Of a stretch of 51,816 nucleotides of DNA, positions 1 through 51,816 are shown piece after piece (within the stretch, counting starts at the first letter, position 1; every line of letters begins with the position of its first letter). Source of the stretch: a virus. The stretch lies in IMG/VR virus record IMGVR_UViG_3300005827_000005, positions 1 through 51,816 of that record, one strand, 5' to 3'. The translations under genes were made by a program, and so were the position numbers. Below the pieces are notes generated by a model that was given only the letters and a program-made list of their open reading frames with translations, ran no database searches and was not told where the DNA came from.

Positions 1-199
1 AAAAAAAAAAAAAAAAAAAATTAAATCCCTCTATATATCTATATATATATTTATTTATATATTTATAGACACAAGTAAAGTAAGTAGATGAAATGATTAA
101 AAAAAGTTGAGTTTAAAAATGTGCCTGAAATTAAAGTGTGTCTGAGACACAAGTAATGTGGTCTAATAAAATCAACAAGTTACAACTTCAAAAATGAGG

Positions 200-225
200 T
201 TGTGTCTGTGATTTTTGAGACACAA
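200..225. repeat. Inverted repeat TTGTGTCT/AGACACAA
   Basis: Perfect 8-bp arms at 200-207 and 218-225 flank a 10-base spacer. The arm sequence belongs to the TGTGTCT family found at 66-74, 137-151 and 51764-51778. It has no T-run, so it looks like a protein-binding or replication element rather than a terminator. Confidence 0.7.
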
Positions 226-375
226 AATTTTTAGGTGTTTGAAAATTAAAAATTAAATTTTGGATGGATAGAAAAAAACTAGAATAGTGTTTTAAAATTT
301 TTTGTACTGGCGTAGCGTTAATTTTAAACTCTAAAACATAGTTAATAATAGCGTGATACCAGCGTAAAATACACA

Positions 376-404
376 TTGACTTTCATTTAGAAATCGACGA
401 TAAA
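376..404 (+). promoter_or_regulatory. Putative sigma70-type promoter for the first gene
   Basis: TTGACT at 376-381 is followed after 17 bases by GATAAA (399-404), or after 18 by ATAAAA. The gene at 440 follows, with a strong AAAGGGAG ribosome site at about 420-427. The -35 is close to consensus and the -10 is weak. Confidence 0.4.
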
Positions 405-439
405 AAATTGAAATATCGGAAAGGGAGAAATTAATTAAG

Positions 440-814
440 ATGATCGAAAAAAAAACAAATCACCTAACAAATTTGAGCAAAAAAGAAGCAAAAGAGAAAT
501 TCAAATTAATAGAATTTGACTTCTTAATAAGCAGCGATAAAACAACCATTGCTCGATATAAGAGCATTCCGCCAAAGTTTCAAACCAATTGGCTGAAATG
601 TTTTTTGGGATTAACAACTAACAAAAGAATGATGATCAAAGCAAAATGCTGCGAATGTGCTGGCTATGAGAATACAAAAGAAAATGTAGGTAACTGCGAT
701 ATTAAGACTTGTCCTTTATGGAATGCTAGACCATACAAGCAAAAAACAAAGGATTCTATAGTTGAAAAAGCATTTTCAAGAACTGCTAATATCGAAGAAT
801 TAGCTGGTTTTTAA
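440..814 (+). CDS. Small zinc-binding phage protein (CxxC...C-x4-C)
   Basis: 124 residues. A cysteine cluster lies at C70, C71, C73, C86 and C91 (KCCEC, then NC, then TCPLW, followed by RPYK). This matches a family of short phage zinc-knuckle proteins with a CxxCxG...C-x4-CPL-x-PYR signature, seen in many phages of Proteobacteria with no assigned function. The N-terminal 60 residues are lysine-rich and unlike that family. Start is the ATG at 440, behind an AAAGGGAG ribosome site. It opens a tightly packed early-type gene set, with the next gene 11 bases downstream. Metal binding is inferred from the cysteines. Confidence 0.75.
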   Translation: MIEKKTNHLTNLSKKEAKEKFKLIEFDFLISSDKTTIARYKSIPPKFQTNWLKCFLGLTTNKRMMIKAKCCECAGYENTKENVGNCDIKTCPLWNARPYKQKTKDSIVEKAFSRTANIEELAGF

Positions 815-825
815 AGGAGAAAATA

Positions 826-1131
826 ATGAAAAACTTTGAATCTAGTGAAGTTAATACTATTTTATATTTTGGAATAAGAAATAATTTATTTAAAATAAGA
901 ACTAATTTATCGACAATGAATATAAACTCATATCAGGTTGGATTTTGTTTACCTTTTTGTTTTTATAATGTTTATAAAAAAGAATATTATTTTGCAACTG
1001 TGTTATTTATTGTATTTATTACTAATCTTTTTTCTTTAATAAAAGAAACAAAAGAAAACAAGAAGATGATAAAAGAAATTGAAGATAACTTAGGAATGGT
1101 TATAACTAATATAGAAAAAGGAAATATATGA
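826..1131 (+). CDS. Small membrane protein, unknown function
   Basis: 101 residues, not recognised. One hydrophobic segment at about residues 54-72 could be a transmembrane helix. It is followed by a charged, lysine- and glutamate-rich tail (about 73-98) with helical character. The AAAGGAG ribosome site at 813-819 is among the best in the window. Its stop overlaps the start of the next gene (ATGA at 1128), which implies coupled translation. Confidence 0.6.
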   Translation: MKNFESSEVNTILYFGIRNNLFKIRTNLSTMNINSYQVGFCLPFCFYNVYKKEYYFATVLFIVFITNLFSLIKETKENKKMIKEIEDNLGMVITNIEKGNI

Positions 1132-1274
1132 AATACGTTTTTAATTTTGTAGTGAATTTTTTTATTGCGATTCCTTTTTTTACTTTAATGTTTATGTTTA
1201 TTCTTGTTTTTGATGATGGTATTTATAAAAAAAATTTATTTAAGTGTGGTGATGATGATTTCAAAATATTGTAA
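1128..1274 (+). CDS. 48-residue membrane peptide
   Basis: A short ORF starting in the ATGA overlap with the previous stop. Residues about 4-28 are almost entirely hydrophobic (F, I, L, M and V), with a charged tail rich in D and K. Its end overlaps the start of the next gene at 1252. The tight overlaps at both ends favour a real gene. Function unknown; small toxins, holin-like peptides or membrane modulators all look like this. Confidence 0.5.
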   Translation: MKYVFNFVVNFFIAIPFFTLMFMFILVFDDGIYKKNLFKCGDDDFKIL

Positions 1275-1794
1275 TTACTGTAATAAAGAATTTTATATTA
1301 AATACAAAAGTGAAGAAAAAAGAAAATTCTGTTCTCAAAAATGTTGGGGTTTATTTTTAGTAGAGATTAAATACAATCATAAATACGAAGGAAAAACTGT
1401 TAGCGCTGTTGCTCTATGCCGAAAACTTAAATTAAACTATACATCAATCATGGGTAGAATTAAACGACATGGAATAGGTATTGAAGATGCTATAAAGAAT
1501 TTCAAACCAAAAAAAACGAGAAATAAAGTAGAAGTGATAGAACAAACTTGCTGCTATTGTAAAAGTAAATACAGAAGAAAAAAATATACGAATCATAAAA
1601 ATAATTATTGTAGTAGTAAATGCTACAGTAATTCTACAAAAAGACTTTTTGAATACAATGGATATCAATATAGTTATGCTGATATAGCTAAATTAATAGG
1701 AATGAGTGAATCTAATGTCAAACATAATATAAGAAAAGGATTTACTGTAGAGCAATTTATTTTAAAATACGGAGTAAAAAACAATGGGAACTAG
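1252..1794 (+). CDS. Protein with duplicated zinc-finger plus HTH module
   Basis: 180 residues from the ATG at 1252; an in-frame TTG at 1204 is open but overlaps the preceding gene deeply. Two similar halves are visible. The first has C7-x2-C10...C27-x3-C31, then a predicted helix-turn-helix at about 47-81 (GKTVSAVALCRKL...GRIKRHG). The second has C101-x2-C103/104...C120-x3-C124, then an HTH at about 137-170 (YSYADIAKLIGMSESNVKHN). It is strongly basic. The modules resemble DNA-recognition repeats attached to phage HNH or homing nucleases, but no nuclease motif is present. Sequence-specific DNA binding is inferred. It overlaps the next gene by 11 bases. Confidence 0.65.
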   Translation: MMISKYCNYCNKEFYIKYKSEEKRKFCSQKCWGLFLVEIKYNHKYEGKTVSAVALCRKLKLNYTSIMGRIKRHGIGIEDAIKNFKPKKTRNKVEVIEQTCCYCKSKYRRKKYTNHKNNYCSSKCYSNSTKRLFEYNGYQYSYADIAKLIGMSESNVKHNIRKGFTVEQFILKYGVKNNGN

Positions 1795-2242
1795 TACAAA
1801 TGCTTATTTATTTTTTGGAATTTTAATTGATGAATATGATGAATCTTTTGAAGAATTAAAAAACGATTGGGAAGAAAAATATGCTGCTAAGGTTGGGTTA
1901 GTTGATGATAGCGGACTATGGAATGATGACGGTGAGTATGCAATTCCTGAAGGAATTGAAAGAAAAAATGCTGAAGAAAATTGGAAAGTTTTTTTAAAAA
2001 GAAAACAAGATTTAATAGAAGAATTAGGAATTACTATAGACAGTCATTGTCATCGTGAATATCCTGAATATTTTGTGTGTATTTCAGATTCTTTTATTTC
2101 TGCTACTCGAGGAAATCCTGAAGTTATAAAATTCGATGAACTTAAAAAAACAGAAGATATTAATAAGCTAAAAGATTTTTGCGAATTAATGGGATTGAAA
2201 TACAAAGAACCTAAATGGTATCTAGCTAGTTTTTGGGGTTGA
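1784..2242 (+). CDS. Conserved phage hypothetical protein (MGTSTNAY family)
   Basis: 152 residues, acidic. The N-terminus MGTSTNAYLFFGI is a signature I recall from small hypothetical proteins of many phages of Gram-negative hosts; none has an assigned function. The remainder is mixed alpha/beta with tryptophans and ends PKWYLASFWG. No metal or catalytic motif is evident. The start lies inside the last codons of the upstream gene, so translation is probably coupled. Confidence 0.6.
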   Translation: MGTSTNAYLFFGILIDEYDESFEELKNDWEEKYAAKVGLVDDSGLWNDDGEYAIPEGIERKNAEENWKVFLKRKQDLIEELGITIDSHCHREYPEYFVCISDSFISATRGNPEVIKFDELKKTEDINKLKDFCELMGLKYKEPKWYLASFWG

Positions 2243-2243
2243 T

Positions 2244-2465
2244 GTGGAAAATGTTTTAAGTAAAATAGAATTATTTTTAGCTGGAACAGAAGCAAAAAAT
2301 TACTCAGTTTGGCTGCAATACTCTAAGAAAGATGCATCGATTGCTTTTATGGCAAATACAGAATCAGAGGCTAGAAAGGTATATTATTACATGATAAGTA
2401 TTGGTTGTATTAATGGTGGTTATAAATACGGTCGCTGGATTTGCTTTAGGAAATTGACTGAATAA
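2244..2465 (+). CDS. Small hypothetical protein, GTG start
   Basis: 73 residues, starting at GTG 2244 directly after the previous stop (TGATGTG). The nearby ATG at 2250 is out of frame. Not recognised. Contains KNYSVWLQYSKKDASIAF and a basic, aromatic C-terminus (YKYGRWICFRKL). It ends the first transcription block; the non-coding control region follows. Confidence 0.5.
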   Translation: MENVLSKIELFLAGTEAKNYSVWLQYSKKDASIAFMANTESEARKVYYYMISIGCINGGYKYGRWICFRKLTE

Positions 2466-2516
2466 TTAGAATTTAATAATAGAAACAATTGCTACGTACA
2501 AAATTTTCTATACTCT

Positions 2517-2532
2517 AACTCAAATTTGAGTT
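2517..2532. repeat. 16-bp perfect palindrome
   Basis: AACTCAAA|TTTGAGTT is a perfect dyad with no spacer, in the gap after the first gene block. This is operator-like geometry for a dimeric regulator. There is no T-run after it. Confidence 0.6.
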
Positions 2533-2566
2533 CAACAAATATTATAGTATTTACAACTACTTAAAA

Positions 2567-2607
2567 ATGTCATAGAAAGCTTTTGTTTAAACTGCTTTCT
2601 ATGACAT
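2567..2607. repeat. 14-bp inverted repeat, strong hairpin
   Basis: Arms ATGTCATAGAAAGC (2567-2580) and its exact complement (2594-2607) flank a 13-base loop. The stem is long and perfect, but no U-tract follows, so it is not a classical intrinsic terminator. It could be an RNA processing or stabilising hairpin, a regulator site or an attachment-like site. Confidence 0.75.
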
Positions 2608-2659
2608 ATCTTTGGATCACATTGAAATCATTGACAAATAAAAAATTTCTAAAGAAAGC

Positions 2660-2689
2660 TTGACAATATGACGAATAGTTATGTATAAG
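2660..2689 (+). promoter_or_regulatory. Strong sigma70-type promoter
   Basis: Consensus TTGACA at 2660-2665, an 18-base spacer, then TATAAG at 2684-2689. It points at the genes from 2739 onward, with the expected transcript start near 2696. A 20-bp palindrome sits exactly at that start, so it is probably repressible. Confidence 0.7.
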
Positions 2690-2693
2690 TTGT

Positions 2694-2713
2694 GTATCAA
2701 GAGTTCTTGATAC
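2694..2713. promoter_or_regulatory. Operator-like palindrome at the transcript start
   Basis: GTATCAAGA-GT-TCTTGATAC has perfect 9-bp arms around a 2-base centre. It begins 4 bases after the -10 hexamer of the 2660-2689 promoter, where a bound repressor would block initiation. In RNA it would also form a 5' end hairpin that stabilises the message. Confidence 0.65.
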
Positions 2714-2738
2714 TAGAAATAAAAAATGGAGAATGAAA

Positions 2739-2918
2739 ATGAGTAAGACTATCGCACAAGTTATTTTTGAAATCGAAAAGATGCATCTATGTATGAGTAC
2801 AGCTGATAAATGCGCTGTTAGTACTGATCAAGATTTTGAAGAAGAATCAACTGTTTTTATTTTTGAAGACTCATCGAAAATAAAAATTTCAGGTAACGAT
2901 AAGGAATTAGTAGAATGA
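2739..2918 (+). CDS. Small acidic hypothetical protein
   Basis: 59 residues from the ATG at 2739, placed 6 bases after GGAGA (2728-2732). The ATG at 2733 is too close to that ribosome site. Sequence begins MSKTIAQVIFEIEK; the middle is acidic (DQDFEEESTVFIFED). Not recognised. It is the first gene behind the 2660 promoter and overlaps the next gene by 4 bases (ATGA). Confidence 0.5.
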   Translation: MSKTIAQVIFEIEKMHLCMSTADKCAVSTDQDFEEESTVFIFEDSSKIKISGNDKELVE

Positions 2919-3151
2919 GAACATCATTTTTAATTGATTATATAGACGGAAAAATTCTAGACGCTTGTAGTTTAGAATTAATAGCAACACGAGAAGTCTT
3001 TACGTGTGAGCGTTATAGTGTTGTTTTTGATATGATTATCATGACAGGGTATGAACGTTTTGTTTTTAAAGAACATAAATACGATTGTGATGAAGAAAAT
3101 GTAAAGACAACTTTAAGATTTTTGTACGGAAAAGAGATAAAGTTTTTTTAG
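2915..3151 (+). CDS. Hypothetical protein
   Basis: 78 residues, starting in an ATGA overlap with the preceding stop. It looks like a small alternating beta/alpha protein with three cysteines, ending LRFLYGKEIKFF. No family recognised. Same transcription unit as the genes at 2739 and 3162. Confidence 0.45.
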   Translation: MRTSFLIDYIDGKILDACSLELIATREVFTCERYSVVFDMIIMTGYERFVFKEHKYDCDEENVKTTLRFLYGKEIKFF

Positions 3152-3161
3152 GAAAAATAAA

Positions 3162-3329
3162 ATGAAAAAAAAGACTGTAAAAAAAACTAGACATAATTTT
3201 AATATAAATCAAAATACACATGCGATCATGCAAGTAGAAGCGCAAGAGTTAGATTTGAGCGTGTCGAAACTTATTGAGTTATGTTTTTTGGATTGGTTTA
3301 AAAATAAGAAAGATAGGAAATTAATATGA
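3162..3329 (+). CDS. 55-residue RHH-like DNA-binding candidate
   Basis: A short basic ORF 10 bases after the previous stop, with GGAAAAATAAAATG as ribosome site and start. After a lysine-rich N-terminus comes a strand-like NFNINQNTH, then a helix HAIMQVEAQELD, then LSVSKLIELCFLDWF. This strand-helix-helix order is that of ribbon-helix-helix (Arc/CopG) proteins. The two minus-strand genes at 50923 and 51152 share the layout (D/N-L-x-K-x-I/L-E-x-x-L...F). The fold is inferred by eye, with no clear family match. Confidence 0.45.
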   Translation: MKKKTVKKTRHNFNINQNTHAIMQVEAQELDLSVSKLIELCFLDWFKNKKDRKLI

Positions 3330-3426
3330 GATTTTCGTAATTTATTACAATAAAATGAATTATTTTAATTAATGTTAGATTATTAATACCACACAAAACT
3401 TAAAAATTTTTATTCTTGGATTTATA

Positions 3427-3627
3427 ATGAAAAAGATTGATAAAGAATATATGCACAAAATGTTGTGTCATGTAGAAAATTTCAAAGATTTAAAGCAAGA
3501 ACATAAGGACATGTTATATAAAATATGTACTATATTAATTGACGCTGGTATACTTGATGAAAAAATTTTACATTCAGTAGCAAAAAGTATTATAGAAAAT
3601 ATTATTGAAAGTCATAATCATGAATGA
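3427..3627 (+). CDS. Small helical hypothetical protein
   Basis: 66 residues, lysine-, isoleucine- and histidine-rich, predicted all-helical (KKIDKEYMHKMLCHVENFKD). The 97-base gap upstream holds no obvious promoter; a TATAAT overlaps the start codon itself and cannot serve this start. It overlaps the next gene by 8 bases. Not recognised. Confidence 0.45.
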   Translation: MKKIDKEYMHKMLCHVENFKDLKQEHKDMLYKICTILIDAGILDEKILHSVAKSIIENIIESHNHE

Positions 3628-3928
3628 TTTGCAGAAAAAAATACTATCTTTGATGCAAAGAAATAAAAAGATTACTCATAAATCACTAGCAAAAAAACTA
3701 GGTGTTGATGTTGATTTAGTAGAGAAATCTTGTGAAGATGAATTTTTTATTATAGCAAAAGAAGATTTGCTTAAAACAAGCGATGAAATTTTTTATGAAA
3801 TAAATGATATAGCTATCAAGAGATTAAAGCTTCTTGTTAATAGTTCTGATAGCAAAATTTCTCTAGATGCAATTAAGGAATATAATAAGCTTATGCCAAA
3901 ATCTAATGATTTTCTTTGGCGCAAGTAA
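3620..3928 (+). CDS. HTH protein, possibly terminase-small-subunit-like
   Basis: 102 residues from the ATG at 3620; an in-frame TTG at 3605 is possible. N-terminal residues about 5-40 look like a helix-turn-helix (KILSLMQRNKKITHKSLAKK then LGVDVDLVEKSC). The C-terminus AIKRLKLLVNSS...LDAIKEYNKLM resembles the alpha-helical end of terminase small subunits and related proteins. It is separated from terL by four genes, so a regulatory role is equally likely. It converges on the minus-strand MazG-like gene and overlaps its end by 26 bases. Confidence 0.45.
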   Translation: MNDLQKKILSLMQRNKKITHKSLAKKLGVDVDLVEKSCEDEFFIIAKEDLLKTSDEIFYEINDIAIKRLKLLVNSSDSKISLDAIKEYNKLMPKSNDFLWRK

Positions 3929-4229
3929 TCTCTTTAAATCTTTCAACTTTCATTTCTACAAATTTTTCTACTGCTATTTTTTCTTCCATTGGTAATTGAT
4001 TGTAAACTCTTGTTATTACAATAATTACATCTGCTAGTTCTTCATGGAAATTATATAAATTTTCTTTCGTTTTTGAACCTAATTGCATTTTGATGATTGG
4101 CTTGATTAGTTCCGACATTTCTTCACAAAGTTTCAGCTTGGTATTTTCATGACTGAACATTTTATTTGCTTTTTTAACAAAAGCGTCTTCGCTTATATAA
4201 TCTATAATATCACCTAACAGTTTATGCAT
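3903..4229 (-). CDS. MazG-like nucleotide pyrophosphohydrolase
   Basis: 108 residues. Expected to hydrolyse (d)NTPs to monophosphates and pyrophosphate in the cytoplasm, housekeeping the nucleotide pool or lowering ppGpp during infection. The all-alpha NTP-PPase signature is visible: E37-x2-E40 in KLCEEMSELIKP, and E64-x2-D67 in FHEELADVIIVI, which bind magnesium in this superfamily. Length suits a single-domain phage MazG-like protein. The start at 4229 follows AGGAA. It is the only minus-strand gene in the left third and is transcribed away from the 4321 gene across a shared control region. Confidence 0.75.
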   Translation of the reverse strand: MHKLLGDIIDYISEDAFVKKANKMFSHENTKLKLCEEMSELIKPIIKMQLGSKTKENLYNFHEELADVIIVITRVYNQLPMEEKIAVEKFVEMKVERFKEITCAKENH

Positions 4230-4241
4230 ATTGATTTTTTC

Positions 4242-4281
4242 CTGTTTACAAATGATTTAATTTATCTCATAATGTAAACAG
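4242..4281 (+). promoter_or_regulatory. Promoter bracketed by CTGTTTACA/TGTAAACAG inverted repeat
   Basis: A -35 TTTACA (4245-4250), a 17-base spacer and a -10 CATAAT (4268-4273) drive the genes from 4321. Perfect 9-bp inverted arms, CTGTTTACA (4242-4250) and TGTAAACAG (4273-4281), overlap the -35 and the end of the -10, as expected for an operator. The region also lies between divergent genes, so one regulator could control both directions. The same 9-mer core recurs at 6619, 8887, 15471 and 38139. Confidence 0.65.
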
Positions 4282-4320
4282 AAATAAAAAAATGTCTACA
4301 ACTTTTTGAGAGAATAATAA

Positions 4321-4665
4321 ATGAACACGTCAAAAGCTCGTGGTGCCATATTGAATAAATCTTTTGAAAAATGGGGTAAAGGCTCTATTTCATATGGAAG
4401 TCTATACATAACGCTTTCATCTAGTGCGCTAGAAATTGCAAAGAATTTTTTTGAAGAATCACCGGAAGTAAGCCACGGTCATTATGAAATGTGGTGGTTT
4501 AACAATAATCATAGATTTGTTAATAGAGCAAAACAGCGTGAATTATTATTACTACATGAAATCATCGTTAAATTTATCACAGACTACGCACATGGGCGAA
4601 TAGCAAATGAACCAGCAGCAAACGAAAAAGAGAAGAAAACCAGAAACAAAAACATTGAGTTGTAG
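4321..4665 (+). CDS. Hypothetical protein ahead of the terminase genes
   Basis: 114 residues. Predicted mixed fold with SISYGSLYITLSSSALEIAK and an aromatic YEMWWFNNNHRF stretch, then a lysine- and glutamate-rich tail. Not recognised. It is the first gene behind the 4242-4281 promoter, with a GAGAG ribosome site. It overlaps the RHH gene by 59 bases, so the two are co-transcribed. Confidence 0.5.
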   Translation: MNTSKARGAILNKSFEKWGKGSISYGSLYITLSSSALEIAKNFFEESPEVSHGHYEMWWFNNNHRFVNRAKQRELLLLHEIIVKFITDYAHGRIANEPAANEKEKKTRNKNIEL

Positions 4666-4810
4666 AGTTACGATAACACAATTAGAAAAAATTGATGAGT
4701 ATTGTAAATCAACAGGATTAAATAGAAATGAATTTTTAAGAACTCTAGTTGAAAGTCTTTTCGATGAAGCCAAAAATAATCAAGAAGCAACAAACAGAAG
4801 TAGTATTTAA
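4607..4810 (+). CDS. Ribbon-helix-helix (CopG/Arc-type) regulator
   Basis: 67 residues. After a basic N-terminus comes a textbook RHH: strand KTLSCRVTITQLEKIDEYCK, then STGLNRNEFLRTLVESLF. The strand would bind the DNA major groove as a dimer, with the G-x-N-R-x-E-F-L turn between the helices. It lies directly before the packaging genes and could autoregulate the 4242-4281 promoter or serve with the terminase small subunit. It overlaps both neighbours. Confidence 0.7.
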   Translation: MNQQQTKKRRKPETKTLSCRVTITQLEKIDEYCKSTGLNRNEFLRTLVESLFDEAKNNQEATNRSSI

Positions 4811-5087
4811 TCAATCTGAATTTACCGCACACGTTTCAGGATTGCTTAGTAAATCTAGAAAAGAAGTTGAGCAGATATATTTAAATAAAGAAACCGATAT
4901 GCTTAGTGCTATTATGTCTGGTATTTTGTTGCGTGCAAGAGATGAGGCTTGTATCAATAGAATGGGATTTATTCTTGACAGATTGATCGGAAAATCTGAG
5001 ACTGTAATACCTGATAAAACAATTTTTACTGTTGAAATGTCTGATAACGGTAGATTTAAAACACTTAGACCTAGAGAAATAGCGTAG
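4764..5087 (+). CDS. Putative terminase small subunit
   Basis: 107 residues from the ATG at 4764; a TTG at 4749 is also in frame. The central part, ETDMLSAIMSGILLRARDEA, then MGFILDRLIGKSETV, carries the x-LLxRA...LDRLIGK pattern common in small phage proteins just before terL. Terminase small subunits recognise the packaging site and load the large subunit. Assignment rests on this pattern and on position, 7 bases before terL. The recognition domain is not identified, so it could be another packaging accessory protein. Confidence 0.5.
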   Translation: MKPKIIKKQQTEVVFNQSEFTAHVSGLLSKSRKEVEQIYLNKETDMLSAIMSGILLRARDEACINRMGFILDRLIGKSETVIPDKTIFTVEMSDNGRFKTLRPREIA

Positions 5088-5094
5088 TGGTTTC

Positions 5095-6504
5095 ATGTCA
5101 AATGTTGTCGTTAGACTTCCTACACCACACGAAAAACAAAAAGAATTAGTTTTCTGGAAAGAAAAAAACCCGATCGCACAGGTTCTTGTTGCTCCTTGTG
5201 GTGTTAAAGTTGGTAAATCTTTTGGTTCAGCATTATGGCTTGCAATAGAAGCTATGATGTATCCTAATCTTTATTGTGTTTGGATAGCTCCCAGCTACAT
5301 GAAATCTAAAGTAGGATTTCGTTATATAAAATACATGTTACCTAATGTTAAAGGAATAAAAATAGTCGAATCACGGCTAGAAATAACATTGCCAAATGGT
5401 ACATTTATTAAATTTCTACACGGTAAAGATGCCGAGGCAACAATCGAAGGTGAGGCGGTAGATAGATTTGTTGTTGATGAAACTTCAAAACTAGAGCAAC
5501 AGCTTTGGTTTTCTTTGTTTACAACAATTTCTCAAACTGGTGGAATAGGAATCATTACAGGTTCTCCTAGGGGTTTTACGTGGTATTATGAACTATATCT
5601 AAAGGCTGTAAATGGTGACCCTTTCTTTTGTCATTTAACACTACGTTCTGTAGATTCTCCTTTTGTAAAAAGAGAAATAGTTGAACAAGCTCGAAAGATA
5701 ATGCCAAAGCATTTATTTGATCAGTATTACCTAGGTAAGTTTACATCTACATCAAGCGTATTCGGTGATATCGAAAATATGTTTGATGATCAATTAAAAT
5801 GTAATCCTGAAACAGTATTTTGGATTAATCCTGATAAAGAAAAAAGAAAAAAAGAAAGTATCACAGGATGGGATATTGCAAAGCATGTTGACTACTCGGT
5901 ATTCTACACGATTAGTTTAGACGGAGAATTAATAGGTTATTATCGTTTCAGAAAAGTAAAATATACTGATCAAGTTAAGAGATTGAAATCATATTTTGAG
6001 AAGTATTTTAATGAATCAGACAAGATGCTTAGATATGATAAAACTGGTGTCGGTAGTGCGATAGAAGATTTACTGTCAGAAGAAGATATAGATGCTTCTA
6101 TAACAGGTGTTGTTTTCTCTCAAGCCTCTAAACAAGAAATGGTTACAATTACAACCATGGCACTAGATTCCGGTTGGCACAAAGCACCACGAATTGAGCG
6201 TATTGCCCACGAATTTACAGCGTTAACAGTTAAAGTTACTAAGTCTGGATTATTTAGTTACTGCGCTCCTGATGGTGATCATGATGATGTTGTTATGGCT
6301 GCAATACTAGCAATTTCAGGTGGTTATAACATGCGAGATAGTGTTGATAATCAAGCGATAGATGAAGCGTTAGATTATGCAGAAGAAAATCAAGATTTAG
6401 AATTTTCGGAAGCAGCTAGAATTTTTTCTGGTGAAGATGATTTTGAAGATGATGAATCTTTTGAAGAAGAAGATGATGAAGTTTTTGATGATGTTTTTGA
6501 CTAA
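5095..6504 (+). CDS. terL: Terminase large subunit (ATPase-nuclease)
   Basis: 469 residues. The packaging motor cuts concatemeric DNA and pumps it into the prohead through the portal. Visible motifs: Walker A-like PCGVKVGKS (34-42), Walker B FVVDET (125-130), and coupling motif TGSPRG (155-160). The RNase H-like nuclease contributes D260 (GWDIAKH) and D397/D398 (GDHDDVVMA). Length is normal. The last 50 residues are an unusual acidic tail rich in D, E and F. The ribosome site is weak (GTGG), and it probably depends on coupling to the upstream gene. A terminator follows at 6510. Confidence 0.95.
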   Translation: MSNVVVRLPTPHEKQKELVFWKEKNPIAQVLVAPCGVKVGKSFGSALWLAIEAMMYPNLYCVWIAPSYMKSKVGFRYIKYMLPNVKGIKIVESRLEITLPNGTFIKFLHGKDAEATIEGEAVDRFVVDETSKLEQQLWFSLFTTISQTGGIGIITGSPRGFTWYYELYLKAVNGDPFFCHLTLRSVDSPFVKREIVEQARKIMPKHLFDQYYLGKFTSTSSVFGDIENMFDDQLKCNPETVFWINPDKEKRKKESITGWDIAKHVDYSVFYTISLDGELIGYYRFRKVKYTDQVKRLKSYFEKYFNESDKMLRYDKTGVGSAIEDLLSEEDIDASITGVVFSQASKQEMVTITTMALDSGWHKAPRIERIAHEFTALTVKVTKSGLFSYCAPDGDHDDVVMAAILAISGGYNMRDSVDNQAIDEALDYAEENQDLEFSEAARIFSGEDDFEDDESFEEEDDEVFDDVFD

Positions 6505-6509
6505 AAAAC

Positions 6510-6571
6510 ATCTCGCAGAGTACACCCAAAAAAAATAAGAATTAATAAATTTTTTTGACTGCGAGATTTTT
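6510..6571 (+). terminator. Intrinsic terminator after terL
   Basis: ATCTCGCAG (6510-6518) pairs with CTGCGAGAT (6559-6567). The 40-base loop can itself pair through an A-run (about 6528-6534) and a T-run (about 6550-6556). TTTTT follows the right arm. Confidence 0.7.
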
Positions 6572-6662
6572 GCATTGAATATTATTTTAATCGTTTTGTC
6601 AAACATGTTGATTTATTTTGTTTACAAGTTTATCATTAACAAAATTCAAAAGGTTACAAAAA

Positions 6663-8870
6663 ATGAATCTAAATCCGTTTAGAAGAAAAACAATTATTGC
6701 TTTGCCTGATGTGAAAAAGGAAGAACTTTTTGATCTAGCAGAAGGCCAAGGCGATGAGGCAATGCAGCTTAGAATTGGCAATGCAATTCAAAAGCAATTG
6801 GATGATTCTAGTTTTTTTCAGTATGCAGAAAATAATCAGGAAGGTAATTACTTTCAATCTGAGTTTAATATTATAGCAACATCGGCTAGAATAAAAACAA
6901 CATACGCAAAAGAACCTTGGATTGCAGCAACAACAAATTTAATAGCAAAAAGTTTATCATCACTACCAATGAAAGTAGTTTCTGCTACAGATGAAGATTT
7001 ACCAAATCACCCGCTAAATGATCAATTAAAATCTGCGAATGTTCTAGACGGTGAACTAATGCAGCAATGGAAATGCGATATCGATTTCCTATTAGGCGGC
7101 AATGCATACATTATTTTTGATGAAAAATATAGATCGAGTATAGTTGTACCTTGTGAAATGTGCACTATCGATATAAATGAACAAACTCAAATGCCACAAT
7201 ATTTGTGCGTTGGTTCTGGAAAAAGTTATAGAAGATTTCCTTGGCAGCAAGTAGTTCATTTTAAATTCCCAAATCCTTACAACATGTATTACGGACTTAG
7301 TTTATACACTGCTGCAAGTAGACCTATTCTTTTAGATCGATACAAAAATGAATTTGAAATGGCATTCTACTTAAGGGGTGCAACAAACGCTGGTATTATT
7401 GAAACTACTGATGAAGTAAATAAAACTAGAATGCAGCGTTTAATGAGAACGTTTGAAGCGGTTTACACAGGTCGTAGAAATTGGTGGAGAACTATCTTTT
7501 TGCCCAAGGGTGCTAAGTGGGTTCAATCAGGCATGAAAATGTCAGAGATGCAATACTTGGAAACCTTGCGAGAGAACAGATTATCTATTTTAGCTTGTCT
7601 CGGTGTGCCTCCAGCAAAAGTTGGTATCACAACTGATGTAAACAGAGCGACTTCAGAAACACAAGATAAAGACTATTGGGAAAATACGATTAAACCAATT
7701 GCAAATTTCAAGGCTGCATGTTGGAATAATTCCTATTTAGTTAGAGTTATCTATAAGGGAAAAGTTAAAATAGTTCCTGATTTTGATGCAATTGAAGCAA
7801 TTGCTGGCAGTATGATTACAAAAGGCGATAAAGCTAAATCAATGCAGCCTTTCTTTTGGATTGATGAAATTAGAGAAAAAATTTACAAAGAAAAACCTCT
7901 ACCAAATAATGCTGGTCAAAAATTTGTTTCGGAAGTTTCTGCTTCACCAACTCCGATACAAAACTCATTACAATTAGATGCTGGAACCGTTGTTGATCAA
8001 CCGATTGAAGATCAAGTAATTGTTTTGAGCGCAAAACAAGGTGTTGTTGGTGATCAAGATCAACTAGAGCAAAAGCTTTCTCCGATGTATTCATCAAAAA
8101 TAGAAGATTTAACAGATTATATTTTAGCAATTGTTGAAAATGCGCTTAGAAAAGAAATGAATATTCTTAGTGTTTTAAATACCTTAGAGAAAAAATTTGC
8201 AGAAAAATATATTAGGTCTGTTGAAAGAATTTTAGTTGTCGCATTGCAGCGAGGTTTTAGTTTAGCAGAAGGTCAAGCTAAACAATTACGTGATACGATA
8301 TCGAACAAAGCAACTTTTAATGCACGTGATCAGCAAGCTATTGATGCTTTGAGAGAAGAACAGTTAGACGGACAAAAAACTCAGCTGTTGAAAAGGTCTG
8401 TGGAAAACTTTTATAAGTTTAACAAAACAACTACTTCTAGGATTATGGATATCATCGCAAATGGTGTTGAGGATGGAAAAACTCAAGATCAAATTGCAGC
8501 GACTATTCGAGAAAATTACAAAGAAAAATACAAAGGACAATCGAACACGATTACTAGGACAGAAATACTCACTTCTGTTTCTCAAGGTATGAAGTGGAAT
8601 CACGATGTTCTTAAAGAAGTTTTCGATGATGTCAAAAAACAATGGTTTCACGTTGGAGATGCTGGAAGTAATCCTGATGCTAGAGATAATCATTTTGGGT
8701 TTGAACAACTAGGTGTTGTCGATAGTGATTATAAGTTTGGCGGTGTTTTGAGCTACCCTAGGGACAACTCTGCACCAGCGGACGAGGTAATTAATTGCCG
8801 CTGCTCAATGGTTTCAGTCATTCCAAAAGATGCTAAGTCACATGCTGATATCATACTAGACAAGGTTTAA
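6663..8870 (+). CDS. Portal protein fused to a MuF/SPP1-gp7 head morphogenesis domain
   Basis: 735 residues from the ATG at 6663 (AAAAGG 9 bases upstream); an in-frame TTG at 6618 is less likely. Residues about 1-430 are an HK97-type portal, the dodecameric DNA channel at the capsid vertex: AATTNLIAKSLSSLPMKVVS, FLLGGNAYIIFD, LRGATNAGII and LGVPPAKVG. The last about 170 residues match the MuF minor head protein: TRTEILTSVSQGMKW, then HVGDAGSNPDARDNH and EVINCRCSMV. Portal and MuF are usually adjacent genes; here they form one chain. Between them lies a helical, Q/K/E-rich linker. Confidence 0.9.
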   Translation: MNLNPFRRKTIIALPDVKKEELFDLAEGQGDEAMQLRIGNAIQKQLDDSSFFQYAENNQEGNYFQSEFNIIATSARIKTTYAKEPWIAATTNLIAKSLSSLPMKVVSATDEDLPNHPLNDQLKSANVLDGELMQQWKCDIDFLLGGNAYIIFDEKYRSSIVVPCEMCTIDINEQTQMPQYLCVGSGKSYRRFPWQQVVHFKFPNPYNMYYGLSLYTAASRPILLDRYKNEFEMAFYLRGATNAGIIETTDEVNKTRMQRLMRTFEAVYTGRRNWWRTIFLPKGAKWVQSGMKMSEMQYLETLRENRLSILACLGVPPAKVGITTDVNRATSETQDKDYWENTIKPIANFKAACWNNSYLVRVIYKGKVKIVPDFDAIEAIAGSMITKGDKAKSMQPFFWIDEIREKIYKEKPLPNNAGQKFVSEVSASPTPIQNSLQLDAGTVVDQPIEDQVIVLSAKQGVVGDQDQLEQKLSPMYSSKIEDLTDYILAIVENALRKEMNILSVLNTLEKKFAEKYIRSVERILVVALQRGFSLAEGQAKQLRDTISNKATFNARDQQAIDALREEQLDGQKTQLLKRSVENFYKFNKTTTSRIMDIIANGVEDGKTQDQIAATIRENYKEKYKGQSNTITRTEILTSVSQGMKWNHDVLKEVFDDVKKQWFHVGDAGSNPDARDNHFGFEQLGVVDSDYKFGGVLSYPRDNSAPADEVINCRCSMVSVIPKDAKSHADIILDKV

Positions 8871-8886
8871 ATTTTATCGTAAAATT

Positions 8887-8900
8887 TTGTAAACACAATA
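8887..8900 (+). promoter_or_regulatory. TTGTAAACA motif ahead of the protease gene
   Basis: TTGTAAACACAATA lies 9 bases upstream of the protease start. Near-identical TTGTAAACATAATA occurs at 15471 before the tail chaperone. Its reverse complement, TGTTTACAA, lies upstream of three other genes. Probably a phage regulator site or promoter element. Confidence 0.45.
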
Positions 8901-8909
8901 GGCGTAAAA

Positions 8910-9857
8910 ATGAAACAAAAGTATTTGAATCAATCATTAGGTTTTTCTATCGACTTGAACGATGGTAAAAAATGGCAATCTACAAAGCAAGGAACGCTTA
9001 AACTTGTTAATCCTAATGATACCGATAAGCTATTTACTGTCGGCTATCTAAAAGTTGTAAATAAAGATGCTGCTGCTAGTGGAAATGAAAAACCAAATGG
9101 AAAAGTTTACATTTCAGGTATGGCTAATGCTAATGTAGTCGATCGTGTGAAAGAACGTGTTGATCCCCGCGGTTTAGATTCTACAGACTTTCTTAAAAAC
9201 CCTATTTTATTAGCACATCATAGTTATTACCACCCAATCGGACAAGTAACAAGATTAGAACAAACTAACGAAGGTGTTGAGTTTGAAGCTTGGGTTGGTG
9301 ATCCAACAAAAGCCGATCTAACTGAAATGCAAGAAGAAGTTAGAAGCCTTGTTAAACAAGGTATTTTGAAAACTGTTTCGATAGGATTTATTCCAAAAGA
9401 AATTCAAAGACCAACATACAATGATGAAGGTTCCATGATTGAACCTCTCATTATTTTAAAATGGGAACTGCTAGAATTATCTATCGTAGGCGTTCCTTGT
9501 AATCAGGATTCAACTTTTAGCGTGGTTGATAATGGAAAAAATCACACTGAAGGAGAAAATAAAAATACTACTAACAAAGGAATAGATGAAATGTCAGACA
9601 AAAAAACAAGTGAAGATAATGCGGTAAAAACTGTATTAGATGAAATTAAAACAATCCTTAGCGGATTATCTACTGATATGAAAACAGTATCAGAAAGCAC
9701 ACAATCACTTTTGAAAAAAATGGATGAAAAAGCAAAAAAACCTAGTGACGGTGAACCTGATGAAGATGATGCTGCAAAAAGATTGTCTGTGTTAGAAACA
9801 AAATTTGCAGATGTAAGCAAAGTAATTGCTATGGTTTGGGATAAATTAAGTAAGTAG
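8910..9857 (+). CDS. HK97-type prohead maturation protease with scaffold-like C-terminus
   Basis: 315 residues. A serine protease that trims capsid and scaffold during head maturation. Residues about 64-205 carry the U35/HK97 fold: KVYISGMAN, the histidine at 103/104 in LLAHHSYYHPIGQV, S157 in KTVSIGFIP, and the ending ELSIVGVPCNQDS. The C-terminal about 100 residues are hydrophilic and coiled-coil-like, as expected for an internal scaffold. An in-frame ATG at 9591 with a good ribosome site could also release this part separately. The start at 8910 follows a TGTAAACA motif. Confidence 0.9.
   Translation: MKQKYLNQSLGFSIDLNDGKKWQSTKQGTLKLVNPNDTDKLFTVGYLKVVNKDAAASGNEKPNGKVYISGMANANVVDRVKERVDPRGLDSTDFLKNPILLAHHSYYHPIGQVTRLEQTNEGVEFEAWVGDPTKADLTEMQEEVRSLVKQGILKTVSIGFIPKEIQRPTYNDEGSMIEPLIILKWELLELSIVGVPCNQDSTFSVVDNGKNHTEGENKNTTNKGIDEMSDKKTSEDNAVKTVLDEIKTILSGLSTDMKTVSESTQSLLKKMDEKAKKPSDGEPDEDDAAKRLSVLETKFADVSKVIAMVWDKLSK
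9591..9857 (+). CDS. Probable nested scaffold protein (in-frame internal start)
   Basis: 88 residues (MSDKKTSEDNAVKT...), sharing the protease frame and stop. The internal ATG follows AAAGGA at 9577-9582 by 8 bases, an unexpectedly good ribosome site inside a gene. The product is acidic and helical (KTVLDEIKTILSG, LSVLETKFADVSK), as scaffold proteins are. Lambda C/Nu3 is the established precedent for protease and scaffold made from one frame. Existence of the separate product is inferred. Confidence 0.5.
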   Translation: MSDKKTSEDNAVKTVLDEIKTILSGLSTDMKTVSESTQSLLKKMDEKAKKPSDGEPDEDDAAKRLSVLETKFADVSKVIAMVWDKLSK

Positions 9858-9925
9858 TATCGTTTCAGCATTTGTTAATAGCTGTTTCATTTCATTTAAA
9901 ACAAATTTTTAAAAGGGTTTAAATT

Positions 9926-11332
9926 ATGTCAGAACAAAAAGATCCTATTGCTTCTATTTTAGAGCAAGTAAATAAGGAACAAAAAGGTAAAACAAGCGAT
10001 GTAGTAGATAATAAGACAGCACCAGCACAAATTGGTAAGCCTGTATTTGAAAAAGACTTAGAAATTTTGTCTGCTTTTGGTATCAAAGGTTTGCAATCTG
10101 TTATCGGACATAGAATCGATGAAAATGCTCAAGGGAAAACATCTGCTGCAATGCCTTTGAACTTTGGTTCTAAAGCTTCTGTAGGTAAATTACCTGATGA
10201 TGTTCGTTTGAGATTATTCAATCTTAAGAAATTAGTTTCTGATGCTGAAATTCAAGCCGGTTATATTTACAAAACAGCTAATGTTTCACCAGAACAAATC
10301 ATGTCAACTCCTATCTTTAAAGATATGGTTGCACCTATGTTAAAGGCTTACAACGTAACTGATTTTGTAAACTGGATACCTACAGTTCAAGCAAGATTTT
10401 ATTTTGAAGAATTTGAAATCCCTTATTTGTTGGCAAATCAATTTGACATGTTGCCTATGGAAGCCACCAGCATGGAAGTAGCTGGAGACTTAGGATTTAT
10501 GGAAGGTGTAGAAGAAACTGATGATGCTACATTTACACCACAATATACTACTGCTGCTAAGTATCCTATTACAGCACGTAACAACGTAGTTCATTCTAAG
10601 ATTACTGAAGATTTAATTGCAGATAGCGCACCAGCATATATCGAAAGATATAGAAGAAATGTTTTAATCGGTACTGCTAGAGCGTTTGAAAAATCAATCA
10701 TCAACGGTGATACAACTATATTAACTTCGATTCGTGGTGATGGTCATCAAGATACTGATACTAGAGCATTAGCATTAAATGCAACATTCTCTAAGTCTTT
10801 TGATGGTCTTAGAAAAAGAGCATTTGCAAACACTGCAAACGGTGTTGTTATCGACAACCAAGGCGATAGCGTTTCTAAAACAACTTTCGCAAAACTCCTT
10901 GAATCATTCGATGAAGCAGGTACTGATAAGAGCGATTTAATGTACATCGTTCCGAATATCATCGAAACAAAAGTTATCACTGGTGCAATTCCAGAACTCT
11001 TTACAGCATTCACTTACGGTTCTGTTGCTAGTAATGTTAGCGGAAAATGTCCTCCAATTTTCGGTATTAGCCCGCTTTCATCTGCATTCATGAGAACAGA
11101 TTTAAACGCTTCTGGTGTTTACCAATCTGGCCAGACTTTAACTAGTATTTTACTTGTTAAGAAGTCTCGTTTTGCTTGCTACACTCGCCAAGCAACTCGT
11201 GTATGGGCTGCGCCAACTGCTGCAAATACTGATCAAATGAGCATGACAGCCAAAACAAGACACACTTTTGCTGGTAACCCACAATCTGCAAAAGAAAAAT
11301 CTGTAGCAATGGCTATCAACATCGCAAGATAA
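9926..11332 (+). CDS. Major capsid protein (HK97 fold)
   Basis: 468 residues, right size and position (after protease and scaffold) for the shell protein. The N-terminal about 110 residues are polar and may be a cleaved delta domain. The body shows HK97-type landmarks: a long helix-strand region with FVNWIPTVQARFYFEEFEIP, EKSIINGDTT (the helix before the P-loop), SDLMYIVPNIIETKVITG, and a late GKCPPIFGISP. Ribosome site AAAAGGG. A terminator follows the gene, as often seen after highly expressed capsid genes. Confidence 0.88.
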   Translation: MSEQKDPIASILEQVNKEQKGKTSDVVDNKTAPAQIGKPVFEKDLEILSAFGIKGLQSVIGHRIDENAQGKTSAAMPLNFGSKASVGKLPDDVRLRLFNLKKLVSDAEIQAGYIYKTANVSPEQIMSTPIFKDMVAPMLKAYNVTDFVNWIPTVQARFYFEEFEIPYLLANQFDMLPMEATSMEVAGDLGFMEGVEETDDATFTPQYTTAAKYPITARNNVVHSKITEDLIADSAPAYIERYRRNVLIGTARAFEKSIINGDTTILTSIRGDGHQDTDTRALALNATFSKSFDGLRKRAFANTANGVVIDNQGDSVSKTTFAKLLESFDEAGTDKSDLMYIVPNIIETKVITGAIPELFTAFTYGSVASNVSGKCPPIFGISPLSSAFMRTDLNASGVYQSGQTLTSILLVKKSRFACYTRQATRVWAAPTAANTDQMSMTAKTRHTFAGNPQSAKEKSVAMAINIAR

Positions 11333-11339
11333 ATTTAAT

Positions 11340-11367
11340 TTACCCTTGAAATATAGGGTAACTTTTT
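11340..11367 (+). terminator. Intrinsic terminator after the capsid gene
   Basis: TTACCCT (11340-11346) pairs with AGGGTAA (11355-11361) over an 8-base loop, then CTTTTT. The short stem suggests partial read-through into the connector genes. Confidence 0.65.
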
Positions 11368-11380
11368 AGAAAGTTTTATT

Positions 11381-11707
11381 ATGCTTTGCAGAATTTATAA
11401 TTGTGATCAAATGCTTAATATGCCAATATCTCAGCTTGGTGGTATTGTTGTTCATCATGGACAAGTTTTAATTGTTAATGATCAAATTGGAGATGAATTA
11501 AAAAAGAATTTCGGTTCTAAATTAGTTCATGTTGGAAATATTGATAAGTCTCAATTGGCTTCTGGTTCTTTTGAATTAGCGCAAGCTTCTAAATTTGCTC
11601 CTAGCAATACTGTTGCTGCTGAAATTGAGCAAAAAGAAGATACTCAATTTAAAGCTCCAAACAGAGATATGGCTGGAAAAACTAAAGGAAAAGTCAGGAC
11701 TAAATAA
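11381..11707 (+). CDS. Hypothetical head-region protein
   Basis: 108 residues between capsid and connector genes. The N-terminal half is compact (MLCRIYNCDQMLNMP, then GQVLIVNDQIGDELKKNFG). The C-terminal half is polar and basic at the end (KTKGKVRTK). The position suits a head-decoration or head-completion protein, but no family is recognised. It lies 3 bases before the next gene. Confidence 0.5.
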   Translation: MLCRIYNCDQMLNMPISQLGGIVVHHGQVLIVNDQIGDELKKNFGSKLVHVGNIDKSQLASGSFELAQASKFAPSNTVAAEIEQKEDTQFKAPNRDMAGKTKGKVRTK

Positions 11708-11710
11708 AAA

Positions 11711-12319
11711 ATGTCACTTACGACAATGAACGATATTAAAACTTTTTTAGGAATATCACTAAGTGATACTAGCAAGGATGCTATTATCACGATGTTTAAA
11801 GATTCTGTTGAGCAAAGTATTATAAATTACTGCGAATCAGATTTTTCAACAAAAGTTGTTACTAATGAAGTTTTAGACGGTGTTTTAAGTGATATTATTG
11901 TTCCAAAAAATTTTCCTGTTCTATCTGTTCAACAGGTAGTAATAGGAAACGGAATAGATAACAGCGGTGGTTTAACATTAGCTACTAATGATTATTATTT
12001 TGACGAAAGCTCTATAATTTTAAAGATAAATACTACACCTTTTTATAGATCTTCCGTGAAAATAGATTATACCTATGGTTATTCTACTGTTCCAGCAGAC
12101 GTTAAAATGTGCGTTTATCAAGCTGTTAAAGCAGAATTACAGCGATATGAATCTAATACTGAAAACGTATCAAGTAGATCAAAAGAAGGCGAAAGCGAAA
12201 GCCTTGGCGCTTCATGGGATTCTATAAGTGGACTTCCTAAACAAATAATTTCTAAGTTGCAAAGCTATCGTAGTAGTTACGAGTTCCCGAATATTTCTAT
12301 GTCGCAAAGGAACTACTAA
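11711..12319 (+). CDS. Head-tail connector (HK97 gp6-like)
   Basis: 202 residues. Adaptor proteins of this class form a ring under the portal. The pattern is typical: N-terminal MTMNDIKTFLGIS-type start (here TTMNDIKTFLGISLSDTSKD), helices up to VEQSIINYCESDF, a beta section with SSVKIDYTYGYSTVPADVK, and a final helix VYQAVKAELQRYE. Its stop overlaps the next gene's start by one base (TAATG). Confidence 0.75.
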   Translation: MSLTTMNDIKTFLGISLSDTSKDAIITMFKDSVEQSIINYCESDFSTKVVTNEVLDGVLSDIIVPKNFPVLSVQQVVIGNGIDNSGGLTLATNDYYFDESSIILKINTTPFYRSSVKIDYTYGYSTVPADVKMCVYQAVKAELQRYESNTENVSSRSKEGESESLGASWDSISGLPKQIISKLQSYRSSYEFPNISMSQRNY

Positions 12320-12891
12320 TGAACGATATAAATGCTTTAAAAGAATATGTTGTAGAATTAACTGATAAGAATGAAAAAGCACAATTCAAAGCAATGGTTG
12401 CTTGTCTGCAATTATCAGAAGCTTTTGCAAAAAGAAATATTACAAAAAACTTTACTGGTAGAAATGGTAGAAGATTGTCAGGTGGTTTATTAAATTCCGT
12501 TTATGTTAACTACAAAATGGAAGGTAAAACAATGACAGGTCAGTTAGGTGTTAAGAATATTCCTTACGGTGCTATCCATGAATTTGGTGGAACTATCACA
12601 CCTAAAAACGCTAAACATCTTTGGATTCCTAGATATGTAAATTCTAAAAAAATGACACCTATGGAATTCATGGCTTTGAAAAAAGGTAATCCTAGAGATT
12701 ATTTTTTAAATGATAAAGTAGCTGGTAAGGTGTTAAATAAAAATAGAAAGAAAAACGAAAGAGCTAAAATAATACCTTTATTTATGCTAGTCGATAAAGT
12801 TCAAATGCCAGCAAGACCTTACTTAGCACCAGCTATGGAAGATGCTTTTGATAATTACGGTGATTATTACCAGAAATTTTTAGGTGAGTAA
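12319..12891 (+). CDS. Head-tail joining / virion morphogenesis protein (HK97 gp10-like)
   Basis: 190 residues. The recognisable core is SGGLLNSVYVNYK, then PYGAIHEFGGTITPK, then MPARPYLAPAMEDAF near the end; IHEFGG...RPYLAPA is the hallmark of gp10-like tail-completion proteins. A lysine-rich insert (about 115-150) sits between the two motifs. It overlaps both neighbours by one base, in the standard connector, stopper and terminator gene order. Confidence 0.8.
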   Translation: MNDINALKEYVVELTDKNEKAQFKAMVACLQLSEAFAKRNITKNFTGRNGRRLSGGLLNSVYVNYKMEGKTMTGQLGVKNIPYGAIHEFGGTITPKNAKHLWIPRYVNSKKMTPMEFMALKKGNPRDYFLNDKVAGKVLNKNRKKNERAKIIPLFMLVDKVQMPARPYLAPAMEDAFDNYGDYYQKFLGE

Positions 12892-13355
12892 TGTCAACTC
12901 GTTCTGAAATAATGCAAGCAATAGCTGATAGACTTGTTACAATTACATCTGCAAATGGTTATGATCTTAATTTGAAAAAAGTTTATTACGATAAAATACC
13001 TATGGGTATTCAATTATTATCACATCAATTACCTTGTTTATTTTTGCTTTCTGATTCTGACAATCCTAAAATGCAAAACTCTTGTGTAATTGGTGACTGG
13101 ACTATAAGAATTCAAATTTGGGCTGAAGGCAAAGCTTCTGATTTTCAAATGGATGATTATGTTAGAGATGTTTTTAAATGCATTTATGCTAATTCATCTA
13201 CTGCACAAGTTAATGATCAATTTAGATCACTTCATTCAAAGTTAGTTCGCATTGAACCATTGTCAATTGATCCTGATTTGAATATGATAGAGGCTAATCG
13301 TGTTTACGAACTCACTTTTAAAATTGAGTATCGTACAAATTTATTTTCTTTATGA
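12891..13355 (+). CDS. Tail terminator / tail-completion protein
   Basis: 154 residues. Begins STRSEIMQAIADRLVTI, then LPCLFLLSDSDNP, DWTIRIQIWAEGKASD and YELTFKIEYRTNLFS. This helix, strand, long-middle, final-strand layout and the size suit the proteins that cap the head end of the tail tube (gpU-like or DUF3168-like). The call rests mainly on position between the gp10-like and tube genes. Confidence 0.6.
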   Translation: MSTRSEIMQAIADRLVTITSANGYDLNLKKVYYDKIPMGIQLLSHQLPCLFLLSDSDNPKMQNSCVIGDWTIRIQIWAEGKASDFQMDDYVRDVFKCIYANSSTAQVNDQFRSLHSKLVRIEPLSIDPDLNMIEANRVYELTFKIEYRTNLFSL

Positions 13356-13365
13356 AAGGTTTTTT

Positions 13366-13737
13366 ATGTTGATGTTTAAGAAAGTTTTATTGTTAATTGT
13401 TGGTTTTATTTCTTGTAATCTTTTCGCTCAATCTGTAATTTTTCCAGACCGCGTGACTAGAGTTAGTAACTATCATACCACGGTAGGAACAACAACAGCT
13501 GCTGCAATTCCTACTGTTTCAACTGATGTAATAGGTTGGGAAATTTGCAATGATGCTGTAAATACAAGTACATTTCTAGCCGTTGGTCAAGCTGCTGATG
13601 TTTCTACCGATGGTGTAGTATTAGGTTTAGGTCAGTGCTTTAAATGTCCTAACTGCACAAACGCTTTATTAAAACTAATGAAAGTTGAAGGTCAAGCCGC
13701 AAGTAATGGATACTCTGTTATTCAGTACAGAAAATAA
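13366..13737 (+). CDS. Secreted small protein with Sec signal, in the tail operon
   Basis: 123 residues from the ATG at 13366, 6 bases after AAAGG. The N-terminus MLMFKKVLLLIVGFISCNLF followed by AQS is a clear Sec signal peptide with a signal peptidase I site after LFA. The mature part is beta-rich and has a CFKCPNC motif. A secreted product amid cytoplasmic virion-assembly genes is unusual. It may be a virion protein that retains a hydrophobic head, or a periplasmic factor. Possible terminator at 13744-13774. Confidence 0.6.
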   Translation: MLMFKKVLLLIVGFISCNLFAQSVIFPDRVTRVSNYHTTVGTTTAAAIPTVSTDVIGWEICNDAVNTSTFLAVGQAADVSTDGVVLGLGQCFKCPNCTNALLKLMKVEGQAASNGYSVIQYRK

Positions 13738-13743
13738 ATAATT

Positions 13744-13774
13744 AAGGCGGTCTTAATAGGCCGCTTGAATTTTT
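13744..13774 (+). terminator. Weak terminator-like hairpin
   Basis: AAG-G-CGGTC (13744-13752) pairs with GGCCGCTT (13759-13766), with one bulged G and one G-T pair. GAATTTTT follows. It lies between the secreted-protein and tail-tube genes and may be a leaky terminator. Confidence 0.45.
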
Positions 13775-13797
13775 ACATTCATAAAGGAAATAAAAAT

Positions 13798-15387
13798 ATG
13801 AAATTTAGATCGAGAATAGATTATGCATCAATTTACAATTCTGATAGAAACGGAATTAACTTAGGTATTGATTCTGCTGTTTTCTTAAAAAAAGAATTAA
13901 CTCCAAGAGTTTTTAATGCTCCGACAATTGGAACACAAGGTAAGTCTACTAGTGCTAATACTGCTATTACAGATATTTCTGCATTAACAGATACAAATTT
14001 AAGAGTATCTGTTGACGGTGGTGCTATTGTTAACGTTACATTATCAAACGCTGGTAAAACAACAGGTAACTTAATCGCTGCTGAATTAGAATCTAAAATT
14101 AATACTGCATTAATTGCAGCTGGTCAAGACGGTAGAGTTTGGGTTGAATTTGTTGTTGATCATTATATTATTTGTTCACAAAAAACAGGTATAACTTCAA
14201 GCGTTGTTGTAACAAATGGACTTACTTTAAATATTGCAGATGATTTAGATTTAGGAACTGCTAATACTGGAACTGAAACAGTAGGTACTAATGACGAAGA
14301 TTTCTTGTTGTATACAACTGGAAACGCTACATACAAGCAAGATGTTGAATCTAATGCACATCGTTCCGGAAGAAGTCATACAGGTATTGTCAAAAAGAAA
14401 AAAATGGCTGAATGGAGCTTTGCTACTTATATCAATATGTTTGGTTCAGCCGGTGATTCAATTGATAAAGCAGTTCGTCTTTTATGGGAACAATTATTAG
14501 GAACTGAAGTTGTAACTGGTAGCTCTATTCAATACAAGCAAGGTATTCCTAACACTTTCGCCTCTCTTGTTAGATGTTCAACAATTTTTGGAGAATACTT
14601 CACAGGTCTTTACACTAGAGACATGACTTTAACCCAAGCGGGTGATGCTGCTGGTACAGAAGAATGGTCAGGAAAAGGCGCAAAAAGAACAATCGCTGGC
14701 TTATCTCAAGTAAACGGTGCTGTTGTTGCTAGTGCTGATGTTATTCTAAACTCGGGAGAAGCAAAACGCTATGACGTTGGCGCACCAGTTATGCTTGTTG
14801 ATATCGATGGTAGAACAGTTTTGTACGGTCAAGATGGTTCTTTATTAATTAGCAACATTGATTTACTAACTCACAAGTTAACATTGAATGCATCTGTTTC
14901 AATTGCAGATAATTCTTTTGTTGTTCCTTGGAATCCAGCAGCATTTAGCTCAACTGGACGTGATGCAATTTTTACTGACTTAGTGGGTAGTATAAAATTG
15001 AATCAAACATCATCGGCTATTTGTGCAACTAATATTCAGTTAGCTTTTGTTAACGATCATACAGATTTTGACAACTGCTTCGGTTCAGAAACCAACTTGG
15101 GTTATGCTGCTGCGAATAGAATGACAATAACTTTAACAGTAACATTTGACTTGTCGAATGAAAATTTTGCTGAAGTTGTTCAGGCTGCAAATTTTGCTGG
15201 TTTCAGTCCAGAAATTATTATCGGTGATGTTTCTGGTAGACACTTAAAGATAACCGCTCCAAAATGGATTCCTAGCGTACCATCCCTTGAAGTTCCAGAA
15301 AATGGAGTAACACCTGTTACTTTAGAGGGTATTTTATACCAGTCAGCTGCTGGTGCAAATGATGCAATTCTGGTAGAATTTAAATAG
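13798..15387 (+). CDS. Major tail tube protein
   Basis: 529 residues from the ATG at 13798 behind AAAGGAAATAAAA; an in-frame TTG at 13765 is less likely. It polymerises as hexameric rings to form the tail tube. Residues about 50-170 look like an inserted repeat domain known from flagellar-hook and tail-sheath proteins (LRVSVDGGAIVNVTLSNAG, LESKINTALIAAGQ, then ITSSVVVTNG). The remainder is beta-rich, with REDL-free tube features (GLYTRDMTLTQAGDAAG and MTITLTVTFDLSNENF). Position before the chaperone frameshift genes supports the call. It is large for a tube protein. Confidence 0.75.
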   Translation: MKFRSRIDYASIYNSDRNGINLGIDSAVFLKKELTPRVFNAPTIGTQGKSTSANTAITDISALTDTNLRVSVDGGAIVNVTLSNAGKTTGNLIAAELESKINTALIAAGQDGRVWVEFVVDHYIICSQKTGITSSVVVTNGLTLNIADDLDLGTANTGTETVGTNDEDFLLYTTGNATYKQDVESNAHRSGRSHTGIVKKKKMAEWSFATYINMFGSAGDSIDKAVRLLWEQLLGTEVVTGSSIQYKQGIPNTFASLVRCSTIFGEYFTGLYTRDMTLTQAGDAAGTEEWSGKGAKRTIAGLSQVNGAVVASADVILNSGEAKRYDVGAPVMLVDIDGRTVLYGQDGSLLISNIDLLTHKLTLNASVSIADNSFVVPWNPAAFSSTGRDAIFTDLVGSIKLNQTSSAICATNIQLAFVNDHTDFDNCFGSETNLGYAAANRMTITLTVTFDLSNENFAEVVQAANFAGFSPEIIIGDVSGRHLKITAPKWIPSVPSLEVPENGVTPVTLEGILYQSAAGANDAILVEFK

Positions 15388-15421
15388 TCTCCTAGATATT
15401 TGATACAATGTTTTCAAGCCC

Positions 15422-15454
15422 ATGCCTTACTAGTTCAAACTAGCAAGGCATTTT
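15422..15454 (+). terminator. Intrinsic terminator after the tail tube gene
   Basis: ATGCCTT (15422-15428) pairs with AAGGCAT (15445-15451). Inside it, CTAGT pairs with ACTAG around a 4-base loop. A T-run (TTTTCTTTT) follows. Confidence 0.8.
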
Positions 15455-15470
15455 CTTTTATGATATGATT

Positions 15471-15486
15471 TTGTAAACATAATATT
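15471..15486 (+). promoter_or_regulatory. TTGTAAACATAATATT motif before the tail chaperone gene
   Basis: It shares TTGTAAACAyAATA with 8887-8900. It contains a CATAAT/TAATAT -10-like core and lies between a terminator and a gene start, which is where a new promoter is expected. Confidence 0.5.
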
Positions 15487-15503
15487 TAAATGGAGATTAA
15501 AAA

Positions 15504-15980
15504 ATGGCTATTAAGTTAGAAAAGAAAAGAAATTTATCTTGTATTGAATTTATTTCTAAAAATGATGATGCTTTAGATTTAGAGAGAAGTAATATTGAAG
15601 AATATGAAAAAACAGGTGATGTAATTCATCTTGTTTTTTTAGCAGATAAAGAACCAACTAAATTTATTTGTAACTTTCAATTAAAAGCAAATGAATTAGC
15701 AAACATTAAAAACTCAATGCTTAGTGGTGTTGATTCAGATGGTAAACCTAATATTTCTTTAGGTTCTTGGACATACAGAGTTGTTAAGTACGTTCTTAAA
15801 GATATTCAAAACCCAAATTATTTAAATCCTGAAGAAAAAATAGTTTTCAAAAAAGATTCTCAAGGTTATGTACATGATGAATTAATGGTTATTCTTGATA
15901 ATACAGGAATAGCTTCTGAAATTTTTTCTATGTATACAACATTAACTACAAGTGAATCTAAACAAAACGCAAAAAACTAA
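15504..15980 (+). CDS. Tail assembly chaperone, G-type
   Basis: 158 residues. It corresponds to lambda gpG, which coats the tape measure during tail assembly. It lies between tube and tape-measure genes, as expected. The sequence is compact and acidic (DVIHLVFLADKEP, NISLGSWTYRVVKYV). It ends ...QNAKN with the slippery A-AAA-AAC immediately before TAA, so some ribosomes continue in the -1 frame to make the longer G-T product. RBS GGAG at 15491-15494. Confidence 0.85.
   Translation: MAIKLEKKRNLSCIEFISKNDDALDLERSNIEEYEKTGDVIHLVFLADKEPTKFICNFQLKANELANIKNSMLSGVDSDGKPNISLGSWTYRVVKYVLKDIQNPNYLNPEEKIVFKKDSQGYVHDELMVILDNTGIASEIFSMYTTLTTSESKQNAKN
15971..15977 (+). promoter_or_regulatory. -1 programmed frameshift site A-AAA-AAC
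   Basis: The zero frame reads GCA-AAA-AAC-TAA, so the heptamer A_AAA_AAC is correctly phased and is followed directly by the stop. After a -1 slip the frame reads CTA-ATA-TTG-GCG-CTT-ATT and stays open to 16390. The downstream ORF has no ATG and no ribosome site of its own. Confidence 0.9.
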
Positions 15981-16390
15981 TATTGGCGCTTATTGATTTA
16001 CATTTTGCTGATGACAAAATAAAAGTTACTTACGATTGTAATAATTGCATAAAAAATACTAAGAATTTTATTACTCGTAAATGTGAGCAAGATGGTTTTA
16101 ATAATCACGCCGAAAGACCGATAGACAAGTTGAGTTATAGATATACATTTTGTGTTGGTAAAGCAACTTGGTATGAAGAAATAATAGATTTATTTGACTT
16201 GTGTATTGTTGCTTATGAAACTGGAATAATGCCTAACTATGGTGGTTTTTTAGATCAAGAAGAAACTTTTAGGGAAATATTTCCGATGTTTGTTCAGAGA
16301 TGGAAAAGAAGAAATTATAACAGTGTTTGGTTAGATGTTAGTGATTTTTCTAGGATGATTTTAGAATCTATTTTTGGCAAAAAAAGATAA
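15977..16390 (+). CDS. T-part of the tail assembly chaperone (made by -1 frameshift)
   Basis: 137 codons translated as an extension of the upstream G protein, giving a fusion of about 295 residues. The first in-frame start is a TTG at 15983 without a Shine-Dalgarno, so independent translation is unlikely. It contains YDCNNCIKN, a cysteine-containing N-terminus, and WKRRNYNSVWLDVSDFSRM near the end. By analogy with lambda gpGT it recruits tail tube protein to the tape measure. It ends 13 bases before the tape-measure start. Confidence 0.85.
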   Translation, partial: LILALIDLHFADDKIKVTYDCNNCIKNTKNFITRKCEQDGFNNHAERPIDKLSYRYTFCVGKATWYEEIIDLFDLCIVAYETGIMPNYGGFLDQEETFREIFPMFVQRWKRRNYNSVWLDVSDFSRMILESIFGKKR

Positions 16391-16403
16391 TAAAGGTTGA
16401 TTT

Positions 16404-19400
16404 ATGGCAGTTAGCAAAACTATGGATTTTAATATAAATCTAGAAGCTAAAAACAATATGAGTAATAGCCTAGATGCTATAAGTCAATCTATAAGCGATT
16501 TAATAGAAGTATACGATAAATCTATTCAATCAATAAAACAAGCAGTAAAAGAGTATATAAGTAATAAAGAAGCAATAAAATCTACTAAAGAAGCTTATGA
16601 ATCTACTTACAAAGCGATACATAAGTTTGATGAATCAGTATTGCAATCATCTACTTCAATTCAAAAGTTTTCTAATCAAATGAATTTTAGTATTTCTGGT
16701 ATTGGAAACTTTACTAAATTAATAACTAATTTAGTGATTGAATTAGATAGATTAACAAAACCTGAAACACTAAAAAGAACTTCTGACTTATTTGCTATAT
16801 TCGCTGCAATGACAAAATTAAGGGGATTTGATCAATTATCTAGTGGTATTTATAAAGTTTCACTAGCTATTAATTCACTTTCTAAAAAATCTTCTGATTT
16901 AAGAAGTTCTTTAACTGGTGATTTTGGCGATACATCTTTAAAAGCTAGGATGTATATGGGAGACACTAGCGCTTCTGTTGAATATTTGAAAAATTCTATA
17001 GTTGATTTATCTGGAACAATGGTTTCTGCAACAAAAAGCGTATTTGACTATGCAAAATCATTTATACAAGTAACTACTAATATTACAATGACTGCTCAAG
17101 CATTAAATACCTTAGTTACACCTGAAAACGCTAAAAACATTTCAAATATTTTTGCTGTTTTATCTGCTGGTTCTGAAATTAAAGGTTTTGATAATGTATC
17201 GAAACAATTAATGATGATATCAGATTCAAGCAGAAATGCATCTATTCAATTGCAAGATATGAAAGATAAACAAGAATCATTAACAAGTAGATTAGAGCAA
17301 GCAGCAAATGCTTCTAGATTGTATGTTAGTGCGATTTCAATGTTAAAAACAATTGGAATAGCTGCTGTTATAGGTACTGCAACAGGTTTTCTATATAGAT
17401 TCGCTAAAACTACAGAATACGGTAATAATTTAATAAATAACTGGATAAGCAGTTTTAATATATACGTAGATATTTTTAAAACATTTAGTAAAACTTTATA
17501 CGAAACTTCACCAGCAATATCTAAATTAATGATTATGCTGGTTGAATTATCTTCTGGATTTTCTTTATTAGGAAATTATTTAAGTTCATCTGATGATAAA
17601 TTTACACAATTTATAGGAAATATTTTTAGAAATTCTGCATTAACTGGTTTTGCTATTGGTGCAGTTTTAAACATTACGCTTAGGACTATTGGTGATGGAT
17701 TAGCTTCAATAGGTAAAATGCTAGATGAATCAATGACTAAGTTTGAAGAAAAATTTACTAAATCACAAAACGTAATGTCACAGTTTCAATTTGTTATAAA
17801 TGGTTTAACTCGTGATTTAGGAGAAGCTACAACTGGTGGTTTAGAAATGTGGAATAAAAAATTAGTAGAAATGCAAGATACAACTAAATTTGCTACTGTT
17901 GATATTGCTAAATCTATGAAAATGATTATTTCAGAAGGTGCTAGATTTGGTTTAACAACAGAACAAATATCTAACTTGATAACTAAATCAGGTGATATTG
18001 CTAGTTCTTATTCAATGGATGTTGTTGATTCAGCAAACATGATAACAAATGCATTAGCTGGACAAACTCAATCATTTGTAAACTTAGGTATTAGTGTTAA
18101 CGATGCTGCAAATGCTCATTCTGATTTATTTTTAATGATGGGAAAATCTTCTGATAAACTAACTAAACAAGAACAAGCGTTAGTTAAATATGATTTGATA
18201 ATGAAAGAAACTAGTTCAATTATTGGAGCTGCTACAAATGAATTAAATACAATTGCAGGAGCAACAGCTAAATATGAACGTGCTGTTGTTAATGTTCAAG
18301 TTAAAATGGGTACAATGGCATTTATTGCAGAAAATTTAATAGCAGCAAAAACAAAACTATTTGAAATTTTAAATAAACTTCCTAATAGTTTTTATATTGT
18401 TGCTGGTAGCGTTCAGGATTTATTATCATTTTTTCTTCCAGTTATTGGTGTTGTTATTAAATTCGGTACTTATATTTTAGCTGCTACAACAGTAATGAAG
18501 TTATTTAATGCTTATGCTGCTTCTACAGTAATAAGTAACACGGCTTTAGGTCGTTCAATTTTATTTGTTGCTAATTCTTTAAATGTTCAAACAATAGCAA
18601 TGACTGGAAGCAAAGAATTATTAATAAACTTAGGGAATATTTTAAAAGGCGCAATGTCACTTTCATTAGTTGCTTTTACTGCATTATTAAATCAAGCTAA
18701 ATTAGCACTAATTTCATTCTCTAAGGTTATTTGGAGTACTACAATAGCAGTATTATCAAACCCTTTGTTTTGGAAAGTAGCTATTATTGTTGGTTCTATA
18801 ATAGCTGTAATAGAAGCTATGAAACAACTTTATGAACAAGTTGATTTTGTAAGAGAAGGTATAGATAACTTAAAGAAAGAATTTATAGGTTTATTTAGTT
18901 CATTAGATAAAAATGTATCTTCTTTAAGTTCTATTAGTAATATTTTTATGGAACTTACACAAAATATTTTAGGTATTACAAAAATAATTGTAGGTGGTTT
19001 TGTTGCTGGTATTTATTCATTATCTAGTGCCTATTCTTTTTTAAGAGGTGTTTTATCAACGGATGAAAAAGAACAAGAAGAGTGGAATAATAAAGCTGAA
19101 GATGCAAGAGATAAAATAATACAATTATCTAAATTTATGTCTAAGGCTTCTGATGAAGTTACGCTACTCGGTGGAAAAACAGCATATGCAGCAACTCAAA
19201 TGAGTGTGGCAGATAAAAACGCTAAAAAATATAGTGACACATTAGAAAAATTAGTTTCATTTCAAATGAAAGATTTTAATGAAGAATCTGAGAGATTAAA
19301 AATTACTGGTAATGAATTCAAACAGGCTTTAGAAAAGCAAGAAGAAGCAATAAGAAATTTAACTAAAGCAAGACAAGAAAATTTAGAAATTGAAGATAAA

Positions 19401-22400
19401 GCTAAAGGTATTGCCGAAGCGCAAAAAGAATTGATAAAAGCAAATATGGAAGTTGAAAAACTTTCAAATGATACAATAAAAAAGATACGAGAAGATTCTT
19501 TAAAAGCAAGGATAGAGGAATTAAAGAAATCAGAAAAAGTTGTAGAATCTATAAAATTAGAGAATAAAGAAAAGTTACGTTTGTTCGATGAACAAATTAA
19601 TAATTTAAAAACTCTTGGAAGTCTTACAAAAAAACAACAAGATGATATTAATGAAGCAAGAAAAAATATTGTAAATTCAGGTTTAGCTGAAGTTGAATCA
19701 GAACAGAATAAAAAAGCTTTAGAAGATTATAATAAGATAAAAAACAGTAAAGAAAACTTATTAGAATCTATTAAAAAAGAAAATTTAGATCAAATATCTT
19801 CTATTGAAGGAGTTAGGGAATTACGTTTAAAAGAAATTGAAGATAATAGAAAAATTTTAAGAGATAAAGGAATTTTAAATAATGAAAGAAAAAAAGAACT
19901 AGATTTAGTTGAATCATTAGTAAATAAGAATTCTGATTTAGAAAAAAATAAAGCTTTATTGGAACAGCAAAAAGCATCTACAGAAATTCTAGTTGAAAAT
20001 AAGAAGATGATAATTGATATGAATAAAGATCAATTAGCTAAGATTGATATAATTGATGTTGAAAATCAATTATTATTAGATCAAATTGATATTAAAATGT
20101 TAGATAATAAACTTAGCGTTGAATCTATGAGATTATTACAACAACAAAAAGATTTGATAAAACAAAAAGGTGAAAAAGATAAGTCTTTAATTACTATAGA
20201 TGAAGTAATAAGCAGACGTGTTGATATTATAGTTGGTAAGAATGATTTAAATAAAGAGATGTACAAATCAGCGCTTGAATTTTCAATGCAAATTTCTGAT
20301 GCTATTAATATTGGTTCAAGAAAAGGTTTTAGTGAGATATCATCTTATATTTTAGATGCCGCTAAGTTTGCTTACAATATTTTTGATAAGACGTTCATTA
20401 CTCCTATTAAGGATTTGTATGAGGGATTATCTACCGGTGAAACTAATTTCACTGGAATAAAAGATAGTATCAAACTAGGTTCAGAAATATTTTTAAACAA
20501 TCAACTTACCGTTGTTGAAAAAATTGGATTGGCTTTTACATCTGGTACTTCATTAATTTCATCGACACTGCAAACGGCTGGTGCTGCATTAAATGCTGTA
20601 TTAACTGGTAAGCCATTAGATTTTATGGCAAGCATTTTAGAAACTATAAATAATTTACCTGAAAATTTGATGAAAATATTAGATAGATTTGATTCTGTAA
20701 TTTCTAGTTTGCTTGATAAATTTCCGCAAATGGTAACTAAATTAATTCAAAGATTACCAGAAGTGTTTAAAAAATTATTCGATGCCTTGCCGAAAATAGT
20801 TGATAACATAGCTAAATCATTACCTATTTTAGTTAAAACAATTGTTGATATGTTACCTGAAATGATTAAAAAAGTTGGTGCTGAATTGCCAAAATTATTA
20901 TCAGCTATATTCGATGGAATAATTGCTATTATCGATAGATTACCTGATATTATTGATTCTCTACTTGAAGCACTTCCTAAATTTATAGAAATGTTTTTCC
21001 AAAAATTGCCAGAATTATTTAGGTCAATATTTAGAGCTATACCAAAAATAATAGTTTCAATCTTAGAGAATCTACCTGATATTTTGGAGAGTTTAATTTC
21101 TGGAATAATTGGCGCTGTTGGTGAAATTGTTACAGCGTTTGTTGATGAATTTTTGTTAAAAGGAGGGCTTGAAAAAATAATAGTAGGAATAATTAAAGCT
21201 GTTCCTAGGATAGCCGTTGCATTAGTACATGGAATTCTAACAGGTTTATTACGCGGAATTAAATCATTCGGTAATTTATTTGGAGGAAAAATTAAACTAC
21301 CAGAAGAAATAACAAATTTACCTGAAAAGATTTCTGAAGGAGCTAAAAAGCTAGGTACTGATATTGGTAAATCTGTTTCTCAAGTATTTAGCGTTAAAGA
21401 CTTAAATGAAAATGCAAAGAATTTAGATATCGGTGAAAAAATGTCAAGCGCTATTAATGGTGCTATTACTAATTTTTCAAACGCTACGCAGAATTCTATG
21501 AATTTATTTATAAACGGTTTAAAAGCAGCATGGCAATGGGTATTAGATAATATTTGGAATCCTATTTTTAATTCTATAAAAACTGTATGGTTATGGGTTT
21601 ATGATAATGTTTTAAAACCTATTTGGGATGGTTTACTAGGTATATGGCAGTGGGTTAATGATAGTGTTATAACTCCCATGATAATTGCTATTCAATCTGT
21701 TTGGCAGTGGGTTAATGATAAAGTAATAACTCCTGTTGTTTCTGCATTAACTACATTGTGGACATGGGTTAAAGAAAAAATATTAGACCCTATAGTTTCT
21801 GCTTTTCAATCAACATTTCAATTTATTGGCGATAAGGTATTTAACCCTATTGTGAAAGCATTTGATACTATATTTACTTTTTTAGGTGAAAAAGTTTTAG
21901 CTCCAATGGTAAAAACATTAGGTTCTATATTTGATCCATTAACAAAAGCATTTAATAGTTTAGGAAAAATATTTGAACCAATAACAAAAGCATTTAACAG
22001 TTTAGGAAAAATATTTGAACCAATAACAAAAGTATTTTCTGATTTAGGAAAAAGTTTAGAATCTATCACAAAACCTTTTGACCAATTAAGCAAGTCTTTG
22101 AGCAGTTTTTCAGGCGGTGGAATATCAAATATAACAGGCGGTGGAGGCGGTGGAAATACTGTAACTAATGCAATTTCTAGTGTAGGAAAATCTTTAGGAT
22201 TTGCAAATGGTGGTTTGGTATATGCTGCTGAGGGACAGTATATAAATTTCAAGCCTCGCGGTACAGATACTGTTCCAGCTATGTTAACGCAAGGAGAATA
22301 TGTAGTTAAACGTGATGCTGTTAAAAGCCTTGGGTTATCTACAATGAATTCAATTAACAGCGGTGTACTTCCTTCGAGCGGTTCTAGTATTGTTATTCAA

Positions 22401-22538
22401 AAAATAGAAATAAATGCAAAAACTAATTTAGATGCTGACGGAATAAGAAGGGAAGTTATTCCAGCAATTGAAAAACATTTGTTAAAAAAATCTCAAGAAG
22501 GTCAAAGGATTATCGATCCAAAAGGAGTTAGAATATAA
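16404..22538 (+). CDS. Tape measure protein
   Basis: 2044 residues, the largest gene. It sets tail length and exits with the DNA at infection. Long helical and coiled-coil stretches (about 950-1280, K/E-rich) and hydrophobic segments (about 310-330, 665-700 and 795-815) are typical. Residues about 1430-1590 are a run of LP-x-x-hydrophobic helices. About 1709-1800 carry repeated WxWV...P motifs (WQWVND, WTWVKE). Residues about 1846-1873 are an exact 14-residue tandem repeat. The C-terminus FANGGLVYAAEGQ...RGTDTVPAMLTQGEYVVKRD is a family hallmark. The length predicts a tail near 300 nm. Confidence 0.93.
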   Translation: MAVSKTMDFNINLEAKNNMSNSLDAISQSISDLIEVYDKSIQSIKQAVKEYISNKEAIKSTKEAYESTYKAIHKFDESVLQSSTSIQKFSNQMNFSISGIGNFTKLITNLVIELDRLTKPETLKRTSDLFAIFAAMTKLRGFDQLSSGIYKVSLAINSLSKKSSDLRSSLTGDFGDTSLKARMYMGDTSASVEYLKNSIVDLSGTMVSATKSVFDYAKSFIQVTTNITMTAQALNTLVTPENAKNISNIFAVLSAGSEIKGFDNVSKQLMMISDSSRNASIQLQDMKDKQESLTSRLEQAANASRLYVSAISMLKTIGIAAVIGTATGFLYRFAKTTEYGNNLINNWISSFNIYVDIFKTFSKTLYETSPAISKLMIMLVELSSGFSLLGNYLSSSDDKFTQFIGNIFRNSALTGFAIGAVLNITLRTIGDGLASIGKMLDESMTKFEEKFTKSQNVMSQFQFVINGLTRDLGEATTGGLEMWNKKLVEMQDTTKFATVDIAKSMKMIISEGARFGLTTEQISNLITKSGDIASSYSMDVVDSANMITNALAGQTQSFVNLGISVNDAANAHSDLFLMMGKSSDKLTKQEQALVKYDLIMKETSSIIGAATNELNTIAGATAKYERAVVNVQVKMGTMAFIAENLIAAKTKLFEILNKLPNSFYIVAGSVQDLLSFFLPVIGVVIKFGTYILAATTVMKLFNAYAASTVISNTALGRSILFVANSLNVQTIAMTGSKELLINLGNILKGAMSLSLVAFTALLNQAKLALISFSKVIWSTTIAVLSNPLFWKVAIIVGSIIAVIEAMKQLYEQVDFVREGIDNLKKEFIGLFSSLDKNVSSLSSISNIFMELTQNILGITKIIVGGFVAGIYSLSSAYSFLRGVLSTDEKEQEEWNNKAEDARDKIIQLSKFMSKASDEVTLLGGKTAYAATQMSVADKNAKKYSDTLEKLVSFQMKDFNEESERLKITGNEFKQALEKQEEAIRNLTKARQENLEIEDKAKGIAEAQKELIKANMEVEKLSNDTIKKIREDSLKARIEELKKSEKVVESIKLENKEKLRLFDEQINNLKTLGSLTKKQQDDINEARKNIVNSGLAEVESEQNKKALEDYNKIKNSKENLLESIKKENLDQISSIEGVRELRLKEIEDNRKILRDKGILNNERKKELDLVESLVNKNSDLEKNKALLEQQKASTEILVENKKMIIDMNKDQLAKIDIIDVENQLLLDQIDIKMLDNKLSVESMRLLQQQKDLIKQKGEKDKSLITIDEVISRRVDIIVGKNDLNKEMYKSALEFSMQISDAINIGSRKGFSEISSYILDAAKFAYNIFDKTFITPIKDLYEGLSTGETNFTGIKDSIKLGSEIFLNNQLTVVEKIGLAFTSGTSLISSTLQTAGAALNAVLTGKPLDFMASILETINNLPENLMKILDRFDSVISSLLDKFPQMVTKLIQRLPEVFKKLFDALPKIVDNIAKSLPILVKTIVDMLPEMIKKVGAELPKLLSAIFDGIIAIIDRLPDIIDSLLEALPKFIEMFFQKLPELFRSIFRAIPKIIVSILENLPDILESLISGIIGAVGEIVTAFVDEFLLKGGLEKIIVGIIKAVPRIAVALVHGILTGLLRGIKSFGNLFGGKIKLPEEITNLPEKISEGAKKLGTDIGKSVSQVFSVKDLNENAKNLDIGEKMSSAINGAITNFSNATQNSMNLFINGLKAAWQWVLDNIWNPIFNSIKTVWLWVYDNVLKPIWDGLLGIWQWVNDSVITPMIIAIQSVWQWVNDKVITPVVSALTTLWTWVKEKILDPIVSAFQSTFQFIGDKVFNPIVKAFDTIFTFLGEKVLAPMVKTLGSIFDPLTKAFNSLGKIFEPITKAFNSLGKIFEPITKVFSDLGKSLESITKPFDQLSKSLSSFSGGGISNITGGGGGGNTVTNAISSVGKSLGFANGGLVYAAEGQYINFKPRGTDTVPAMLTQGEYVVKRDAVKSLGLSTMNSINSGVLPSSGSSIVIQKIEINAKTNLDADGIRREVIPAIEKHLLKKSQEGQRIIDPKGVRI
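21941..22024 (+). repeat. 42-bp tandem repeat inside the tape measure gene
   Basis: Two adjacent 42-bp units (21941-21982 and 21983-22024) differ at one position (AAT against AAC). A third, decayed unit follows. Each encodes 14 residues around KAFNSLGKIFEPIT. Confidence 0.9.
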
Positions 22539-24079
22539 TGACAACTCAAGAATTAGGTTATTTAGATAATCCATATCTTCAAGATAATTATGCCTCTGGT
22601 GAGATTCATGATTTTCAAGGTATTCAATTGAATATGGTTGTTAATAACAATGTTTTTTCAACAGGTATTCAATCATATTTAATTGTTAATTACATAAATA
22701 GTTCTCAAGTACAAGTAAATTTGACTGTTGACAAACAACAATCTTTAGGCGCACAGGTATTAGCTGTAGCAAGCGGTTTAAATTTATCTAATATTCAAAT
22801 TAATCAGCAAGTGTTGAGTGGTTTAAAAAATTTAGGTATATCAGTTAATGCAGATAAATTAAGACATGCATTGTGCGAGTATTATTTAAATGAAGGATAT
22901 TTATCAGAATCATATTTATCTGAATGCATGGAAGCATTCGAGCATGTTCAGATAAAATTCGTTATAGATAACATTCAAAATAAAACAGGTGTTCAGTTAA
23001 ATGCAGTAATAGGAAATTCAGGAAGCCAAGGCTCACAAATAAAATCAGTAGTTACCAAAGATATTAGTACAGGAATTCAAATTAAATCATTGATTACTAA
23101 TAATTATATTGTTGGTACACAAGTAAAAATGGTAATAGATAAATTAAGGTCTATCGGTGTTCAAACTAAATTAGTCGTTAATAAGTCTTTTGCTAACGGT
23201 GTTCAGGTTATTAGAGTTCAATCTCTAGTATCAAACGCACAAATTACGATGGTTATTTACAATACTACTCAAATTAGATTCATGTGGGATTTTCCAAGTC
23301 GAGGAATTGCAGCATTGGGCGGTGATAATTGGATGGCATCTTCAACAGCAGTAGGTGATTTTTTATCTAAAAATTTAAACACAGATATTATTGAGCAAGT
23401 TTGGCGTTCTACAAATGATCCTAGCTATCAAACTTTAACTTGTGATACTGGGATTGTGCAAGGTGTTCCGATTGATACAATAGCTATCCTTGGACACAAC
23501 TTAACTAAGTCTGCTAACGTACAAGTTCAAGGCTCAAATGATAACTTTGCAACAGCTCCTAATATTACTTATAACATGTTAGTAGAATCTGATAACATGT
23601 ATTATATTTCCCCTGAATTTCCTACGGTTCAAGCGCAAAATAGATATTGGAGATTTATAATTGAAGATGTAACTAATCCTGATGGATTTATTGAGATTGG
23701 CTCTATTGTTTTCGGAACTTCAGAGCTATTTAATATTTATGAATCTTTTTCAAATCCTGTTAAATTTGGATATAAACATTTTAAAGATTCTATTCAGACA
23801 GAAGGTTTTACTACAACTTCAAACGATAGAGCTTTAAAGAAAATATTGGGATTGAAATTTGAAAGATTAAATTACTATAAAGGTAATTACAGAATTATAG
23901 ATGAGATAATTAATACTTGTCGAACTAGTATGAAATTTTTGATTATCCCAACGCCAAAAAATCCTTCTAGGTATGCATTGTTTGGAAAATTGCAGCAGAT
24001 TCCTGATTTAAATTTTGAAGGAATTTCCACAACAGATGAGTATGTTGATTTAGAATTAAACATAGATGAGAGTTTATAA
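22538..24079 (+). CDS. Distal tail protein with GxQ repeats and a discoidin-like domain
   Basis: 513 residues, starting in a TAATG overlap with the tape-measure stop. Residues 28-245 contain about 13 copies of a roughly 14-residue repeat, G-x-Q-(I/V/L)-x3-V-(I/V), for example GIQLNMVVNN, GVQLNAVIGN, GTQVKMVIDK and GVQTKLVVNK. An irregular segment (about 105-135) interrupts the series. Residues about 245-400 resemble a galactose-binding/discoidin-type sandwich: DTIAILGHNLTKSANVQVQG, then RYWRFIIEDVTNPDGFIEIG. The C-terminus resembles a tail-hub binding module. Role inferred from position and the sugar-binding look. Confidence 0.6.
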   Translation: MTTQELGYLDNPYLQDNYASGEIHDFQGIQLNMVVNNNVFSTGIQSYLIVNYINSSQVQVNLTVDKQQSLGAQVLAVASGLNLSNIQINQQVLSGLKNLGISVNADKLRHALCEYYLNEGYLSESYLSECMEAFEHVQIKFVIDNIQNKTGVQLNAVIGNSGSQGSQIKSVVTKDISTGIQIKSLITNNYIVGTQVKMVIDKLRSIGVQTKLVVNKSFANGVQVIRVQSLVSNAQITMVIYNTTQIRFMWDFPSRGIAALGGDNWMASSTAVGDFLSKNLNTDIIEQVWRSTNDPSYQTLTCDTGIVQGVPIDTIAILGHNLTKSANVQVQGSNDNFATAPNITYNMLVESDNMYYISPEFPTVQAQNRYWRFIIEDVTNPDGFIEIGSIVFGTSELFNIYESFSNPVKFGYKHFKDSIQTEGFTTTSNDRALKKILGLKFERLNYYKGNYRIIDEIINTCRTSMKFLIIPTPKNPSRYALFGKLQQIPDLNFEGISTTDEYVDLELNIDESL

Positions 24080-24081
24080 AA

Positions 24082-25830
24082 ATGGCACATAGAGATAGGC
24101 GAGAATATTTAACAGCTACAACGCTTGATCAGGGCTTACTTGATCGGTGCCAAGATAATTTAGATTTCGGATTAGAAATTGGTGTTGACATTGAAAGTTC
24201 AATAGGTATAATTCGCACATCCAACATAAACAAATATATCGGTGGTAATTTTTACGAGGCGTTAACAGAAGTTCCTAACGTTAGGCGGTCAATAGGTGAT
24301 TGGTTGAATCCAAACCTAGAATTTTCATCGCTTTCTTTTTCTCTTTCTAACGTAGACGGTAGATTTAATAGCTTATTTCAAGGCGGGAATGACTATAGTG
24401 GTTGGATTAACAAATCTGTTGATCTAAAAATTGGTTTGCGTGATGTTGAATCTACTTATTTTACTGTATTTTCCGGTTTTGTTCCTGAAGTAGGTGGAAT
24501 ACAAAGATCAAGAGATATCATTTCTATAAATGCTCGTGATAGATTTGACAAGTACAGTATAGATTTTCCTAGAATTGTTCTAAATAAAAATAATTTTCCT
24601 GATTTAGAAGATAATTTAATTGGTGTAGTTCTCCCTGTTATCTATGGAGACTGGACAGTTTCACTTCCAGAAAAAAAACTAATACCGAATGACCCAAGTT
24701 CTCCTACTTCTAATGTTTCTATTGTTCCAGCATTTCCAGTTAATAGCAAAAATTCTGGTGTTATCGCTGGAACTACTCGTTTAAAATTGTATATCTCTAA
24801 TGATCAACTTAGTTATTTTGATTCGACAAAAGTTTATTTAAAACGAGGCGATTCGTACACGCTATTTAATTCTGCTGATGTAACAAGTGTTTTGCAAAAT
24901 AGAATTTTTGAAATTAAACTTGACGGTTCAGGCGGTGTTACTTTAGTCGATGGTTCGCTTTATAAATATGCAAGTGGTGATTTATTTTTTACTCAAGTAA
25001 AAGGAATTGATTTAGGTTCTTATGATGATAATATAGTAGCTCAAGCAAAACATCTGCTTTTGAATCAAGCTAATGTTCCATCTCTTGAGATTGACAATGT
25101 GACGTGGGATTATCTTAGAGATAAGAATACACCAACCGAATCTGCAATTGCAAGCATCAAGTCAAGGGTTTGGGTTCAAGAACAGCAAAACATTATTAAC
25201 TATGTGACTTCAATGCTTGAGCAAGTAAGAGTTGAGCTATTTATTTCTAAAGAAAACAAATTTACTTTATCAACAGTACACTTGGATGAATTTGAAGCAA
25301 ATCCTAGTCATGTGATTAGAAATTGGGATGTTGTAGCAGATACATTTCAGCCAAAACTAGATGATCGAAATATTTGGAATCGTGGCCAAGCTGTATATGC
25401 TTACAATCCGGCAGACAATCAGATGATTAAAAAAACATCTATCTACAAAAACCAAGCTGCTATTGATCAGCAAGGAAAAAAAATATCAAAAGAAATCTAC
25501 TACCCAAATCTTTATGTAGAATCAGATGTAATTTATCAATTAAGAGAAACAATAAAAATTGCAAGTGCTGCATTAGAATTAATAGAAGTTACATTGACAC
25601 CTAGATCAATTTTACAAGAACTAGGTGGTTTTGTTTTGTTGAACATTAATTTTGGTGCTACAATTTTTGAGAATGTTCCATGCATGATTAGAGAAATTGG
25701 CTACAATTCTAAAGGTTTTGTTGTACCTGTAAAATTATGGTCTTTTCAAATGCTAAACTTCACTGGACATAACCCTAGCTATAGCGGAATCGTTGGCGGT
25801 TCTGATGCAATAATAACAGAAGAAATATAA
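24082..25830 (+). CDS. Tail hub / minor tail protein
   Basis: 582 residues, 2 bases after the previous stop. It begins with RREYLTATTLDQGLLDRCQD and has a beta-rich body: NLEFSSLSFSLSNVDGRFNS, DVESTYFTVFSGFVPEVGGI and RDIISINARDRFDKY. The V-F-S-G-x-V/I...I-x-A-x-D pattern recurs in hub and minor tail proteins of siphoviruses. It probably forms the tail-tip ring that seats the fibre. No enzymatic motif seen. Confidence 0.6.
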   Translation: MAHRDRREYLTATTLDQGLLDRCQDNLDFGLEIGVDIESSIGIIRTSNINKYIGGNFYEALTEVPNVRRSIGDWLNPNLEFSSLSFSLSNVDGRFNSLFQGGNDYSGWINKSVDLKIGLRDVESTYFTVFSGFVPEVGGIQRSRDIISINARDRFDKYSIDFPRIVLNKNNFPDLEDNLIGVVLPVIYGDWTVSLPEKKLIPNDPSSPTSNVSIVPAFPVNSKNSGVIAGTTRLKLYISNDQLSYFDSTKVYLKRGDSYTLFNSADVTSVLQNRIFEIKLDGSGGVTLVDGSLYKYASGDLFFTQVKGIDLGSYDDNIVAQAKHLLLNQANVPSLEIDNVTWDYLRDKNTPTESAIASIKSRVWVQEQQNIINYVTSMLEQVRVELFISKENKFTLSTVHLDEFEANPSHVIRNWDVVADTFQPKLDDRNIWNRGQAVYAYNPADNQMIKKTSIYKNQAAIDQQGKKISKEIYYPNLYVESDVIYQLRETIKIASAALELIEVTLTPRSILQELGGFVLLNINFGATIFENVPCMIREIGYNSKGFVVPVKLWSFQMLNFTGHNPSYSGIVGGSDAIITEEI

Positions 25831-25849
25831 TTTTTTTGGAGAAAAAATC

Positions 25850-26527
25850 ATGGCTGTAAATTTAACGATTTCAAAAACTCTTTCCGGAACTCAAATAGCT
25901 GATACGTTGGCTGGTGGTAGTTCTGGTTTGGATTTAGGTTCTGTAAACAATAACGAGTATGCTCCTATTATTTCAAAATCAGCAAATACTGGTGAGCAAA
26001 AAATATATGTTCGACACAACGCTACTATCGATCCAATCACAAATGTAAAAACATTTATTTCACAGTATTCCGGAACTTATGGTGGTGCTGCTACGGCTGC
26101 TGCTGACTATGCTACAGTAAAAAACAAAGGTCAGGCTTCTGGTAATTCTGCAAATAATGCAGACGGTTTAAGTTCTGGTTTTAGAATTGAAATGGCAGCT
26201 GATTTAAGTGATACATTAGGAGCGAATAAATTCTTAGGAACTAGAGCACAGGTAAAAATATACGGTGATAACGGTACAGACGGAATTGATTTAGCATCTG
26301 CATTCAGTTTACATACTGATGCGATGATTTATGATGCTGCAACACACGGAACTGCTGGAACACCTGTTGTAGCAACAGCACCTGTAACTGGTAAGATAGG
26401 TAAAGATGGTGATGCTGTTCTTGGTGATCATGCGTTAGTTAGAGTTAGATTTTATTTAGAAAATGCAGCACCAGACGGCGGTATACTACAATACGATTGG
26501 GTGTGGTCGTACTCATTTACAGCTTAA
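25850..26527 (+). CDS. Tail-tip structural protein
   Basis: 225 residues, rich in A, G, S, T and N and low in charge, typical of a beta-rich virion protein. Motifs include TGEQKIYVRHNA, SGFRIEMAADLSDTLG, and the ending VRVRFYLENAAPDGGILQYDWVWSY. Ribosome site TTGGAG. Not recognised as a family; fibre or tip accessory role inferred from its place between hub and fibre genes. Confidence 0.55.
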   Translation: MAVNLTISKTLSGTQIADTLAGGSSGLDLGSVNNNEYAPIISKSANTGEQKIYVRHNATIDPITNVKTFISQYSGTYGGAATAAADYATVKNKGQASGNSANNADGLSSGFRIEMAADLSDTLGANKFLGTRAQVKIYGDNGTDGIDLASAFSLHTDAMIYDAATHGTAGTPVVATAPVTGKIGKDGDAVLGDHALVRVRFYLENAAPDGGILQYDWVWSYSFTA

Positions 26528-26539
26528 GAAAGTAATTAA

Positions 26540-26968
26540 ATGGAAAATATTCAACAAGAAATTCCTAGAAACTTTTATAGACTGCGTTGGAAGTTTTTCT
26601 TTACAAATGGAAAACTTCCTAAAACCGGTGTATGGAATGGTACTAGTCAATTAGTATCTGATTCTGCATTCGCTATTAATAAAGAGTTTATGGAAAGTGT
26701 TTCGATTGAAGCAGAAAATTTAGTAACTAATGAAATACTAACATTAGTTAATTGTCCTAAAAGCGAATACGCTTCTATGCAGTGGGAAGCTTATGCTAGA
26801 ATGCCAGCATTTTTCAAAGGTAATGGTGGAACAGCTAGAGAAAATATTTCCGGTTTATCTATCTTAACTTCGGATGAAAAAATAACTGCTTGGGTGAATG
26901 GTAATATTAGTAGAGAACAATTAAGTGATCATGATAAAAAATTTAACATCAAAGAACACAGTATTTAA
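26540..26968 (+). CDS. Tail-tip associated protein
   Basis: 142 residues. Begins QQEIPRNFYRLRWKFFF, with a tryptophan- and aromatic-rich first half, then SIEAENLVTNEILTLVN and ISGLSILTSDEKITAWV. Not recognised. Tightly placed between two tail genes (12-base and 11-base gaps), so it is assigned to the tail tip by context. Confidence 0.5.
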   Translation: MENIQQEIPRNFYRLRWKFFFTNGKLPKTGVWNGTSQLVSDSAFAINKEFMESVSIEAENLVTNEILTLVNCPKSEYASMQWEAYARMPAFFKGNGGTARENISGLSILTSDEKITAWVNGNISREQLSDHDKKFNIKEHSI

Positions 26969-26979
26969 GGGGTTATAAA

Positions 26980-28431
26980 ATGGGAATAGTTTCAAAACTA
27001 AAACTAGATCATCCAGCGCTTGGTACGGCTGGTGGTGCTGGTTTGCATGCTTCTGTAGAAGCGTTATATACAAAAATTGGCGACAACATGAATAGCCGTT
27101 GGTTTGCTATTAATGATTTTGATCAAGCTGAAACATTTGATTTAGATCATAATTTCACAACAGATATTTTAAATTTAAGTTATGATATCTGGATTCATAA
27201 CGGAACCGAATGGGTTCAATTAGATGAAACAACAACGCCTTTACGGTCTGCATTTACTGTGATTGAAAAGGTAGGTTTTGAATCGACTATTCTACAAATA
27301 ACAAACAACACTGGAGGTGATAATTTAACTGCTGCTGTTTCTGTTATTTTAAAAACAATAACATTAAAAGACGATGTAAAAGATGTTGACGTTACAAGCA
27401 TAGTAGACGGTCAAGGTTTGATGTACAATAGTACAACAAAAAAATATGAGCGAGCAACAAAGAATTATATAGGTTCAGGTACTTTAGATGCATCGGCTGT
27501 GCTTCAAGCTGATTCTACAACAAAAGGTTTTTTACCTCCGAGAATGACACAAACCGAGAGGGATGCGATAGCATCACCAGCGAACGGTTTGATAGTATTT
27601 AACACTACAAGCGGACATTTAAATCAATATCAAAGTAGTTCTTGGGTTGAGCTTATATCTTCTGCAAGTCAATTCGTATTAAATTATACTATAAAACCTG
27701 CATCGGGTGACTATACGATATTAGATAATGATGGTTATAGACATGTTCATGTTACTAATGGTTCTTCAAACATAAATATTACATTACCTTCAGCAGTAAA
27801 TAATAATACTAGATTAATAACAGTACTAAAAGTTGATAATGGTGTTGGTGATTTAACAATAACAGGTACAATAAATGGTTCTTCTAGTTTAACTATTTTT
27901 TCTCAATTTGATCAAGTTACATTTTTATCAAATGGTTCAACTTGGAGTGTTGTATCAACAAATGGTTATGTTAGAGGTCAAACATCTTCTGATATTATAG
28001 CAGCCGGTAGAACTGGAGAACAAATAAAAGCTACTATATCAGCATCAACTACGCTTGGAGCAACTGAAGGTGATGTAGCTGGGGCAGTTTTACCCTTAAC
28101 TGTTGGATGGTGGAATATTTTATATCAAGCAACAGTATCTATTACAACACAACCAAATTCAAACTGTTCAGCTAGAATTAAGTTAGCTGTAACAAATCAA
28201 TCAGATGTTCACGTAGCAGAAACAGAGAGGGCTTTTCAGTTTGAAACACCTGATGCTGTTGCAAGAACATCGATGGGATGTCTATCTGCTTCTGCTGTAG
28301 TTTATGTTTCATCTGCACAGAATTATAAAATACGTGGTTTAGTACAGCAATTGACAGGTTCAAGTAACAGTGGTTTCGTTAATACAAATTCAACTAACTG
28401 GGGTAGTCAATTTCACGCTATAAGGATATAA
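26980..28431 (+). CDS. Tail fibre / receptor-binding protein
   Basis: 483 residues. N-terminal about 170 residues would attach to the tip. Then comes a widespread fibre motif: LDASAVLQADSTTKGFLPPR, MTQTERDAI, PANGLIVFNTTSGHLNQYQS. A beta-rich shaft follows (about 250-330). The last about 140 residues (from AAGRTGEQIKATISAS to the end) resemble a C1q/TNF-like trimeric head, suited to receptor binding. Last gene of the tail block; overlap with the lipoprotein gene is avoided by only 4 bases. Confidence 0.75.
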   Translation: MGIVSKLKLDHPALGTAGGAGLHASVEALYTKIGDNMNSRWFAINDFDQAETFDLDHNFTTDILNLSYDIWIHNGTEWVQLDETTTPLRSAFTVIEKVGFESTILQITNNTGGDNLTAAVSVILKTITLKDDVKDVDVTSIVDGQGLMYNSTTKKYERATKNYIGSGTLDASAVLQADSTTKGFLPPRMTQTERDAIASPANGLIVFNTTSGHLNQYQSSSWVELISSASQFVLNYTIKPASGDYTILDNDGYRHVHVTNGSSNINITLPSAVNNNTRLITVLKVDNGVGDLTITGTINGSSSLTIFSQFDQVTFLSNGSTWSVVSTNGYVRGQTSSDIIAAGRTGEQIKATISASTTLGATEGDVAGAVLPLTVGWWNILYQATVSITTQPNSNCSARIKLAVTNQSDVHVAETERAFQFETPDAVARTSMGCLSASAVVYVSSAQNYKIRGLVQQLTGSSNSGFVNTNSTNWGSQFHAIRI

Positions 28432-28435
28432 AATT

Positions 28436-29320
28436 ATGATTATTAATTATATTTTTATTTTATTTTTTTTATTTTCCTGTGGTAAAAAAGAAGAAAATGA
28501 ACCGATAAAAGATATGAGTTTAGAAGCAAAATCTAAACTGTATTGTGAGTTATCAAAAAGTATTTATGAAAAGCAAAAATATGTTGTTGATGAATGCGAC
28601 GGTGCAGGTTTTACGGCTTTATATGCTGTAGCATGCCAACAAAATAAAGTTGATATTTCAGTTTTTCAAAATAATGAAGGAAAGATGTTTAGAAATCCTA
28701 AGCATGATTGCTTTCCTAAAAATTCTGCTTCTGAATTTTCAAAAGATCATGTTTTAATGTCTATGATTGCATGGAATGAATTAAACAGAAATGATTTAGC
28801 TAATAAATTTAAAAAGTTTGTTGATAAGAATAAATTAAAATTCTGTGAAGGAAAAGACGTTGTAACAACAACATCAAGATGTATTCTATCAACAACTCTT
28901 TATTTTTTATTATCAAAAATTTCTCATTCGAGCGCTAACTTAAAACAAGAAAATGCGAATCTTGTAAAGGATGGGTTTGAAGGGCATTTAGAAGTTCTTG
29001 GGATTTGGTTAGAAGGCAGAGTTAACGGTGGTATAAATGAGGTTCAAAAGCAGAAAATTAAAAAATATGCTGAAAAGGAACAACTAAATGCTTTATATCA
29101 ATCGGTTGCTTATCGTTATGGCTTAACGACTATAGAATCTGTAAACAACTCTTTTTATTCAAAACGATTCCCTGATGATAAATTGCCAACAAATACAGAA
29201 TATTGCACTGAGTATTTATTCCAAAGAGATTCAAATTCTAAAGATTGGCAGCCATGTGCCGACAAAAAGTTACATACTGGAACAGATTTTGTTTTTGCTT
29301 ATTACGTATTGAGTAACTAA
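28436..29320 (+). CDS. Phage-encoded lipoprotein
   Basis: 294 residues. N-terminus MIINYIFILFFLFSC-GKK is a lipoprotein signal: hydrophobic core, then L-F-S-C with C15 as the lipid-attachment cysteine. The mature part has about 8 further cysteines (for example DECDGAG, CQQNK, HDCFP, SRCIL and EYCTEY), consistent with disulfides in the periplasm. It follows the fibre gene and precedes membrane proteins. Phage lipoproteins in this position can block the receptor against superinfection or mask it at lysis (as T5 Llp does). This role is a hypothesis. Confidence 0.65.
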   Translation: MIINYIFILFFLFSCGKKEENEPIKDMSLEAKSKLYCELSKSIYEKQKYVVDECDGAGFTALYAVACQQNKVDISVFQNNEGKMFRNPKHDCFPKNSASEFSKDHVLMSMIAWNELNRNDLANKFKKFVDKNKLKFCEGKDVVTTTSRCILSTTLYFLLSKISHSSANLKQENANLVKDGFEGHLEVLGIWLEGRVNGGINEVQKQKIKKYAEKEQLNALYQSVAYRYGLTTIESVNNSFYSKRFPDDKLPTNTEYCTEYLFQRDSNSKDWQPCADKKLHTGTDFVFAYYVLSN

Positions 29321-29677
29321 ATGCAATTTAATAATGAAATGATCATAACAATAGTAGGCGCTGTGCTATCTGCATTAGCTCCTATCATTGGTTTGATTGT
29401 TTATTTTATTAAAAAAACATTTGAAAAAATTGATGAAAGCACACAAAAGAATTCTGAAAATATAAAAGCTGTCACCGATGCCTGTTCTATTTTAGCGATA
29501 AAAGTTGAAAACCTTGGTGATAAGTTTTTAAGTATGGAAAAAGACATAGATAAATCTTTGGCAGCTGTTGAAAAAACAATAAGATTAGCAACAGAAATTG
29601 AAGTATTAAAACGTGATCAAAAAACTATGTTTAAAAAATTGGATGTAATACAGGAGAAATTAGCAAATGGAAAATGA
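29321..29677 (+). CDS. Membrane-anchored coiled-coil protein, holin candidate
   Basis: 118 residues, starting directly after the previous stop. One hydrophobic segment at about 8-29 (IITIVGAVLSALAPIIGLIV) is followed by a long charged helical tail (IDESTQKNSENIK... to the end). This resembles small phage membrane proteins of lysis cassettes. Holin, antiholin or inner-membrane spanin subunit are all possible. It overlaps the next gene by 11 bases. Confidence 0.5.
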   Translation: MQFNNEMIITIVGAVLSALAPIIGLIVYFIKKTFEKIDESTQKNSENIKAVTDACSILAIKVENLGDKFLSMEKDIDKSLAAVEKTIRLATEIEVLKRDQKTMFKKLDVIQEKLANGK

Positions 29678-29942
29678 TTTCATCAGTCAAATTTTAAATT
29701 CTGGAATGGTTGGAAAATTTATTGTTTTTGTTATTGCAATTCAATTAGTTTTATTTGCATTAGGTGAAGCTTTAACAAGAATATCAGAGTTTACAGAAAA
29801 TAAATGGGATAATGATATTGCTAAGAAAATTTCTATTTTTGCTTGGTATCTCGGTGTTATTATTTCTAAGTTCGGCTATAGCGTGCCAAAACTTATTCTA
29901 GAAGAAAAAGCTAAACAGCTAATTGAAAAACAAAAAAAATGA
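29667..29942 (+). CDS. Small membrane protein, holin candidate
   Basis: 91 residues. Hydrophobic segments at about 14-33 (MVGKFIVFVIAIQLVLFAL) and 55-70 (ISIFAWYLGVIISKFGY) and a basic C-terminus (KAKQLIEKQKK) match class II holin architecture. The endolysin-type gene lies about 3.7 kb downstream rather than adjacent, so the call stays tentative. ATGA overlap with the next gene. Confidence 0.5.
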   Translation: MENDFISQILNSGMVGKFIVFVIAIQLVLFALGEALTRISEFTENKWDNDIAKKISIFAWYLGVIISKFGYSVPKLILEEKAKQLIEKQKK

Positions 29943-30106
29943 AACCTGTTTCAACATACGAATTAATACTTGCTGTAATTCAACTGCTAAAATTGGCGGT
30001 TGATCTTTTTAATAATAAAGAAAAGGTGCAAGATGTTAAAACCACAGAAAAAACTTATCGTGATGATCATGATAATGTTATCAACGAATTCCTTGGCCGA
30101 AAATAA
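29939..30106 (+). CDS. 55-residue small protein overlapping a secreted-protein gene
   Basis: It starts in an ATGA overlap at 29939. It has a hydrophobic N-terminal helix (STYELILAVIQLLKLAVDLF) followed by a charged tail ending FLGRK. Its last 74 bases are read in another frame by the next gene. This nested layout is reminiscent of Rz/Rz1 spanin genes, though neither product shows a lipobox. Confidence 0.45.
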   Translation: MKPVSTYELILAVIQLLKLAVDLFNNKEKVQDVKTTEKTYRDDHDNVINEFLGRK

Positions 30107-30332
30107 TTTTTGTTTAAATGAAGATGAAAAGCAAAAAATTTCTCACTTAATTCAAGACAATAAATTTTGTAAACAAGATTTAGAGTTGTATAAAAAATTC
30201 ATAGAAGATGAAAAATTAAACAAAAAAGAATTCACTGAAGAACATCTAGCTTATTCAATTGCTGCTGGTTTATTTGTAGGTTATATTTTAACAAATCAAA
30301 TAAAACGAATTGAGAAGCGAAATGATCATTGA
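30033..30332 (+). CDS. Exported small protein with a C-terminal membrane segment
   Basis: 99 residues from the ATG at 30033 (AAGGTGCAAG upstream); an in-frame TTG at 30000 is less likely. The N-terminus MLKPQKKLIVMIMIMLSTNS followed by LAE looks like a cleavable Sec signal. The charged helical middle (KQKISHLIQDNK) leads to a hydrophobic segment (about 71-88, AYSIAAGLFVGYILTNQ) and a basic end. An exported protein with a C-terminal anchor, beside holin-like genes, could act as a spanin-like lysis protein. Inferred from layout only. Confidence 0.5.
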   Translation: MLKPQKKLIVMIMIMLSTNSLAENNFCLNEDEKQKISHLIQDNKFCKQDLELYKKFIEDEKLNKKEFTEEHLAYSIAAGLFVGYILTNQIKRIEKRNDH

Positions 30333-30690
30333 AGCAACAAATGTCCATCGAGCATATGCAGCGAAATCTAAACCTTTAAATGCTGATTTTAACTCTCATG
30401 TAATTGATTTCCGTGACATGCCTATGGGTTCGATTCAATTTGTTTGGTCTGGAATAACAGGTGACATAACAGGCCAGTTTAAAATATACGCTTCTAACTT
30501 TCCAGAAATTTCTTCTTTTGATATTGATGGAACTGAAATCGATGGTTCAGCATTTACGATTCACAATCTAAATGGTTCTAGGATTTGGATTAGAGATAGG
30601 CTGGCATTTAGGTATGCTCTTATTCGATATGTTTGTAATACAACAATCGATGGTATAATTGATATTATAGCTATCGGGAAAAAATCATAA
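30322..30690 (+). CDS. Small beta-rich virion accessory protein
   Basis: 122 residues from the ATG at 30322. Contains MPMGSIQFVWSGITGDITGQ, then IYASNFPEIS, a pattern of beta-sandwich domains found in phage tips and fibres (aromatic W-S-G turn, then 'S/A-S-N'). It is the first of six consecutive, tightly packed small beta-rich genes up to 33061. It overlaps the previous gene by 11 bases. Confidence 0.5.
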   Translation: MIIEATNVHRAYAAKSKPLNADFNSHVIDFRDMPMGSIQFVWSGITGDITGQFKIYASNFPEISSFDIDGTEIDGSAFTIHNLNGSRIWIRDRLAFRYALIRYVCNTTIDGIIDIIAIGKKS

Positions 30691-31106
30691 TGGCAAAAGC
30701 AATCGAAAGCCCATCTACTCCTATTTATGCATCAAGTCCGCTTGATGTAAATATAACAAATACTGTAACAACTGATACTGTTGGGCACATGAAATTTGTT
30801 GAGGGAATTGCTGTTATAACTCCAAATACAGATGAAATTTTAATTGATGGAGCTAAACCATTAACTGGTTCTTGGAGAATTAGACGTGTTGAATTTACTT
30901 CTAGATCATATGCTAGTTTTGAATTTTATCACAACACTACAATAATTAAAAACGGTTTAACTTCTCCTATGGAAGCCAACGGTTCTATGCCAGTGGAACC
31001 TTGGGTTGAAGTATTACCAGCTGATAATTTAAAAGTTGTTTACAAACAAACAGACGGTATAGGTGTAACCGTAAGTGCTAGAATTTATTATACAGAACAT
31101 TTGTAA
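30690..31106 (+). CDS. Small beta-rich virion accessory protein
   Basis: 138 residues, TAATG overlap with the previous gene. Features: SPSTPIYASSPLDVNITN, a strand-rich middle (GSWRIRRVEFTSRSYASFEF), and the ending VVYKQTDGIGVTVSARIYYT. Low in charge, no signal and no enzymatic motif. Probably a decoration or fibre-associated protein. Confidence 0.5.
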   Translation: MAKAIESPSTPIYASSPLDVNITNTVTTDTVGHMKFVEGIAVITPNTDEILIDGAKPLTGSWRIRRVEFTSRSYASFEFYHNTTIIKNGLTSPMEANGSMPVEPWVEVLPADNLKVVYKQTDGIGVTVSARIYYTEHL

Positions 31107-31130
31107 TTATTTTTTAATCTAAACTATAAT
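31101..31130 (+). promoter_or_regulatory. Putative promoter before 31180
   Basis: TTGTAA (31101-31106), an 18-base spacer and a perfect TATAAT (31125-31130). It lies in one of the few real gaps of the late region (73 bases). A small AGAAT...ATTCT dyad follows at about 31144-31162. Confidence 0.55.
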
Positions 31131-31179
31131 AACTTTATACCGAGAATCATAAAATAAATTCTAAACGAAAGGTTTAATT

Positions 31180-31728
31180 ATGTCTGATTTACGTACTAGT
31201 TTTATGATTTTAGAAGATTCATCTACGCAAGCCGGTGTTCCGTTACACAAAGTAGCTGAAGGTAACGCTGCTTCAGGAAAAAATGCATTAGCTGGTTTGG
31301 TTGCAAAAGATCCTGATGGAAATTTTGTTTACTTAAAAACAAATGCAGCTGGTCAATTAACTGTTGATCAATCTGCACAATCTGTTTGTAAAAAAGCAAA
31401 AGGTGAATTAGCGGCTGGTTCTGCGACTATTGCTTCTGTAACAGGTGCTACAATTACATTAACAGCAGATAAGTCATATGAAAACATTGGTTTCATTGTT
31501 TCATGTCGACGTGATGCATTGTTTCAAATTGTTCAGGTAGATGACGCAACAGAAACTATTTTAGGTGAAATTGTTGTTGGTTCTGGTGCTTATACTGTTT
31601 CAAGTCAATTGCATTGCTTGAGTTTTACTGCTGGTTCAACAGGTACACAAGAATTAAAAATAGTAGCTAAAAACTTTGAAGCGTTATCAAGTTTAAGAGC
31701 TTCTATTACTGTAGAAGAAATAATTTAA
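31180..31728 (+). CDS. Virion accessory protein (beta-rich)
   Basis: 182 residues with a good AAAGG ribosome site and its own promoter at 31101. Begins SDLRTSFMILEDSSTQAGVP. The middle GELAAGSATIASVTGATITL and the even spacing of G, T and S indicate a beta sandwich. The composition (few charges, many A, T and S) matches abundant virion surface proteins. A separate promoter may mean high expression. Confidence 0.5.
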   Translation: MSDLRTSFMILEDSSTQAGVPLHKVAEGNAASGKNALAGLVAKDPDGNFVYLKTNAAGQLTVDQSAQSVCKKAKGELAAGSATIASVTGATITLTADKSYENIGFIVSCRRDALFQIVQVDDATETILGEIVVGSGAYTVSSQLHCLSFTAGSTGTQELKIVAKNFEALSSLRASITVEEII

Positions 31729-31743
31729 TTGTAGGTTTAATTT

Positions 31744-32073
31744 ATGACTGATTCAAGACCGGAATTTGAAATAGTAGATAGTGAAGGAACAACAATACAT
31801 ATTAGCGGAACATCTGCTAATACAAATGCGTTCAATGTTCCAACTTCTCCTACTACAAAAATATCTAGTTTTTTATTAGTCGCTGATCCTGAAAATTTAC
31901 CAGTGCCAACCGCTAAGATAGAAATATCATTAGACGGTGGCACAAATTGGTATCCTGTTTTTAGTGGTGGTAATTTATGTTGGACTATAAAAGGCGATGT
32001 AAAGCAGATAAAATTAAAAGCTAGTCATGTTGGTTTAAAATATTATGGTTTAATGAACTTGGAGGCATATTAA
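31744..32073 (+). CDS. Small beta-rich virion accessory protein
   Basis: 109 residues. Contains EIVDSEGTTIHISGTSANTN, then FLLVADPENLPVPTAKIEIS and LDGGTNWYPV, a pattern shared by many phage tip and fibre domains. It overlaps the next gene by one base. No specific family. Confidence 0.5.
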   Translation: MTDSRPEFEIVDSEGTTIHISGTSANTNAFNVPTSPTTKISSFLLVADPENLPVPTAKIEISLDGGTNWYPVFSGGNLCWTIKGDVKQIKLKASHVGLKYYGLMNLEAY

Positions 32074-32636
32074 TGAATGGTAGCGCTGCCTCGGCATTAA
32101 AAGGTTTAATGAAAATATTAGGAGCAACAACTAGCACAGAAATTGGTAACGTTGGAGATTCTTTAAAAGTAAGTGCTAATATTTCTAATAATGATTTTGT
32201 AAAATCTTGGAACAAAAAACTAAGATATCAAGATATGAATTCAAGTACTAATGGTATTGCTAGAAATACATCCCTGTCCGGAGGAACTTGGACACAAATT
32301 TTTCAATATGCTGGTTCTGGTTTTTTGTCTGGAATGATAATAAATATTGAGACTTTTGCCACAGGGTGGTCTTTTAGATTGACTGTAGATGATGAAGTTC
32401 TATTTACATTGCCTGATGGTGATTTAGCAAACGATACGTTATATGATGTTGACGATGTTACAGATTTTAACCAAGGTTTTTTAGGGATATCAAAAGGTTC
32501 GCATGATAGATTTATTTGGCACCCACCTTTATTTTCACCACTTTATTACGGTTCATCTGTTAAAGTTGAAATAAAAAAAGATGGTGGTGCAAAAAAATTT
32601 CAAGCTGGATTAATAATTTTAAGCAAGGAAACATAA
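32073..32636 (+). CDS. Virion accessory protein
   Basis: 187 residues. N-terminal about 45 residues are helical (AASALKGLMKILGATTSTEIG). The rest is beta-rich, with GGTWTQIFQYAGSGFLSGMI, then FSPLYYGSSVKVEIKKDGGA, reminiscent of sugar-binding or collar domains. TAATG overlap with the gene before. Function inferred only from neighbours. Confidence 0.5.
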   Translation: MNGSAASALKGLMKILGATTSTEIGNVGDSLKVSANISNNDFVKSWNKKLRYQDMNSSTNGIARNTSLSGGTWTQIFQYAGSGFLSGMIINIETFATGWSFRLTVDDEVLFTLPDGDLANDTLYDVDDVTDFNQGFLGISKGSHDRFIWHPPLFSPLYYGSSVKVEIKKDGGAKKFQAGLIILSKET

Positions 32637-32638
32637 TT

Positions 32639-33061
32639 ATGGCTGGTTTAGAATTAAAAAGACTATCTGACTTTGATGCATACAAAGTAAATCTAAGAGT
32701 TTTTCATATTTCTGGTTTAGCTGTAGCACAACAGATAACTAATATAGACTATAAATTAACTGAAGAAAGATTAATTTACGGTGGTTTTGCTATTCTAAAA
32801 GGTCACAATATTGATGATGTTATTAAATATCAAGTTGTTGATGTTGATAATATTTTAGGTTTTGGTTCAAATGTTGTTCTTAATGAGTTTATTGATATTG
32901 CTGTTTGTGAAGATTCTCAAAAACAAGAAACAATCATGTGCGGATATCCTTCTAAAGTTCCAGCTGGCTTATATATAAGAATAGTTTACAATTCAACAGG
33001 TCAGCAAGACGTAAAAGTAAAAGCAAATATTCTAGCTGTTAAAAATATTACAGGCGAGTGA
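32639..33061 (+). CDS. Virion accessory protein
   Basis: 140 residues behind an AAGGAA ribosome site. Beta-rich, with YGGFAILKGHNIDDVIKYQV and PSKVPAGLYIRIVYNSTGQQ. The fold resembles the other small proteins of this block. It is the last of the series before the two lysis-type enzymes. Confidence 0.5.
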   Translation: MAGLELKRLSDFDAYKVNLRVFHISGLAVAQQITNIDYKLTEERLIYGGFAILKGHNIDDVIKYQVVDVDNILGFGSNVVLNEFIDIAVCEDSQKQETIMCGYPSKVPAGLYIRIVYNSTGQQDVKVKANILAVKNITGE

Positions 33062-33069
33062 GGTTATCA

Positions 33070-33621
33070 ATGATATTTATCTTTTCTACATCAAATAAAT
33101 TATCTAGCAGATTGATACGATGGGGTTTAAATTCCAAGGTATCACATTTTGCAATTGGAGAGGCTAATATTTGTGATGCATATGTTATAGATTCGACTTT
33201 TAAAACAGGTGTTGAGTTGCAACAATTGCATAACTTCAGATATGATTCAAAGATTGTTTATATGTTTGAAATAAAAACTATCGATTCTAGAAAATCCCAA
33301 GAATTGTTTGACAGATTATATTTATCGTTAAAAAATAAAAACTATGATCGAAAAGCGATAGCTTTTTTAAGTATCGTTATTTTGTTTTGCAGAAAACTAT
33401 TTAGAAGAGAACTCCCAATTGAAAACAAATGGGCTGATAAGAATGATTATTATTGCACAGAAGTAGCGTTGGAAATTAAAGATGAACTTAAGTTGTATGG
33501 TGGCATAGAAATAAAAGAAAGTCAAATGCTCACAACTGATATTTTATTAAAAAAATTTAAAGATCAAATTCTACTAGGTAATAAAGACGTTATTGAAATA
33601 AGTCTGGGCGGTAAAAAATGA
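33070..33621 (+). CDS. YiiX-like (permuted NlpC/P60) cysteine hydrolase
   Basis: 183 residues from the ATG at 33070, 6 bases after GAGG; an in-frame GTG at 33058 overlaps the previous gene. H26 in VSHFAIG comes first, then C129 in DYYCTEVAL. This is the His-before-Cys order of YiiX/YebB-like members of the NlpC/P60 superfamily, which act on peptide or acyl bonds. The start FSTSNKLSSRLIRWGLNSKV, then SHFA, is typical. A hydrophobic stretch (97-107) could touch membrane. It pairs with the transglycosylase gene by a 4-base overlap, so a role in wall or lipid attack at lysis or entry is inferred. Confidence 0.65.
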   Translation: MIFIFSTSNKLSSRLIRWGLNSKVSHFAIGEANICDAYVIDSTFKTGVELQQLHNFRYDSKIVYMFEIKTIDSRKSQELFDRLYLSLKNKNYDRKAIAFLSIVILFCRKLFRRELPIENKWADKNDYYCTEVALEIKDELKLYGGIEIKESQMLTTDILLKKFKDQILLGNKDVIEISLGGKK

Positions 33622-34094
33622 GTAATTTTGACGAACTTATTAAAGCAAAATCGCAAATATATAAACTCGATTGGTTATTGATAAAGTCTGTTTGCATAAA
33701 AGAATCAAATATGGACAATTGGGCAAGTCGCTATGAACCGATGTTTAAAAATACATTGGATTCTATGCTATATGCTAGATCAAATAATGTATCTCGTGAC
33801 ACGGAATTTACTCAACAAAAAACAAGTTGGGGGTTGATGCAAGTCATGGGCGCTGTTGCTCGTGAATGTGGCCACAAAGACAAGCTTACTAAGTTACTAA
33901 TACCTGAAATCGGTTTGGATATCGGCTGCAAAAAGTTATCGACTTTGATAAAAAAACATGCTGATTTGAGAACAGCACTAGCTGCTTACAATTCTGGCAG
34001 TGGAAACATTTTTGCTGGAATGGGTTATGCGAATTCTATTTTAGAAATTTACGACAAATTGAAAAAAGATATTGATAAGCAATTGAATGTTTAG
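33618..34094 (+). CDS. Lytic transglycosylase (SLT-type), probable endolysin
   Basis: 158 residues. It cleaves the MurNAc-GlcNAc bond of peptidoglycan. The signature is complete: catalytic E29 in SVCIKESNMDN, then TSWGLMQVMGAVARECG, then LRTALAAYNSGSGN. No signal peptide or wall-binding domain, so release through a holin, or use as a virion enzyme, is implied. Last gene of the rightward late block; a terminator follows immediately. Confidence 0.88.
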   Translation: MSNFDELIKAKSQIYKLDWLLIKSVCIKESNMDNWASRYEPMFKNTLDSMLYARSNNVSRDTEFTQQKTSWGLMQVMGAVARECGHKDKLTKLLIPEIGLDIGCKKLSTLIKKHADLRTALAAYNSGSGNIFAGMGYANSILEIYDKLKKDIDKQLNV

Positions 34095-34134
34095 TATATT
34101 TTATTTGTCTAGGGTTGGTTACAAGACCGAGATA

Positions 34135-34190
34135 AAAAATAAAGCTAGGATAATTCTTTGGGATATTGTTCTAGCTTTATTTTTATTTTT
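34135..34190. terminator. Bidirectional terminator between convergent genes
   Basis: AAAAATAAAGCTAG (34135-34148) pairs over 14 bp with CTAGCTTTATTTTT (34171-34184). The rich A-run on the left and T-run on the right let it act on both strands. The stop codon of the minus-strand gene lies in the left arm. Confidence 0.85.
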
Positions 34191-34525
34191 CCTAAAAAAT
34201 AATCATTAAAAAAAATACCAATTAATAAATCTTCTTTGTTGATAAGCTTGATTATTACATTACTACTTTTGCTTTTAAGTGTGTAATAATATTCATGAAA
34301 TTCTAGTTTAGTCGAACCTTCATATGTTGTTTTTTCACCGGTAAAATCGTTGTTTAAAATTAATTCAATCCGATCTTTTTCATAATCAAAAATAACGTGT
34401 GAATCTGAAACTACTGGCATTCTTTTGGGTTGAATAAAATTTACTTTTGTTGGGCAGAATCTATAAATTGTTTTCGCAGATTTCATTTCTAATTTTTGGA
34501 CTTTGCAAAACTGTTGTTGAATCAT
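34145..34525 (-). CDS. Hypothetical protein, minus-strand block
   Basis: 126 residues from the ATG at 34525; a TTG at 34531 is also in frame. Begins MIQQQFCKVQKLEMKSAKTI. Beta-rich middle with IFDYEKDRIELILNNDF, then KLEFHEYYYTLKSKSSNVII. Not recognised. It is the last gene of the leftward block and overlaps the gene upstream by about 65 bases. Confidence 0.45.
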   Translation of the reverse strand: MIQQQFCKVQKLEMKSAKTIYRFCPTKVNFIQPKRMPVVSDSHVIFDYEKDRIELILNNDFTGEKTTYEGSTKLEFHEYYYTLKSKSSNVIIKLINKEDLLIGIFFNDYFLGKIKIKLEQYPKELS

Positions 34526-34703
34526 CGTCAAATCTCACTAAACAATTTTTATTATAATCGCATTTTCCTACATTAACAATTAATTTGCATTTTTTATAGA
34601 CATCTTTTTTCATATGGTTTGAATAATCACGTGAGACATATAAAAATAAAAATAAAAAGCATAATATAAATATAATATCAATATCAATATTCCTGTTCTT
34701 CAT
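34461..34703 (-). CDS. Small membrane protein
   Basis: 80 residues. A transmembrane segment at about 7-23 (DIDIIFILCFLFLFLYVS) is followed by a cysteine-containing, charged domain (KKCKLIVNVGKCDYNKNCLV), which would face the periplasm by the positive-inside rule only weakly. Not recognised. It overlaps genes on both sides. Confidence 0.45.
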   Translation of the reverse strand: MKNRNIDIDIIFILCFLFLFLYVSRDYSNHMKKDVYKKCKLIVNVGKCDYNKNCLVRFDDDSTTVLQSPKIRNEICENNL

Positions 34704-34887
34704 CGTTTTTCTTATCTTCTAATGTATTTTGTTTAATTATATCATGGAGATATTTGGCATCTATTGCGCTTAGTTTATCGTTGTTTGCTTTAAATTGCAA
34801 ATTAAATCTAAATCTTTCTGTAAAAACCTTTTTACCTTCATCTATCCAAGCGCTAGATTGAACCTGTTTTGGTTTATTGAAAATCAT
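34684..34887 (-). CDS. Small hypothetical protein
   Basis: 67 residues, charged: KPKQVQSSAWIDEGKKVFTE, with an acidic end (EDKKNDEEQEY). No membrane segment. It overlaps the upstream gene by 4 bases and the downstream gene by 20. Not recognised. Confidence 0.45.
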   Translation of the reverse strand: MIFNKPKQVQSSAWIDEGKKVFTERFRFNLQFKANNDKLSAIDAKYLHDIIKQNTLEDKKNDEEQEY

Positions 34888-35213
34888 TTTTTAACCTCTA
34901 TTTTATTTGAAATAATTATATTTATTTTACAAAATGAACCATCGTAAAATCCTTCACCGTAGCATTTATTATTATCGACAATTAAATTGAATTTGTTTTT
35001 ATTTTTAGAAATAAGTTTTGTTTTTTTTGTTAATAAATCAAAACTACCAGAAAAATTCTCAACATATTTTTTATTATCATTGAATATTTGTATAAAAATA
35101 AAATCTTCATCAATTAATAAATGGCAATATGCTAGAAATTCTTTATTTTTAAGTACCATACAATTTTTACAAAACCAAGATTGTTGGACTTTAGTTGGCC
35201 GAACTTCCTTCAT
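34884..35213 (-). CDS. Small cysteine-containing hypothetical protein
   Basis: 109 residues. A CxxC pair near the start (SWFCKNCMVLKNKE) suggests a half zinc ribbon. The remainder is beta-rich, with FIFIQIFNDNKKYVENFSG and KCYGEGFYDGSFCKINIII. Overlaps both neighbours. Not recognised. Confidence 0.45.
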   Translation of the reverse strand: MKEVRPTKVQQSWFCKNCMVLKNKEFLAYCHLLIDEDFIFIQIFNDNKKYVENFSGSFDLLTKKTKLISKNKNKFNLIVDNNKCYGEGFYDGSFCKINIIISNKIEVKK

Positions 35214-35496
35214 TTAACACCTTTTTTATAGTATTATCGTCAATAAATAAATTCTCTAAAACTTCTTTTACTTGATCGCATGTAAAGAATCTATTTTTTG
35301 TTGTTGGTGGGTTATTCCAGTGTTTGATAGCTTCATCTCTATCATCGTACCCAGATGTACCGTACGGCTGCACAACACATTCACTATTTTGACATACAAC
35401 AAAACTTTTTCCTAGCTTAGGTTCTCGAACAGTACAAGGTTCTTTTCCGCACCATGGACACCTTCTCATTTTACTAAATATATTTATATTATCCAA
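35191..35496 (-). CDS. Lar-like zinc-ribbon protein
   Basis: 101 residues. The first 65 residues show the Lar/restriction-alleviation zinc-ribbon pattern: RRCPWCGKEPC, then FVVCQNSECVV, then the closing DRDEAIKHWNN (AI..WN). The Rac-prophage Lar protein alleviates EcoKI restriction, and many phages carry relatives of unproven function. The C-terminal about 30 residues are an extra helical part. It lies next to SSB in the leftward block. Confidence 0.7.
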   Translation of the reverse strand: MDNINIFSKMRRCPWCGKEPCTVREPKLGKSFVVCQNSECVVQPYGTSGYDDRDEAIKHWNNPPTTKNRFFTCDQVKEVLENLFIDDNTIKKVLNEGSSAN

Positions 35497-35510
35497 GATG
35501 AACCACCTTT

Positions 35511-35828
35511 TTACATTTTTTTTATATTTTCAGCTTTTATTTGATAAGTATTAACATCAATACCTTCTTTTGATTTATATTTAGTTCCTTCTATTGTTCC
35601 TTCAACTAAAACCATTGTTCCTTTTCTTAAGTTTTCGCAAGAGTAATCAGCTAACGAACCCCAACAAATTACATTATGCCAAGTCGTTATTTCTTGAAAA
35701 TTTCCTGATGAGTGTTTTTGTTTTATTGTTGTTGCTAGTTTTAAATTTGCAACAGATGTATTATTTGTAGTAACTCTTTTTTCTACATCTTTTCCCAATC
35801 TTCCTATTAATATTACTCTATTCAACAT
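35511..35828 (-). CDS. ssb: Single-stranded DNA-binding protein
   Basis: 105 residues. OB-fold SSB that coats single strands during replication and recombination: MLNRVILIGRLGKDVEKRVT, then TTWHNVICWGSLADYSCENL, then GTMVLVEGTIEG. It ends right after the OB fold (QIKAENIKKM) and lacks the acidic partner-binding tip found in bacterial SSB. It is the first gene of the leftward block; TATAAT on the minus strand at 35854-35859 may be its -10. Divergent from the recombination genes. Confidence 0.92.
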   Translation of the reverse strand: MLNRVILIGRLGKDVEKRVTTNNTSVANLKLATTIKQKHSSGNFQEITTWHNVICWGSLADYSCENLRKGTMVLVEGTIEGTKYKSKEGIDVNTYQIKAENIKKM

Positions 35829-35832
35829 TTTA

Positions 35833-35861
35833 TTGCATATCCTTTTTATTTATATTATAGA
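35833..35861 (+). promoter_or_regulatory. Divergent promoter region, SSB / recombination genes
   Basis: On the plus strand, TTGCAT (35833-35838), 17 bases, then TATAGA (35856-35861) faces the 35896 gene. On the minus strand a perfect TATAAT (35854-35859) faces ssb, with no good -35. Both must use this 67-base gap. Confidence 0.45.
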
Positions 35862-35895
35862 TTTGTATCTTTAACATGTTTGGGAGAAAAAACAA

Positions 35896-36408
35896 ATGGA
35901 AAAGAAAAATAATTTATATGAGTTATTGGATATTTTAAATAAGAGTGAAGAATCAGATGATGTTTTAACAAACGAAGATTACATAAGAATAGTCGGTGAC
36001 TTGAAAGAAAAAGTTGATGCGATAAAAGACTTTTTCAGCCGTTGTGATGCTGAAGCAGATAGATTAAAAAATGACTATATCAAACCGATTCAAACGAGAA
36101 TAAAACAAATTGAGAAACAAAAAGAATCTTTTAATAAATGGATAACAGCAACAATGAAACAATATGATATGCCGCTAATTCATGGTGATTTATTCACGTT
36201 GCGATTGGAGGAACGATCTGATATTGAGATAGATGAGGTAGATATAACACCTACGTTTTATCTTGAATATAAAGACATGATAAAAAGGTCTTATGCTTGG
36301 GATAGAAATGAAGTAAAAAGACTCTTTAAATCAGGTAAAGACTTTCCATTTTGCAGAGAAATTACAAAAAATAATATAAAGTTTACAGTTATTAAGAAAG
36401 GAAAATAA
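35896..36408 (+). CDS. Gp157-like phage protein
   Basis: 170 residues. Matches the siphovirus Gp157 family: an N-terminal helical half with a long coiled coil (EKVDAIKDFFSRCDAEADRL, then RIKQIEKQKESFNKW), then a compact C-terminus (LRLEERSDIEIDEV, and IKFTVIKKGK). The family is usually next to recombinases, as here. S. thermophilus members were linked to phage resistance, but the biochemical role is unknown. Ribosome site GGGAG. It lies 3 bases before the annealing-protein gene. Confidence 0.75.
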   Translation: MEKKNNLYELLDILNKSEESDDVLTNEDYIRIVGDLKEKVDAIKDFFSRCDAEADRLKNDYIKPIQTRIKQIEKQKESFNKWITATMKQYDMPLIHGDLFTLRLEERSDIEIDEVDITPTFYLEYKDMIKRSYAWDRNEVKRLFKSGKDFPFCREITKNNIKFTVIKKGK

Positions 36409-36411
36409 CAC

Positions 36412-37851
36412 ATGTCAGAAGTAGCATTAGTTGAACGTCAAAAGAAGGAATTAGAATCTATTGTAAATACAGTAGTCATGCAACAACCGAGCTTGAAAGA
36501 TAAGCTGACAGTTCCAATAATTTGGAATTACATGCAAATGCCTGATTCTACATTTGGTTGGAATGCTGGCGGTGAAATGCCAAAGCACATGAAAGTTGCA
36601 TTAGTCGCTGCACATTTACAACATGGTGCTCAATTAGGATTTGGTCACATTTATTACTTAGGTAATAAAATGTATCAATCGGCTGAATTCGTAAGATCAA
36701 AAGCGGCAAATGATCCCGAATGGAAAGTTGTAGGAAACCCTACATTTAAACCTCATACTGTTGAAGAAAGATTAATGTACGGTTTAACTGAAGGTGATAT
36801 GTCATGTAAAGTTGAATGTGAAGTCGAGTACAAAGGAAAGAAGTTCTTAGCAAGTGGTGATGGTTTTATAGGTAAAGACGAGATAAATTATCGTTCAAGC
36901 GGTGGTAAGTCAAAAGCTGGAATGGATACAATTAAAAATAGAGCGATGACTTTAAAGACTCGAGCGATGAGAGATTTATACAATAGATACTATCCAACTC
37001 AAGGACTGCCGGTAGCACCAGAACACGGTGAAGATACGCCTGAATATCAAGATGCTCAATATGTTGAGCAAGTCAAGATTGTAAACGAAACATCAACAGA
37101 AGAAGCAAGAAGTGAGTATAGAGAAAAAATAAAATCAACTCAAGAAGATTCTGCGAAAAAAGAAGAAAAGAAAAAACTTCTCGAATTATTAGAGAAGATA
37201 AAAGAAGCTGCTAAAGCAAATGGTGTATCAAGCAAAGATTTGTGGGCTAGTGTTAATTGCAAAACACAAGCTGAATTCACAGCAATGCCTAACGAAACGA
37301 TAGCTGATTCGCTTGAAATAATGTCAGAATTTATTACTACAAAAGCAAAACCTGACACATTTGATGCTGAAGTTGTAACGGAGCAAAAAGAAATAAAAAA
37401 AGAAAAACCGAGTGAAGATAAAAAGCTATTAACAGCTGCATTGAAAATGTACGAAACGACAATAGGTAGCGTTCAAGGGATGGGTGGTTTACCTATGAAA
37501 ATTCTAGGTTTTAATCATATGAATGTTTTTGATTGGGATGATGTAAAAGCTATCCAAACTGAAACTAAAAGACTTGAAAAATGGATTGGCGAAAAAGTAA
37601 GAGAGTTAGCAGAAAAAGACCCATTTTCTGAAACTGTACTATCGATTGAACAAGATGAAGTTTCACTAAAGCAATTAAAAGCATTGCTTGAAAATCCTAA
37701 ATTGACAGATGATGGCGTTAAGATAAGATTACAATCACTATTAAAATGTAAATTAGTAGCTGGTGATCATGAATTAATTTTGAATGCAGCTAGGGTTGGT
37801 CAAATAGATAAAAATTATTCAGGTTTAGATAAGTTGATTAGCAGAAAGTAA
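36412..37851 (+). CDS. Putative single-strand annealing recombinase (RecT/ERF-like)
   Basis: 479 residues. Residues about 55-215 carry the likely annealing core: AHLQHGAQLGFGHIYYLGNK, MYQSAEFVRSKA, FLASGDGFIGKDEI, and GMDTIKNRAMTLKTRAMRDL. The last resembles the closing basic helix of RecT/ERF proteins. Then come a charged linker (225-270) and a long C-terminal part without a recognised domain, twice the usual size. Its partner SSB is divergent, and Gp157 is directly upstream. No exonuclease is adjacent; the VRR-NUC gene at 47853 may supply one. Terminator follows. Confidence 0.6.
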   Translation: MSEVALVERQKKELESIVNTVVMQQPSLKDKLTVPIIWNYMQMPDSTFGWNAGGEMPKHMKVALVAAHLQHGAQLGFGHIYYLGNKMYQSAEFVRSKAANDPEWKVVGNPTFKPHTVEERLMYGLTEGDMSCKVECEVEYKGKKFLASGDGFIGKDEINYRSSGGKSKAGMDTIKNRAMTLKTRAMRDLYNRYYPTQGLPVAPEHGEDTPEYQDAQYVEQVKIVNETSTEEARSEYREKIKSTQEDSAKKEEKKKLLELLEKIKEAAKANGVSSKDLWASVNCKTQAEFTAMPNETIADSLEIMSEFITTKAKPDTFDAEVVTEQKEIKKEKPSEDKKLLTAALKMYETTIGSVQGMGGLPMKILGFNHMNVFDWDDVKAIQTETKRLEKWIGEKVRELAEKDPFSETVLSIEQDEVSLKQLKALLENPKLTDDGVKIRLQSLLKCKLVAGDHELILNAARVGQIDKNYSGLDKLISRK

Positions 37852-37858
37852 ATAATTT

Positions 37859-37884
37859 AGCCTAGAGTAATCTAGGCTTTTTTT
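37859..37884. terminator. Intrinsic terminator after the annealing-protein gene
   Basis: AGCCTAGA (37859-37866), loop GTAA, TCTAGGCT (37871-37878), then seven T. Perfect 8-bp stem. The converging minus-strand HTH gene ends directly behind it. Confidence 0.9.
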
Positions 37885-38086
37885 ATACTTTTTTTGGTGT
37901 ATTGTAATTTTTAATAAAACTATCTGCTTCTGATTTTAATACAAAATACTTATCTCGATAAATAATAGATGATTTAAATTTTGTTTTTGTTTTAATCCAA
38001 TAATGCACATTATTGATTGATACCCCTGTTTTTTCTGCTATTTCCTTCACATTATAATATTCATTTTCATCGAATGTTTTGCTCAT
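37883..38086 (-). CDS. Small HTH protein (excisionase/MerR-type)
   Basis: 67 residues. It has a winged-HTH start: YYNVKEIAEKTGVSINNVHY, then WIKTKTKFKSS and a wing-like YRDKYFVLKSEADSF. This is the layout of AlpA/Xis/HTH_17 proteins. It is divergent from the helicase gene, with the 38138-38169 promoter between, so it may regulate that promoter. With no integrase in view, a regulator is more likely than an excisionase. Confidence 0.65.
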   Translation of the reverse strand: MSKTFDENEYYNVKEIAEKTGVSINNVHYWIKTKTKFKSSIIYRDKYFVLKSEADSFIKNYNTPKKV

Positions 38087-38137
38087 TTAAAAACCTTTTT
38101 AAAATTCTAATTAATTTAGATATACAATAGTTTATTG

Positions 38138-38169
38138 TTGTTTACAAGCATTAGTTTGTTTGTTATATT
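38138..38169 (+). promoter_or_regulatory. Promoter with TTGTTTACAAG motif, before the helicase gene
   Basis: TTTACA (38141-38146), 17 bases, TATATT (38164-38169). The -35 lies within TTGTTTACAAG (38138-38148), which is identical to the 11-mer at 6618-6628. Confidence 0.65.
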
Positions 38170-38200
38170 TTGTAGAATTTAAAGCGGTGAAAATAATAAA

Positions 38201-39736
38201 ATGAGTAGTAATAAACCTAGACCATATCAAGAAAAAGCATTAACTCAAATAAGAAATGAATTTGAGAAAGGCAATAAAAAAGTGTTGCTACATATGAGTA
38301 CAGGTGGAGGTAAAACTTTAACTTTCTGCTGTATTTTAGCTGGTATTCAAAAGAAAAATAAAAAAGGAATAGTAGTTGTTAAAGGTAGAGATTTAGTTGA
38401 AAATGCAAGCAATAGATTAACTAGAGAAAATGTTAATCACGGTGTTTTAATGTCCGGACATTGGAAAAATTTACCGCATGAAAATATACAAGTTTGTAGT
38501 GTTGATACCTTATTTTCTCGTAAATTAATACCTGATGCTGATATTCTAATTATAGATGAAGCACAAGACGCTACAAGTAATAAGTACAAATGGCTAATCG
38601 AACAATATAAAGATAAATATATTCTTGGTGTTTCTGCTACACCACATGTTAAAACAGGTTTAAAACATATAGCAGATGTTGTTGTTAGGCCTATCACAAT
38701 AAACGAATTGATCGAACAAGGTTATCTAGTCAGACCTAGATATTATGCTCCGAGTAAAATTAATCTTAGTGGAATTTCTATAGATAAAAAAACAGGTGAT
38801 TATAAAATTGATGAGCTTGAAAAGGTTATGGATGACGTAAAAATCTATGGTGACTTGGTAGAGAATTATCGTAGGTATGCTTTTGGTAGAAAAGCAATTG
38901 TTTTTTGTGTTTCAATAGCTCATTCAAAAAGTGTTTGCGAGTATTTAAACAGTAACGGTATTAGGGCTGCACATGTTGACGCTAGTAGCTCAAGATCAGA
39001 TAGAGATATGGTTATTAAGCAAATAGAAAACGATGAAATAGATGTTGTTTGCAATGTGAATTTATTTTCTGTTGGCGTAGATATCCCTATTATCAGCTGC
39101 ATTATTCACGCTAGACCAACTAAAAGTTACAATTTTTGGATACAATCAAATGGACGTGCGACTAGACCTTTTGCAAATAAAAATGATTTTATTGTTTTAG
39201 ATCATGTCGGTAATATTTCAGAACATGGATTAATAGAAGATGAGCGAGAATGTTTACTGGAAGGCTGGAAACAAGACATACAAGTTGAATCAGTGACTAA
39301 CTGTGAAAGATGTTTTTCAGCATTTTCACCGAGAGAAAATTATTCATCTGTTATAAAATTTATTTTCGATAGCAATGAAAAAGAGTTTATAGAATTTTAC
39401 AATTCAAAAGATGTAAATATTAAGTATGGAGATAGAGCGTTTAGAAGTAAAAGATTATATTTTTGCTTGGAGTGTGGTTACAATAATACTCAGATAAATG
39501 AAGCAAAAGAACAAAATACTGAAGTCGGTGAAGATAAATTAAAAGAGATTTCGGAACATGATAAGTTGATGATAAAAGCAAAAACAAGACATAAAGAATT
39601 AAAGAAAATTAAAAAAGCAAAAGGATATAAAAGAGGTTGGATTAAACATATAATGGTAGCAGAGTTTGGAGTTGATATTGCAAATTTATTTGTAAATAAA
39701 ATAAAGTTACCAAAACATTTAGAGAGGTTTTTGTGA
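38201..39736 (+). CDS. SF2 DNA helicase with zinc-finger C-terminus
   Basis: 511 residues. ATP-driven helicase for phage replication or recombination. Motifs: RPYQEKAL (Q-like), Walker A STGGGKT (about 33-39), motif II DEAQ in IIDEAQD (about 117), motif III SAT in LGVSATP, motif V region VNLFSVGVDIP, and motif VI QSNGRATRP. The order fits the RadD/UvsW-like group. Cysteine pairs CERC (about 366) and CLEC (about 425) may form a zinc finger. The C-terminus is basic. GTGA overlap with the next gene. Confidence 0.9.
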   Translation: MSSNKPRPYQEKALTQIRNEFEKGNKKVLLHMSTGGGKTLTFCCILAGIQKKNKKGIVVVKGRDLVENASNRLTRENVNHGVLMSGHWKNLPHENIQVCSVDTLFSRKLIPDADILIIDEAQDATSNKYKWLIEQYKDKYILGVSATPHVKTGLKHIADVVVRPITINELIEQGYLVRPRYYAPSKINLSGISIDKKTGDYKIDELEKVMDDVKIYGDLVENYRRYAFGRKAIVFCVSIAHSKSVCEYLNSNGIRAAHVDASSSRSDRDMVIKQIENDEIDVVCNVNLFSVGVDIPIISCIIHARPTKSYNFWIQSNGRATRPFANKNDFIVLDHVGNISEHGLIEDERECLLEGWKQDIQVESVTNCERCFSAFSPRENYSSVIKFIFDSNEKEFIEFYNSKDVNIKYGDRAFRSKRLYFCLECGYNNTQINEAKEQNTEVGEDKLKEISEHDKLMIKAKTRHKELKKIKKAKGYKRGWIKHIMVAEFGVDIANLFVNKIKLPKHLERFL

Positions 39737-39876
39737 ATAATAAAAGTAAAATAGAATTAAAAGATTTACTTGAATTAGAGCGGATATCAAAAAGAACTCC
39801 AAGATTTGGATTTAATATTTTGATAATTTTCTTTTTTATGTCAATTTGCATTGTTTTATATAATATGTTTTTTTGA
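39733..39876 (+). CDS. 47-residue single-pass membrane protein, GTG start
   Basis: It starts at GTG in a GTGA overlap with the helicase stop. A charged N-terminus (NNKSKIELKDLLELERISKR) is followed by a transmembrane helix near the C-terminus (FNILIIFFFMSICIVLYNMF). Probably an inner-membrane peptide; function unknown. Confidence 0.5.
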   Translation: MNNKSKIELKDLLELERISKRTPRFGFNILIIFFFMSICIVLYNMFF

Positions 39877-39889
39877 TAAGGAATAAATT

Positions 39890-40528
39890 ATGCTGGAAGT
39901 AAAAGGTAAATTCATTGAACCACATTTTGTTAGTGAAGTTGGAATGATTGGGTTGACGTGCGTAGATATAGCTAGAGCTCTAGAAATAGACTTAAGAGAT
40001 TTACATAAAAAAATTAAAAGAGACACATGGACTAAAGATGAATCATGGAAACCAATTTCATATATTGTTAATAAAAATATTAAATCGGGGGCATATGTCC
40101 CAATGAAAAGAGAATCTTATTTTTTCTTTTCAATTCAAGGTGCTAAGGCGTTTGTAGCAAAATATAACAATAATGTTGGTGACTCTTATTTGAAGTTTCT
40201 TTTTGATTGTGAAGAAGCAGCTTTACATAAAATTCCACAGTTACAAAACATAATCAATCAATTATTAAACAAGAAAAAAGTTAAACATAAAAGAGGGTTG
40301 ATTGTAACAACTAAAGCAATAATCAGAAAAGGTTTGTTTGAACCAATTGTAGAAATAATAAAAGAAAAAGTGCTATTAGATGAATTGAGCTATGCTGAAC
40401 GTGAACAATGGGCTTTTCAACATAGATCATTAATAGCAGAAGGTTTAATGAGAAAGAATAATGAAAAAATTAGAGATTCAAAGATAATACCAATATCAAC
40501 ATCAACAATAAAAAAGAAAGATAAATAA
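39890..40528 (+). CDS. Antirepressor-like protein (Rha/ORF6N/Bro-type N-terminus)
   Basis: 212 residues. N-terminal half has the general feel of phage antirepressors: VGMIGLTCVDIARALEIDLR, then YFFFSIQGAKAFVAKYNNNV, then YLKFLFDCEEAAL. The C-terminal half is basic, with LSYAEREQWAFQHRSLIAEG. No repressor gene is visible, so it may act on host or prophage regulators. The family match is by pattern only. Stop overlaps the next start by 1 base (TAATG). Confidence 0.5.
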   Translation: MLEVKGKFIEPHFVSEVGMIGLTCVDIARALEIDLRDLHKKIKRDTWTKDESWKPISYIVNKNIKSGAYVPMKRESYFFFSIQGAKAFVAKYNNNVGDSYLKFLFDCEEAALHKIPQLQNIINQLLNKKKVKHKRGLIVTTKAIIRKGLFEPIVEIIKEKVLLDELSYAEREQWAFQHRSLIAEGLMRKNNEKIRDSKIIPISTSTIKKKDK

Positions 40529-40728
40529 TGAGTAACCAAACTATACTTGCGATTATCATTAAGATTTGTGGAATAAGTGAAGTTGAAATGAAAAATAATA
40601 TGTTCGAGCAAGAAGAAAAATCTAGATGTTTTGCTATTGCTAATGTATGTGCGATAAATTATAGAGAGGCATTAGAATTTGAATCATGCTTAATTGAGAT
40701 AAAAAAGAACTCGGAGAAAAAGAAATGA
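40528..40728 (+). CDS. Small hypothetical protein
   Basis: 66 residues: MSNQTILAIIIKICGISEVE, then a helical, lysine-rich end. Not recognised. Coupled by overlaps to both neighbours. Confidence 0.45.
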   Translation: MSNQTILAIIIKICGISEVEMKNNMFEQEEKSRCFAIANVCAINYREALEFESCLIEIKKNSEKKK

Positions 40729-41180
40729 TTGATAGAGTATGCATTTGTATTTTAACTTTTTTGATTTGCTTTGTAATTATAATGACAATTAAATATTATG
40801 AAGAGTACAAGGTGTTAAAATTTAAATATGATAATTTGAAAGAATATGAAAAATATTTACAAGATAATATACGTAATTTAGAAGTAAATTTAACTAAAAC
40901 TCATTGTGAAAAAAGAGAACTAAATAAATTAATTGATGATTTAAAAAATACGTTTAATTCAGATGATATTAAGCTTAAAATTTTAGAATTAAAATCATTA
41001 GGAACAATGTCAAATGAATTGTGGTACAAGCCAAAGTTTTTTAAATTTAAAGATATTAGTGAAATTCATGAAGGAAAAATATATTATCCTTCAAAAAGAT
41101 TTTTTCATCAAAAAAATAATAATGCTATAGTAATTGGTGATAGTTGGGACAGTATGTATTTTCCAGTAAAGGATTTATAA
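40725..41180 (+). CDS. Membrane-anchored coiled-coil protein
   Basis: 151 residues. Transmembrane helix at about 4-22 (VCICILTFLICFVIIMTI), a coiled coil at about 25-75 (YEEYKVLKFKYDNLKEYEKY), and a small globular end with WYKPKFFKFKDISE, then GDSWDSMYFPV. It lies 1 base before the PspA-like gene, suggesting a membrane partner for it. Not recognised. Confidence 0.55.
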   Translation: MIDRVCICILTFLICFVIIMTIKYYEEYKVLKFKYDNLKEYEKYLQDNIRNLEVNLTKTHCEKRELNKLIDDLKNTFNSDDIKLKILELKSLGTMSNELWYKPKFFKFKDISEIHEGKIYYPSKRFFHQKNNNAIVIGDSWDSMYFPVKDL

Positions 41181-41181
41181 A

Positions 41182-41976
41182 ATGGGATTTGTTAGCAGTT
41201 TATTTAGATTAATAAAGTCGATTTTTGGTTTGGCTGAAGGCGGAACAGATAGAGCAACAAAGAATCTTATCACGGCTTCTCCTGATATGATTAGAAATCA
41301 GTTTCAGAAAACAAGAAACGATTGGATTAAAGACTATGAAGAAATGAAAGAAGCTATTGCAGAATTGAAAGTTATAGCTAATCAAAAGAACGATGAATTA
41401 ATCGAGCTTGAAAAGAAGCAAATCAAGTATGAACAATTGATGATTGGAGCTATTGAGCAATTTAAAAAAACACAAGATGAAAATTTAAAAACTAAATATG
41501 CTCAATATGCAGAAATAAAAGAAGCTGTAGATAAAGAAATTTTAGAAACGAAAGAATTAATAGTTTCTCAAGAAAAATTAATAGACAGCTACACATTAAA
41601 ATTAAATGAATTAAAGGTAAACATAGATAATTTAAAGCAAGAAGAGGCTAAAACTATAGCTGAAATAACATCAAGTAGAAAAATTCAAAGTATTAACAAT
41701 AAACTTCAGGGATTAACTACTGATACTCAATCAAGAAATCTAGATGCAATCAGAGAAGAAGCAAAAAAAGCAAAAGCTATATCACAAATTTCTAGTAAAA
41801 TTTCTGGTGATGATGATAATGAGCAAGAAAAAATATTGCTAACATCTGCTAAAAGTTCTAAGTTTCTAGATGAATTTAATAAAGCAACAGCATTTGACGC
41901 TATATTTGTTGAAGAACCAAAAAAAATAAGCAGCGTTTCAAGTTCAGGCGATAAAATAGATAGTCTATTTTCGTAA
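41182..41976 (+). CDS. PspA/IM30-like (ESCRT-III-type) coiled-coil protein
   Basis: 264 residues. Begins with an amphipathic, membrane-seeking helix (MGFVSSLFRLIKSIFGLAEG). A long charged hairpin of coiled coils follows (about 40-165), then a helical section with RKIQSINNKLQGLTTDTQSR, reminiscent of PspA/Vipp1 C-terminal helices, and a serine-rich tail. PspA-type proteins polymerise on damaged inner membranes and stop proton leak. The assignment is structural; no catalytic residue is expected. It lies 19 bases before the vWA gene, and similar pairings are known in bacterial membrane-stress loci. Confidence 0.5.
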   Translation: MGFVSSLFRLIKSIFGLAEGGTDRATKNLITASPDMIRNQFQKTRNDWIKDYEEMKEAIAELKVIANQKNDELIELEKKQIKYEQLMIGAIEQFKKTQDENLKTKYAQYAEIKEAVDKEILETKELIVSQEKLIDSYTLKLNELKVNIDNLKQEEAKTIAEITSSRKIQSINNKLQGLTTDTQSRNLDAIREEAKKAKAISQISSKISGDDDNEQEKILLTSAKSSKFLDEFNKATAFDAIFVEEPKKISSVSSSGDKIDSLFS

Positions 41977-41995
41977 ATATTAGGAGATTTTTAAA

Positions 41996-42601
41996 ATGAA
42001 TACAGAGGATTTAATGAAAAGAAATTATGTGTTATTAATTGACAAATCAGGAAGCATGAGCACCGTTGAAAACGGTAAATCACGTTGGGAAACTGCAAAA
42101 GAATCTACATTTGCTTTAGCCAGAAAATGTAGTGAGTTTGATCAAGATGGTATCGATGTATTTTTCTTTAATAGTAGTTTTAAAGAATACAACAACGTAA
42201 CTGCTGAAAAAGCACAAGACTTATTTAACCATGAAGAACCTATGGGTGGTACTGATTTTGTTCCAGTTCTTAAAAAGGCTTTTGAAAATCATTTCAAACA
42301 AAATGATAAACCAACAACTATCCTTGTTATTACTGATGGTGAACCTAGTGATGGTTTAACGGCTCAAAAAGCTACTGCTAAATTGATTGTTGAAACTTCA
42401 AACAAACTTGAAGCAGATGGTGATTTAAGTATTTCTTTCTTACAAGTTGGTAGTGATCCAGCAGCGGAAAAATTCTTGAAAACTCTTGATGATGATTTAC
42501 AAAAAGCTGGTGCTAAGTTTGATATCGTAGACACTAAGACATTTAAAGAATTAGAAAACATGTCTATTGTTGATGTTTTAATTGCATCTATTAACGACTA
42601 A
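41996..42601 (+). CDS. Stand-alone von Willebrand factor A domain protein (MIDAS intact)
   Basis: 201 residues, a single vWA domain of TerY-like type. The metal-ion-dependent adhesion site is complete: D16-x-S18-x-S20 in LLIDKSGSMS, T86 in MGGTDF, and D114 in VITDGEPSD. It has no signal or membrane segment, so it is cytoplasmic and would act as a metal-dependent protein-binding scaffold. Good ribosome site (TAGGAG). It follows the PspA-like gene and is closed by a strong terminator. Its function in a phage is unknown. Confidence 0.85.
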   Translation: MNTEDLMKRNYVLLIDKSGSMSTVENGKSRWETAKESTFALARKCSEFDQDGIDVFFFNSSFKEYNNVTAEKAQDLFNHEEPMGGTDFVPVLKKAFENHFKQNDKPTTILVITDGEPSDGLTAQKATAKLIVETSNKLEADGDLSISFLQVGSDPAAEKFLKTLDDDLQKAGAKFDIVDTKTFKELENMSIVDVLIASIND

Positions 42602-42609
42602 ATTTTTTT

Positions 42610-42635
42610 AGCAGCCTTAATTGGCTGCTTTTTTA
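42610..42635 (+). terminator. Intrinsic terminator after the vWA gene
   Basis: AGCAGCC (42610-42616), loop TTAATT, GGCTGCT (42623-42629), then a run of T to 42634. Confidence 0.9.
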
Positions 42636-42646
42636 TTGAGGTTATA

Positions 42647-42844
42647 TTGTCTGTTAAAATAAATAAAAATGATTATTATAACGCTATAAATTTATACTTA
42701 TGTTTTTGTGAACATTGTAGCAAGTTTGTAAAAGTTATTAGAATGAAAAAGTATAAGAATGCAATATGCTGTACTGAATGTGAATCTGATTTAGTGCATA
42801 TGCCAGAACTGGCAAAAATAAAAAAAATAATTGAGGTTATCTAG
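42647..42844 (+). CDS. Small zinc-ribbon protein, TTG start
   Basis: 65 residues starting at TTG 42647, a few bases after GAGG. Two CxxC pairs (LCFCEHCSKFV and ICCTECESDL) make a four-cysteine zinc ribbon. It begins a run of small overlapping genes and shares its last base with the next GTG start (TAGTG). Confidence 0.55.
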   Translation: MSVKINKNDYYNAINLYLCFCEHCSKFVKVIRMKKYKNAICCTECESDLVHMPELAKIKKIIEVI

Positions 42845-43023
42845 TGTCTGAAGAAAATAAAATAATTAGGTCTACTTTATTAATTCTCTTAGCTCGTATT
42901 CAAACAATCGAAGAAATAGTAATTGAACATGGCGGTGAACTAATAAAAAAAGAACTATCTGATAAATTCAATAGTAAATTAAAAGATTTGAAATTAGATA
43001 TTGGAAAGGATGTAAATGAATGA
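42844..43023 (+). CDS. 59-residue helical protein, GTG start
   Basis: It starts at GTG in TAGTG (overlapping the previous stop) and ends overlapping the next gene by 8 bases. Sequence SEENKIIRSTLLILLARIQT, then IEEIVIEHGGELIKKELSDK; predicted two helices. Unknown. Confidence 0.5.
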   Translation: MSEENKIIRSTLLILLARIQTIEEIVIEHGGELIKKELSDKFNSKLKDLKLDIGKDVNE

Positions 43024-43204
43024 ACTAGTAGAAGAACTAAAGCTATTACTTACATTGAATACAGTTTTAATATTTATTTTATGCGGAATTATTATATTTT
43101 TAAATTACTCATATGATAAAAAATTAAAAATAGAAAAAGAACAAAACTACATTCTTAGAAATAAAATAAAACAATCAACACAATATATCACCTTGGAAAT
43201 ATGA
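43016..43204 (+). CDS. Small single-pass membrane protein
   Basis: 62 residues with a transmembrane helix at about 12-31 (LNTVLIFILCGIIIFLNY) and a basic tail. The reading frame after about 43170 competes with a +1 frame that encodes a cysteine-containing segment ending at 43298. The true C-terminus is therefore uncertain. Confidence 0.45.
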   Translation: MNELVEELKLLLTLNTVLIFILCGIIIFLNYSYDKKLKIEKEQNYILRNKIKQSTQYITLEI

Positions 43205-43298
43205 AGCGGATGGGGAATATATAAAATGCGCTGGTTGTGGGTTGATTGAATCTCAAGAATGGTGGCAAGATAAAGATTTGGAAAGGAATAATAAATAA
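43170..43298 (+). pseudogene. Orphan reading frame with CxxC, lacking a start
   Basis: This +1 frame is open from 43170 to TAA 43296-43298. It reads ...SPWKYEADGEYIKCAGCGLI, then ESQEWWQDKDLERNNK, which looks like real protein. It ends in a TAATG overlap with the next gene, as real genes here do. It has no ATG, GTG or usable TTG. Either a one-base change in the A-rich run near 43160-43172 broke a longer gene, or a frameshift joins it to the upstream membrane protein. Confidence 0.45.
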
Positions 43299-43582
43299 TG
43301 TGGGAATATTACTATTATTTATCAAAAGAAACGATAGATGCATTTTATTTACTAGCAGTAGTCTGTTTCATGATATCTATTTTTATTTTTATATGTTTTT
43401 ATTCAGATAGGGAAAAAATAAATGATAAGGAAAAAATGGATATTATAATAATTATAAAAGTTATTGTTTTTATGTTTATATTATTTTTTTGTTTAGCTAC
43501 AATTTTACCGAGAAAACAGTTTGCAAAAAATAAAGCATGTGAAATAGAAAAAGTTGAATATTTATGTGAGGAGAAAGAATGA
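43298..43582 (+). CDS. Two-pass small membrane protein
   Basis: 94 residues, TAATG start. Transmembrane segments at about 16-35 (FYLLAVVCFMISIFIFICFY) and 48-68 (MDIIIIIKVIVFMFILFFCL), with charged ends. Unknown function. It overlaps the DUF7352-like gene by 4 bases. Confidence 0.5.
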   Translation: MWEYYYYLSKETIDAFYLLAVVCFMISIFIFICFYSDREKINDKEKMDIIIIIKVIVFMFILFFCLATILPRKQFAKNKACEIEKVEYLCEEKE

Positions 43583-43857
43583 AAAAAATCTATAAAAAAG
43601 AACTAGAAGCTGCAAATATTATTTTAGAGTTGCCGCTTTTTTCAGAAATATTAGTAGCTCAAGAGCAAGATGGTTCAACTTTTATTTGGTACGAATTTGA
43701 TGAAGCATTTGAACAACAGTTATCAAAAGTTGAATTCTACATTCAAATTACGGGTTTTGGTATTGAAAGATCAGATAATTCAAAATATTTAAATTCAGTA
43801 TTTTTTAAGAATGGGTTTGTAGCTCATGTATATTATGAACGTAAATTAAAGGAGTGA
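43579..43857 (+). CDS. DUF7352-like conserved phage protein
   Basis: 92 residues matching the DUF7352 pattern in order: K-I-Y-K near the start, L-E-L-P, EILVAQEQDGSTFIWYEFD, then ITGFGIE, YLNSVFFKNGFVAHVYYE at the end. The family is common in phages of Proteobacteria and has no known activity. It often travels with the next two genes. Four-base overlaps at the front and a shared GTGATTATG junction at the end point to one operon. Confidence 0.65.
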   Translation: MKKIYKKELEAANIILELPLFSEILVAQEQDGSTFIWYEFDEAFEQQLSKVEFYIQITGFGIERSDNSKYLNSVFFKNGFVAHVYYERKLKE

Positions 43858-43859
43858 TT

Positions 43860-44162
43860 ATGTTGAATAGAGAACACGCTAAACAAGCTATAGAGTATTT
43901 AAACGAACTTTTATTGTTAGATCATGATGCTATACAGAAATTGTTAATTGATAAAAGTGTAGCAGTGAATAGAGAAATTGCTAACCATCCTACAGCACAA
44001 GTTAGAACAGAAGATTTAGATTTAATTTTTCTATCTGTTCTTGGTTTGATAAATGGTATGTTCGGTATAGTCGGTGGTGATGGTAAACGAAGGAATTATG
44101 GGAATATTTCAGCCGTGCTTGAAGATGGTAAGATAGTTAGATTTCAAATAACTGAGGAGTGA
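43860..44162 (+). CDS. Conserved phage protein paired with the Acb2-like gene
   Basis: 100 residues from the ATG at 43860, 5 bases after AAGGAG; GTG 43854 overlaps the upstream stop. Conserved look: ELLLLDHDAIQKLLIDKSVA, NREIANHPTAQV, LSVLGLINGMFGIVGGDGKR. I recall the same order (LL-x-D..., NH/DHPTxQV, LLNGLFG) in hypothetical proteins beside Acb2/Tad1-domain genes of Pseudomonas and other phages. A function is not known to me; the pairing suggests a shared process. Confidence 0.6.
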   Translation: MLNREHAKQAIEYLNELLLLDHDAIQKLLIDKSVAVNREIANHPTAQVRTEDLDLIFLSVLGLINGMFGIVGGDGKRRNYGNISAVLEDGKIVRFQITEE

Positions 44163-44164
44163 TT

Positions 44165-44569
44165 ATGTTAGAATTTTTAGAAAATGTTAAAGATATTTTA
44201 GGCGAAAAAGTAATTGTAATGGATGAGTTAAGGGAGAAGTTTCCCGATAAATTTAATGAATCCGGTTCAATGGATTACAAATGGTTTAAAAAGGATATAA
44301 GACCTAATAATTTTATTTATGTTAGAAAAGATGTAAATTCAATTTCATTTACATTACAAAAAGGCGCAATAAAAGAAGTCGGTAAAAATGGTTGTGATGT
44401 GGCTTGTTTAATTGCAGCCGCTGGTGAGATGATTCAAAATGCTAATGAAAAATACCCATGTGACGAGAACGAAAAAGCTATTGAGCATTTAGAACAAGCT
44501 TTGCGATGGTTACGTGAAAGAACTAAAAATAGAGAACAGCGTGGCGTTGAAGGTACAAGTAATGTCTAA
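44165..44569 (+). CDS. Acb2/Tad1-type cyclic-nucleotide sponge (anti-CBASS candidate)
   Basis: 134 residues from the ATG at 44165, 5 bases after GAGGAG. Residues 60-134 carry the helical-hairpin domain signature: SFTLQKGAIKEVGKNGC (60-77), a helix to about 97, then PCDENEKAIEHLEQALRWLR, ERTKNREQ, and RGVEGT (126-131). Proteins with Q-x-G-P/A-I-K-E-V-G-x-N-G...CREN-x-x-A...L-x-x-AL-x-WL...RGVEGT are annotated as Acb2/Tad1 domain proteins. These form hexamers that sequester signalling cyclic nucleotides and so blunt CBASS or Thoeris. An N-terminal about 58-residue part is extra. Ligand binding is inferred. Confidence 0.65.
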   Translation: MLEFLENVKDILGEKVIVMDELREKFPDKFNESGSMDYKWFKKDIRPNNFIYVRKDVNSISFTLQKGAIKEVGKNGCDVACLIAAAGEMIQNANEKYPCDENEKAIEHLEQALRWLRERTKNREQRGVEGTSNV

Positions 44570-44654
44570 TGGTGATGATGTAGATTTACAACAAGTTTAT
44601 GTGACTGGTATATATAAATCTATTGAATCTGTTAAACCTTGGAGTTTTCATTAA
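44562..44654 (+). CDS. 30-residue micro-ORF after the Acb2-like gene
   Basis: It starts at ATG 44562 in a short overlap with the Acb2-like gene and encodes MSNGDDVDLQQVYVTGIYKS, then IESVKPWSFH. Too short to assign; the overlapping start is the only support. Confidence 0.3.
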   Translation: MSNGDDVDLQQVYVTGIYKSIESVKPWSFH

Positions 44655-44661
44655 ATTAATA

Positions 44662-44691
44662 TCAAGGTTATAGATGCTACTATGACCTTGA
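44662..44691. repeat. Inverted repeat TCAAGGT/ACCTTGA
   Basis: Arms TCAAGGT (44662-44668) and ACCTTGA (44685-44691), with inner TAG/CTA pairing (44671-44679). No T-run follows. It lies in the gap between the Acb2-like gene and the duplicated cassette; a regulator site or mRNA hairpin is possible. Confidence 0.45.
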
Positions 44692-44877
44692 AGTCATCAT
44701 TGGGTTGTTTGAATGGTTGATGAAGAAAAATTATTTAAAATTTTAATCAGTGAATATATTCATAAAGATAAGTTTATTTTAACACATGGTAATAAAATAG
44801 GAAAAACTTTTTTGCAAAAATCATTCAAAGATAGGATAGAAAGCAATGAATATTTTAAATTGATAGGAGAAACAAAA

Positions 44878-45288
44878 ATGAATACAGAATTTAATTTAAC
44901 GATAGGCCAAGCGATTGATTTGATGCAAGATGGTTATCCAGTGTGTAATGAGAAGAATCCTAAAATTAAATATTTTATGATAAATTCAATTATTAAGGCA
45001 CAAGATAATACTTATAGTGCTGAAGGAATAGCGTATGTCTCACTTGATTTTATTGAACGTAATTTAGGTTATTTTTTCAAAGAATATACCGATCCGAAAG
45101 AAGTAAAAATGATTACGTGGTATATACCTACTATTATTTGGCATAAGAACGCTTGGTTTCCACTATACGATGGTTCAAAATGTTATAAAAACAAAGATGA
45201 ATTTTTTACTGAATACTCTAAGAAAGAAATAAAAGTTCTTGAATGGAAAGAAATTCAAGCACCTGAAACTTGGGAGCAATGCGAATAA
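44878..45288 (+). CDS. GQAIDLM-family protein, copy A (possible Tad2-like)
   Basis: 136 residues from the ATG at 44878 behind GGAGA; the frame stays open upstream to an ATG at 44713, which would add 55 residues but has no ribosome site. The start NTEFNLTIGQAIDLMQDGY resembles the L-x-x-x-EAL-x-L-x-x-GK opening of small anti-Thoeris Tad2/DUF2829 proteins, and the body is aromatic (YFFKEY, WYIPTIIWHKNAWFP). The last residues PETWEQCE are shared with copy B. Tad2 binds cyclic ADP-ribose signals; relation is weak and by pattern only. Confidence 0.5.
   Translation: MNTEFNLTIGQAIDLMQDGYPVCNEKNPKIKYFMINSIIKAQDNTYSAEGIAYVSLDFIERNLGYFFKEYTDPKEVKMITWYIPTIIWHKNAWFPLYDGSKCYKNKDEFFTEYSKKEIKVLEWKEIQAPETWEQCE
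44887..44925 (+). repeat. 39-bp direct repeat, copy 1
   Basis: It is identical to 45667-45705 except for one base (TTTAATTTAAC against TTTAATTTGAC). It encodes the shared EFNLTIGQAIDLM start of the two GQAIDLM proteins. Confidence 0.9.
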
Positions 45289-45296
45289 GGATTAAG

Positions 45297-45458
45297 ATGA
45301 TGATGAAAGAAGATTGGTTAGGTTACGGTATTTTGATTGGTCTCTGTTTAGGATTAAATAAAAATGAGTCAATAATATATATAACAATAACACTAGCGAT
45401 AAATACAATAATCTATTCATTGATATTATATGGCTATAATAAACTAAGAAAAAGATAA
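45297..45458 (+). CDS. Small two-pass membrane protein
   Basis: 53 residues from the ATG at 45297, after AAGGA. Hydrophobic segments at about 8-21 (LGYGILIGLCLGL) and 26-46 (ESIIYITITLAINTIIYSLI), ending LRKR. Middle member of cassette copy A; unknown. Confidence 0.5.
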   Translation: MMMKEDWLGYGILIGLCLGLNKNESIIYITITLAINTIIYSLILYGYNKLRKR

Positions 45459-45473
45459 CTTTAAGGATTGTGA

Positions 45474-45674
45474 ATGAATGAATACGAAAAAGAACAAGAA
45501 TGGAAAAAGAAAGTAAATTTAAAAGAGTGTAATTGTTGTGAAACTTGCAAATACAGTACACCTATTGATGATCGAGAATCTATCTGTGAATTTGAAATAG
45601 AAATACATTATGTTTCTGATTTAAGTGTTTGCGATAATTTTTATAAGGATGAGGAAATAAATGAGCGAATTTAA
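45474..45674 (+). CDS. CETCKY small zinc-binding protein, copy A (intact)
   Basis: 66 residues. Cysteines in NLKECNCCETCKYSTPI, then ESICEFE, and VCDNFY form a CxxC...C...C pattern found in small phage proteins of unknown role. Charged N-terminus (NEYEKEQEWKKK). About 94% identical at the DNA level to copy B at 46129. It overlaps the next gene by 14 bases. Confidence 0.6.
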   Translation: MNEYEKEQEWKKKVNLKECNCCETCKYSTPIDDRESICEFEIEIHYVSDLSVCDNFYKDEEINERI

Positions 45675-45894
45675 TTTGACGATAGGCCAAGCGATTGATT
45701 TGATGATGCAAGGTAAACGAATGGTTTCAAATAACCACTCGGAGCACTTCTATTCTATGATAATAGACTTTCATCATGTACTTTTTACGGTAGATAATTT
45801 AGGAGGTGGTGGTGTTAGAACAGACTTAAACGTTGATTTTAAATCAATGTGGAGAGAATTTACTCCACCTGAAACTTTGGAGCAATGCGAATGA
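45661..45894 (+). CDS. GQAIDLM-family protein, copy B (short; possible Tad2-like)
   Basis: 77 residues. It starts SEFNLTIGQAIDLMMQGKRM and ends WREFTPPETLEQCE, matching copy A at both ends, with an unrelated and shorter middle (HSEHFYSMIIDFHHVLF, LGGGGVRTDLNV). The size is close to stand-alone Tad2/DUF2829 proteins, which open with L-x-x-x-AL/AI-x-L-x-x-GK. Anti-Thoeris activity is only a suggestion. Confidence 0.5.
   Translation: MSEFNLTIGQAIDLMMQGKRMVSNNHSEHFYSMIIDFHHVLFTVDNLGGGGVRTDLNVDFKSMWREFTPPETLEQCE
45667..45705 (+). repeat. 39-bp direct repeat, copy 2
   Basis: Second copy of the repeat at 44887-44925, one mismatch, in the same reading phase. Confidence 0.9.
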
Positions 45895-46118
45895 GTAATA
45901 TTATAGAAGATTCAGTTAAAATAGAAGCTATAAATAAAGTTACTGAATGTATACATGAGGCGAGAAAAATAGCTGTTAACTTCGATATCGATTTTGCTTG
46001 TATCGTTTTACTAGACGAAAAACGTGTATTAAATACGACAAACGGTGATTCTCTTAAAATACTAGGTCTTATTGATATTTTGAAAGATAGAATAATAAAC
46101 GAAACATTAACAAAATAG
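45891..46118 (+). CDS. Small hypothetical protein
   Basis: 75 residues from the ATG at 45891 in an ATGA overlap; ATG 45885 also lies in frame. MSNIIEDSVKIEAINKVTEC, then FACIVLLDEKRVLNTTNGDS. Mixed alpha/beta. It replaces the membrane gene of copy A in the middle of cassette copy B. Not recognised. Confidence 0.45.
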   Translation: MSNIIEDSVKIEAINKVTECIHEARKIAVNFDIDFACIVLLDEKRVLNTTNGDSLKILGLIDILKDRIINETLTK

Positions 46119-46128
46119 AGTTTATTAA

Positions 46129-46323
46129 ATGAATGAATACGAAAAAGAAAAAGAATGGAAAAAGAAAGTTAATTTAAAAGAGTGTAATTGTTGTGAGACT
46201 TGTAAATACAGTACGCCTATCGATGATCGAGAATCTATCTGTAAATTTGAAACAGAAATACATTATGTTTCCGATATAGTATTTGTGATAATTTTGATAA
46301 GGATGAAGATTACAGATGAGTGA
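46129..46323 (+). pseudogene. CETCKY protein, copy B, frameshifted at the C-terminus
   Basis: 64 residues as read. The first 48 match copy A almost exactly (NCCETCKYSTPIDDRESIC), up to HYVSD. Then one base is missing relative to copy A (GATTTAAGT against GATATAGT, near 46274-46277), and the frame yields IVFVIILIRMKITDE. Restoring the base gives ...SICDNFDKDEDYR and a stop at 46317-46319 in an ATGA overlap with the next gene, exactly the arrangement expected of an intact gene. The conserved last cysteine (CDNF) is lost. Confidence 0.75.
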
Positions 46324-46774
46324 AGCAATTGAATTTAAAAAATGCAGCGTGTGTGAAGGTGAATTGAAAGATTATTTCTGGCATTTCACAACTAGTCAAT
46401 ACATGGTTGGAAAGTACCCAACAAAACAATTACAAGGTTATCATGGTCAAACACTTTGTCAAGAGTGTAACGAAGCGGCGTTAAATGCTTTGTATGATAG
46501 ATATCCAAACAAAGTTATACCAGACTTTTATTGTCCTAAGTGTAGTTATCTGCATTCAGACATTAAAATTAAAAGAGATGAAGAATTTTTAGAAATGATG
46601 TGCTTTGATTCTGTATGTGGTACATATCTGAAGGTTTATAAAAATGGTGATATTTCTAGATATGTTAATTTCGAGTGTAATGATTGTAGTCGTAAAGTTA
46701 CAAATCATTTTTACGGAATTGGCGGTAAAATAATTTGTCCCAAATGCTATAAGGAAAGAAATGAAAATACTTAA
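46316..46774 (+). CDS. Multi zinc-ribbon protein
   Basis: 152 residues with four CxxC pairs or more: KKCSVCEGEL (about 9-12), TLCQECNEAA, FYCPKCSYLH, FECNDCSRKV and IICPKCYKER. This looks like two or three stacked zinc ribbons. Zinc-ribbon proteins of this sort bind nucleic acid or protein. No match to a known family. It overlaps both neighbours. Confidence 0.6.
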   Translation: MSEAIEFKKCSVCEGELKDYFWHFTTSQYMVGKYPTKQLQGYHGQTLCQECNEAALNALYDRYPNKVIPDFYCPKCSYLHSDIKIKRDEEFLEMMCFDSVCGTYLKVYKNGDISRYVNFECNDCSRKVTNHFYGIGGKIICPKCYKERNENT

Positions 46775-47018
46775 AGGACAGGATTTAAACGGTGAAATTT
46801 ATCATTTGAAATGCAAACATTATAAATGCAATGCAGAATTTGAATTTGAAGGATGGGAATTAAAACAAGAAATAGATGGTAATTACTACAATTATTTATT
46901 TACTTGTTTATTTTGTAAAACAGAAAATAAATATAGCGGTGGATTATTAGAACAATATATAGTGAAAACTGTAACAAAAGAAGTAAAATTAATGCATAAA
47001 AAAAAGAAAGAAGAATAA
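46761..47018 (+). CDS. Small zinc-ribbon protein
   Basis: 85 residues. Cysteines in HLKCKHYKCNAEF and FTCLFCKTENKY form one four-cysteine ribbon. It has a lysine-rich end (MHKKKKEE). It overlaps the upstream gene by 14 bases, so probably co-translated with it. Confidence 0.5.
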   Translation: MKILKGQDLNGEIYHLKCKHYKCNAEFEFEGWELKQEIDGNYYNYLFTCLFCKTENKYSGGLLEQYIVKTVTKEVKLMHKKKKEE

Positions 47019-47020
47019 AA

Positions 47021-47068
47021 ATGAAAAATAACAAACGACAAATAAAAAAAGGAAACACGGTTGGATAA
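47021..47068 (+). CDS. 15-codon micro-ORF, possible leader
   Basis: ATG 47021 to TAA 47066-47068 encodes MKNNKRQIKKGNTVG. It overlaps the TTG start of the next gene, so its translation could deliver ribosomes there. No evidence beyond layout. Confidence 0.25.
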   Translation: MKNNKRQIKKGNTVG

Positions 47069-47414
47069 AATAGTTAGATACACATGTTACGTTTGTGATA
47101 TAAAATACGATTGCAAACCTAAAACATTTCCACCGATGTGGCTGGTTGATTTATATCATGAAGGTGCGCCAAGGTGGTTTTGCAGTGACTATTGTAAATT
47201 TAAATCGGAAAAAGATAACATGATTAAACTAAACGAAGTCTACGTAAATTGTATCGAAGAAGAAGTTGTACCTATCGAGTTTATTACTTTAAAAATAGAC
47301 GGTATATGTCATAATGGAGTTATTTATGAAAAATTTAAAAGAGATGTTTTTAACTGGAAAACTTGCTGTAAATTAAGAGAGTTTCAATATAAATTTAAAC
47401 TGAAAGAAGAATAA
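47061..47414 (+). CDS. Zinc-finger-like protein, TTG start
   Basis: 117 residues from TTG 47061, 7 bases after AAAGGA. No ATG lies near. Cysteines in YTCYVCDIKYDC and RWFCSDYCKFKSE (CxxC...CxxxC, as in TRASH/MYM-like fingers) probably bind zinc. Further cysteines lie in KTCCKL. Unknown role. Confidence 0.55.
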   Translation: MDKIVRYTCYVCDIKYDCKPKTFPPMWLVDLYHEGAPRWFCSDYCKFKSEKDNMIKLNEVYVNCIEEEVVPIEFITLKIDGICHNGVIYEKFKRDVFNWKTCCKLREFQYKFKLKEE

Positions 47415-47416
47415 AA

Positions 47417-47719
47417 ATGGAAAATAATAAAACTATAATCAACTATGCTTTTGAAGAAAAATACACAGATATTGCAAAAGAACTTTCAAAGATATCTGCA
47501 AATGCTGATATGAAAAATATCGTTCTATCAACACAATTTGAATCATTAAAACTTATAGAAGCTTTGCTTTTAAATATGATTTATTGTTTTAATAGTGATT
47601 TGATACATAATAAAAAATCAGTACCTATGCCTATAAATATGAAAAAGGAATTTATATCATCTGCATTATTAGATGTTAAAAATAATGTATTAGAAGATAT
47701 TGATAAAGGTAGGGTTTAG
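47417..47719 (+). CDS. Small helical hypothetical protein
   Basis: 100 residues, predicted mainly helical: YAFEEKYTDIAKELSKISAN, then SLKLIEALLLNMIYCFNSDL. Not recognised. It lies 2 bases after the previous stop and 1 base before the next gene. Confidence 0.45.
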   Translation: MENNKTIINYAFEEKYTDIAKELSKISANADMKNIVLSTQFESLKLIEALLLNMIYCFNSDLIHNKKSVPMPINMKKEFISSALLDVKNNVLEDIDKGRV

Positions 47720-47720
47720 A

Positions 47721-47849
47721 ATGAAATTAATCATAAATTTACTTACAATCTTTATATTTACAATTGGTATTTTATTTACATTACATATCGCAGTGTACGG
47801 ATTAATAAATCTATTTAAATTATTTAACTCAATATTTATTATTTGGTGA
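47721..47849 (+). CDS. 42-residue hydrophobic membrane peptide
   Basis: It starts 1 base after the previous stop and is almost wholly hydrophobic: MKLIINLLTIFIFTIGILFT, then LHIAVYGLINLFKLF. One or two membrane passes. Unknown. Confidence 0.45.
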   Translation: MKLIINLLTIFIFTIGILFTLHIAVYGLINLFKLFNSIFIIW

Positions 47850-47852
47850 AAA

Positions 47853-48176
47853 ATGGCAACATCTCAAGACCACAACCTACTTGTAAAACAAATTATAATC
47901 GCTATCGGTTCAAGTAAAAATATTCGAGTGTGGCAAAATAATACTGGTTCTATTAAGATACAAAATCGCTTTGTTTCTTTCGGCTTAAAAGGTTCTGCTG
48001 ATATTTTAGGAATCATAAAAGGTGGTACTTTTTTAGCAATTGAAGTTAAAACAGGCAAAGCAAAACAGACAACTGAACAAAAAAACTTTGAATTAATGAT
48101 ATTAAGCTTTGGGGGTATTTATATACTTGCTAATTCTGTAAATGATGTTTATGATCGATTGAATCACCTTATATAA
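47853..48176 (+). CDS. VRR-NUC domain nuclease
   Basis: 107 residues, the length of a stand-alone phage VRR-NUC. PD-(D/E)xK-type active site: D50 in GSADILGII, E64-x-K66 in FLAIEVKTGKAKQT, then Q75 in TEQKNFE. These enzymes cut branched or single-stranded DNA structures. It lies just before the primase-helicase, as in many phages, so it probably resolves replication or recombination intermediates. Confidence 0.88.
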   Translation: MATSQDHNLLVKQIIIAIGSSKNIRVWQNNTGSIKIQNRFVSFGLKGSADILGIIKGGTFLAIEVKTGKAKQTTEQKNFELMILSFGGIYILANSVNDVYDRLNHLI

Positions 48177-48186
48177 TTGATAAATG

Positions 48187-48231
48187 CCTAGAAACTTTAT
48201 TAGTTATTTAATGGTGATTTTCTTTTCTAGG
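48187..48231 (+). promoter_or_regulatory. Hairpin next to the primase-helicase ribosome site
   Basis: CCTAGAAA (48187-48194) pairs with TTTCTAGG (48224-48231). The last two bases of the right arm are the first G's of the GGGAG ribosome site (48230-48234). Folding would partly hide the site, so translational control is possible. Confidence 0.45.
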
Positions 48232-48241
48232 GAGAAAATAA

Positions 48242-50812
48242 ATGTCAATTTTAGATATAAAAGAATTTTGCCACAATAACGATTTCACAGATATTCCTAC
48301 CGATTTAATCCTTGACGGAAACGTACACAGATTTGGAGAGAAAAAAAGACGCTGGTACGTTGGAAAAATAATACACAATGAAAAAGGTAAATCATTATAT
48401 GTTTTTTCGTGTGGTGATTGGCGTGAAGGAAAAATTTTAAAATTCCAACCAAAACATCCTTTAAGTAATTCAGACAAAAAAACATTTAATATTCACCTTG
48501 ACGAACTTTTTGAAAAAAAAAGAAAACAAGAAGCATTAAATCGAATCGAAGCACAGAAAAACGCAAAGAAACTTCTGGATACTGCTATTCCTGATATCTC
48601 AAATTTTCCTTATGTCGTAAGAAAAAAAATAAAAGGAACTTATAACGTATTTTTAATAAACGATATATTTAGTAGTTATATCGCTATCCCGATGTACAAA
48701 GACGATAACTTAGTTGGGCTACAAAGAATCTATGAAGATGGTTCAAAAAAACTTCTTTTTGGTCAAGAGGTAAAAGAAACTTATCATGTTATTGGAAACA
48801 TCACAGAAAATACAGAAGTGTTTTATATGGCTGAAGGTTTCTCAACCGCTGCTAGTATTTATCAAGCGACAAACACGCCTGTAGTTATATGTTTTTTTGC
48901 TAACAATATGTCTACAGTTACAAAGATATTTAGATTAAAGTACCCAAAAGCAAAAATAGTTATTTGTGGTGATGATGATTTTGAGACAAAAGAACGTGCT
49001 GGAAACAAAGCAGCAGAAGAGGCATCAAAAATAACATGTACTGCTCCTATTTTCCCTGTGTTTCAGGATAGAAAAACAAAACAAACTGACTTTAATGATC
49101 TTCATATCGCTGAAGGCCTAGAGGTAATCGCACAACAATTATCACACACTGAAATAGTAGATCAAGGTTTCACAATCCTTGGCGGTTCTAAAAACGGATA
49201 TTATTATTTTATCAACAACTATTCTCGAATGATTATTAGAACATCTTCTTTTAAAATAGAGGAACTTCTAAAAATTGCTAATCTAGATTATTGGGATAGT
49301 ATCTATTCTGACGGAAAGCAAACAGACTGGCAACGCGCTAAGTCTGACCTTATTGAAAAAAGCAACCTGATACCTTACTACAATATTTCCAGACAGCGTG
49401 GAACAGGTGTTTGGCAAGATGAAAATCGGTTTATAATGAATACAGGAAAGTATCTTTTTATTGACGGTGTAAGGGTTTCTCTTTCAAATGTGAAATCAAA
49501 ATATATCTACATCAAATCAGATACTCATATTAACGATGATATACTTGATCTAAAGCTAAAGAATACAGACAGAGAACTGATTCAAAATGTAGTGGATTTG
49601 CTTTCTTTTAAATATGAACATTCAAAATATTTTCTCCTTGGTTGGCTTGCGCTTGCACGAGTGTGTGGTGCGCTTCCAGTTAGACCTAACATTTGGGTTA
49701 CTGGTGGTAGGGGGACTGGTAAATCAACTATCCTTGAAAACTTTTGCCAACCGCTTCTTGGGGATTTTTCTAGCTACAAAAAAATGACTGGCTCCGGAAC
49801 AACCGAAGCTGGTCTTAGATGTTCTGTTGATAGCGATGCAATCCCTGTCATTATAGATGAATTTGAAGTTGAAAACTCTGATTCATTTAAAAAAAACAAC
49901 AATGTGCTGCAAATGATTCGACAAGCTTACTCGGGTGACGGTGGTAAGATCACTAAAGGTACTCAGCAAGGTGGTGTAATTGAGTACAGGTTGATATTTA
50001 GTGTGCTGCTATCATCTATTAGAGTTTCTCTTGAAAACGATTCTGACAAATCTAGATTTACGGTAATTGATTTAGAAAAACCAAACGATTCAAAACAATG
50101 GCAAGACCTTAAAAAAATAATATACAAGATTAAACAAGATGCTGGTGAGCGTTTATTTAGTCACATGTTTAATCACTTGCCAGAAGTCATGAAAAGCTTT
50201 GATATTTTGCAACCTTTGATTGCAGAAATAGCAGACCAACGCTTTGGTCAACAACAAGGCATGTTGCTGGCTGGTTATCATGTAATGATGTGCGGAAAAG
50301 CAATAACAAAAGAAGAGGCTGAAAATCTTCTGAACAAACTTAAATTTAACGAACTAAAAGAAGAAAAAGACACAGATGAAATACCAGATGAATACGAGTT
50401 ACTTGATACTATTCTCACAAGCCTAATAACTCTAAACATCGCTGGCTACTACTCGGAGAATAGAGTTACCATGACTATCAGTGAGTTTATTAATATGCCA
50501 GAAGCTATTGCACCGCTTAAATCATATGGTATTTACTACTCAAAAGAAAAAGGAAAGGTCTACATATCAAACACTCATACAGGTATAAAAGACATTCTAA
50601 AAGGTACAAAATGGGCTTCTAATTGGAAGAAATCTCTTATTAGACTTTCTCGTAATGGAAAATATGAACGTGTTAGATTCGGTTCTTACGCTGTTCATAA
50701 TGCTGTAGGAATAGATTATGCTACAATATTTTCAGTAAACATGCCTGAACCAGAACCGATTAAGAAGAAAACAAAATACGAAGAAATAGATAATGAACCT
50801 TTACCTTTTTAA
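48242..50812 (+). CDS. Toprim-DUF927 primase-helicase
   Basis: 856 residues. Replicative primase-helicase, the only replicase-type enzyme here, so DNA synthesis must use the host polymerase. Order: N-terminal domain (1-190) with FSCGDWREG; a Toprim domain at about 190-290 with E in FYMAEGFSTAAS and the acidic VICGDDDFE; then a DUF927-type ATPase from about 310, with GTGVWQDENRF, Walker A GGRGTGKST (about 486-494) and Walker B-like VIIDEFEVEN. The C-terminus is a winged-helix-like part. Base usage is slightly richer in C than its neighbours. Confidence 0.88.
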   Translation: MSILDIKEFCHNNDFTDIPTDLILDGNVHRFGEKKRRWYVGKIIHNEKGKSLYVFSCGDWREGKILKFQPKHPLSNSDKKTFNIHLDELFEKKRKQEALNRIEAQKNAKKLLDTAIPDISNFPYVVRKKIKGTYNVFLINDIFSSYIAIPMYKDDNLVGLQRIYEDGSKKLLFGQEVKETYHVIGNITENTEVFYMAEGFSTAASIYQATNTPVVICFFANNMSTVTKIFRLKYPKAKIVICGDDDFETKERAGNKAAEEASKITCTAPIFPVFQDRKTKQTDFNDLHIAEGLEVIAQQLSHTEIVDQGFTILGGSKNGYYYFINNYSRMIIRTSSFKIEELLKIANLDYWDSIYSDGKQTDWQRAKSDLIEKSNLIPYYNISRQRGTGVWQDENRFIMNTGKYLFIDGVRVSLSNVKSKYIYIKSDTHINDDILDLKLKNTDRELIQNVVDLLSFKYEHSKYFLLGWLALARVCGALPVRPNIWVTGGRGTGKSTILENFCQPLLGDFSSYKKMTGSGTTEAGLRCSVDSDAIPVIIDEFEVENSDSFKKNNNVLQMIRQAYSGDGGKITKGTQQGGVIEYRLIFSVLLSSIRVSLENDSDKSRFTVIDLEKPNDSKQWQDLKKIIYKIKQDAGERLFSHMFNHLPEVMKSFDILQPLIAEIADQRFGQQQGMLLAGYHVMMCGKAITKEEAENLLNKLKFNELKEEKDTDEIPDEYELLDTILTSLITLNIAGYYSENRVTMTISEFINMPEAIAPLKSYGIYYSKEKGKVYISNTHTGIKDILKGTKWASNWKKSLIRLSRNGKYERVRFGSYAVHNAVGIDYATIFSVNMPEPEPIKKKTKYEEIDNEPLPF

Positions 50813-50865
50813 AATATAATATTATAGTGCGTTTCATTCTTTATTTAGAAAATTTACTCTAAATC

Positions 50866-50921
50866 AAGCTAGAAGATCAATAGATTTTCTAGCTTTTTTT
50901 CTTAGATTTTCTAGCTTTTTT
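50866..50921 (+). terminator. Terminator after the primase-helicase with duplicated right arm
   Basis: AAGCTAGAA (50866-50874) pairs with TTCTAGCTT (50887-50895) over a 12-base loop, then a T-run. The segment TTTTCTAGCTTTTTT is repeated at 50907-50921, giving a second possible right arm. Confidence 0.8.
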
Positions 50922-50922
50922 G

Positions 50923-51168
50923 TTACCAGTCTTTTTCGTTTCTCGGTGGAAAATATGTTGGTTCTTCAAATGAATAAAATTTAAGATCAACATATGGCCT
51001 AGTACCCAAATGAAAAGGTATTGCTCCTGTAGCTCTAAAATGTTCGATTAGTTTTTCTTCTAGAAACTTATCTAAATCAAATGCTTTATCTTTAATTTCA
51101 TAAAACAATGTAGGATGTATGTGTGCTATTACTTTTTTCCTTTTATATTTTTCAATCGATATCATCAT
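50923..51168 (-). CDS. RHH-like protein, paralogue of the upstream minus gene
   Basis: 81 residues from the ATG at 51168; a TTG or ATG further upstream overlaps the next gene deeply. Strand-helix-helix core: RKKVIAHIHPTLFYEIKDKA, then FDLDKFLEEKLIEHF. The tail is aromatic and proline-rich (TRPYVDLKFYSFEEPTYFPP). It aligns by eye with the neighbour (IHPTLF against IHQHLH; DLDKFLEEKLIEHFR against NLTKFIEIKLVEFFR). Likely DNA-binding. Confidence 0.55.
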   Translation of the reverse strand: MMISIEKYKRKKVIAHIHPTLFYEIKDKAFDLDKFLEEKLIEHFRATGAIPFHLGTRPYVDLKFYSFEEPTYFPPRNEKDW

Positions 51169-51463
51169 AACTACTTTCAGGTTCATCTTGAAAATCAAAT
51201 TGTTTAAACTCGTGGAAAAACTCTAAGCGATCATTCATTCTTTTTGGCAAATTATAGTGAAGCATTCCTTTCGATCGAAAAAATTCTACTAATTTAATTT
51301 CAATAAATTTAGTCAAATTGATTCTATTTTCCTGAACTAAGTTGTGCAAATGTTGGTGTATATATATTGTTCTTGGTAGTTTTTTGTACAATTTTCCTTG
51401 CGATTTTTTTTTTATTTCTCTCTTGGGTTTCTTGATAAAAATTTCAGAATTTTCGTTTTGCAT
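51152..51463 (-). CDS. RHH-like protein
   Basis: 103 residues with a strong AGGAGA ribosome site on the minus strand. A lysine-rich N-terminus (KKPKREIKKKSQGKLYKKLP) is followed by RTIYIHQHLHNLVQENRINL and TKFIEIKLVEFFRSKG, a ribbon-helix-helix-type core. The C-terminus is acidic. It overlaps its paralogue by 17-47 bases. It is placed next to the motif-rich right end, so it could bind the TGTGTCT sites and control its own promoter. Confidence 0.55.
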   Translation of the reverse strand: MQNENSEIFIKKPKREIKKKSQGKLYKKLPRTIYIHQHLHNLVQENRINLTKFIEIKLVEFFRSKGMLHYNLPKRMNDRLEFFHEFKQFDFQDEPESSYDDID

Positions 51464-51816
51464 GTATAATTTCTCCTCTTTTCATGTGAAATTTCTACAT
51501 TAAAAATTTTAAAACAACAACTAAAATAAATAAAAGCAGTTTTTTTACATGTTTTTCTACAACTAAATAGAAAATAAAAGAAACTATATTCTAAATTTTT
51601 GAAACAATTTTGAAAATTTTTTGTTTTATTTTTATAATATCCGGTGTTTTTTTTGCAAAATGTAACACTGCTTTTTAGTCAAAATTGTTGTACTTTATTT
51701 TATTTTTTTCGTGTGTTTTTTTTTGCTGTTTTGTAAGTATCTGATTTTATTATCTCTGTGCATGTGTGTCTGTGTCTAAAGCCAGAAAGGATATATATAT
51801 ATTTACATACGCAAAA
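51464..51816. other. AT-rich non-coding right end with tandem GTGTCT motif
   Basis: No gene seen. The minus strand has a possible promoter for 51463: TTGCAA (51653-51658), 16 bases, TATAAA (minus strand of 51631-51636). Near the end a tandem GTGTCT-GTGTCT (51766-51777) is followed by TATATATATATTT. The 10-mer TGTGTCTGTG (51765-51774) also occurs at 201-210. If the ends join, TGTGTCTA here and TAGACACA at 66-73 form an inverted pair around an AT-rich core. Confidence 0.65.

Follow-up and report, generated by a model that had tools for sequence, protein, structure and literature searches.

A phage locus pairing a divergent PspA-family protein with a TerF-like vWA protein, and its possible role at the host inner membrane

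Introduction

Proteins of the PspA family coat and repair bacterial membranes. ESCRT-III-superfamily proteins encoded by phages have, to our knowledge, hardly been described. The presence, in a virus, of a gene for a PspA-like protein directly upstream of a gene for a vWA protein therefore raises the question of what such a pair could do during infection. We address this question for a virus record of 51.8 kb with about 30% G+C (the whole stretch of DNA analysed, hereafter the window), whose gene order is of the tailed-phage type. A preliminary description, made from the letters of the sequence, had proposed a membrane-stress trio: a membrane-anchored coiled-coil protein, a PspA/ESCRT-III-like protein and a vWA protein. 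Here, we re-examine the genomic setting, the identity of each protein and the relatives of the locus in other phages and in bacteria.

Genomic setting of the locus

The window carries genes for terminase (position 5095), portal (6618), tape measure (16404), a Gp157-like protein (35896), helicase (38201) and primase (48242). The nearest primases found belong to the group of Bdellovibrio phage phi1422 (31% identity to phi1422 itself, up to 35-37% in metagenomic relatives); in the stretches fetched for these relatives, neither a PspA-like nor a vWA gene is present. Left of the Gp157-like gene, the window encodes a Lar-type restriction alleviation protein (35191-35496, - strand; Pfam 1.3e-7), adjoined by an ORF judged by eye to be single-strand-binding-like (35511-35828). 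The Lar homologue and the primase relatives together suggest that the host is Gram-negative. Elsewhere, a MazG-type nucleotide pyrophosphohydrolase is encoded at 3903-4229 (- strand; Pfam 8.5e-6), and PADLOC returned sub-significant matches only.

The helicase and primase genes are separated by 8.5 kb in the window, versus 0.26-5.5 kb, mostly less than 2 kb, in 55 of the 56 related loci that share this gene order (for the 56th the value is negative). This interval is packed with small genes, which places the PspA-vWA pair in a cargo region that adjoins the replication genes and lies well away from those of the virion. The same region contains two pairs of similar small ORFs, 45474-45674 with 46129-46323 (MNEYEKE...) and 44713-45288 with 45661-45894, the latter encoding proteins with a common FNLTIGQAIDLM; both pairs are probably recent duplications.

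The two genes close an overlapping, co-directional run (39890-42601, + strand) that starts upstream of the trio singled out in the preliminary description. The probable first gene encodes a 212-aa protein (39890..40528) and is followed by a 66-aa ORF (40528..40728) that overlaps both of its neighbours and lies in the same transcription unit; neither product has a family match in Pfam or PHROGs. Then comes a 151-aa protein (40725..41180, +), in which the membrane-anchored coiled-coil protein described earlier is readily recognised, with a single N-terminal transmembrane segment (Kyte-Doolittle maximum 2.77) preceding a coiled coil. Its stop codon lies 1 bp from the start of the next ORF, and it is a possible membrane anchor, but it has no significant family match in Pfam, PHROGs or NCBIfam; with no detectable relative, its membership is uncertain and it might not be part of the set. 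The 264-aa PspA-like protein (41182..41976, +) and the 201-aa vWA protein (41996..42601, +) are encoded by the last two ORFs, with a 19-bp gap between them and a strong ribosome-binding site. An intrinsic-terminator-like hairpin followed by a T tail (42610..42629, +) was found by hairpin scan where a terminator had been proposed; by chance alone, the region scanned should contain 0.7 such hairpins, yet this one stands directly after the vWA stop codon.

This arrangement bears on whether the proteins could be virion components or assembly chaperones, as in MoxR-vWA pairs. Such a role has a precedent in some viruses, where vWA proteins act as co-chaperones with MoxR ATPases (PMC7824862), but the structural genes are distant, the pair lying outside the virion-gene block, Pfam detects no MoxR-type AAA+ ATPase gene in the run 39890-42601, and the homology of the first protein is to PspA. 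We consider this explanation highly improbable.

Intermediate homologues link the 264-aa protein to the PspA family

Direct searches with the 264-aa protein retrieved nothing from Pfam, PHROGs, NCBIfam or PDB sequences and nothing by tblastn against phage and plasmid sequences, nor did scanning viral and genome contigs for peptide patterns yield a match; against PF04012, the PspA/IM30/Vipp1 family, there was no match at E <= 1. The proposed PspA/ESCRT-III identity, invisible in this way, is supported through intermediates. In 386 Cyanobacteriota genomes, the protein gave weak matches, the best with an E-value of 6.3e-6 for a single genome or about 2e-3 for the whole set. Five of these matches are PspA-like proteins of one subclade; the four of them that were scanned all match PF04012 above cut-off (7e-17 to 4e-21). 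An HMM of the five subclade proteins aligns with residues 1-228 of the 264-aa protein, starting from the first methionine, with an E-value of 2.4e-12, and this protein is its sole match among the 138 ORFs of the window. The profile-alignment score of the protein against the subclade is 61.6; the highest control scores are 31.3 (40 shuffles that preserve the heptads), 22.5 (14 natural helical segments) and 18.5 (segments of the tape measure).

Since the subclade had itself been found using the window protein, we checked other routes to PspA. A broad HMM constructed without the window protein, for which the subclade was combined with E. coli PspA, PspA/Vipp1 of cyanobacteria and a single PspA from a faecal phage, again had the 264-aa protein as sole match (2.5e-5), the composition bias being large. 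A tblastn search with one of the subclade proteins led to gp247 of Bacillus phage G and to a gene of LR756511, a phage of 595 kb, both of them PspA-like. The product of the LR756511 gene matches the 264-aa protein directly, with 5.6e-12 in phmmer and 8e-10 in BLASTP (as a single comparison). Taken through these intermediates, the 264-aa protein very probably belongs, as a divergent member, to the PspA family, and hence to the bacterial ESCRT-III superfamily, in which PspA and Vipp1 are described as membrane remodellers (PMC8281802). A profile comparison with classical PspA alone scored 25.8, with controls reaching 22.5, which is suggestive but indecisive and was not taken as proof.

The alignment with PF04012-positive proteins is full-length, includes the N-terminal amphipathic helix and contains the conserved LKxE block and the G-L ... 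LDxhRE region, although the window protein is too divergent for PF04012 itself. It differs from its nearest subclade by a 7-aa insert after the amphipathic helix and by an extra C-terminal tail. The helix predicted in the preliminary description is borne out: residues 1-15 (41182..41226, +) align with the subclade N-termini and are the equivalent of PspA alpha-0, with a hydrophobic moment of 0.53 over residues 1-18 (0.52 in E. coli PspA; shuffle p = 0.002) and of 0.64 over residues 2-16 (p = 0.001). The long coiled-coil hairpin described alongside it fared less evenly, as the single-sequence AF2 model predicts a continuous coiled-coil-type helix at residues 34-164 (pTM 0.31) in which no hairpin turn is resolved; Foldseek found no match for this model.

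A phage PspA could also interfere with the host Psp response, by co-polymerising with host PspA or titrating it or its regulators and so resetting the stress response. E. coli PspA is both regulator and effector, and the phage copy is divergent, as such a role might have it. However, no pspB-, pspC- or pspF-like gene was detected by Pfam among the neighbouring ORFs (39890, 40528, 40725 and 41996), and interference would leave the vWA partner unexplained, which makes this explanation very unlikely in our view.

The vWA protein belongs to a family found beside genes for membrane proteins

The 201-aa protein matches Pfam VWA_2 (3.4e-10, 40.9 bits) and vWA-TerF-like (PF10138; 2.6e-8, 34.7 bits for a cut-off of 29.4), both above cut-off, with the general VWA_2 model scoring higher. 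AF2 predicts a single domain (pLDDT 87.7, pTM 0.87), for which the Foldseek matches are RGLG and other vWA domains. Together with 43-52% identity over the full length to cyanobacterial plasmid vWA proteins, this indicates a cytoplasmic single-domain vWA protein of TerF-like/cyanobacterial type. The ORFs, the sequence, Pfam and AF2 all agree with the earlier account of three ORFs, a 19-base gap and a single vWA domain with intact D-x-S-x-S, T and D residues. The phage members of the family comprise 82 viral loci with 61 distinct sequences, and in a FastTree phylogeny the window protein falls among members from phages and cyanobacteria and has no close sister. Among 60 phage rows of the alignment, the MIDAS motif D16-x-S18-x-S20 (42041..42055, +) retains D16 and S20 in 59 and S18 in 58, and both T86 (42251..42253, +) and D114 (42335..42337, +) are invariant. 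Metal binding therefore appears to be under selection in the phage family.

TerC is the one clear recurrent neighbour of this family, with its gene downstream of the vWA gene in 9 of 50 phage contigs. At eight loci (L007, L008, L011, L032, L139, L154, L162 and L167), the phage vWA gene is followed by TerC within about 0.02-1.5 kb, forming a recurrent two-gene cassette. A band-7/SPFH gene lies upstream of the vWA gene in a 175-kb phage contig (L011:2423-4603) and in Streptomyces phage Yaboi (L002:2317-6585), and in the Calothrix plasmid pCAL6303.02 (L006:7998-10974) a vWA gene of the same family stands directly upstream of a dynamin-family gene. TerC, band-7 and dynamin proteins are all membrane proteins or membrane remodellers.

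No PspA gene is present at the phage vWA loci examined or at 80 cyanobacterial loci, so the PspA-vWA pairing is not ancestral to the vWA family. An apparent PspA match in L169 (E 2e-4) corresponds to a short ORF that overlaps others and lacks PspA features, and was dropped. Since the searches turned up this PspA-vWA pair at no further locus, the functional link between the two proteins rests on their adjacency in one phage. One may then suppose that they are two unrelated cargo genes, chance neighbours in a hypervariable region, each acting by itself with a host partner. The habit of the vWA gene of occurring without PspA and the location of the pair in a cargo island agree with this, but the two genes stand side by side in one direction with 19 bp between them, a strong ribosome-binding site is present, a terminator-like hairpin comes immediately after them, and PspA and vWA recur together in LR756511. 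We therefore regard chance juxtaposition as unlikely.

Comparison with other phage and bacterial systems

Trios of this kind had been described as typical of bacterial membrane-stress systems. This is borne out only loosely: the trio turned up at no bacterial or phage locus, and the usual neighbour of the vWA protein is TerC. The nearest precedent is a huge-phage operon in which PspA goes with a different, exported vWA protein, OmpA/NMT1 proteins and an ABC transporter. In this 595-kb phage (LR756511.1, an unannotated record; L303:3072-11634), an operon-like co-directional run encodes OmpA/NMT1-type proteins, the exported vWA protein (4891-5769), a transmembrane protein and the PspA homologue (7992-8825), and continues with a lipoprotein-like gene, an ABC permease and an ABC ATPase. 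The content of gp243-gp250 of Bacillus phage G (L302:5672-12757) resembles that run; gp247, for which the annotation gives no function, is matched by the subclade HMM (1.1e-14) as a PspA homologue and stands beside an ABC permease, an ABC ATPase and two OmpA/NMT1 proteins. LR756511 thus shares with the window a PspA homologue and a vWA gene in one run, combined independently. Its vWA protein, however, is exported and of another type, homologous to that of the window at the domain level only, and in both large phages PspA is associated with an ABC transporter and OmpA/NMT1 proteins, whereas the run of the window has no transporter. A relationship between the transmembrane protein of the window and that upstream of the LR756511 PspA was rejected, the two showing no relation by BLASTP.

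A phage-encoded PspA has been hypothesised to act as an anti-Abi factor in Kuttervirus SeF3a, where it is proposed to protect membrane energisation (PMC9409062). The 264-aa protein likewise is a PspA-like protein on a phage, but it has no match to the corresponding phrog_1203, and the account of the SeF3a protein, in the parts consulted, mentions no vWA partner (PMC9409062). In bacteria, PspA is found with membrane partner genes such as band-7/flotillin (PMC11237479); band-7/SPFH proteins are reported as PspA partners (PMC8581546, PMC11237479), and an SPFH protein is described as connecting PspA to the membrane (PMC8581546). The text of the 2024 PSP survey names no vWA partner (PMC11237479).

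The phage-borne Ter systems (TerC, TerD, TerF vWA and TelA; PMC7824862) resemble the locus in their TerF-like cytosolic vWA protein, and sub-membrane structures are proposed for both. TerF vWA, TerC and TelA on jumbo phages have been proposed to act in superinfection conflict or exclusion (PMC7824862). By analogy, the pair could assemble into a Ter-like structure beneath the membrane and keep the DNA of competing phages from entering, instead of repairing the membrane, as the vWA-TerF-like match above cut-off and the TerC neighbours of its relatives might suggest. In the window, however, PspA stands in place of TelA/TerC: no match to TerC (PF03741) was found in this virus, no TerD, TerB or TelA was recognised among the Pfam-scanned proteins, and PspA is known for membrane stabilisation rather than exclusion. 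A role in superinfection exclusion is thus possible but rather improbable.

Possible role of the pair

Membrane sealing is the reading that we rank first, while holding it tentatively: the pair may be an early or accessory cassette acting at the cytoplasmic face of the host's inner membrane and keeping that membrane sealed. We favour it because of the PspA homology, the amphipathic helix, the near-invariant MIDAS residues and the vWA fold, as well as the neighbours of the vWA family (TerC, band-7, dynamin), the cargo position and the PspA, vWA and ABC transporter run of LR756511. Against it stand the missing direct PF04012 match and fold match, the one long helix modelled instead of a hairpin and the failure to find a second locus with the pair. 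By analogy with PspA, the PspA-like protein would bind stressed or leaky membrane via its N-terminal helix and polymerise there. The vWA protein could be an adaptor dependent on divalent metal, which would control the PspA polymer, recruit it or attach it to a membrane protein, a role that may be filled elsewhere by TerC- or band-7-linked partners. The host membrane would then stay sealed and energised during phage replication, and host defences that kill by making the membrane leak would also lose some of their effect. In its boldest form, with the vWA protein as metal-dependent switch of an ESCRT-III-like PspA polymer in a two-component sealing machine directed against membrane-permeabilising host systems, the proposal seems doubtful to us.

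As the preliminary description had supposed, no phage system with this exact set has come to light: PspA with this type of vWA protein is a new combination, found nowhere else in the collections searched, although each half is of a known kind. Phage PspA as an anti-Abi factor (PMC9409062) and Ter/vWA proteins on jumbo phages acting against superinfection (PMC7824862) are among the earlier proposals. A widespread, unexplained phage vWA family is now linked to the membrane proteins TerC, band-7, dynamin and PspA. The pair described here and the PspA operons of phage G and of the 595-kb phage offer small, testable cases of phage-managed host membrane integrity, and the pair itself suggests that the virus protects or manages the inner membrane of its host during infection.
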